This document shows positions 1-36,182 of a stretch of 36,182 nucleotides of DNA, one piece after another. Position 1 is the stretch's first letter; every line of letters starts with the position of its first letter. The notes beneath the pieces were generated by a model, which was not told the origin of the DNA, made no database searches, and was given only the letters and a program-made list of their open reading frames with translations. The translations under genes were made by a program, and so were the position numbers. This DNA comes from Clostridiales bacterium. Lineage in GTDB: Bacteria > Bacillota > Sulfobacillia > Sulfobacillales > Sulfobacillaceae. The stretch spans positions 1-36,182 of the forward strand of contig DAHXNH010000381.1 of NCBI GenBank assembly GCA_027365485.1, read 5' to 3'.

Positions 1-149
1 GAAAACCCACTGCCTACGCCAATCAGCGAATGCTGGGAATACCATTGGGGGAGTTCCCCGACCACCAGTGCAACCTCGGAATTAGGCTAGAACTGATGAC
101 CACTGACTTAGCCAAGCCATAGACAAAACGAGTTAGCCATAACAGATAA

Positions 150-770
150 ACTCAAGCCCGAAGTCTTTACGATCTCAACCATACGCTCATTGACGCCTTT
201 TATACCTCGGGTGCGTATCGACAAGTCAGCCGTTTTATCCCGGTGGCCATTGACGGCAGTATCTTGGAACTCCCGAACACGCCCGCTTTGGCGGAGGCGT
301 TCGGCACCCTGTCAGAGTTGGCTCGGGCGCGGATGTCTCACCCGTTTGACGTGGCTAATGGCCACTGTTTGAGTGCCACTCAAGCCCCTTGCGCCACGAG
401 TGAACGAGACCTGGCGCGGCGCAATATTGCCGAAGTGCGCAGGATCCTCGGGCCCGGCCATTGCATTTTATGGTTGGAGGATCGCGGGTACCCTTGGACT
501 GCGCCAAAGGCTTTCCGTCCTTCCCGTTCTGGATGGAGTGGGATCACGCTGGCGAAAAATATCTCATGCGCGTGCCCGCCGACGTTTTATCCGGAAGAGT
601 TTGGCCCGGTGGCGCGTGATGAGTGGGTCGCGATTACCGTCACCCCAAACCGGGCCCGCGAGTTCGCAGCCTAGGGGCATCCGGTGCCCGTGGGCACCGA
701 ACTGCGTCTTAGCGTAATCCAGGTGATCTTACCCAATTCGTCGAGTCTCTCCATTCGTAACAGACAAGAG
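150..770 (+). pseudogene. IS4-family transposase relic, frameshifted
   Basis: Fragment of a DDE transposase of the IS4 family. The frame open over 150-674 gives NAFY-like text (TLIDAFYTSGAYRQVSRF) followed by AIDGSILELPNTPALAEAFG, the block around the first catalytic Asp, then DLARRNI and GPGHCILWLEDRGYP, the block around the second Asp. After that, homology moves between frames: another frame reads EKYLMRVPADVL (about 553-590), and the first frame resumes as WVAITVTPNRAREFAA, meets a TAG at 672-674, and continues beyond it as GHPVPVGTELRLSVIQVILP. The third catalytic acidic residue and the C-terminus are missing, as are recognisable terminal repeats. The copy is therefore dead. Assignment rests on motif resemblance only; the family level is fairly secure and the exact IS is unknown. 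Confidence 0.7.
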
Positions 771-880
771 AGAATAGTCAAAGTAGTCGGCACGTTGAAA
801 CCGATACGTACCACTGTGTGTCTTGGGCTTAGATCTCCGTAGCACCAACCTTTTTATTGGCTGGGTATCGCTTTCCTAAC

Positions 881-910
881 TTGCCAACGAATCAGCTCTG
901 TCGCTATAAT
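881..910 (+). promoter_or_regulatory. Sigma-A-type promoter of the antitoxin-toxin pair
   Basis: TTGCCA at 881-886 and a perfect TATAAT at 905-910 are separated by 18 bp. Transcription would start near 917, about 75 nt before the antitoxin start codon. Confidence 0.6.
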
Positions 911-992
911 GAGAGTATGAAATTCCAACGTTCCGACAATCCTATGAGAGGTGGTGCATACAATGTCAGTAACAGAAAGGAGTGTGACTGGC

Positions 993-1292
993 ATGCTACG
1001 AGAGACCGTACATTTTAAGACGAAGAGCCAGGTCACGATTCCGAAGGCGTTCGTAGAATTGTTGGGTTTGAAACAAGGCGACATTCTCGAGGCTCGCGTT
1101 GAAGATGGGAAAATCGTGCTAGTGCCTACGGTTGCGATACCAAAGGATCAAGCGTGGTATTGGAGCAAGGCGTGGCAATCCGAAGAACTGGAAATCAACG
1201 AACAGATCGCACGAGGAGCGGTCATGGGGCCAATGGAACGTGATAAGGCTCTGTCCATCCTGGATGGCCTCATGAAACAGGATGGCAAATAA
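993..1292 (+). CDS. AbrB/SpoVT-type antitoxin
   Basis: A 99-residue protein with an N-terminal swapped-hairpin AbrB/MazE DNA-binding domain (residues about 3-45, including KTKSQVTIPKAFVELLGLKQGD), followed by a charged C-terminal helix region (SEELEINEQIARGAV) of the sort that wraps and neutralises a toxin. The ATG at 993 was chosen because AAAGGAG lies at 976-982, 10 nt upstream; in-frame GTG and ATG codons at 951-965 have no such site. The 3' end overlaps the next reading frame by 11 nt, typical of a translationally coupled antitoxin-toxin operon. As in such pairs, the protein would bind its own promoter, although no operator was identified. It still looks intact even though the downstream toxin frame is broken. 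Confidence 0.8.
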   Translation: MLRETVHFKTKSQVTIPKAFVELLGLKQGDILEARVEDGKIVLVPTVAIPKDQAWYWSKAWQSEELEINEQIARGAVMGPMERDKALSILDGLMKQDGK

Positions 1293-1557
1293 ATTTCTCA
1301 TCTCGTACTCGGACAGATTTCTCCGCAACTTTGCTAAGTTAGACAGCGAGTCGCAGCAGGCGGTACGTGAGGCGATCGAACAACTCACCGACGATCCTCG
1401 ACATCCTGGTCTGCGTACGCACCGAGTCCATGCAACAAAATCGGTTTGAGAGGCTTCAGCCAATATGGACTTGCGCATCACATGGCAGTATAGCGGTTCT
1501 GATGTCATTGTGATCCGGAACTGCGGCCACCATGATCGCACTCTCAAAAATCCATAA
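1282..1557 (+). pseudogene. RelE/YafQ-like toxin interrupted by an in-frame TGA
   Basis: The frame begins at ATG 1282, inside the last codons of the antitoxin, and would encode about 91 residues, a normal length for RelE/ParE-superfamily toxins. It reads FLRNFAKLDSESQQAVREAI, then LTDDPRHPGLRTHRVHATKSV, a TGA at 1447-1449, then EASANMDLRITWQY and HHDRTLKNP before a TAA at 1555-1557. Related toxins carry a Trp or similar residue before the EAS block, so a TGG-to-TGA nonsense change is the simplest explanation. Both halves stay in a single frame, so this is a lone point lesion. It would truncate the protein to 55 residues and remove the likely catalytic C-terminus. Readthrough or a sequencing error cannot be excluded. 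Confidence 0.75.
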
Positions 1558-1726
1558 CAGAACGGTCGATTCGAGAACCTCTCTTACTTTCTCCGTCCGC
1601 CCCTTTCCTGCCTCCGCTGCCCTCCCTCATAGCGTTAAACACTGAGCGTACTGCCAGCACATTACTTCCGCAGATGATTGTTGATGGAAGTGTTGGTGAA
1701 AACCCTGTTCCTGTATCCTTGCCGCA

Positions 1727-1753
1727 AAATAAAAATCCCGCAATCGCTTGCGG
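1727..1753 (-). terminator. Rho-independent terminator behind the tRNA remnant
   Basis: On the minus strand CCGCAA, a GCGA loop and TTGCGG (1738-1753) are followed by GATTTTTATTTT. It lies about 20 nt past the 3' end of the tRNA-Arg remnant and looks like that tRNA's native terminator. Confidence 0.75.
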
Positions 1754-1772
1754 TAAAAGGGTTTTGAGATAG

Positions 1773-1815
1773 TGTCCCCGGCAGGATTCGAACCTGCGAC
1801 GACCGGGATTAGAAG
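1773..1815 (-). other. 3' half of a tRNA-Arg(UCU) gene, probable attachment-site scar
   Basis: Read on the minus strand this is an anticodon loop CTTCTAA (anticodon TCT), the 3' anticodon-stem strand TCCCG, a variable segment, a perfect T-arm (GCAGG TTCGAAT CCTGC) and the 3' acceptor strand CGGGGAC plus discriminator A. The matching 5' acceptor strand GTCCCCG and any D-arm are absent from the upstream 100 nt, so this cannot be a functional tRNA. Integrative elements that recombine at tRNA genes leave exactly such a 3' half at one end while an intact tRNA is rebuilt at the other. With this orientation the element would extend towards higher coordinates. No intact tRNA-Arg is present in the window, so the inference is incomplete. 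Confidence 0.7.
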
Positions 1816-2089
1816 GCCCGCCGCACTCGGGGGTCTATGCCGTGGCTCCGATGCGCTGGAGTCCTTGTCCATCAAGGAATTCGCGGGGGCGTTCTATCTA
1901 CCGTGTCACTCCTAAAATACTCGTTTCATCCCTTCGTGGTGACGCCGTGGTGACGGATTCGATCCCTCTCACACCCAACCTCACAACGTGCGTATTCGTG
2001 GGTCCACCATAATGACGATCCGCGCCATGAAGCTCCAGGATAGCACCGCTGTGGATTCGTCGCTGAGGGCTATACGCGTGAATCTCCTT

Positions 2090-2244
2090 ACATGCATCCT
2101 AAGATGAGTCAGGTGACAGGGCGACATCCCAACCTTGTGAGCAAGATTCACCTTCATTCCTCCATTTGGAGTAGAAACTCTGACCCATTTTAGGCGATCC
2201 CCTTCACTTGAAGGACGGAACCTGACTCATCTTAAGATGCATGT
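2090..2244. mobile_element. 155-bp MITE-like element with 25-bp terminal inverted repeats
   Basis: The left arm at 2090-2114 (acatgcatcctaagatgagt, then caggt) and the reverse complement of 2220-2244 agree at 24 of 25 positions. The 105-bp interior has no reading frame of note. Perfection over 25 bp and the small size point to a non-autonomous element or an IS reduced to its two ends. No clear target-site duplication is visible in the immediate flanks, so the exact outer boundary is uncertain. No transposase with these ends lies in the window. Confidence 0.65.
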
Positions 2245-2300
2245 TGATTTTTTGCTGCTCTTCAGAAGATCCGCACCCAACTGCGATTGTTCAAACCGCG

Positions 2301-2567
2301 CTAACGTCCAGCGATTACGATTATTTCCAATTCACTCAGTTTCCCACCGTCCTGGGCGCAAGGGTCCAACAACAAAAACGTCGACTTGAGATAGTCGGTG
2401 ATGATCACTTCGAATTGGCTGCCGCCCGTTTGAGCTACCAACCGCTCCCCACGTTCCGATACCAATTGGTCAGCACTGCCCCGAGCGATCCGAACCGACA
2501 GTCTGTTTGATGAATCGGCGTTACTAGGAATAGCCCGGTCATGGATCCCCAATACCGATTCGAGCAA
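2301..2567 (-). CDS. Doubtful hypothetical fragment downstream of the methyltransferase relic
   Basis: An open frame of about 88 codons, extendable a few codons upstream (KAWQRFHER) to a stop. It contains SVRIARGSADQLVSERGERL and FEVIITDYLKSTFLLLDP. I do not recognise it. It lies immediately behind the decayed DNA methyltransferase on the same strand, where a cognate restriction gene or a further methyltransferase-associated gene could once have been. No good ribosome binding site was found, and surrounding frames contain stops, so it may be a gene fragment or chance. Confidence 0.25.
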   Translation of the reverse strand: MLESVLGIHDRAIPSNADSSNRLSVRIARGSADQLVSERGERLVAQTGGSQFEVIITDYLKSTFLLLDPCAQDGGKLSELEIIVIAGR

Positions 2568-2632
2568 TCGTTCATGGAACCTCTGCCAGGCTTTTACCTA
2601 GGAGCTTCGCTATTCAAAATCCCACCACACTA

Positions 2633-3327
2633 TCATTTACTCAGAGCCATCACATGTTCCGAGTGCATACCCTTTTCAATGGCGGACCCTTTGTGGCCCC
2701 ATCGAACCGGCATCATACGACGACCTCGGTCTAACGATCGTTCGACCAATCCACGAACTTGAAATCCCAACGCTTGAGCAATCGCCGCCAACGACTGGGG
2801 CGTTTCGACATCGAGGCCCCGCTTGGTGGACATGCCGACGACGACCAACGCGCATTGTTCTGGCTTGAGCACCAGGAACATCTCCGCCATAGCCTGGCCC
2901 ATGTCCTAGAAATAAGGTGCCAGTACCCCAGATTTGGCGTGGTCTTTAAGGTCTAGTTCCTGTAAAATGCGTCGAACCGCGGTCGGAAAGCCATCCCAGT
3001 CGAAGAGTTTATGGCGCTCTGTTCCAAGATAGCCGGTCCGCAAAACCGCGAGGTCTTTTAGCGGATTTCCCATCCACACGAGAGAAAACTTGTTGGCACG
3101 CACATAGTCGATCGCATTGGCATACGGCGGAGAGGTCACGATGAGATCGAAGGAATGGCCGACTTGGGTGCTTTGTCCGCAACTTTGTGCGGCCGACTAT
3201 GGGCCAAGTCCCGAGCCCCCGATACCCCTCCAGACTGAGTGACAATGATCGAAGAAAACACGCCCAAAAAGAACTGCCGATAGTCTGGGGCTTCAACGGC
3301 CTCGATCTCCTCCATCAAGGCCTCCAC
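2633..3327 (-). pseudogene. SPPY-type DNA methyltransferase, broken by a frameshift and a TAG
   Basis: Remnant of an amino-methyltransferase acting on DNA (N4-cytosine or N6-adenine class). The central part reads VGHSFDLIVTSPPYANAIDY; TSPPY is the catalytic motif IV. It continues with VRANKFSLVWMG, which is typical of this family. The frame then meets a TAG at 2906-2908 and continues unchanged as DMGQAMAEMFLVLKP and ALVVVGMSTKRGLDVETPQS to SEHVMALSK, the usual C-terminal EHVL-like end. Upstream, the N-terminal part (EAPDYRQFFLGVFSSIIVT, ARDLAHSRPHK) lies in another frame, so at least one frameshift falls just before the GHSF block, near 3150-3180. More N-terminal sequence is degraded beyond 3327. 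With two lesions it is not expected to make enzyme. It probably belonged to a restriction-modification or solitary methyltransferase cargo of the adjacent decayed element. Confidence 0.8.
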
Positions 3328-3381
3328 CTCCAGAATCGTCTCAGGACGAACCCGTTTCCTGGGTTTCTTCTGTCAGGATCC

Positions 3382-3421
3382 AAAAAGAGGGCCTCCGCAC
3401 CGTTACAATGCGGAAGCCCTC
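3382..3421 (-). terminator. groESL operon terminator
   Basis: Minus-strand hairpin with a 13-bp stem (GAGGGCTTCCGCA paired with TGCGGAGGCCCTC, one G-U pair), a 9-nt loop and a following TTTTT. It starts 16 nt after the groEL stop codon. Confidence 0.9.
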
Positions 3422-3437
3422 TCCATATGGATTGAAA

Positions 3438-5075
<1,638 letters not shown>

Positions 5076-5106
5076 TTACCCCTCCAAAAATATCTTTATC
5101 AGCGTC

Positions 5107-5409
5107 TTAGGCTAATACTGGTGCCCCGGTCAATACCGCCAAAATGTCGGCTTCGCTTATCAGCAAGTACTCGTTTTGACCTACCCGCACCTTAGTTCCG
5201 CGGTTCGCTTCAAACAGCACCACGTCTTCGTTTTGAACTTCCAATGGAGCACGCGTACCATTCTCCAGCAAATGACCACTGCCTACTGCTACCACCCGAG
5301 CCTTTTGCAGTTGATCTTTGGCCGTATCCGGCAACACGATCCCAGCCACGGTGGTTTCTTGATTAATCACTTCAACCACCACATGGTCCGCTAATGGACG
5401 CACATCCAT
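5107..5409 (-). CDS. groES: Co-chaperonin GroES (10 kDa)
   Basis: Heptameric lid of the GroEL chamber. The 100 residues start MDVRPLADHVVVEVINQE and contain the mobile-loop region TTVAGIVLPDTAKDQLQKA, with the hydrophobic IVL tripeptide that contacts GroEL, followed by the beta-barrel core (ARVVAVGSGHLLENG, EDVVLFEANRGTKVRVGQNEYLLI). The family usually runs MxxPLxDRVVV, so the Arg-to-His change in DHVV is a mild variant. The ATG at 5409 has AAAGGGG upstream. It is the first gene of a groES-groEL operon behind a sigma-A promoter and a perfect CIRCE operator. Confidence 0.97.
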   Translation of the reverse strand: MDVRPLADHVVVEVINQETTVAGIVLPDTAKDQLQKARVVAVGSGHLLENGTRAPLEVQNEDVVLFEANRGTKVRVGQNEYLLISEADILAVLTGAPVLA

Positions 5410-5448
5410 GAACCATCAACGCCCCTTTCCCATCTGAAATTCACTGTG

Positions 5449-5475
5449 TTAGCACTCACCTGTTTCGAGTGCTAA
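5449..5475 (-). promoter_or_regulatory. CIRCE operator (HrcA binding site)
   Basis: TTAGCACTC (5449-5457), a 9-nt spacer and GAGTGCTAA (5467-5475) form the perfect consensus inverted repeat. It lies between the promoter and groES, so HrcA repression released on heat shock is expected. Confidence 0.97.
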
Positions 5476-5489
5476 CCGTTCCGTGGAAA

Positions 5490-5518
5490 AGTGTACCGAG
5501 AACTTCAATGAGAGTCAA
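5490..5518 (-). promoter_or_regulatory. Sigma-A promoter of groESL
   Basis: Minus-strand TTGACT (5513-5518) and TACACT (5490-5495) are separated by exactly 17 bp. The expected start site falls just before or at the CIRCE element. Confidence 0.85.
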
Positions 5519-5601
5519 ATAAATCTCTTCTCAGGATAATCTTGGATAACTCCATTTACATCCACAAATCGCAGTTTTTCGGATGATATCGAGCCTTTTC
5601 G

Positions 5602-6075
5602 TTATTTTTCATGAGAAGTCTCTCCGTGTAAGAGATCGGCTGCGTGTTCAAAAACCGGCGCGATAACGGGAAACAATTGCTCTACGGACCTGGCTGATCC
5701 TGGAAGGTTCACAATCAAACTGGCACCGGCAACGCCCGCTAAGCCTCGACTCAACATAGCCATAGCGGTGTACGAGAGCGAAACCTGGCGGAGCGTTTCA
5801 GCAATACCCGGCACCTCTCGCTCAATTACCAAGCGAGTGGCCTCCGGAGTAACGTCCCTTGGACCGATCCCAGTGCCTCCAGTGGTCAAAATGATCTCCA
5901 TCTCCTGCTCAACCCAATCCCTCAGCGCGTCAGCGATGGATGGCACCTCGTCGTCGACCACCCTTCGGCTCACCTCCGCGATTCGTTCGCACTGTTGACA
6001 GAGCCAGGTTCCAGCGCCGTCCACCCGGGTCCCTCGAAACACTCCGTCGCTGATGGTGAGGACTCCAATCCGCAC
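5602..6075 (-). CDS. MoaB/MogA-type molybdopterin adenylyltransferase
   Basis: Activates molybdopterin with ATP to give the adenylated form used for molybdate insertion. The protein (about 157 residues) is a single MoCF-binding domain: RIGVLTISDGVFRGTRVDGAG, then IILTTGGTGIGPRDVTPEAT, the nucleotide- and pterin-binding signature, and LIVNLPGSARSVEQLFPVI near the end. Start choice: an ATG at 6081 directly abuts the AGGGAGGA site with no spacing, while the GTG at 6075 lies 6 to 7 nt from it and gives the typical MRIGVLTISD beginning, so 6075 is preferred. It is 70 nt downstream of moaC, probably co-transcribed. Sequence alone does not separate MoaB from MogA. A weak MoaB without activity, as in E. 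coli, is possible. Confidence 0.9.
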   Translation of the reverse strand: MRIGVLTISDGVFRGTRVDGAGTWLCQQCERIAEVSRRVVDDEVPSIADALRDWVEQEMEIILTTGGTGIGPRDVTPEATRLVIEREVPGIAETLRQVSLSYTAMAMLSRGLAGVAGASLIVNLPGSARSVEQLFPVIAPVFEHAADLLHGETSHEK

Positions 6076-6145
6076 GCCCATTCCTCCCTAGTCGGTGTCA
6101 TATCTTTGGCTTCTTCCAGCTTTGGCCAAGGCCGGCCGCTCCGTC

Positions 6146-6670
6146 CTACGAACCTCGCTCAGAGTCGCCACCCTGGTCATCTCGCGCCGAGGAGGACGGG
6201 GCAGCATATCTGCCACTTTTCCCTCCTGTCTTGACCAGCAAACGTATCCCGCCTAGGTGCATTCCTCGGTCCAGGCTTTTCAACATATCGTAGAGTGTCA
6301 GCAAGGCAGCGCTGACCCCAGTCAATGCCTCCATCTCCACCCCGGTGGCGGCCGCAGTGTTCACTTGGACCTGCACCCGAATCGACTCCGCTTCCAGTTC
6401 CAAGATGCACTCTACCCCCGAAAGACTAACTGGGTGGCAGAGCGGAACGATCTCTGCGGTGCGTTTTGCGGCCATTATCGCGGCAACGCGCGCAACCGCT
6501 AAGACATCTCCCTTTAGCGTAGACCCAGCTCGGACAGCGGATATCACCTCAGCAGAAGCAAAGATCCGACCCTCGGCGACGGCGTGGCGAGCACTAACTG
6601 GCTTGTGCGAGACGTCGACCATATGCACTTCCCCACGCTTGTTGAGGTGGCTGAACTCTCGATTATCCAC
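6146..6670 (-). CDS. moaC: Cyclic pyranopterin monophosphate synthase MoaC
   Basis: Second step of molybdenum cofactor synthesis: converts the MoaA product, 3',8-cyclo-7,8-dihydro-GTP, to cyclic pyranopterin monophosphate. The 174 residues show MVDVSHKPVSARHAVAEGRI, PLCHP (76-80, catalytic His), TGVEMEALTGVSAALLTLYD (109-128) and D128/K131 of the active site. The C-terminus carries a hydrophilic tail (about residues 152-174) a little longer than usual. The GTG start at 6670 has GGAAAGGATAGGGAA upstream. Gaps of 45 nt to the upstream dehydrogenase and 70 nt to the MoaB/MogA gene suggest one transcript. moaA and moaE are not in the window. Confidence 0.95.
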   Translation of the reverse strand: MDNREFSHLNKRGEVHMVDVSHKPVSARHAVAEGRIFASAEVISAVRAGSTLKGDVLAVARVAAIMAAKRTAEIVPLCHPVSLSGVECILELEAESIRVQVQVNTAAATGVEMEALTGVSAALLTLYDMLKSLDRGMHLGGIRLLVKTGGKSGRYAAPSSSARDDQGGDSERGS

Positions 6671-6715
6671 GGCTGTTCCCTATCCTTTCCACGTTCTCGA
6701 TCGCCAGCGTAGAAC

Positions 6716-7675
6716 CTAGGTCATGGTCAAGACCGAGCGGAAACGAACATCGGCCGCCATCATTCGGGCAAACGCCTCCCGAGCGTTTGACAAGGGAAAT
6801 CGCTCGACCATCGCTGAAATCCCTGTCAATCGACTAAAGGCAATGGTCTCCTGCAAATCACCAGCCTCGCCTCCGGTCCACCCCCGAATACTGCGGCGCC
6901 CGTTTAAGAATTGGGAAGGATTCAGCGTGAGCGGTTCGTTGCCACCAATCACGGTCACCAATTGTCCATTTTTTCCAAGTCCCTCAAATACCTGGGAGAT
7001 AAATTTCGCACTGGGCGCCGTGGCCAAAATGACACGCGCACCGCCCCACTCTTGCAAGACTTTGACGGGATCCTCTCGGCTGGCGTCGATGTAGCCATGC
7101 GCACCCAATGCTTCAGCCAGTCTGGCTTTTTCCGACCCACGAGAAACGGCCACGGTGTGAAATCCTGCGCGCCGGGCAAATTGCAAGGCGAGATGGCCGA
7201 GACCACCGATCCCCAACACCGCCACCAGATCTCCCGGGCGGGCGATGCTGTGCTTCAAAGCGCTAAAACTGGTGACCCCAGCGCACATTAACGGGGCCAG
7301 GAGACTGGCATCGGACTCCGATTCCAATCGAACCAAAGCGTCGACGGAAGCCACCATGTATTCGGCGTAGCCGCCATCGATGGTAAGCCCGGTGATCTCT
7401 CCCGGTCCGGCGATCCAACCCACGCCCACCCGCTGGCCTAATGCCAGGCCTTCGACCGCAGTTCCCAGAGCATCAATGACGCCTACCACTTCATGGCCAG
7501 GAATTCGCGGATATTGAGCTCTCGGGTGATGGCCCTCAATCGCCATCACTTCTCCGTGGCATACGCCACAGGCCTCCACCTGAATCCTGACCTGATGGGG
7601 ACTCGGTTCGGGCACTTTTCGTTCGACAAGTCGCAAGGGACCGCCGCGTTCTTTGACTTCAACCGCCATCATCAT
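6716..7675 (-). CDS. Zinc-type alcohol dehydrogenase lacking the structural-zinc lobe
   Basis: Medium-chain dehydrogenase/reductase, presumably NAD(P)-dependent and oxidising an alcohol or reducing an aldehyde. Catalytic zinc ligands are visible at C39 (ACGVCHGE), H61 and E62 (IPGHEVVG) and C131 (APLMCAGVT); the nucleotide fold has GIGGLG at 155-160. Relatives carry CGxCxxC...C between GVGW and the GGYAEYM block. Here the text runs RVGVGWIAGPGEITGLTIDGG directly, so all four structural cysteines are absent. The join is in frame and both sides are well preserved, so the enzyme may still fold. The start at 7675 (MMMAVEVKERGGP) matches family N-termini. An open extension to 7852 shows no family resemblance and is not included. 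The ribosome binding site (AGAAGAAG) is weak. Probably the first gene of a unit with moaC. Confidence 0.85.
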   Translation of the reverse strand: MMMAVEVKERGGPLRLVERKVPEPSPHQVRIQVEACGVCHGEVMAIEGHHPRAQYPRIPGHEVVGVIDALGTAVEGLALGQRVGVGWIAGPGEITGLTIDGGYAEYMVASVDALVRLESESDASLLAPLMCAGVTSFSALKHSIARPGDLVAVLGIGGLGHLALQFARRAGFHTVAVSRGSEKARLAEALGAHGYIDASREDPVKVLQEWGGARVILATAPSAKFISQVFEGLGKNGQLVTVIGGNEPLTLNPSQFLNGRRSIRGWTGGEAGDLQETIAFSRLTGISAMVERFPLSNAREAFARMMAADVRFRSVLTMT

Positions 7676-7991
7676 CTTCTTCTGCAATATTTGCCTGCCT
7701 TTCCAAACCTCACGGTTGGCGCGGCCTACCCACACTTTACCCAATGCGGCGTTAAAGGCCCATCGCCCGGTTTCAATTGTGCTATCTTTGACTTTGACCA
7801 TGTGGCGAGTCACCTGGTGCACCCCTGGGAATTTTATCTGGCACCCGTGCAACCACGTCGACTATCTCGTTTTCGATTCGGCTTTTCGGTCTCCGTCGCA
7901 CATAAACTGTCTAGCCCACATGCCACCATTTCCAGCCGTCGTGGCTTTCAGCCAAATGAATGCGCCCGCCCGGCGAGCGCGGCGGTCCCAA
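7676..7991. other. Intergenic stretch between metA and the dehydrogenase
   Basis: 316 bp. The minus strand is open from 7852 to the dehydrogenase (about 59 codons, including STIETGRWAFNAALGKVWVG), but I recognise no family and see no ribosome binding site at its beginning. A GC-rich run at 7958-7985 follows the metA stop without a T-tract, so no convincing terminator was found. Confidence 0.4.
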
Positions 7992-8906
7992 TTATCGCCG
8001 CTTTCCCAATTCGTAGGGCGTTTCTTGGTACACATAATAGTTTAGCCAATTAGACATGAGAAGACTGGCGTGTGACCTCCAGTTATGCACAGGTTTCTGG
8101 GTGGGATCGTCATTCGGAAAATAGTGGACGGGCAGAGCCATTTCAATGCCCCGCTCTCGATCGCGTCGATACTCATCTCGAAGCGTCAACAAGTCGTATT
8201 CCGGATGCCCGGTCACATAGATCTGACGTCCATCTCGAGTAGCCACCATATACACCCCGGCCTGATCAGAGACAGAAAGGACTTCTAGATCAGACACCGC
8301 TTCGATCTCTTCCAGCCGAAGTTCAGCGTTGCGCGAGTGGGGCGCCCAAAAATATTCATCGAACCCTCGCACCAGCTTCGAATGTCCCACGATTGCGTGT
8401 TCAAAGACTCCAAAGAGTTTGGACGAGAAGACGTGCTTCGGCACACCAAATTCGTGATACAGGCCCGCCATGGCCGCCCAACACACGAGCAAAGTAGAGG
8501 TTACATGGGTTCGGCTCCACGTCATGATCTCTTGAAACTCCGGCCAATAACCCACGGATTCAAAAGGCAAATGTTCGATGGGAGCTCCGGTCACGATCAT
8601 TCCGTCGAAATAGCGCTCTTCAATCTCCTCCACCGTCTTGTAGAACGCGGCTAAATGCTGCGCCGAAGTGTTCTTCGACTGGTGCGTACGCATGCGCAGA
8701 AACGAAATGTCGAGTTGCAACGGCGTGTTCCCCAACAGGCGCAGAATTTGCGTTTCTGCTGTCTCTTTGACCGGCATCAGATTCAAAATCACGATGTGCA
8801 GGGGACGAATATCCTGATGGAATGCTCGATCCTCGGTCATCACGAAAATGTCTTCACCCTCCAAAATGTCTTTGGCCGGTAAATTGTCTGGAATTTTTAT
8901 AGGCAA
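7992..8906 (-). CDS. metA: Homoserine O-acyltransferase MetA, predicted acetyl-CoA type
   Basis: First committed step of methionine synthesis in the cytosol: acylates homoserine. Numbered from a TTG start ([20 protein letters not shown]), the nucleophile is C142 ([11 protein letters not shown]) and the catalytic pair is H234/E236 (YVTGHPEYD), at or within one position of the family numbering. Residue 111, known to select the acyl donor in MetA enzymes, is Glu (GAPIEHLPF), which predicts acetyl-CoA rather than succinyl-CoA. The usual CWGAQAGL around the nucleophile is CWAAMAGL here. An upstream ATG at 8939 adds 11 residues ([11 protein letters not shown]) not found in the family and has no ribosome site, whereas AGGAGG precedes the TTG by 7 nt. 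The C-terminal [18 protein letters not shown] is canonical. Transcribed alone, divergent from the TauE-like gene. Confidence 0.95.
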
Positions 8907-8913
8907 CCCAATT

Positions 8914-8919
8914 CCTCCT
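8914..8919 (-). promoter_or_regulatory. Ribosome binding site that fixes the TTG start of metA
   Basis: Minus-strand AGGAGG, 7 nt before TTG at 8906. It lies inside the longer reading frame that begins at ATG 8939, which argues against that start. Confidence 0.8.
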
Positions 8920-9011
8920 CGCACACCGATCTTCACCATGGGTTAGGTTTAGGTTACCACCAAGACGCCCGGGCGAAAACTACTCAATCGCCGGAATCGC
9001 CCGCTGGCTTT

Positions 9012-9040
9012 TTGATCAGGGTCAAAATTCGGGATATGAT
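9012..9040 (+). promoter_or_regulatory. Promoter of the TauE/SafE-like gene
   Basis: TTGATC (9012-9017) and TATGAT (9035-9040) with a 17-bp spacer. Transcription would start about 55 nt before the ATG at 9102. Confidence 0.65.
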
Positions 9041-9101
9041 GGGCCTCGGACGGCTTGGGCGACGCGCCTCACCCTCCCCGGTCCGAAGGCGAGGTGGGAC
9101 A

Positions 9102-9857
9102 ATGATTGCGATTATTCTTACCATGTTTGCTTTAGGTATAGTGCTGGGGTTTGTCGGGGCGGGCGGTTCCGGTTTTATCATCGCCTTGTTGACGGTACTC
9201 TTTGGTTTTTCGATTCACACCGCATCGGGCACGGCTCTCGCGGCGATGGTCTTCAGTACGCTGTCGGGAGCGCTAAGCCACTTTCGGGCGCGCCGCGTGG
9301 CCGTTTTACCAGGGCTCACCATGGGCACGTTTGGAGCGATAGGATCGTTTTACACCTCGCGTGTGGCTGTGCACATAAAAGGCTCCGACCTCAAAGTGAT
9401 GACTGCCAGTATCTTGTTTCTCTCGGCAGTGGTCATGTTCATTCGCTTAATTCTCCTTCAAAGGAATCAAGTCGGCACCCATTTAACCGTGCCCACGAGG
9501 ACCCGGAGCTTTTGGATAAAATGCGGATTGATCGGCTTAGGCGCCGGGGCCATCTCAGGAATGTTTGGCATTGGCGCCGCTCCCTTCATTCAACTGGGCT
9601 TAATTATCGGATTGGGCGTGCCTCTCGCCCTGGTCCCGGGAACCACCATGCTGGTCATCATGCCCACCGCACTGGCCGGCGCCCTAGGCTACTATCATGC
9701 TGGTGACCTCGATCTGCGCTTGCTTGCCGAAGTAGTAACCGGGACCGTTCTAGGCACCTACCTTGGCGCTGGCTTTACGCGCCGTCTGCCTCAGGGGGTA
9801 TTAAAAATGGCGATGGTACTGATTCCCATCATCGGAGGAACCATTTTACTGCTGTGA
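9102..9857 (+). CDS. TauE/SafE-family membrane transporter
   Basis: Integral membrane protein of about 251 residues with roughly eight hydrophobic segments, the size and layout of the TauE/SafE family, whose characterised members move sulfite, sulfoacetate or other small organic anions across the cytoplasmic membrane. The two pseudo-repeats each begin with the glycine-rich signature: GFVGAGGSGFIIALL near the N-terminus and GAGAISGMFGIGAAPFIQLG in the second half. The ATG at 9102 (MIAIILTMFALGIVLGFVG) has GAGGTGGGAC upstream. An in-frame earlier start at 9012 would add an Arg-rich leader and overlaps the promoter, so it is rejected. It faces metA divergently, and a sulfur-related substrate would fit that neighbour, but the substrate cannot be read from sequence. 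Confidence 0.85.
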   Translation: MIAIILTMFALGIVLGFVGAGGSGFIIALLTVLFGFSIHTASGTALAAMVFSTLSGALSHFRARRVAVLPGLTMGTFGAIGSFYTSRVAVHIKGSDLKVMTASILFLSAVVMFIRLILLQRNQVGTHLTVPTRTRSFWIKCGLIGLGAGAISGMFGIGAAPFIQLGLIIGLGVPLALVPGTTMLVIMPTALAGALGYYHAGDLDLRLLAEVVTGTVLGTYLGAGFTRRLPQGVLKMAMVLIPIIGGTILLL

Positions 9858-9879
9858 ACCTTAGACCCCCACCATCTGG

Positions 9880-9885
9880 CATAAT
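9880..9885 (+). promoter_or_regulatory. Possible extended -10 box for the short-chain dehydrogenase
   Basis: TGG followed by CATAAT resembles an extended -10 element. No good -35 box is present. It lies about 100 nt upstream of the next gene. Confidence 0.3.
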
Positions 9886-9983
9886 GAGTTCATCACCCGG
9901 CATCGCCCGCAGCAGAGCAGCCCTTGTCGGCAACCAGAGCGCTCGCTGAGGGTCAGGGTGAAGTGGGACAAGGGGGTCAATTG

Positions 9984-10748
9984 ATGCTGACATTGGATCT
10001 TCACGGAAAAATTGCTTTAGTCACCGGAGCCACCGGCGAATTAGGACGAACTATTGCGCGTACGTTGGCCGAGTGTGGTGCGGACGTGGCCATCCACTAC
10101 CACCATAACGAAGCACAAGCTCAACTCTTGGGGAAAGAAATTAGCCAGTTGGGCGTGCGCGCCCTCATGGTCGCCGCTGATGTGACCCAAGGCGAATCGA
10201 TCCAGACCATGGCTGATCGGATCTTTGACGGACTGGGAGTTCCTGACATTATTGTCGCCAACGCGGTCGCACAGATCCACCCGTGGAGCCCAGTCTTAGA
10301 GGAATCGCCCGAAGACTATCGCTCCCAATTCGAATCGTGCGTCATGCAATCCGTCTACTTGGCCAAAACATTTCTACCCCAAATGATGGGGCGCGGGGGA
10401 GGGCGCTATATCGCCATCAATACCGAGTGTTCCATTGAGGCTGCGCCTAGTTCCTCGGCTTATGTTGCCGGCAAGCGGGGCTTAGATGGGTTGATGCGAA
10501 CCCTGGCCAAAGAAGTCGGGGCGTCAGGCGTCACAGTAAACCAGGTAGCCCCGGGTTGGATGATAAGCGACCGGGAACGGCAGCACCCAATCGATGATGC
10601 CGCCTACCGTGCGACCGTTCCGTTAAGGCGTCGCGGCCATGACCAAGATATTGCCAATACCGTGGCTTTTTTAGCTTCCGACCTCGCTTCGTTCATTACC
10701 GGTGCATTTCTACCCGTGGCGGGCGGGCGGGTAATGGTGGGCATCTAG
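9984..10748 (+). CDS. Atypical short-chain dehydrogenase/reductase
   Basis: A 254-residue Rossmann-fold protein of the SDR family (FabG-like). ATG 9984 (MLTLDLHGKIALVTGATGELG) has AAGGGGG 9 nt upstream. YVAGK supplies the catalytic Tyr160/Lys164, and VNQVAPGW followed by FITGAFLPVAGG is the classic C-terminal block. Several conserved positions differ: the cofactor loop is TGATGELG, with Glu for the middle Gly; NNAG is NAVA (93-96); the catalytic Ser position is T147 (INTECS); and the catalytic Asn position appears to be C119. It may form a recognisable subfamily with an altered active site, or have a non-redox role. Substrate unknown. It stands 126 nt behind the TauE-like gene on the same strand. 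Confidence 0.85.
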   Translation: MLTLDLHGKIALVTGATGELGRTIARTLAECGADVAIHYHHNEAQAQLLGKEISQLGVRALMVAADVTQGESIQTMADRIFDGLGVPDIIVANAVAQIHPWSPVLEESPEDYRSQFESCVMQSVYLAKTFLPQMMGRGGGRYIAINTECSIEAAPSSSAYVAGKRGLDGLMRTLAKEVGASGVTVNQVAPGWMISDRERQHPIDDAAYRATVPLRRRGHDQDIANTVAFLASDLASFITGAFLPVAGGRVMVGI

Positions 10749-11234
10749 CCACCAAACGGCGCTTGGCCCTCAAATCCGGCCGTAGCTCGGGGTCATCCTA
10801 TAGATGGCGTGCGAACGGCCAGGACCAAGCCCCTAAACTTTTCACCCTGGGCAGAGGTTAAACGGCGCCGTCATTCCCGAGCCTCGCGTCCGATTGGGCT
10901 CCTTAAGGTGCTGTTCGGGTAGCGTTCGACCGCGACGGCGAGCTCTCGCCGTAACCGGAGCTCAAGCGCAGAGCATCAACACCAGGATTTTTGTGTATCG
11001 CGTAAACTGCTCCGAGAGCGCCAGTCGAGCCCAAGAAGGCGCGCCGCCGACTGGCGCTCTGCTGGGATTGCCTACTGACTCGCAAATTATTTCCCCGAGC
11101 CTTTAAGGCTAGCGGCCCGCCAGCCTTCGGGTCCTTTAGACAGCAAGTGGGCGAAAGACGACGGCCAAAATCGACCGTTCTACAGCTCAAGGTATGCTAG
11201 TCTTTAAGGGACGGACAAAAAAGGGGAAACTTTT
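10749..11234. other. Intergenic stretch of 486 bp
   Basis: No gene is supported. It contains one strong inverted repeat (11015-11060, listed separately) and, close to the next gene, TCGACC and TATGCT (near 11194) with 16-bp spacing, a weak promoter candidate for the desaturase. Confidence 0.5.
11015..11060. repeat. 13-bp perfect inverted repeat with a 20-nt loop
   Basis: AGAGCGCCAGTCG (11015-11027) pairs perfectly with CGACTGGCGCTCT (11048-11060). There is no T-tract on either strand, so an ordinary terminator is doubtful. The loop contains CCAAGAAGGCG, a word also seen near 22192 and in the terminator at 25038. Confidence 0.7.
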
Positions 11235-12104
11235 GTGAGCGCACTAGAGACTTCCATCGATACCCTATACCAACGCCATCTGACGTTGACCCAAAATCTG
11301 GACTGGGGATATCATCGGTTACTGCCTTTTGAAATCGGCAAAAACTTTATCGACGATCCCTGGCAGGCCTCTCAGGGCACCTTATCACCGGAGATGACGC
11401 TGGCCGTAGAAACCGCCATGCTGACCGAGATCAATTTGCCGTGGTTCACTAGCACGTTAATGGATGCCTTTGCGACAGCTCCGGCATCGTTGTTGCGTTT
11501 TGTCCATACCTGGACCCGAGAAGAAGATCAGCACGGCCGGGTGTTAGACGTCTATCTTTTACTGAGTCGCAACGGCGATCCTGATCGGCGCGCGAGTCTA
11601 CAGAAATCTGTGATCGAAGCCGGATGGCTCAGTGAATACCGAGACCCATTTGCACTAATGGTGTACACCACCTTGCAAGAATTAGCCACCAGAGTCTTTT
11701 ATTTAAATTTGGCTCGGGCGGTCGCTGGCTCTGACCCTGGCTTGGCCGTCATCTTGCGCACCATAGCCAAAGACGAAACGCTCCATTATACGTTTTATCG
11801 CGATGCGGTCGCGGCATACATCGACGCCGATCCAACACGATTGGTGACGCTTTGCAAGGTGATACCCACTTTTACCATGCCTGGGTTTGGCATGCCGGAT
11901 TTTGCTAGCCGGATGAAGGTCATTGCCAGCCATGCTGGATACGGAATTGCCGAGTATCAGCAACAAGTGCTGCACGTGATCTTGCAAGCGTGGGGAGTGA
12001 TGGATTACACCACCGCCTCGATGATTCGAGAACCCCGGCAAGACTTAACTCGTTATCTCCAACTGGTCGACAAGTTGGCCAAGCGCAGTCGACGGGAACG
12101 CTAA
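11235..12104 (+). CDS. Acyl-ACP desaturase (diiron, FA_desaturase_2 family)
   Basis: Soluble ferritin-like enzyme that would introduce a double bond into acyl carrier protein-bound fatty acids using O2, ferredoxin and a diiron centre. The 289 residues carry the full ligand set: E65 (TEINLPW), E97 and H100 (REEDQHGR), E149 (TLQELATRVF), and E181 and H184 (KDETLHYTFYRD). The two ExxH motifs match those of plant stearoyl-ACP desaturase. The GTG start at 11235 has AAGGGGAAAC upstream. The gene is monocistronic, facing the dehydrogenase at 12207 tail to tail. It implies oxygen-dependent unsaturated fatty acid synthesis for membrane adaptation. Regiospecificity cannot be told. Confidence 0.88.
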   Translation: MSALETSIDTLYQRHLTLTQNLDWGYHRLLPFEIGKNFIDDPWQASQGTLSPEMTLAVETAMLTEINLPWFTSTLMDAFATAPASLLRFVHTWTREEDQHGRVLDVYLLLSRNGDPDRRASLQKSVIEAGWLSEYRDPFALMVYTTLQELATRVFYLNLARAVAGSDPGLAVILRTIAKDETLHYTFYRDAVAAYIDADPTRLVTLCKVIPTFTMPGFGMPDFASRMKVIASHAGYGIAEYQQQVLHVILQAWGVMDYTTASMIREPRQDLTRYLQLVDKLAKRSRRER

Positions 12105-12206
12105 ATTGGCAACGCCCGTCGAACCGACGCTAAATAGCCCTCAATCTAGGTTCGGCCCTATCGTTATCTACAATTTAGCGGCCCAACCGATTCATCAGCC
12201 CCGGTT

Positions 12207-13211
12207 TTACGGTTGTAATTGAATCTTCAACCCCTCTCCTCGTCGAATCCATTCGATAGCGGTCGAGTATTGCTCCAAAGGCAGGATGTGGCTGACCAGG
12301 TCTTCCGAGAGGATTCCCATTCCTGCCATCTCTGTGGCGCGGGCATAGCTTTGGTTAATGGCCATAGAAGAGTACAGCGTAATCTCTCGGTGGTAGACCG
12401 TGTACAGTTCCACTTCTGCCAGGGCTCCTTTTGGTGCAACCCCAAACAACAAATGGGATCCTCCTTTTTTGACCCAATCTAAGGCGTTTCGAATCACCTT
12501 GACCGAGCCGGTAGCGTCAACCACTACGTCAAAGCCTCGAGGAAAGACCACGCTTAAATCGTTCAATTCATCCGGTAACACCGCTTTCCAAGCGCCAAAT
12601 TTTTCCGCCTGCCGAAGACGCTCTCGGCTCAAATCGACGGCCACGATCCTAGAAGCACCGCCTTGCAACAACAGTCGCATTAAAATAATGCCCATCGGCC
12701 CCATGCCAAACAACAAAACCGTCGATCCGGGACGCACCGGCATTCGCTCGAGCGCCCATTCGGCGCAGGCCAACGGCTCGATCAATGCGCCAATCGCGGG
12801 CGAAATGTCGTCGCTCAATGCATACAAATTGGCCGAGGGAGCGGCGACAAATTCCGCAAACCCACCGTTGATGGTGTCGCCTAAGGCTTTCCAGGATTCG
12901 CAGTGATTGGCCTGCCTCGATTGGCAAAAATAGCAGTGGCCACACGTAATCGTCGGATCCACTCCTACCCGTTGGCCCAGCCAATTTTGATCTCCGTCGG
13001 CACCCACACTGACCACCGTTCCACACATCTCGTGACCGGGGATTAGGGGATAGGGCGACAAATATTCGCCGTCATAGATTTTAAGGTCGGTCCCACAGAT
13101 TCCCGCCCGCGACACCGCCACCACCACCCCGTCTCGGGCCGCATCCGGCTTCTCTACCCTTTCTACACTCGCTCGCTTGGGTTCGTGCAAAACCATCGCC
13201 TTCATTTTCAT
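12207..13211 (-). CDS. Zinc-dependent medium-chain dehydrogenase (sorbitol/threonine DH-like)
   Basis: NAD(P)-dependent polyol or alcohol dehydrogenase of 334 residues. Catalytic zinc ligands are C39 (AGICGTD), H60 and E61 (IPGHEMCG), and the structural zinc lobe is complete with C90, C93, C96 and C104 (TCGHCYFCQSRQANHC), unlike the dehydrogenase at 6716. The substrate-region block ALIEPLACAEWALE and the nucleotide motif LLFGMGPMGIILMRLL follow; V-AVDLSRERL ends beta-2 with an Asp, favouring NAD over NADP. The ATG at 13211 has GGGAGGAG 7 nt upstream. It follows the HAD hydrolase after only 31 nt, so the pair is probably one operon, perhaps for a sugar alcohol and its phosphate. The exact substrate is not readable; L-threonine, sorbitol and butanediol dehydrogenases share these motifs. 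Confidence 0.9.
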   Translation of the reverse strand: MKMKAMVLHEPKRASVERVEKPDAARDGVVVAVSRAGICGTDLKIYDGEYLSPYPLIPGHEMCGTVVSVGADGDQNWLGQRVGVDPTITCGHCYFCQSRQANHCESWKALGDTINGGFAEFVAAPSANLYALSDDISPAIGALIEPLACAEWALERMPVRPGSTVLLFGMGPMGIILMRLLLQGGASRIVAVDLSRERLRQAEKFGAWKAVLPDELNDLSVVFPRGFDVVVDATGSVKVIRNALDWVKKGGSHLLFGVAPKGALAEVELYTVYHREITLYSSMAINQSYARATEMAGMGILSEDLVSHILPLEQYSTAIEWIRRGEGLKIQLQP

Positions 13212-13242
13212 CGTCTTGCTCCTCCCTATCTAGCGGCCCGCA

Positions 13243-13803
13243 TCATCCTTTTGGGAATCTGGGCCAATCCGTTCGGTTGAATCGGTCGAGTTGAGAACCC
13301 ACCTGCTGTACATCATCAATCTCCACCACCCGGTGAACCTCGGTTTCCATCGCCGGCCCGCCCAGCGAAACCTCGGGGTTGGTTATCCATAGCGCCAAGA
13401 TGCCTACCCCCACCGCCCCGACGATGTCATGCGGCCAACTGTTGCCCACCATGGCTGCCTCTTCTGCTCGGACTCCCAAGTCGTTGAGCACACGGATGAA
13501 GACGGCGGCATCCGGCTTTCCTGGACGGTCGGGTTGCAATTCCGACCGCGTCGCCCGGACCACAGAAAAAAACTGAACGATCCCCAACCGTTCTAATAAC
13601 CGACGAACCGATTCATCATCGCTCACGGCTGTATTCGATAAAATGGCCTGCTGGTAGCCTTTGGTGGCCATTGCTTTAACCGCCTCAGCCGCCCCCGGCC
13701 TTAAACGAATCCCCGGGTAGGTGTCCAAAGGCGCTAGGTCTTGTCCGCCCGGCGGCGGATTGACTAGGGTTCCCCCCAAATCCCAGATAATTGCTCGAAT
13801 CAT
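13243..13803 (-). CDS. HAD-superfamily hydrolase
   Basis: A 186-residue haloacid-dehalogenase-type phosphatase. Motif I is WDLGGTLV with nucleophile D8; the second Asp of the usual DxD is Gly (D-L-G), a variant seen in several HAD groups. Motif II is ILSNTAVSDD, motif III includes GKPDAAVF, and motif IV is MVGNSWPHDIVGA. A small helical cap lies between motifs I and II. The ATG at 13803 has GAGGAG about 14 nt upstream, a long spacing. It is first in a two-gene unit with the zinc dehydrogenase, suggesting dephosphorylation of a phosphorylated polyol or sugar, but this is inference. A phosphoglycolate-phosphatase-like role cannot be ruled out. Confidence 0.85.
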   Translation of the reverse strand: MIRAIIWDLGGTLVNPPPGGQDLAPLDTYPGIRLRPGAAEAVKAMATKGYQQAILSNTAVSDDESVRRLLERLGIVQFFSVVRATRSELQPDRPGKPDAAVFIRVLNDLGVRAEEAAMVGNSWPHDIVGAVGVGILALWITNPEVSLGGPAMETEVHRVVEIDDVQQVGSQLDRFNRTDWPRFPKG

Positions 13804-13905
13804 GCGCCTGTCTCACTCCTCATTCCCTAGGATTCGACTCTCCGCCCAAAAACTCCTCCGCAGCTGCCCTTTTGAGGCAAAAGCTACGGGTTCGAACTGT
13901 TAGGC

Positions 13906-13911
13906 TATAAT
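13906..13911 (+). promoter_or_regulatory. Perfect -10 hexamer upstream of the YbjQ-like operon
   Basis: TATAAT about 100 nt before ATG 14012. The -35 region at 17 bp spacing (GCTACG) is poor, so an activator or another sigma factor may be involved. Confidence 0.35.
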
Positions 13912-14011
13912 AAGTTAGAAAGTCTGCCAAGGCATTCTTTTTTTGGCCGATTTTTATGATGGCTAAAACTAGTCATCAAGATAATACCGTCCCCTAAAGG
14001 AGGACCATTGC

Positions 14012-14824
14012 ATGCCAGATGAGTCACAGTTTCCCGATGTCCCTAAAGATGCGCTAGCCCGTCTCGACGTTACCTCCGAATCTTTTGTCTTCACCAGTGA
14101 CCTGACCGTCAATGAATTTGTGTTAGTGGATCAGGCCGGTTTCGAACCCATGGGTCTGGTGATGGGTTCTTCAATCTATCACATCGGTTATCAAGCTTCC
14201 AATTGGCGTCAAAATCAAGAAATGACGGTGCTTTCCCAAGCCATGTATAATGCCCGTGAACTGGCGATGACGCGCATGGAAGAAGAGGCTGATGCGCTGA
14301 AGGCCGACGGAATCGTGGGCGTTCGCCTCGAGGTCAAACATGCGGAGTGGGGCGAACATCTCGCTGAGTTCATCGCGGTAGGCACTGCCGTACGCTCCAA
14401 AGATGGCACTAGCCACCGAACCCAAAAGGGCAAACCGTTTACCTCAGATCTTTCGGGGCAAGACTTTTGGATGTTGATGCAAACTGGCTATCGTCCCGTT
14501 AGTCTGGTGATGGGGTCGTGCGTTTATCACGTCGCTCATCAAGGGGTGGCCCAAACCCTTCGTCAGATGGGCCAAAATACAGAACTCACCGTTTTCACCC
14601 AAGCGCTCTATGACGCCCGAGAGTTGGCCATGGAACGGATGCAGTCGGAAGCGGCGGACTCTAAGGCTAAAGGCGTCGTCGGGGTGCATTTAGAAGAAAA
14701 CAGTCACCGCTGGGGCAATCACGTCATTGAATTCTTTGCCGTAGGCACCGCCGTCGTTCCCTACCGCGAGTCGAACCTGACCGCTCCACAACTCACCTTG
14801 CCGCTCAACGATCTCAATGCTTAG
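14012..14824 (+). CDS. Tandem YbjQ/UPF0145-like two-domain protein
   Basis: 270 residues without signal peptide or membrane segment, built from two copies of a domain resembling YbjQ/UPF0145 (called heavy-metal-binding from early annotation, function unproven; single-domain members form rings). Copy 1 spans about 40-128 and copy 2 about 150-249. Matching blocks are GLVMGSSIYHIGYQ / SLVMGSCVYHVAHQ; YNARELAMTRMEEEA / YDARELAMERMQSEA; GIVGVRLEV / GVVGVHLEE; and EFIAVGTAV / EFFAVGTAV. A 20-residue polar linker joins them. ATG 14012 has AAAGGAGGACC upstream. The next gene, 33 nt away, has the same architecture. The close similarity of the two copies here suggests a fairly recent internal duplication. 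A metal- or envelope-stress role is only a guess from the family name. Confidence 0.8.
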   Translation: MPDESQFPDVPKDALARLDVTSESFVFTSDLTVNEFVLVDQAGFEPMGLVMGSSIYHIGYQASNWRQNQEMTVLSQAMYNARELAMTRMEEEADALKADGIVGVRLEVKHAEWGEHLAEFIAVGTAVRSKDGTSHRTQKGKPFTSDLSGQDFWMLMQTGYRPVSLVMGSCVYHVAHQGVAQTLRQMGQNTELTVFTQALYDARELAMERMQSEAADSKAKGVVGVHLEENSHRWGNHVIEFFAVGTAVVPYRESNLTAPQLTLPLNDLNA

Positions 14825-14857
14825 ACGAGAGAATCTTTTCCCAAGGGAGGACCCTCG

Positions 14858-15862
14858 ATGAACTGGTTTCACCGACCCAAGCCGCCAAACCCGACCAGTG
14901 CTAACCCCGGTTCAACCCCGGCTCCGGGTGCGATTTATCATGATTTGTCTCCCGAAGACCAAGCCAACGATCTCGATGCCCTCGAACGCGGCAATCTGCC
15001 CACTCGTGTCCTCCATCGCATTGAGGCCACCCAGGCCGGTGAACGCCCCTGGTTGAGCACGCTCGATATCGCCGACTGGTATTTAGCGGATGGTCTACAC
15101 ATTATGCCCCTGGGCCACGTCACAGGCAGTGCCTATTATCACGTGGCCACCGACTCTCGCGGTCGCGAATATCTTGACGGAGACAGCAACGCCGGCAACC
15201 TTATCCGCGGATACTATGCCAGTCGAGATTTAGCGGTAGGCCGGTTGATTCAGGAGGCCAAAGGCACCCACGCTCACGCCGTCATCGACGCCCAATTCAA
15301 AGTTACTCGGCAAGAACGGGTGATTGAAGTAAGTGTTGTTGGCACAGCTATCCAGTGGACCGGCGTCCGTGAAGGCAAGAAGATTCCGGTAAGCCCACTG
15401 TCGGGGGAAGAGTTCTTTAAACTGGCTCAAATCGGCTGGATGCCAGTGGGTCTTGCCCTGGGCTACCATTGGCACGTGATGCCGGTCGGGTATCGGACAC
15501 GGCAGATTTCTACATCGTCGTACGGCCAAAACCAAGAACTATCCGGGGTCAGCCAGCGTTTCAGCCTGACTCGAGAAGTCGCCACCCGCATGCTTCGTCG
15601 CGACGCCGCCGCCATGGGCGCCAATGGCGTAGCTGGAGTACACATTGACACCCATATCGAAGAAACCGAGATTATGTATACCGGGGGATTCCCTGGTCAG
15701 TATATGCGCATTGACAACACCAACTATCTGTACGAGGAAAATGGGACGGTTGAAGTCCCTGCCTTTAACTTGGAGTTTTATGCAACCGGGGCGGCGATTC
15801 GAAAGATTGGCGAAGGCCCATTGACCGCGGATGCGATCTCCCACGTCATTGACGCCTCTTAA
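14858..15862 (+). CDS. Second, divergent tandem YbjQ-like protein
   Basis: 334 residues, co-transcribed with the preceding gene (AAGGGAGGACC before ATG 14858). After a Pro-rich N-terminal 25 residues come two YbjQ-like copies, about 68-166 and 183-314. Blocks aligning with the first gene are MPLGHVTGSAYYHVAT / PVGLALGYHWHVMPVG; ASRDLAVGRLIQEA / LTREVATRMLRRDA; HAVIDAQFKV / NGVAGVHIDT; and EVSVVGTAI / EFYATGAAI. Copy 2 carries an insertion of about 30 residues (265-300, rich in Tyr, Gly and Glu) before its last strand. The Arg-acid-(Leu/Val)-Ala core is kept in all four copies, while the rest has drifted. No membrane segment is seen. A paired complex with the first product is plausible from the operon, but it is inference. 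Confidence 0.75.
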   Translation: MNWFHRPKPPNPTSANPGSTPAPGAIYHDLSPEDQANDLDALERGNLPTRVLHRIEATQAGERPWLSTLDIADWYLADGLHIMPLGHVTGSAYYHVATDSRGREYLDGDSNAGNLIRGYYASRDLAVGRLIQEAKGTHAHAVIDAQFKVTRQERVIEVSVVGTAIQWTGVREGKKIPVSPLSGEEFFKLAQIGWMPVGLALGYHWHVMPVGYRTRQISTSSYGQNQELSGVSQRFSLTREVATRMLRRDAAAMGANGVAGVHIDTHIEETEIMYTGGFPGQYMRIDNTNYLYEENGTVEVPAFNLEFYATGAAIRKIGEGPLTADAISHVIDAS

Positions 15863-15881
15863 GTCCCGGCCAACCAAAGAT

Positions 15882-15924
15882 CGGGTGGGCGCACCAGGGC
15901 AAAAGCCCAAAGTCGCCCTACCCG
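15882..15924. terminator. Hairpin between convergent genes
   Basis: CGGGTGGGCG (15882-15891) pairs with CGCCCTACCCG (15914-15924) with one bulged T. It lies between the stops of the YbjQ-like operon and the GntR gene. No T-tract follows, so termination is likely but not certain. Confidence 0.45.
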
Positions 15925-15957
15925 AATTCGGTGGTTGCCCCAAGCGGCGGCACCTGT

Positions 15958-16656
15958 CTAGTCGGCTTTGAACAAGTGAGCAATTCCCTTTTGGGCAGAC
16001 AAAATATGGGACTCGACCAGCGACACGGCCCGCCGCTTCTCGCGCTCGCGAATAGCTCGTACAATCTCTTGGTGATCAGACTCATTGGCCAATGTTTTTT
16101 CTTGCGCACTGGAAAAATAAGCCCGCGCGGTTACGTAATGCGAATGCAATGATCGGTAAAGGCGCAACAACTCTGGGTTTTTTGCCAGGTCGACCAGACC
16201 CTCATGAAATGCTATGTCGGCTTCGTTATATTTCAAATAAGCGAAAGGCGTCGCATTGGCAATGTCGCCTAGGACCTTGGCCAATCCATCGAGTTGCTCG
16301 ATCGCCTCAGCGCTGGCGGATTTCATGTTGCGAACCGCAAACGACTCGATCATCAAGCGCGCATCCAAAATATGATTCATCTCGTCAGCGGAAAGACTGC
16401 GGACAAAGGTCCCACTTCTTGGCTTGATGACTACCAATCCTTCTAACGCTAGGCGGTTTAAGGCCTCTTTCACCGGCTGGTTGCTCACCTCAAACGTCCC
16501 TGCCAGTCCCTGAACGTCCAATCGTTCTCCAGCTCTCAATTCGCCGCTGAAGATCGCATCGCGAAGGCTTTGGTAGACATCGGCGGTAATTGCTACCCGC
16601 CGCAGCGGCCTCACGTGCTGGGTTCCCGTACCTCGGTCAGATCCCATCCCAGTCAT
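15958..16656 (-). CDS. GntR-family regulator with FCD domain
   Basis: Transcription factor of the FadR subfamily, 232 residues. The winged helix-turn-helix occupies about 22-90 (VYQSLRDAIFSGELRAGERL, then VSNQPVKEALNRLALEGLVV and GTFVRSLSADEM). The all-helical FCD ligand-binding domain follows (about 95-225), with candidate metal or ligand residues in NEADIAFHEGLVDLA, SDHQEIVRAI and VESHILSA. Such regulators sense carboxylates or sugar acids and often control adjacent genes. Here the neighbours are a YbjQ-like pair (convergent) and a carboxypeptidase, with the FAH-family enzyme further on; which of them it controls is unknown. The start at 16656 has a weak ribosome site (GCGGGGAT). No paired operator was recognised in the upstream region. 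Confidence 0.88.
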   Translation of the reverse strand: MTGMGSDRGTGTQHVRPLRRVAITADVYQSLRDAIFSGELRAGERLDVQGLAGTFEVSNQPVKEALNRLALEGLVVIKPRSGTFVRSLSADEMNHILDARLMIESFAVRNMKSASAEAIEQLDGLAKVLGDIANATPFAYLKYNEADIAFHEGLVDLAKNPELLRLYRSLHSHYVTARAYFSSAQEKTLANESDHQEIVRAIREREKRRAVSLVESHILSAQKGIAHLFKAD

Positions 16657-17005
16657 ATCATCCCCGCTTCCATCGTCAGTGAAATATTACACCATTCAAC
16701 TCTGATCTCTTTCTATTGTGGCAAAGTTGCCGAAAAAAGTCGAACATTCTTTTCCGAATCCACGATAGCCTAGGAACCGTTCTGGTCATCTCTCTCCGGC
16801 AAGCGAGGACTGTCGGCCAGGGCGTATGGTCAACAGTCCTCCTCTGCGGTAACTTCCCGATCCCGTCATTACGTCTAGGAGGACAAAGATCGTCGTTATC
16901 AAGAACTGGCGGTCAAGGCCGCCTAGTTCTTGCGACCTCTTAACCATATCACAACCGGTCGCTAACAAGCCTCACATCTAATATTTTTGCTAAGAATTCT
17001 CTGGA
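16657..17005. other. Intergenic stretch with two hairpins
   Basis: About 350 bp between the GntR gene start and the carboxypeptidase stop. It holds two inverted repeats. The first is GAGGACTGT / ACAGTCCTC (16805-16813 / 16833-16841). The second is CAAGAACTGGCGG / CCGCCTAGTTCTTG (16900-16932, one bulge). They may terminate the minus-strand carboxypeptidase transcript, but neither has a T-tract. Short frames reading LLCGNFPIPSLRL hint at old IS sequence, without proof. Confidence 0.5.
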
Positions 17006-18214
17006 TCACAGCCGGCGAAGCTTCCACACCAGCGAAGGACTGGGCAGCCGAGACTCGGTAACCACGGGGACCGTAATGATTTGGCTGCCGTAGGTCACGC
17101 GCAGAATGCCTACTTTCGTGTCTTTAGGCACAGGCTTGGATCCGGAAAAATGTTTCTGATCGATAAAGCGGACCCGATACTTAAGGCTGGGCCACCCTAA
17201 AATACGCACGGAATGGGAGACCGCCACGGCCACCGGAGCACTCCATGCCGTCTTTATCCTGCCTACGCTCTCCCCTGCCGACCATAGATCGTGCCAACCG
17301 ACTACCTTGGTTGCCGCCACGATGAGGGCTTGTCCGTCGTTTTTCGCGTGTCCCAACTGGTTTCCGGCGGCGATCACACCGAAAACTCCGCCGTAAATAG
17401 TGTGATTTTGACCGCCCAGCACCGCATTTGCTGCCCAAATGAACGAGGCTCCGCCGATGACGGTCGATCCGGTCTTGACCCCGAAGATGCCATCACGGCC
17501 CAAACGGTTGTTGTAATTGTAGGTGATCTGGCCATTCGGCAAGGTCATTTGCGGCATTCCGGAGATGGCTGCCAACACCGGTGACTGCATCACTTTTTCG
17601 GCCAACTTAACCTGATCCACCACCGTACTCACGGTCAGTGGACTGAGACCCACGGGGCCGTTATAGTGGGTTTGAGTCAATCCCAGTTGTTTGGCCTCTT
17701 GGTTCATTTCAACGGCAAATGCCTTGGGGCTTCCGGCTACCCATTTGCTCAACATGGTAGCCACATTATTCCCTGACGGGATCAACAGTCCTTCTAATAA
17801 CTCGCGCTCGGAGATCCTCTGCCCTGCGCTGACCGCCATCACCGATTGTTGCGTATTCAAGTCGGATTGATAGAGCGCGGCGTCCTGGCTGGTCATCTTC
17901 AGACTAGGCCCTGAGGCGTATGCGCCTAAGGGGTATTTTTTCACCACCAAAAGAGCGGTCATCAGTTTCGCCACACTGCCGATGGGCTCGGGGGCCGGGG
18001 GCCCCTGTTGGCCCCCACCGATCCATCCGAGTCCGACGACATCTTCTGCAGCTTGCACGCCAGAAGGCCAAGGAAATTTCAAATGCCCAGGAATCGTGTG
18101 CGCGCCCGACACCGCCACCGCCACCTTGGGTGCCACCACCGGACGCACGATCTGCACAATGCCTAACCCAACCACCACTACGCCGAATATCCCTGCTGCC
18201 ATCCAAAAACGCAA
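17006..18214 (-). CDS. D-alanyl-D-alanine carboxypeptidase, peptidase family S11
   Basis: Penicillin-binding protein that trims the terminal D-Ala of peptidoglycan stem peptides outside the membrane. The 402 residues start with a hydrophobic signal/anchor (about 5-27), followed by the catalytic triad motifs in order: SVAK (S80, K83), SGN (147-149) and KTG (247-249). Spacing fits DacA/DacF-type enzymes. A C-terminal beta-rich part (about 310-402) resembles the small second domain, but a membrane-anchoring amphipathic helix is not obvious; the N-terminal segment may anchor it instead. The start is a TTG at 18214 with AAGGAGGG 6 nt upstream. Relatives include sporulation-linked DacB and DacF, so a role in growth or sporulation cannot be separated. 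It lies 123 nt downstream of the FAH-family gene. Confidence 0.9.
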   Translation of the reverse strand: MRFWMAAGIFGVVVVGLGIVQIVRPVVAPKVAVAVSGAHTIPGHLKFPWPSGVQAAEDVVGLGWIGGGQQGPPAPEPIGSVAKLMTALLVVKKYPLGAYASGPSLKMTSQDAALYQSDLNTQQSVMAVSAGQRISERELLEGLLIPSGNNVATMLSKWVAGSPKAFAVEMNQEAKQLGLTQTHYNGPVGLSPLTVSTVVDQVKLAEKVMQSPVLAAISGMPQMTLPNGQITYNYNNRLGRDGIFGVKTGSTVIGGASFIWAANAVLGGQNHTIYGGVFGVIAAGNQLGHAKNDGQALIVAATKVVGWHDLWSAGESVGRIKTAWSAPVAVAVSHSVRILGWPSLKYRVRFIDQKHFSGSKPVPKDTKVGILRVTYGSQIITVPVVTESRLPSPSLVWKLRRL

Positions 18215-18337
18215 GAGAAACCCTCCTTACCAGATGATGCAGCCCCAAGACGAGCTGATGATTCTCATGAACCAAACGTGATCCGCCCTCAAACGGGACG
18301 GCCACGACGATCGGTGCCCATAAGACCTGCCTTCATG

Positions 18338-19225
18338 CTAGCGATTGGGCCCGATTCGTGTCGTCAGCGACCCCAATCCCTCAATCGCAACCTCAGTCTG
18401 GTCTCCTGCCCGAAGCCAGTTCCGCTCCGCTTCAGGCAGACCCACGATGACGCCTTCGGGAGTTCCCGTAAAGATGACGTCGCCAGGTGCGAGGGTGATG
18501 TACTGAGAAATGTAGTGGATGAGAAACGGCACCGAAAAGATCATTTCCCGGGTATTGGATCCTTGGACCTGGCGGGCGTTTCGAAAACAGCGAATATCCA
18601 AATTACCCGGATCGGGCACCTCATCTCGGGTTGCCACATAAGGTCCCATGGGAGCAAAGCCATCCGCGGCCTTGCCTAGCAGCCATTGGCCGGTTCGAAA
18701 TTGCAAACCGCGGTCCGACAAGTCATTGCCATTCATATAGCCGAACACGTATCCCAAGGCCTCGGACTCAGCCACCTTGGAGGCTGTCCGACCGATCACC
18801 ACCACTAACTCCGCTTCGTAATCCATTTGCTCGGCGTCGGAGGGAGGATTGACGACCGCATTGGGCCCGATCACAGAGTTGAGGTATTTGTTGAATAGAA
18901 CCGGACTTGAAGGAATTTGCATTTGAGATTCTTGGACGTGGGGACGATAATTTAAGCCCACGCAAATGATCTTGCCCGGTCGGGGCACCGGAGCGGTGAG
19001 TTCAACCTGACTTTCATCGGGAGCGATGCCCTCTTCTTCAATCGTCCGTTGCCAAACCCTCAACGCCTCGATTACCGCGTTTCCGCCATCGATCACTGTC
19101 TCAATCCCGGCCGAAGACGACGGCACTCCAAGGTTTTGGGCTAGGGCGCCGGCCCGATAATAACCGCGGTCTGTGTTTAAAAGCCACTCGAACTTTCCAT
19201 GAACAATCGCACTGGCAATCCGCAT
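18338..19225 (-). CDS. Fumarylacetoacetate hydrolase family enzyme
   Basis: Metal-dependent hydrolase or decarboxylase acting on 2-oxo or 1,3-diketo acids, as in degradation of aromatic compounds; oxaloacetate decarboxylase and acylpyruvase activities also occur in this family. The 295 residues have an N-terminal domain (1-80) and the catalytic FAH fold, with MDYEAELVVVIGR supplying acidic metal ligands, YMNGNDLSDRGLQFRTGQW, LGKAADGFAPMGPYV and the C-terminal VIFTGTPEGVIVG. The earlier ICVGLNYRPHVQE is the usual start of the fold (GLNY, with R for the common K/A). The ATG at 19225 has AGGAGG 6 nt upstream. It precedes the carboxypeptidase gene but a functional link is not apparent. Substrate not readable. 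Confidence 0.9.
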   Translation of the reverse strand: MRIASAIVHGKFEWLLNTDRGYYRAGALAQNLGVPSSSAGIETVIDGGNAVIEALRVWQRTIEEEGIAPDESQVELTAPVPRPGKIICVGLNYRPHVQESQMQIPSSPVLFNKYLNSVIGPNAVVNPPSDAEQMDYEAELVVVIGRTASKVAESEALGYVFGYMNGNDLSDRGLQFRTGQWLLGKAADGFAPMGPYVATRDEVPDPGNLDIRCFRNARQVQGSNTREMIFSVPFLIHYISQYITLAPGDVIFTGTPEGVIVGLPEAERNWLRAGDQTEVAIEGLGSLTTRIGPNR

Positions 19226-19916
19226 CGAAATCCTCCTATATTGAACTGAATGTTAGGCTGAGAAAACCTCATCCGAAGAACTAAATAGGGGCTTGCAGTC
19301 ACCCCTAAAATCACCTGCTGCCAATCGGACCGCCATCGCTTGCACTTTCCCCAAGCTTGAGACCCATTTCTCTAGCACGCTCGCCGGCCAACGCGCCGAG
19401 CGTCGGGACCAACCGTTATCTGGGAAATGTTCGCCTCGTGAACCTTGCCTTGGGTTCCCCTCGGTCAACCTCACCCAGGGCCCGGTGACACGACGCCAAG
19501 CCCAAGCCAAGCTAAAATCGCAATCAACAGACCGAAGAGCTCCCCTGCCGCAGTCGTGTGGTTGGTAAAAAATGCTGGTCTTACCCATAGAGGCCCTTTC
19601 ATTGAAAAAGTGCGGCGCGAAAACCCCGTCCTTTAAGGCAGGGTAGTTGACCGCCGCCTCAGTTCCGAAAATCGCCTTCCAGCACCCGTCCTATCTTCCC
19701 CCTATCTATCTTCGCCCTAAATGCAGGAAGAAGCAAACTTAGCGCCCAGCGATTCACGCATTCGATCCTAGCCGATTAGCTACGCCCTCAAGCACCCGAG
19801 CAACCCTTTCGAAACGCCCATTGTCTAAGCCCCGTCCGCTTGGGAAGTCACCTTTGCCCAAAACTCACCCCCTCCCCCGATGCCGGCTCTTCGGTGCATC
19901 TTGGATTCGCCCGACT
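19226..19916. other. Gene-free stretch of 691 bp
   Basis: No intact gene is supported. The part at about 19370-19652 looks like the 3' end of an IS200/IS605 element (separate entry). The remainder (19653-19916) shows nothing I can name. Confidence 0.5.
19370..19652 (+). mobile_element. Probable IS200/IS605-family right-end relic (tnpB tail and end hairpin)
   Basis: At 19621-19652 the text AACCCCGTCCTTTAAGGCAG, then GGTAGTTGAC, closely resembles the right end and 3' omega-RNA hairpin of tnpB-carrying IS605 elements (CCCGTCCTTTAG-GGCGGGG followed by AGTTGAC). Pairing is CCC/GGG, G/C and CCTT/AAGG with small bulges. Upstream, a plus-strand frame (CLGFPSVNLTQGPVTRRQAQ and RRAPLPQSCGW) has the character of a degraded TnpB C-terminal extension. 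No zinc-finger CxxC, DED catalytic residues or left end is present, so the element is truncated. Recognition is from remembered motifs and needs a search. Confidence 0.5.
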
Positions 19917-20783
19917 TCATCCTGACCGCGTCCCGCCATCGTCCGCGACGCCTTTCGCCGGCGCTTGATTCAAGGGAGGATATTTTCGTTCCAGCTTTAA
20001 CACCGCCTCTGCAATCAGGGTGGCATAATATTTGGATCCCGCGGGCATGAGGTGCACCTGGTCGGGGTAAAAGTCCTGGGGAATATTTTGTGCTTTTTGA
20101 TACCAATTCACCAAAACCGTATGCGGATAGGTGGCTGCCACCTGGTCAATGACTTGATTCACCACCTGCTCCCACGGTCTCGGCTCCGAAGTGTTCACTA
20201 AGACGAACCCTCGGTGAGGTCCCATTTGGCGCATCAAGGTACGGAGTTGAGAAGCCGTAAAGGGTCCGTTGGTGCCCAGTTCAATCACCACATAACGATG
20301 TAGTTCTCCCGCAGCCTTCAGAGCCGAGACCACCGGCGGAGTTTTAATCAGTTGACGGCTGACCTTGCCGTCGACGACAATACCGGGCAACAACTGGCGA
20401 AGATAGGGTTCGGCATCCACCATCACCGAGTCGCCAATGGTGGTGACATCGGCCCCGTTGCCGATTGGCGCCGTGGGAATGGCCCCGGCGGGCACGGGCA
20501 CAGCCGGCGGGATGCGGAAAATCGAAGACGGCTTCGTGCCTGACGACGAAGGTTTGGTCGCATCCGTTCCCGCCCCGCGGCTGCTTGCCCCGGCACTATG
20601 AGCCTGGGGCGGGGGCGTCGAAGCCGTTCGGTTCGAACCCAAAGCCGAGGGCGTGCCCTTGGGGATAGTGCTGGCCGCCGCATCGAATTTTGGCTCGGCA
20701 AAAGCTCCGGCCAGCCCGGCTACGTCCACGCCTACGATTGCGGTGGCAGCGATCCCCAAAATGAAGGCAACCGTCTTCTTCAT
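19917..20783 (-). CDS. Secreted SGNH-type hydrolase domain protein (OatA-like C-terminal half)
   Basis: Exported protein of 288 residues: an N-terminal signal/anchor (about 4-29, KKTVAFILGIAATAIVGVDV...), a Ser/Pro/Ala/Thr-rich linker (about 35-105), and an SGNH domain with GDSVM (nucleophile S119), LGTNG (N172) and DQVHLMPAG (D241, H244). This layout equals the extracellular half of OatA/AT3-SGNH proteins, which O-acetylate peptidoglycan or other wall glycans. The membrane acyltransferase gene directly upstream supplies the other half; its last codons contain the AAAGGAG site used here and end in ATGTAA immediately before ATG 20783, so translation is coupled. Together they look like a split OatA-type O-acyltransferase. 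Acceptor glycan unknown. Confidence 0.85.
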   Translation of the reverse strand: MKKTVAFILGIAATAIVGVDVAGLAGAFAEPKFDAAASTIPKGTPSALGSNRTASTPPPQAHSAGASSRGAGTDATKPSSSGTKPSSIFRIPPAVPVPAGAIPTAPIGNGADVTTIGDSVMVDAEPYLRQLLPGIVVDGKVSRQLIKTPPVVSALKAAGELHRYVVIELGTNGPFTASQLRTLMRQMGPHRGFVLVNTSEPRPWEQVVNQVIDQVAATYPHTVLVNWYQKAQNIPQDFYPDQVHLMPAGSKYYATLIAEAVLKLERKYPPLNQAPAKGVADDGGTRSG

Positions 20784-21920
20784 TTACATCGTGCTCCTTT
20801 CTAGAGGCATTGATGGATGTCGACGGGTTCGGGGGGCGTTCCATCGAAACCGACGAATCGGATCTTCAACAAAATGCCACGACACTGCCGCTACCACGAC
20901 GCTGCCAACAAGGACGATGAGGTCGTAGAGGCCATGGTTGCCGTGCAATTTTGTCAAAAGCCCCGCCGACAAAACAATGATCGGGTAGTGCCAGAGGTAA
21001 ATGGCATACGAGCGCACCCCCAGCCAACGCAATGGTCGGACGCCTAAAATGACCGACAACAAACTGTTCGGCATGGTTAGGGCCTGGACCAGGAACATCG
21101 TTCCAACCGCCAGCAGCACCATGCCGCCCCGATACATGAAGGTCTGATAGGCGTTGGTATAGAGCACCATCCAAATGAACAGAGCCAAGCCTGCGGCGCC
21201 CAATAGGACAATCCCGTCACGCGCTGCCGGGCGCAGCTGGGGCAAAGAGACGCTGGGCCAGACGAAAGCCAAAGCGGCACCAATCAACAAGCCGAAGGCT
21301 CGAGTGTCGGTGCCGTAGTAGACCAGGTTGGGCACCGTGCCCGGGTGATAAAGCAGCCCCATAGCCACTGCTGAGGCGGCAGCCAAGGCCAGAGTCAACA
21401 GTACCTTGGCATACGTACGGGGAACGAACTTGGCAAACACAATGAGAAAGAAGGGCCAGATGAGATAAAATTGTTCCTCCACCGCTAATGACCACAGATT
21501 GGTAAACGGCGACGGAATGAACGAATTGAAATAAGAGACATGGTGAAAAATATACCACCAGTTACTGACATAAAAGACCGCGGCGATCACATCGCCCCGC
21601 AGCGAAGACAGCAAATCGCCTTGAAAAATTGTAATGTAGAAGAGAATCAACCCTAGCATCAGGTACAGAGCGGGCAGCAATCGTTTGGCGCGTCGAAAAT
21701 AAAATTCCCCAAACAGAATACGTCCGTGATTGCGAATATGCGCCAGAAGCAAATCGGTAATCAGATACCCTGAAAGGGTGAAAAACACGCCCACCCCGAG
21801 CAGTCCCCCGGGAGCCCAACTCACTCCAAGATGATAAAACACCACAGCAAACACAGCTAACGCCCGGAGCCCGTCTAAGCCAGGCATATATACGGCTTTA
21901 GATTCCATTGGTTTAGGCAT
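20784..21920 (-). CDS. Acyltransferase-3 family membrane protein (OafA/OatA N-terminal half)
   Basis: Polytopic membrane protein of 378 residues with about ten hydrophobic segments, family AT3. The signature is at the N-terminus: MPGLDGLRALAVFAVVFYHL (conserved His30), GGLLGVGVFFTLSGYLITDLL and FYFRRAKRLLPALY, then NLWSLAVEEQFYLIWPF. It would pass an acyl group, usually acetyl, across the membrane to a cell-wall glycan. Bacterial relatives often carry a C-terminal SGNH domain; here the protein ends soon after the last helix (HFVEDPIRRFRW) and the SGNH part is a separate gene just downstream. The ATG at 21920 has a modest AAAGG site. No promoter was identified. Confidence 0.9.
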   Translation of the reverse strand: MPKPMESKAVYMPGLDGLRALAVFAVVFYHLGVSWAPGGLLGVGVFFTLSGYLITDLLLAHIRNHGRILFGEFYFRRAKRLLPALYLMLGLILFYITIFQGDLLSSLRGDVIAAVFYVSNWWYIFHHVSYFNSFIPSPFTNLWSLAVEEQFYLIWPFFLIVFAKFVPRTYAKVLLTLALAAASAVAMGLLYHPGTVPNLVYYGTDTRAFGLLIGAALAFVWPSVSLPQLRPAARDGIVLLGAAGLALFIWMVLYTNAYQTFMYRGGMVLLAVGTMFLVQALTMPNSLLSVILGVRPLRWLGVRSYAIYLWHYPIIVLSAGLLTKLHGNHGLYDLIVLVGSVVVAAVSWHFVEDPIRRFRWNAPRTRRHPSMPLERSTM

Positions 21921-22383
21921 CTGGCGGTACCGACCTTTCTTAAGGGACCAATCTTGGCAGCAAAACGAACCCTCTAATCATTTAACGCCGCAACCCCGGT
22001 CTGGGTTACAGGATCGACACCAATTTTACGGGTTTAAACACAAAATTTTAAGGGGCTCCCAGCCTGTTTATGCAAAGGCCGACGCGGGATGATTCGAAAA
22101 CCACGCGCGAGGACGAACTCCTTTCATTGATGTCGGCCAAGCTCCGCCAACTGTAGGTAGTAAAAATCACTCGCCAAGAAGGATCCTCGTAGCCAAGAAG
22201 GCGGAATCATCGGATCGTTAGGGATCGATGCCGAAAAAATAGCGGCTATCAGACAATCTGAACCACATCTCAGCGGCCACTTCGCGATCGACTAAGCCGT
22301 CCCTTCGGTCGTGTGGTGACACCGACGGGACGGCTTAGGGTTTTACGCTGGCAGCAACTATTTTGATGACTGGCCTCCGGCAC
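21921..22383. other. Intergenic stretch of 463 bp
   Basis: No reading frame is convincing on either strand. It contains a 10-bp direct repeat GCCAAGAAGG (22173-22182 and 22192-22201) and ends in the strong hairpin at 22292-22344. A small RNA is possible but no clear promoter was seen. Confidence 0.5.
22292..22344. terminator. Strong hairpin, terminator candidate
   Basis: CTAAGCCGTCCC (22292-22303) pairs perfectly with GGGACGGCTTAG (22327-22338), and TCGGT/ACCGA extends the stem past one mismatch. On the plus strand GGTTTT follows; on the minus strand it lies about 45 nt behind the stop of the small membrane gene at 22384 but has no T-tract. It may serve that gene or an unseen plus-strand RNA. 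Confidence 0.65.
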
Positions 22384-22644
22384 TTACGCGTCGTGATCCA
22401 TCACCCACAATACGGTCTCATCGGTGCTGGTCTTCATAAAGGTGACGAGCTCAATGGGAGGATTCTCCGCGACCGCATCGTGCAGGTCCCATTGAGGAAA
22501 CTGAGTCCCTAAGAGCGCAATCCATCCGGCGATTCCCGCTCCGACCAACAGACCTCCCCACGGTTGAGCATAGTGGACAATCAGGCCGACACCGACTACA
22601 ACTGCCACCATTGCCCAAAAAGCTACCGTTGCCCGTTTATCCAT
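22384..22644 (-). CDS. Small two-helix membrane protein, unknown function
   Basis: 86 residues. Two hydrophobic segments (about 7-25, VAFWAMVAVVVGVGLIVHY, and 29-46, GGLLVGAGIAGWIALLGT) are followed by a soluble acidic tail of about 40 residues (PQWDLHDAVAENPPIELVTF... to DHDA). I recognise no family. The ATG at 22644 has AAGGAGGG at good spacing, supporting a real gene. It is transcribed divergently from amtB across a 224-bp gap that contains a -10 box and an inverted repeat on the amtB side. A strong hairpin stands just downstream. Association with ammonium transport is possible from position only. Confidence 0.7.
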   Translation of the reverse strand: MDKRATVAFWAMVAVVVGVGLIVHYAQPWGGLLVGAGIAGWIALLGTQFPQWDLHDAVAENPPIELVTFMKTSTDETVLWVMDHDA

Positions 22645-22769
22645 CGAATACCCTCCTTAAGGTTGAAAGCACGCCTACCACAACGACTTCCAGCAAACGC
22701 TCATTGCTAACATAAACAAATCTACTACTGCCATTAAAACATCTTTACTTCCCGGTCGTCATGTCATAT

Positions 22770-22819
22770 TATAATCTCATGCTTGTTAGGTTTCAAGTTT
22801 GTATCGCGAATACCTAACA
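22770..22819 (+). promoter_or_regulatory. amtB -10 box with inverted repeat at the start site
   Basis: TATAAT at 22770-22775 is followed by TGTTAGGT (22784-22791) and ACCTAACA (22812-22819), an 8-bp perfect inverted repeat with a 20-nt gap. The arrangement suits a repressor operator over the start site or a 5' hairpin. It does not match the TnrA/GlnR consensus. Confidence 0.45.
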
Positions 22820-22868
22820 CGCAGACGGCTTAGTCTCACACAAACTACGCTTCGGGAGGAATCCACAC

Positions 22869-24227
22869 ATGATAGTTCCTAGCGCCGCCTATTTGAACGC
22901 GGGGGACAATGCCTGGCAGCTGACCGCCGCCACGTTCGTCGGTCTGCAAACGATTCCCGGTCTCGCCATCCTCTATGGAGGCGTGGTCAAAAAGAAATGG
23001 GCAATCAATTCGGCAATGATGGTGGTCTACGCATTTAGCATTGTGCTGTTGGTGTGGATGCTATGGGGCTACCAAATCGGCTTTGGCTCGCCTCTGCACA
23101 TCGCTAGTGGTTTCTTTTCCAATTTGATTGGGGTTCCTCGATCTTCGCTATCGTCGAGCACAATGCTGGACCGAGCATCCATTCCTTTAGTCAACGCGGG
23201 GATGCCAGCATTTAAGTTTCCTGGCGCTTCGTTGATATACTTTCAGTTTGTATTCGCCGCCATTACTCCTGCGATTCTGGCTGGGGGAGTGCTGGGCCGA
23301 ATGCATTGGAAAGCCTGGATGCTTTTTGTGCCCATCTGGTCCACCTTTGTCTACTCGGTCAATGCCTTCCTATTGTGGGGTGGCGGATGGCTAGCTCAAT
23401 TAGGCGCCGTCGACTTCAGTGGCGGCTATGTTATTCACGTGGCCGCTGGAGTCTCGGGATTTGTGGCTGCCGCTGTGATCGGGCCAAGAATCGGCGCGGA
23501 CCGCAAGAGCTTCAATCCCAATAATCTGCTCATCGCTCTGGCCGGTGCCGGCATCTTATGGCTCGGTTGGAACGGCTTTAACGGAGGCGATCCTTATTTC
23601 GCAAACGGGGACGCCGCCGCAGCTATCTTAAATACCAACGTAGCCACCGCTGCAGCGCTCTTGTCGTGGCTCGCATTAGACCTCTTTACCGACCGCCGCC
23701 CCAATCTGGTGGGGATGATAAACGGCATGGTCTGTGGTTTGGTCGCCATCACTCCGGCCGCAGGTTACGTCAACGGCTGGGGTGCCATCATCGTAGGCAT
23801 CTTGGGCGCGGCCATTCCTTGGTACACCATGAATCGCGCCAGCCACCGCTGGCCCTTTAATCGGGTCGACGACACCTTGGGCGTCGTCCACACCCACGCC
23901 TTGGCCGGCGCCGTGGGCGGATTGCTAACCGGTCTTTTAGCCGACCCGCACATGTCCGAGTATGTTGGAGGCAGTGTCGTCACCGGTCTCTTTTACGGCG
24001 ACCCTCACCAGTTCCTGGTGCAATTTGAAGCTCTGGTGGTCATCGCAGGATACGATGGCTTAGCTACCTGGGGAATTCTCAGCTTAATTAAGCTCGTCGT
24101 GCCTTTACGATACCCAGACGAAGTCCTGGCCGTGGGCGATCGAGCTATCGTCAGCGATATCGAAGAAGCGACAGTGGACTCCGACGGCGGACCACCCGAG
24201 ATGCCCTTGGCCACCAGCGTTCCCTAG
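22869..24227 (+). CDS. amtB: Ammonium transporter, Amt/MEP/Rh family
   Basis: Trimeric channel-like transporter that brings ammonium into the cell. The 452 residues show about eleven hydrophobic helices with an outside N-terminus (TFVGLQTIPGLAILYGGVV), FQFVFAAITPAILAGG in helix 3 and the twin pore histidines H190 (GGYVIHVAAGVSGF) and H342 (HTHALAGAVGG). The conserved GWNGFNGG block is present. The cytosolic C-terminus ends in an acidic tail (DIEEATVDSDGG), longer than the minimal AmtB tail. The ATG at 22869 has GGGAGGA upstream. No glnK gene for the PII protein that usually gates AmtB lies beside it; instead a HisA-like gene follows after 67 nt with no terminator between. Confidence 0.95.
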   Translation: MIVPSAAYLNAGDNAWQLTAATFVGLQTIPGLAILYGGVVKKKWAINSAMMVVYAFSIVLLVWMLWGYQIGFGSPLHIASGFFSNLIGVPRSSLSSSTMLDRASIPLVNAGMPAFKFPGASLIYFQFVFAAITPAILAGGVLGRMHWKAWMLFVPIWSTFVYSVNAFLLWGGGWLAQLGAVDFSGGYVIHVAAGVSGFVAAAVIGPRIGADRKSFNPNNLLIALAGAGILWLGWNGFNGGDPYFANGDAAAAILNTNVATAAALLSWLALDLFTDRRPNLVGMINGMVCGLVAITPAAGYVNGWGAIIVGILGAAIPWYTMNRASHRWPFNRVDDTLGVVHTHALAGAVGGLLTGLLADPHMSEYVGGSVVTGLFYGDPHQFLVQFEALVVIAGYDGLATWGILSLIKLVVPLRYPDEVLAVGDRAIVSDIEEATVDSDGGPPEMPLATSVP

Positions 24228-24294
24228 TCTCTCCTCTCATCGATGCGGTCATTGAAGCGTTGAGTGCCCCGTGTACCCAAAAAGGAGGTCGTTC

Positions 24295-24993
24295 ATGTTC
24301 GAACTCATCCCTTGTCTTGTCATCGCCAAAGGGTCGGTATGGCTCCCCCCCGGCAACGACACGGAAGTAGTTTCCCGAAATCCCCTGCGGGTCGGGTTGC
24401 GCTTTAAGGCGCTCGGTGCCAGGACTTTATACGTAATCGACCTCGACGCCGCCCATTTGGAATTTTCATCCGCACCGGCAGTGCTGCTCGGGCTGGCTCA
24501 CGCCGGATTGAATTTGTGGGTCGGCGGCGGCGTTCGTAGTGCCGACGAGGCTCAAAGCCTGATTGCGGCAGGTGCCCATGCCGTGGTGGTCCAACGGCTC
24601 GCCCAAGACCCTCAGAAATTCGATCAACTCACCTCTAGCGTCGGACCCGATCGGATCATCGTCTCTCTCGACGCAGTTGCCGGAGGACGTGCCAGCAGCC
24701 AATCCCCGACGCTAGCCACGGAGGCCATCGAGCGTGCCGAAAAGCTTGGCATCTCGCGATTCATCGTTTCCTCCGTGGCCGTTCAAGGGTCTAAACCCCG
24801 CATAAACAATGAGTTGTGTCAAGGATTGGTGCGACCTTCGCGGTGGATAGGCGCCGGCTCTGGGATCCGCACCAGTAGCGATCTGCTCCGACTCCAACGC
24901 TTGGGCGTCAACGCCGCCATTGTTGGTCGGGCCCTGTACGACCACCCTTTCGACGAATTCTGGCAAGAGCCCACCAAGACGGATGCGGGCTGA
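24295..24993 (+). CDS. HisA/HisF-like TIM barrel lacking one catalytic Asp
   Basis: 232 residues with the overall plan of HisA (phosphoribosylformimino-AICAR isomerase): two phosphate-binding half barrels with WVGGGVRSADEA (75-86) and GAGSGIRTSSDL (187-198), IDLDAAH after strand 2, and IVSLDAVAGG (D126). In HisA and HisF the first strand ends in an essential Asp (IPAIDL or IPCLDV). Here it reads IPCLVI, with V9 at that position, and the second half also lacks the usual YTD block (RFIVSSVAVQG). Thus it is a paralogue unlikely to have normal isomerase activity. ATG 24295 is set by AAGGAGG 6 nt upstream; an earlier in-frame start at 24271 lacks one. It sits behind amtB, probably co-transcribed, and ends in a good terminator. 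A histidine-pathway operon is not present here. Confidence 0.75.
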   Translation: MFELIPCLVIAKGSVWLPPGNDTEVVSRNPLRVGLRFKALGARTLYVIDLDAAHLEFSSAPAVLLGLAHAGLNLWVGGGVRSADEAQSLIAAGAHAVVVQRLAQDPQKFDQLTSSVGPDRIIVSLDAVAGGRASSQSPTLATEAIERAEKLGISRFIVSSVAVQGSKPRINNELCQGLVRPSRWIGAGSGIRTSSDLLRLQRLGVNAAIVGRALYDHPFDEFWQEPTKTDAG

Positions 24994-25037
24994 CGCTATC
25001 TCTCGGTGACACAGCATCCATCGTATAGATAGAAGCC

Positions 25038-25075
25038 AAGAAGGCGCCAGGCTGTCTGCTGGCGCCTTCTTCTTT
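25038..25075 (+). terminator. Terminator of the amtB and HisA-like unit
   Basis: AAGAAGGCGCCAG (25038-25050) pairs perfectly with CTGGCGCCTTCTT (25059-25071), followed by CTTT. It lies 45 nt after the plus-strand stop and may also serve the converging gene. Confidence 0.8.
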
Positions 25076-25095
25076 AGTGACATCGGCTGTACTTC

Positions 25096-25686
25096 TTACG
25101 ACAGTCCCATCAGCGGTTGAAAGCTTTCCGCCAAATGGCTCAGCGTAGCCAAGGAATTGGACCCTTCCAGTCGAACATAAATCGAACCCATTTGCAGATT
25201 GAGGCGATAGTAGCTCCCCCCTCCGCCGGGAACCCACCACCATGAACCCGCATCGCCGTTGGGCAATGTCACCGGAGTTACGCTGGTAGGTGCCTCGCGG
25301 ACCGACAAGGGATGATTCGACTCTTCTAACAAATACGGCCCGATAAGAATCGACAAGACGCCTTGAGAGACATAGCTCTCGACATAGCTGTCGAGTTGCA
25401 GTGCCTTGGTCGGCAACCATGGCTGCCAATGGAGGCCCTGGCTCAACTGATGCAACTGCAGAAGGTCGTTCGTCGAATATTGAATGGCGTATGGGGGACC
25501 CGAAACCACCGGAACTGGTGAATGTCTAATGGCCGATGTACCCCCTGTGGAGGTCACGATCCCTTTGGCCTCCACAGGGGGTAGAGGAATCACCCTGGGC
25601 AACATCCCCAATCCGGTTAATCCAATCGCCGAGACCGCCCCAATGACCACTCCGATCGCAATCACTCGCGTCAAACGCGCTTCCAT
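25096..25686 (-). CDS. Membrane-anchored extracytoplasmic protein, unknown function
   Basis: About 196 residues: a single N-terminal membrane segment (about 8-30, VIAIGVVIGAVSAIGLTGLG), a Pro/Thr-rich stretch and an exported domain (about 65-196). The final part (VREAPTSVTPVTLPNG, SWWWVPGGGGSYYRL, IYVRLEGSNSLATLSHLAES) resembles the DUF4367-type domain found in anti-sigma-factor and lipoprotein-sorting-like proteins, in which an aromatic Gly-rich strand precedes a final helix. That resemblance is tentative. The ATG at 25686 was preferred over a GTG at 25698, because AAGGAGGG is almost fused to the GTG. It follows the KimA-like gene by 42 nt on the same strand and may be its operon partner. 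Confidence 0.65.
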   Translation of the reverse strand: MEARLTRVIAIGVVIGAVSAIGLTGLGMLPRVIPLPPVEAKGIVTSTGGTSAIRHSPVPVVSGPPYAIQYSTNDLLQLHQLSQGLHWQPWLPTKALQLDSYVESYVSQGVLSILIGPYLLEESNHPLSVREAPTSVTPVTLPNGDAGSWWWVPGGGGSYYRLNLQMGSIYVRLEGSNSLATLSHLAESFQPLMGLS

Positions 25687-25728
25687 CGACCCCCTCACTC
25701 CCTCCTTAGATTATCGCGACCCGTTCAT

Positions 25729-27576
25729 TCAATCGGTCTTGATTTGTTCCGGATCCAGCTTAAACGGCACCACCGTCACCACCACTTGCCGGCGGAAGAG
25801 CAACACCGCCTGCAAGGTCATCGCCATATGATTGTGTAGGAGATTCTTCCAGAACCTGTCAACCACCATCTCGGGAATCACCACAACCACTTTGCCAGGA
25901 TGAAGAAGATTTCGAAAATGGTCAATGTAGCGTACCAAAGGTCGTATCACGGACCGATATTGCGACTGAATCACCACAAGTTTTATCCTGTGATCCAGGT
26001 CCCATTTGCTCCAACGTTCCTGGATTTGTGCCGCCTGCTCGGGCGAAATGGCCACATGCAACACCACTAGTTCGTCCGGGTTCATTGACAAAGCATACGA
26101 CAGGGACTCGCGAGTCATCTTGTTCACCGACGCAACCGGGACGATGACGACCAGTCGACTGGCCACCGGCTTGATTTCGAAATGCTGGATCTGAATCATC
26201 TCAGTGACGGCCTGGTAGTGTCTCCGGATTGCTCGAAGTCCCAACACGATGAGCGGAATCGCTATGACCACCATGTACGCACCGTGAGTAAACTTGGCAA
26301 TAATGGAGATCACCACCACCGTGGCGGTCAGAATTCCGCCGAAAATCCCCACCACCACGGTCGCTCCGCGCCCAGGCGCGTGCGGCTCGCTCAACCGCTT
26401 CTTGGCTAAACTAATCAGAGCAATGGTAAAACTCATATAGACACCGACCGCATATAGGGGAATCAACGAGTCCGTATTCGCATTAAACACAATCACCAAG
26501 ATCGCCGCGACCGTGCCCAAAACCACAATCCCATTTTGATAGACCAAGCGATCGCCGCGTGCCATGAACATCCGCGGCATCCATTGATCTCGGGCCATGA
26601 CGCTAGCCAATTGCGGAAACCCGGCAAAGCTGGTGTTAGCTGCGACTGCCAAAATCGACATGGTAATGAATGACAAAACATAAAAGAAAATTCCATGACC
26701 GAAAATGTCGTTGGCCAGCAGTTGCAGCACCGTCACCTTACTGGTGGCGGTCACATGGATGTGAAATCGATAGGCGATGATTGACGTGCCTAAAAACATG
26801 GACCCCAAAAACAGTCCGAGCAACATCAATGCGGTCCGGGCCCGGCGCACGCCAGGCTGCAAAAAGATCGGAACTCCGTTGGAGATGGCCTCGACCCCGG
26901 TCAGGGCCGAAGATCCGGAGCTAAACGCCCGCAACAAAAGCATCGGCGCCACGGCAGCCAAGCCGATGGGATCAATATCTTGGTGAAAAGGCTGAGCCGT
27001 GGGGTCATGCTTCAACAACCCCGCCACCACCATGGACAAGACCATGACGATGAAGATATACGTCGGCGGGGCAAACAGGCGAGCCGATTCACGCACTCCG
27101 CGAAGATTGACCACGGTCATGAACAGCACGACCACCACACATATAGGCACACTCCACGGCAGTAAAAAGGGAAACGCTGAAACCAAGGCCGCCACACCAG
27201 CGGTGACGCTGACGGCTACGGTCAAGGTGTAATCGACCATGAGCGCAGCGCCAGCCAAAAGACCTGCATTGGGGCCGATGGTATCTCGGCCGATGACGTA
27301 GGCTCCCCCTCCGCCGGGATACGCGGCGATGATTTGACGATAGCCGATCACCAAAAAGCTCAACAAGAGCACGATGATTGCGGAGATGGGAAGGGAATAC
27401 CATAATGCGGCGGTTCCGGCCATCATCAACACGATGATAATCTCTTGAGTTCCATATGCTACTGAGGATAGGGCATCGGGAGCCAGAATCGAAAGCCCCT
27501 CCCACACCCCCACCTGGCCGGACTCTACATCCCGCGTCTTTAGCGGTCGTCCCAGCACCATCTTTCGCCACTGCAT
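25729..27576 (-). CDS. KimA/YdaO-like APC-superfamily potassium transporter
   Basis: 615 residues with about twelve membrane helices (to about residue 445) followed by a cytosolic domain of about 160 residues. The N-terminal membrane part (WEGLSILAPDALSSVAYGTQEI, AAYPGGGGAYVIGRD, FSSGSSALTGVEAISNGVP) matches the KimA group of APC permeases, high-affinity potassium importers in Bacillus, rather than ordinary amino acid permeases. The C-terminal soluble part (RLVVIVPVASVNKMTRESL, VVVVIPEMVVDRFW, LLHNHMAMTLQAVLLFRRQVVV) is also typical of KimA. In Bacillus such genes are controlled by c-di-AMP; the upstream DNA here carries a palindrome at the -10 box instead. Assignment to a general APC amino acid permease remains possible. 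The ATG at 27576 has GAGAGGA 8 nt upstream. Confidence 0.85.
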   Translation of the reverse strand: MQWRKMVLGRPLKTRDVESGQVGVWEGLSILAPDALSSVAYGTQEIIIVLMMAGTAALWYSLPISAIIVLLLSFLVIGYRQIIAAYPGGGGAYVIGRDTIGPNAGLLAGAALMVDYTLTVAVSVTAGVAALVSAFPFLLPWSVPICVVVVLFMTVVNLRGVRESARLFAPPTYIFIVMVLSMVVAGLLKHDPTAQPFHQDIDPIGLAAVAPMLLLRAFSSGSSALTGVEAISNGVPIFLQPGVRRARTALMLLGLFLGSMFLGTSIIAYRFHIHVTATSKVTVLQLLANDIFGHGIFFYVLSFITMSILAVAANTSFAGFPQLASVMARDQWMPRMFMARGDRLVYQNGIVVLGTVAAILVIVFNANTDSLIPLYAVGVYMSFTIALISLAKKRLSEPHAPGRGATVVVGIFGGILTATVVVISIIAKFTHGAYMVVIAIPLIVLGLRAIRRHYQAVTEMIQIQHFEIKPVASRLVVIVPVASVNKMTRESLSYALSMNPDELVVLHVAISPEQAAQIQERWSKWDLDHRIKLVVIQSQYRSVIRPLVRYIDHFRNLLHPGKVVVVIPEMVVDRFWKNLLHNHMAMTLQAVLLFRRQVVVTVVPFKLDPEQIKTD

Positions 27577-27615
27577 TGAGTCAATCCTCTCACGACGTCT
27601 TAATATCTCACAGGG

Positions 27616-27637
27616 ATTATACCCGATTCGATCGGGT
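27616..27637 (-). promoter_or_regulatory. -10 box with abutting palindrome before the KimA-like gene
   Basis: Minus-strand TATAAT (27616-27621) directly adjoins ACCCGAT-TCG-ATCGGGT (27621-27637), a perfect 7-bp palindrome in the -10/-35 spacer. No -35 hexamer is visible at 17 bp. A transcription factor site is likely. The resulting 5' leader would be only about 30 nt. Confidence 0.6.
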
Positions 27638-27802
27638 CACGGGCTTAGCCTTCAAATTTCTTCCTCCCCTCCCTGCATTAGCCAAGCCCTGACATCGCCC
27701 CTCTGGGGAAAGGACACCGCTTGCTTTCCCACCACGGATGGTCCCCGTGGCCCCAGCAGTCAGACCGTTCCTAACCCAAGGTGGATGAGGTGGCAAACGT
27801 CA

Positions 27803-27843
27803 CCGTCTGGGCCTTAGTCTTTGCGCAACCAAGCCCCAGACGG
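27803..27843 (-). terminator. Hairpin downstream of guaB
   Basis: Minus-strand CCGTCTGGGGCTT pairs with AAGGCCCAGACGG (9 bp, one mismatch, 3 bp), beginning 5 nt after the guaB stop. No clear T-tract follows. Two smaller hairpins lie at 27706-27730 and 27732-27750. Confidence 0.55.
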
Positions 27844-27847
27844 CAGA

Positions 27848-29365
<1,518 letters not shown>

Positions 29366-30751
29366 TCATCCCGACTTGGCGGCCTTTAAGGCATCGCGCA
29401 GTGCGTAGGCTACTTGATAGACATTGCCTGCGCCCATAGTAATCACCGTATCCCCCACGCCCAAGCCGCTGAGAATCATCTCCGGCAAGCGCCGCATATC
29501 GGCGACGAAGTGAACGGGCCCCGGATGCACCTGCCGAATTTCCTCGGCAAGGCGTTCCCCGCTCACTCCGGCAATCGGTTCTTCTCCCGCTGGCGAATAA
29601 ATCTCTGTGAGATAGATTTCGTCCGCCAAAGTAAAAGCCTGCACAAAAGCCTCCCAAAGATTTTTCGTGCGAACGTAGCGCTGCGGCTGAAAAAGCGCAA
29701 CCACGCGCCCGCGCGTCACTTGCCGAGCAGCGCCCAGAGCCGCCATAATCTTCGCCGGATGATGCGCATAATCATCGACCACCAAGACCCGGCTATCTTC
29801 AAAGACCCGTTGAAATCGGCGGGCGGCGTTTTCAAACCGGGCCAAGACGGCCGCCGCATCTTTCCAGTCTACGCCGGCATGATGGCAAGCCGTCATCGCC
29901 GCCAATGCGTTTTGCACGTTATGCAATCCGGGCACGGGCAGCCACACGTTGGCCACTTGGGTGCCATTGGCCCACACCTCAAATCGGGTACCGCTGACCT
30001 CTATCGCGATATTTTTGGCCTGAACCCCTGCACTTGAGTCAAATCCGCAGGTCATCAGGGGAACGCTTTCTGCAGTTAGACTGGTGCTTAGGCTGGCAAG
30101 CGCTTTTGAGTCAGTCCCCAAGATGGCTAAGCCATCGTCAGGGACTCGACGCAAGAACTCCGAGAAGGCGTCTACGAGATGGTCAAAGCGTCCCTGATAA
30201 TGTTCTAAATGTTCCGGCTCTAGGTTGGTGGCCAACGACACCCAGGCCCGATAGCGCAAAAAACTCCCGTCGCTCTCGTCCGCTTCGGCCACTGCCAATG
30301 ACCCCCGCCCCAGCCGCACATTGCCCGAGAAGTATGGCACCTCCCCTCCCACCAACACGGTCGGGTCCAGACCGACTTCAACCAACACCTGTCCGATCAT
30401 GGTAGTCGTTGTCGTCTTGCCGGCCGTGCCGCCAACCAAAATCGTTCGGTAGGGTCGTAAAATATGCGCTAGGAGTTCCGAACGATGCCAAAGGGTTCGG
30501 TTCAATTGAAGAGCCTGGGTACGTTCGGCATTGTCTTGGGGGACATCGGTGGTGTAAACCACCACATCGGCATCGCCGATGTGGCTTCTATCATGTCCAT
30601 AATATACGGTAATCCCGGCACGCTGTAATCTTTCCGTTCGACTGGAGCGATTCATGTCGCTTCCGCTCACTTCAATCCCTTGTTGGTGCAATAAGATGGC
30701 GAGACCACTCATGCTGTATCCGCCAATCCCAATAAAATGCACATGCCGCAT
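29366..30751 (-). CDS. murC: UDP-N-acetylmuramate--L-alanine ligase MurC
   Basis: Cytosolic ATP-dependent ligase adding the first amino acid to the peptidoglycan precursor. The 461 residues have the three Mur domains: an N-terminal Rossmann part (HFIGIGGYSMSGLAILLHQQ), a central ATPase (LVGGTAGKTTTTTMIGQVLV, loop 107-115), and a C-terminal part starting near DYAHHPAKIMAALGA. EADESDGSF and NLEPEHLEHY are conserved MurC-specific blocks. The ATP loop is GTAGKT, where most MurC enzymes have GTHGKT, a mild substitution. ATG 30751 follows AGTGAGACT and has only a weak ribosome site (GAGGAG, about 10 nt). The gene lies between the gamma-carbonic anhydrase and guaB on the same strand. Confidence 0.96.
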   Translation of the reverse strand: MRHVHFIGIGGYSMSGLAILLHQQGIEVSGSDMNRSSRTERLQRAGITVYYGHDRSHIGDADVVVYTTDVPQDNAERTQALQLNRTLWHRSELLAHILRPYRTILVGGTAGKTTTTTMIGQVLVEVGLDPTVLVGGEVPYFSGNVRLGRGSLAVAEADESDGSFLRYRAWVSLATNLEPEHLEHYQGRFDHLVDAFSEFLRRVPDDGLAILGTDSKALASLSTSLTAESVPLMTCGFDSSAGVQAKNIAIEVSGTRFEVWANGTQVANVWLPVPGLHNVQNALAAMTACHHAGVDWKDAAAVLARFENAARRFQRVFEDSRVLVVDDYAHHPAKIMAALGAARQVTRGRVVALFQPQRYVRTKNLWEAFVQAFTLADEIYLTEIYSPAGEEPIAGVSGERLAEEIRQVHPGPVHFVADMRRLPEMILSGLGVGDTVITMGAGNVYQVAYALRDALKAAKSG

Positions 30752-30821
30752 AGTCTCACTCCTCGCTGCAGTTGGTAAAAGTTAGATTATGCGGTTGGGC
30801 CACAATTCATGCCTCGCTCAG

Positions 30822-31334
30822 CTAGTGAAAATGCCAGCCTTGGTTTAGCCACCGCGCGACATAGGAATCTGCCTGAGCCAACATCTGCTCAATTTCTTCC
30901 GGCCGAATCGAACGCACACGCCGTGCCGGACTTCCCATCACCACACTGCCCTGGGGAACTGTCATCCTCTCTGGAATTAACGATCCGGCAGCGATAATGA
31001 CTTGAGATTCGACCACCGCACCGTTCATGACGACAGCTCCCATTCCAACCAACACATCCGAGGCGATGCTGGCTCCGTGAATGATAGCACGGTGCCCAAT
31101 CGTGACCCTATCGCCGATAGTCACCGGGAATCCTGGATCGGCGTGGATGACGCACTGGTCCTGTATATTGGTGCGCTTGCCAATTTGTATTTGGTCACCG
31201 TCCGCCCGAATCACCGCGTTGAACCAAACCGATGACTCTTCTTGGATCTCCACTCTGCCTATGATGTAAGACCCCGGGGCCACGAAAACCGGCGCTTTCA
31301 GTACTGGATAATGCTCGCCAAAGGCCAAAATCAT
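30822..31334 (-). CDS. Gamma-class carbonic anhydrase family protein
   Basis: Trimeric left-handed beta-helix built of hexapeptide repeats, 170 residues. The three zinc-binding histidines of the Cam/CamH type are present at H64 (CVIHADPG), H81 and H86 (IGHRAIIHGASI), as are the RADGDQIQIG and GMGAVVMNGAVV turns. The ATG at 31334 is set by AAAAGGAGG 9 nt upstream and gives MILAFGEHYPVL; a longer frame to 31385 adds a Lys/Arg-rich stretch with no family likeness. Members hydrate CO2 or serve as acyl/other hexapeptide enzymes (YrdA, PaaY), so activity is not certain. It lies 63 nt downstream of tsaD. Confidence 0.88.
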   Translation of the reverse strand: MILAFGEHYPVLKAPVFVAPGSYIIGRVEIQEESSVWFNAVIRADGDQIQIGKRTNIQDQCVIHADPGFPVTIGDRVTIGHRAIIHGASIASDVLVGMGAVVMNGAVVESQVIIAAGSLIPERMTVPQGSVVMGSPARRVRSIRPEEIEQMLAQADSYVARWLNQGWHFH

Positions 31335-31397
31335 GGGTTTCTTCCTCCTTTTGCTTTCATCATCCGCCGACCAATCTTCAGGCACGAAATGTTGAGA

Positions 31398-32414
31398 TTA
31401 CGACTCGGTTAGGGCCAGATCCTCGCCCAGAGGAAAGGGGGTCCTTGGACCTTGGTCCAGCCCCATGAAATGGCCAAGCCGCCAGTGATAATAGCCTGCG
31501 CAAGCCACCATCGCTCCGTTATCCGTCGAATATTGGCGGAGCGGACAGTGGACGGCAATTTGATGACCTTCGGCGCGTTCCTCCAAAGCCGCTCGTAGTC
31601 TCTGATTAGCACTTACCCCACCTGCCAGGTACAAATGGCGCACATTTTCGCTCAACGCTGCCGCCACCGCCTGTCGCACCAGAGACTCCACCACTGCTGT
31701 CTCCAGTGCGTAAGCCAGTTCGGCCAGGCGTTCCGGATGTCTTTGGTGCAAATCCACAAGTGCCGTCTTCAGTCCACTAAAGCTAAGATCAAAATGACGC
31801 TCTGGATGTCTTAGGTGAGGAATGGGTAGTTTCAGATCGGTCGTGGACACCGTCCGCGCCAACCGTTCGACGGCTGGTCCTCCCGGGTATCCTAATCCCA
31901 AGGTTCGCGCCCCTTTGTCCAGCGCCTCACCGGCCGCATCATCCACCGTCTCGCCCAATAACTGAAGCCGTCCATGATCCGACCAGCGATAGATGGCACT
32001 ATGACCGCCAGAGACTAACAGCGCCACCGCCGGGAACTCAATCGGGGCCACCAATGCATTCGCATATAGATGCGCTTCCAAATGATTGACCCCGATCAAC
32101 GGACGCGAAACAGCCAGAGACAACGTCTTGGCCGCTGTGACTCCAACCAGCAAGGAGCCTAACAAGCCTGGGCCTCGAGTCACGGCTATGGCATCGATTT
32201 GGCTAAGCCCTATCCCCGATTCCTTCAGGACACTTTGAATCGCCGGTAAAATCGCCATGACATGCTCCCGACTAGCCAGTTCGGGCACAATTCCTCCAAA
32301 TTCTTCATGCAACATCGCCGACGATTGTACCCGGGCCGCTAACACTTCACGGCCGTCAGCCACAATCCCCACTCCGGTATCGTCACACGATGATTCAATC
32401 CCCAGCACCAGCAT
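31398..32414 (-). CDS. tsaD: tRNA N6-adenosine threonylcarbamoyltransferase TsaD
   Basis: Transfers the threonylcarbamoyl group to A37 of ANN-decoding tRNAs (t6A), with TsaB and TsaE. The 338 residues begin MLVLGIESSCDDTGVGIVAD and include the metal site H111/H115 (NHLEAHLYAN), VSGGHSAIYRW, DDAAGEALDKGARTLGLGYP, and LAGGVSANQRLR with CSTDNGAM-like YSTDNGAMVACAG. The ATG at 32414 was chosen since the protein family starts there and AGGAAAGGAC lies upstream; a start at 32450 would add 12 polar residues. It is separated from tsaE-tsaB by a convergent membrane-protein gene, a small break in the usual tsaE-tsaB-rimI-tsaD order. Confidence 0.97.
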   Translation of the reverse strand: MLVLGIESSCDDTGVGIVADGREVLAARVQSSAMLHEEFGGIVPELASREHVMAILPAIQSVLKESGIGLSQIDAIAVTRGPGLLGSLLVGVTAAKTLSLAVSRPLIGVNHLEAHLYANALVAPIEFPAVALLVSGGHSAIYRWSDHGRLQLLGETVDDAAGEALDKGARTLGLGYPGGPAVERLARTVSTTDLKLPIPHLRHPERHFDLSFSGLKTALVDLHQRHPERLAELAYALETAVVESLVRQAVAAALSENVRHLYLAGGVSANQRLRAALEERAEGHQIAVHCPLRQYSTDNGAMVACAGYYHWRLGHFMGLDQGPRTPFPLGEDLALTES

Positions 32415-32531
32415 GGGATCCTTGTCCTTTCCTGCCCGATTTTCCGGCACGGCCCCTGATCAACCAGATAACATCCGCATAAAGTCGAATCAGTCCGACC
32501 ACTCTAGGCCTGATTCAAGGAGGTGTTTTGA

Positions 32532-33008
32532 GTGGGCCTTATCTATGCGCTGGCGCTTTCTCTCGTGTTTGCAAGTCCGAGTGCGCTCAGTCTTTGGCCG
32601 GCCACCTATCCCGGCATCAGTGCTGCCCGATTGGTCGCGTTCCTAGCGGGCGTGCTCATATTAGTCGCTTACGGACGATATCTTCGCCGTCACCATCTGC
32701 CTCGGCTGTTACGGGGACTGCTAGTCGGTGCTGTCTCCGCGTTTCTGGGCACCTTGCTCTATCAGTACGTGATCCGACTTCCCATGGCTCAAAGCACCCT
32801 CATTCAAATCTTGCCCGGAGTTCCCGCGCGAGCGGCCCTCATCTTACTGCACCTCCACCAACGCACTGGCTCCCTTCTCTCCGCCCTAGTCTCGGCCGGT
32901 CTCAATGCAATCATCGGTGCCGTCGCGACCGGGTGGGCGGGACTGCCGCCCCGGTCCGGCGAAAGCACCGGCGACACGGCAAACAATACCCAGGCAAGCG
33001 AATCCTAG
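32532..33008 (+). CDS. Membrane protein of unknown function between rimI and tsaD
   Basis: 158 residues with about four hydrophobic segments (LIYALALSLVFA, ARLVAFLAGVLILVAY, LLRGLLVGAVSAFLGTLLYQ, LSALVSAGLNAIIGAVATGW) and a polar Ser/Gly/Thr-rich C-terminus. I recognise no family. GTG 32532 has AAGGAGGTG 6 nt upstream, which strongly supports translation. It starts 118 bp from, and runs opposite to, tsaD, and its stop lies 4 nt from the rimI stop. It interrupts the minus-strand t6A cluster. A regulatory or unrelated insertion is possible. Confidence 0.7.
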   Translation: MGLIYALALSLVFASPSALSLWPATYPGISAARLVAFLAGVLILVAYGRYLRRHHLPRLLRGLLVGAVSAFLGTLLYQYVIRLPMAQSTLIQILPGVPARAALILLHLHQRTGSLLSALVSAGLNAIIGAVATGWAGLPPRSGESTGDTANNTQASES

Positions 33009-33012
33009 CCGC

Positions 33013-33489
33013 TCACAAGGGGTCTTTCCACATGATGAAAGCATCTTCCCGGGTATCCGTGTAATATCCGCGACGCACCCCTAGTTGAACAAAGCCCAGC
33101 TTGTGGTATAAGTTTTGGGCGATGTCATTGCCTCGTCGAACCTCCAAAGTCATCCGCGCCGCCCCCAGCTGTTTGCCCCGGGTCATCAGGCCAACCATCA
33201 TCGTCTCACCCAAGTGGTGACCTCGGAAGTCAGGATGGACCGCAACGTTGGTCACATGAGCCTCGTCCAAAATGAGCCACATGCCGCCATACGCCACCAC
33301 TTTGCCGTGAAAATCCAAAACCAAATAGGTCGCAAACGTATTTTCGACCAATTCGCTTTGAAAGGCGCTTCGAGACCAGGCCGTAGGAAACGAACGAGAC
33401 TCAATTTCGACAATCCGGTCCAAATCCGTTAAGTACATGTCGCGGATACGGATTTCGTCCGCGTCGTCGATCGTACCCAACACAGCCAT
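33013..33489 (-). CDS. rimI: Ribosomal protein S18 alanine N-acetyltransferase RimI
   Basis: GNAT acetyltransferase of 158 residues that acetylates the N-terminal Ala of S18 in characterised relatives. Visible: IRIRDMYLTDLDRIVEIESR, AWSRSAFQSELVEN, motif A HVTNVAVHPDFRGHHLGETM (acetyl-CoA pyrophosphate loop RGHHLG), MTLEVRRGNDIAQNLYHKLG and GFVQLGVRRGYYTDTREDAF, the RimI-specific C-terminal block. ATG 33489 has AAGGAAGG upstream. It follows tsaB by 100 nt, the common tsaB-rimI pairing in Firmicutes, and overlaps nothing. Its stop is 4 nt from the stop of the convergent membrane-protein gene. Confidence 0.93.
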   Translation of the reverse strand: MAVLGTIDDADEIRIRDMYLTDLDRIVEIESRSFPTAWSRSAFQSELVENTFATYLVLDFHGKVVAYGGMWLILDEAHVTNVAVHPDFRGHHLGETMMVGLMTRGKQLGAARMTLEVRRGNDIAQNLYHKLGFVQLGVRRGYYTDTREDAFIMWKDPL

Positions 33490-33589
33490 AGGCCCTTCCT
33501 TTCCGCCCTGCTATCGGCATGGCTATTTTCCATATGTTCTAATGTATCATGTTGGTTGCTGGCCACGGAAAATTTTAAGAAGCTCCAGT

Positions 33590-34273
33590 CTAAACTGGCC
33601 GCGTGCGTATAGCCACGGACTTGAGATAGGCTGGGGCCACCTGGAGCGGATCGGTGCCCTCACCAAGCCCGTTCAGGCATGCCAACCGGGCTACGTTAGA
33701 CCCGAGCAAGGGTACATTGCTCAGCCCTTTGGCCAAGGGCCCGATGCGGACCAGCCAATCCTGATCCTCGGACAACGCCCCAATCACCCATAGCGACTCA
33801 GCACGGGGAAACGATGGAGGCAAAACACCGTCCACCGGAAAATCCTTGACGATCGCTTCCGGACCCGAGGCCCCGTTAAAATATAGACCTCCGAAGAAGG
33901 CATCACCCCGTCGCTCACTGGTCACCAAAACCCGTTCGTTCTCGGGTGCCGCACAGGCCCAAGCTGCCAGCGAGGACACCGCATGAATAGGAATCGACCA
34001 TGACCATGCCAGCACCTTGGCTGCCGTTACCGCAATCCGGACGCCAGTGAACGAGCCCGGCCCGATGCCCACGGCGAGCGCATCAGGCACCCCGAACTCT
34101 CTTTGGATTTGGTCGATCCACGATACCAGGTGCGTCCCAGCTGACCGCGGACTGAGCCAGTACCAATCGGCCAATACGTGCCCATCTCGCTGTTCATCCA
34201 CCAGCCCTACAGCCAGTCCTGCTCCTGAAGCGTCAAGTCCCAACACCATGCTCTCTGAGTCCCCCCCGCTCAT
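33590..34273 (-). CDS. tsaB: t6A biosynthesis protein TsaB
   Basis: Inactive ASKHA-fold partner that forms the t6A complex with TsaD and TsaE. About 227 residues, with VLGLDASGAGLAVGLVDE at the N-terminus, ALAVGIGPGSFTGVRIAVTA (the hallmark block) and KVLAWSWSIPIHAVSSLAAW. The C-terminal half is less conserved, as usual. The start was placed at ATG 34273, which overlaps the tsaE stop as ATGA, indicating translational coupling; an internal ATG at 34249 (MVLGLDASG) is an alternative with a G-rich site 12 nt upstream. The order thiL-tsaE-tsaB-rimI is a known Firmicute arrangement. Confidence 0.93.
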   Translation of the reverse strand: MSGGDSESMVLGLDASGAGLAVGLVDEQRDGHVLADWYWLSPRSAGTHLVSWIDQIQREFGVPDALAVGIGPGSFTGVRIAVTAAKVLAWSWSIPIHAVSSLAAWACAAPENERVLVTSERRGDAFFGGLYFNGASGPEAIVKDFPVDGVLPPSFPRAESLWVIGALSEDQDWLVRIGPLAKGLSNVPLLGSNVARLACLNGLGEGTDPLQVAPAYLKSVAIRTRPV

Positions 34274-34755
34274 TTCCCTGCTTGGGACTCCCGAATCCAA
34301 TGGGCCAAACGCTCTTCTGATCGCTGTCCCCATGCTTTTACGGTAAGCCGGCGGGCCCCGGCACCGACCATGGCGATACTCGCATCAAAACGGTCTGGAT
34401 ACAAAGCCGCCAAGGCATGACCCCACTCTGCTACCAACATCGTAGCGGCTTCGTCGGGTTTAGGCAAATCTAAACTGTTTAGATCGTCAGCCGGTCCCAA
34501 TCGATATAAGTCCACATGAACCAACCGCTGCGAACTCAACTCATAGGTGTGCACCAAGTCAAAAGTCGGAGACTTCACGCGTTCTTTGACTCCCAGGCAA
34601 GCGAATAACCTCTGGGTAATCGCAGTTTTTCCGCTGCCCAAGCTTCCATTGAGCAAGATTATCGCTGGCGGATACCAGCACTGAACCAAATCGCTCACCA
34701 CACGGTCAAGCGCCGATTCCTCCGTCCATTGCCATTCCCATTGCAAATGACTCAT
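34270..34755 (-). CDS. tsaE: t6A biosynthesis ATPase TsaE
   Basis: P-loop ATPase required to reset the TsaD-TsaB complex. 161 residues. Walker A is NGSLGSGKTAITQRL (37-44 core), followed by VKSPTFDLVHTYEL (the SPTF block), HVDLYRLG and VAEWGHAL, all family signatures. The ATG at 34755 overlaps the thiL stop as ATGA, so it is coupled to thiL. The frame extends upstream to 34869 inside thiL, but that part is Arg-rich shadow sequence and is excluded. The stop overlaps the tsaB start. Confidence 0.95.
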   Translation of the reverse strand: MSHLQWEWQWTEESALDRVVSDLVQCWYPPAIILLNGSLGSGKTAITQRLFACLGVKERVKSPTFDLVHTYELSSQRLVHVDLYRLGPADDLNSLDLPKPDEAATMLVAEWGHALAALYPDRFDASIAMVGAGARRLTVKAWGQRSEERLAHWIRESQAGK

Positions 34756-35762
34756 AAGCTCCGGCTCACCGCAAATGGATCGTAAGCCCGGGCGTCGTCC
34801 AGTAAGATCTCGCCCTCGGCCGTCACCGCAATAACGCCGGGCTCGTCGGTGACCACTCCAACCTCGCAAAATGCCAACCCTATCTGTTCTAATCGACGTC
34901 GGGCCTCGGGCATGCGCGATGGGGCGATGGCCGCCAACAATTCATAATCCTCGCCGCCATAATATGCCCAATCGCTGACACGGGCATCTAATTCGGCCGC
35001 CAGTTCTTGGGTGGCCTGGTCGATGGGCAGGAGAGACTCGGTGATGCGCATCCCCACGCTGCCGAACTGGGAAAACTCGCGAAGTTCACTGACCAACCCA
35101 TCGCTAATATCGGTCATGGCGTGAGCCAAGGGCGCCAAAGCCACCCCCGCTTCCACCCGTGCCAACGGCGCCATCTGCGCTGTGAGCAGCGATCGCTCTA
35201 GCATGCTTGTGCCTGGCCAACGCACCCCTCTCTCTAGCAGTTGCAGGCCGCCATAGGCTGCCCCCAGTCGTCCCGTGACCACCAGACGGTCCCCAGGCCG
35301 GGCCCCTCGGCGCAGTACCGGCCCTGAAGCGGACGGCTCTCCTAGCATCGTCACATCCAATACGAGCCCGGCGGACGATTCCACGGTATCCCCACCAATC
35401 AAGACGGCTCCGTATCGATCCAAAGCTCGAGCTACGCCTCGATAGATGCCCTCGATCACCTGAACGTCCACCTCGCCATCGACACCCAGGCTGGTTAGAC
35501 ACACTTTAGGCATTCCGCCCATCGCGGCAATGTCGCTGACGTTAACCGCCACCGCTTTTTCGCCCAGTTGTTCCGGGTCCATCCACTGCCAGCGAAAATG
35601 TGTGCCTTCGACCAACATATCCGATGTCGCCAGCCATCCCTTTTCGGACGGCGGTAAAAAAGCCGCGTCATCCCCGATGCCGACATATCCCATAGCCGGA
35701 GTGGCCTGCAAGCGATGGATCGTCGAGATTAAGCCGCGTTCTCCCAGTTGCCGAATATTCAC
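34752..35762 (-). CDS. thiL: Thiamine-monophosphate kinase ThiL
   Basis: Last step of thiamine diphosphate synthesis: phosphorylates thiamine monophosphate with ATP. 336 residues of the AIR-synthase-related fold. GIGDDAAFL (28-36), TSDMLVEGTHFRW, AVNVSDIAAMGGMPKVCLTS, VLIGGDTVES and MTDISDGLVSELREF are the conserved ATP/Mg and substrate blocks, and YYGGEDYELLAAI is near the end. The GTG start at 35762 has GAGGAGG 6 nt upstream. It heads the thiL-tsaE-tsaB cluster with ATGA overlaps, a widespread but functionally unexplained linkage. A minus-strand TATGAT (35790-35795) may be part of its promoter. Confidence 0.96.
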   Translation of the reverse strand: MNIRQLGERGLISTIHRLQATPAMGYVGIGDDAAFLPPSEKGWLATSDMLVEGTHFRWQWMDPEQLGEKAVAVNVSDIAAMGGMPKVCLTSLGVDGEVDVQVIEGIYRGVARALDRYGAVLIGGDTVESSAGLVLDVTMLGEPSASGPVLRRGARPGDRLVVTGRLGAAYGGLQLLERGVRWPGTSMLERSLLTAQMAPLARVEAGVALAPLAHAMTDISDGLVSELREFSQFGSVGMRITESLLPIDQATQELAAELDARVSDWAYYGGEDYELLAAIAPSRMPEARRRLEQIGLAFCEVGVVTDEPGVIAVTAEGEILLDDARAYDPFAVSRSL

Positions 35763-35963
35763 CAGAACCTCCTCAAGTCCTCTCGCTCTATCATATCCTT
35801 AATTTTGACACACCATCGACAAAAATGGGGCGATTTTTGGGACAAACTCGGTCGAACCCCGTCGAATTTCTGAAAGTTGGCCGATCACTTCTAAGGGGGT
35901 TTTGTTCATTCACGGTTTTCCATACTCCCGAGCATATGATACTCTCCCCCTTAGGAGGGCATT

Positions 35964-36182
35964 ATGAGTGAAATCATTCGTCAGGATATCGCCTGGCAAG
36001 GAACTCGGTGGAGTTGGTTTGAGCAGGGTTTAGGTCCAAAAATGGTTCTCTTGCACGGCGGTGGAGGCACGGGGCGTGCCTTTTCCAGCCAAATTCGTCA
36101 GTTTAGCGCTGACTATCGCGTGGTGGCGCCGGATTTGCCCGGATTTGGCCGTTCTGAACGGCCCTCGGAGATCCAAACCGTC
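35964..36182 (+). CDS. Alpha/beta hydrolase, 5' part only
   Basis: The first 73 codons of a gene that leaves the window at the right edge. The N-terminus reads MSEIIRQDIAWQGTRWSW, followed by MVLLHGGGGTGRAF, the oxyanion-hole HGG block, and YRVVAPDLPGFGRSERPS, the beta-4 block typical of alpha/beta hydrolase fold proteins such as esterases, C-C hydrolases and haloperoxidases. The nucleophile elbow and catalytic His lie outside the window. The ATG at 35964 has TTAGGAGGG at 35951-35959. TATGAT at 35935-35940 may be its -10 box. It is divergent from thiL. Confidence 0.88.
   Translation, partial: MSEIIRQDIAWQGTRWSWFEQGLGPKMVLLHGGGGTGRAFSSQIRQFSADYRVVAPDLPGFGRSERPSEIQTV

Follow-up and report, generated by a model that had tools for sequence, protein, structure and literature searches.

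Introduction

KimA is a high-affinity potassium importer, and in Bacillus its gene is a standard target of the c-di-AMP riboswitch. Repressor operators that overlap the -10 box of a promoter are a general and known kind of control, and operators of the CsoR/CstR type belong to the ACCC...GGGTA kind, with an ACCC-N4-GGGT spacing. In a study of Bacillus subtilis (PMC5573677), kimA is described as controlled by a c-di-AMP riboswitch, which agrees with what the first-pass annotation of the present locus had assumed for Bacillus, and an additional, unknown transcription factor is proposed for ktrAB by comparison with observations made on kimA. In searches of open-access literature, no title or opening line of an abstract named a transcription factor or operator for kimA itself.

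The locus described here lies in a window of 36,182 nucleotides, the whole stretch of DNA that was analysed, which belongs to a draft genome (G000) of 4.93 Mb. It resembles the repressor operators that lie over -10 boxes in that an inverted repeat covers the promoter core of a kimA-like gene, but it differs from them in showing no recognized second site and no evolutionary signal above background, and the repeat is a candidate operator only.

The kimA-like gene and its neighbors

The genes and the one strong structure that frame the locus are as follows.

25729-27576, minus strand: KimA-like proton-coupled potassium transporter of 615 amino acids (AA_permease_2 and K_trans families; PDB 6s3k, 8b70 and 8b71; potassium ligands kept)
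27848-29350, minus strand: guaB, encoding IMP dehydrogenase, the gene that precedes kimA in the same orientation
27802-27844, minus strand: strong predicted hairpin directly 3' of guaB, without a T run, a possible guaB terminator

The identification of the first gene as a KimA-like transporter, made at first pass from the translation, is confirmed by a match over its full length to KimA of B. subtilis (6s3k/8b70/8b71; E 1.6e-138, residues 4-606 aligned), which is the sole PDB match of the open reading frame at E <= 0.001. The residues of B. subtilis KimA that bind potassium and c-di-AMP are given in PMC10284832. All four potassium ligands (D36, Y43, T230 and Y377 in B. subtilis numbering) are kept, as are the c-di-AMP contacts R337, H579 and N580, whilst the homologue differs at or around the c-di-AMP pocket by Q581H, S582M, F565I, F568M, L461I and W592F. 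Control of the protein by c-di-AMP is plausible because Arg337, His579 and Asn580 of the site are kept, although the proposal is weakened by the replacement of Q581 and S582 with H and M. The same source (PMC10284832) names the amide groups of these two residues, and their side chains may therefore not matter.

The intergenic region between guaB and kimA is 271 nt long. The hairpin that follows guaB is very stable and is conserved in the sister species, and is perhaps a terminator of unusual form. No regulator gene was found beside kimA among the open reading frames scanned, and the nearest Pfam regulator domain belongs to a GntR/FCD gene at 15958-16656. A second KimA paralogue is present in the same draft genome (C437:36144-37949), in which TrkH gave no match, and potassium uptake in this organism may lean on KimA proteins.

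c-di-AMP riboswitches in the genome and the family

No Rfam family reached its gathering score in the window, and no riboswitch was found in 27500-27900 at E <= 10, a permissive Rfam scan of that segment returning three weak matches only, all to unrelated families. Across the class, the c-di-AMP riboswitch (RF00379) was matched at none of the 33 kimA-family loci scanned with flanks of up to ~1.5 kb, a set that leaves aside further, mostly more distant, kimA-family matches in the class. Elsewhere the riboswitch does occur, with four RF00379 matches in the draft genome itself and at least one in each of the 34 family genomes, and a DAC-domain cyclase was matched once in each of the two genomes of the genus. 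Set against the ydaO-yuaA riboswitch control of B. subtilis kimA, the present locus shares the transporter family, and its organism has both the cyclase and four RF00379 elements, but the riboswitch is missing from every kimA locus scanned and the leader would be only ~32 nt long.

Three of the four RF00379 matches in the draft genome lie at C395:54541-54680, C257:2821-2954 and C387:7039-7162. One of these precedes a glycosyltransferase gene and then a gene resembling sucrose-phosphate phosphatase, possibly for osmolyte synthesis; another lies before a gene for a 3D/peptidoglycan-binding cell-wall protein, and another before an ABC permease gene followed by one for a substrate-binding protein.

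Anatomy of the probable kimA promoter

The following elements were recognized in the intergenic region upstream of the kimA start codon.

27621-27637, either strand: inverted repeat ACCCGAT-N3-ATCGGGT, an exact match kept in the sister species G001; candidate operator or incidental
27616-27621, minus strand: TATAAT, probably serving as the -10 element for kimA, kept in G001, without a -35 element
27577-27609, minus strand: predicted kimA 5' leader of ~32 nt, with a start at ~27608-27609 judged from the position of the -10 element
27585-27590, minus strand: AGAGGA, a probable ribosome-binding site, 8 nt from the kimA ATG
27642-27650, minus strand: GGCT-N-AGCC, a small second palindrome upstream

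A sequence search of the window recovered the larger palindrome with 0 mismatches. It reads ACCCGAT-CGA-ATCGGGT on the minus strand, where its final T doubles as the first T of TATAAT, so that the two elements overlap by a single base (27621); the TATAAT begins 45 nt before the kimA ATG, with 39 nt in between. The smaller palindrome is probably of a length that chance would readily give, and one of the three differences from G001 within the 85 nt upstream of kimA falls on its central base.

No sigma-70-type promoter and no intrinsic terminator was matched in 27400-27950, and the best -35 match for the kimA TATAAT at a spacer of 15-19 is 2 of 6 positions. The first-pass annotation was right that the palindrome touches the TATAAT and that a -35 hexamer at the right distance is missing. 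It was also right, provided that this TATAAT is used, that a c-di-AMP riboswitch would not fit in the leader, which would be ~32 nt long, and none was found.

The meaning of the missing -35 element was assessed in the 220 upstream regions of a 433-kb survey, in which gene models were simple longest open frames and some TATAAT boxes will not be promoters. TATAAT occurred 19 times on the sense strand and 7 times on the antisense strand, against a shuffle mean of 8.0, and TTGACN followed by TANNNT at a spacing of 16-18 occurred 5 times on the sense strand and once on the antisense strand, against 1.6 in shuffles. The enrichment of TATAAT upstream on the sense strand suggests that such boxes are often real promoters. 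None of the 19 has a -35 element with at least 5 of 6 matches to TTGACA at a spacer of 15-19, the figure for shuffled flanks being ~2.7%. A good -10 element without a -35 element is normal in this sample of the genome, and the missing -35 was dropped as a sign that the kimA promoter is special, since the survey shows the same elsewhere.

Chance expectation for the palindrome

When the 271-nt intergenic region was dinucleotide-shuffled 2000 times, perfect inverted repeats with arms of at least 7 and a gap of 0-8 arose in 250 of the shuffles (46 of 2000 with a gap of exactly 3); for the 64-nt promoter segment by itself the figure was 34 of 2000. Within ~433 kb of this genome, a sample that takes in the window, such a repeat is carried by 14 of 185 upstream regions of 100 nt, that of kimA included. 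The palindrome is not convincingly beyond chance, is fairly rare locally, within the promoter segment, and belongs to a kind of which a reader of 36 kb would likely meet one or more. None of the other 18 TATAAT boxes in upstream regions has a repeat with an arm of at least 6 next to it; there is no general habit of repeats that adjoin TATAAT, since that of kimA is the only one among 19 boxes.

Conservation in the sister species

The genus is represented in this comparison by two genomes, G000 and G001. All 17 bases of the palindrome are kept in G001, and the 85 nt upstream of kimA contain 3 substitutions. With 67 of 334 fourfold sites of kimA differing between the two, three or fewer changes in 85 nt have a P of 1e-5 at the kimA fourfold rate and of 0.005 at the guaB rate. 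This conservation looked strong at first as a sign of selection, but was set aside as such when it proved unremarkable against 20 upstream blocks. The 85-nt blocks before 20 genes of the window carry 0 to 15 substitutions, and besides kimA 8 of 19 genes have three or fewer. As 8 of the 20 blocks run for at least 42 nt through a neighboring gene, the mostly intergenic ones were also counted separately, and among these 3 of 11 others have three or fewer, which places kimA fourth of 12 in conservation. The block upstream of kimA is on the conserved side, and is not unusual.

Farther from kimA, the middle of the intergenic region (~27660-27800) differs at 24 of 137 aligned sites and has 12 gap columns. 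At the guaB end, the first 48 alignment columns, which cover the hairpin stretch, hold 47 aligned bases with 2 substitutions.

Recurrence of the site

The first-pass annotation had proposed a search for the palindrome before other ion-transport genes, and none was found there, either among annotated neighbors or in loci of TrkA_N genes and kimA paralogues. In its own genome, with 2 mismatches allowed, the palindrome occurs at 29 places and the reversed control at 21. Twenty of the 28 other sites fall within open frames that are 130 codons long or longer, and Pfam annotation of the neighbors of five of the remaining eight (L095, L100, L103, L109 and L116) gave genes for an adenosylhomocysteinase, a phosphorylase and a transposase-like protein, besides frames whose family matches are weak or lacking, with no ion transporter among the annotated neighbors of these five sites. 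In nine TrkA_N or kimA-paralogue loci scanned, ACCCGAT and ATCGGGT were nowhere joined as a palindrome.

Across the family, the palindrome was found with up to 1 mismatch at 23 places, spread over 16 of the 34 genomes, against 9 for the reversed control. As the reversed control differs in its dinucleotides, this excess is no fair comparison, though neither is it explained away. Twenty of these places remain when those of G000 itself and the kimA site of G001 are excluded, and the nine that were read (two in G001 and seven in other genera) are all in open frames of at least 170 codons. When up to 400 nt upstream of the 33 kimA-family loci were searched, the palindrome was present only in the window and in G001. 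The closest match after these (L025) is no palindrome, as its 3 mismatches all fall in the right half, and the best match at every remaining locus has at least 5. Likewise, when the intergenic region served as a DNA query against the 34 family genomes, only the window and G001 matched. The idea of a palindrome regulon was rejected, since the searches of the genome and the family show no co-regulated gene set. The palindrome is a unique site and not part of a visible regulon, though a regulator with a single site would not need to recur before co-regulated genes.

A looser likeness was seen in G080, which belongs to another family of the same order and has GACCCCCCGGGTCCGGGTATAAT upstream of kimA. 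There, GACCC-N9-GGGTATAAT stands at -53 before kimA (C1:1772653-1772674, L162), the only exact match in that genome. In 154 genomes of the class there are 10 exact ACCC-N9-GGGTATAAT matches, against 6 for the reversed control. Three are before kimA, and the others, judged by eye, are before tRNA-like, glycosyltransferase-like, selA-like and other genes, or lie within a reading frame. In the draft genome the form occurs 76 times at up to 2 mismatches, against 75 in the control. The likeness was dropped, as the pattern had been chosen after it was seen, stands before unrelated genes elsewhere and has no clear excess at a gap of 9, and its occurrence before kimA is taken, with some doubt, to be a coincidence of GGGTATAAT promoters. 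Another palindrome that touches a TATAAT, ACCCGA-GATA-TCGGGTATAAT, was observed in G001 (C201:794-814, L169), with no clear gene behind it.

Discussion

The explanation that we favor, with a confidence somewhat better than even, is that the promoter of kimA is an ordinary one and its leader short, that the palindrome is incidental, and that any control by potassium or c-di-AMP is exerted on the KimA protein. The gene would have its own vegetative-type promoter with TATAAT (27616-27621) as the -10 element, and its mRNA would start near 27608, with no room for a c-di-AMP riboswitch in the leader that follows. The palindrome would most likely be promoter sequence and no operator, and potassium or c-di-AMP control, if there is any, would most likely act on KimA, whose c-di-AMP site is partly kept. 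The analysis shows the sequence, the identity of the gene, the absence of a known riboswitch and the lack of a visible regulon; the promoter class, the start site and the protein-level control are what we infer. Counter to an incidental palindrome is its position, as it overlaps the -10 element exactly where a repressor would act. The first-pass annotation suggested control by a DNA-binding factor, a suggestion that the present analysis does not support, since palindromes, -35 absence and conservation all match the background and there is no visible regulon. The operator of a dedicated regulator is nonetheless a tentative alternative, distinctly less probable than the incidental palindrome: a repressor bound at about -28 to -12 would deny RNA polymerase access to the -10 element and would replace the riboswitch of Bacillus. 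The palindrome does sit over the promoter core, its bases are exact in G001 (17 of 17), and there is more divergence in the middle of the intergenic region than in the part next to kimA (24/137 plus 12 gap columns vs 3/85; Fisher P 0.0014). The quality of the palindrome is, however, ordinary for upstream regions and its conservation no more than is usual in the 85 nt upstream of genes, no second site was recognized and no conservation was seen outside the genus, and the open reading frames scanned beside kimA include no regulator gene.

Transcription of kimA mainly from upstream, through guaB read-through or from a promoter near 27800, with the palindrome forming an RNA hairpin within a long structured leader of a type not yet described, is improbable. 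The 271-nt intergenic region does fold better than its shuffles (z -2.98), and read-through from guaB is possible because the hairpin after that gene has no T run. From the structure, though, the stable fold is probably owed largely to this very hairpin, neither a promoter match upstream nor an Rfam family was found, and the diverged middle, with its gap columns in G001, is unlike structured RNA and argues against a long structured leader. More improbable by far is a metal- or sulfide-sensing operator of the CsoR/CstR type, of the ACCC...GGGTA kind, over the -10 element. The ends of the palindrome, ACCC and GGGT(ATAAT), resemble this operator type, and in a survey of gaps 2-20 in the 154 class genomes ACCC-N4-GGGTATAAT was in excess, with 19 of 127 matches where the other gaps average 6.0. 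Two of the gap-4 sites stand shortly upstream of genes whose translations read as rhodanese-like (G106:C78:2219-2235, L179, and G122:C172:6301-6317, L180); these two sites look like operators of the CsoR/CstR type. The kimA site, however, has a spacing of 9 and not 4, a gap that lacks a clear excess (10 of 127 matches, P 0.07, two pairs of sister sites included), and several of the gap-4 sites that were read have no clear promoter position.

The Sulfobacillus-like family presents c-di-AMP riboswitches in all 34 of its genomes yet none at the kimA loci scanned, and control of the importer, if there is any, therefore lies elsewhere, at the promoter or in the protein. That kimA in this genus, having no riboswitch, is governed by a dedicated repressor at the one palindrome by the -10 element is rather unlikely; if true, it would constitute a protein-based potassium or c-di-AMP switch for the KimA gene, of a kind that has been suspected in B. 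subtilis.
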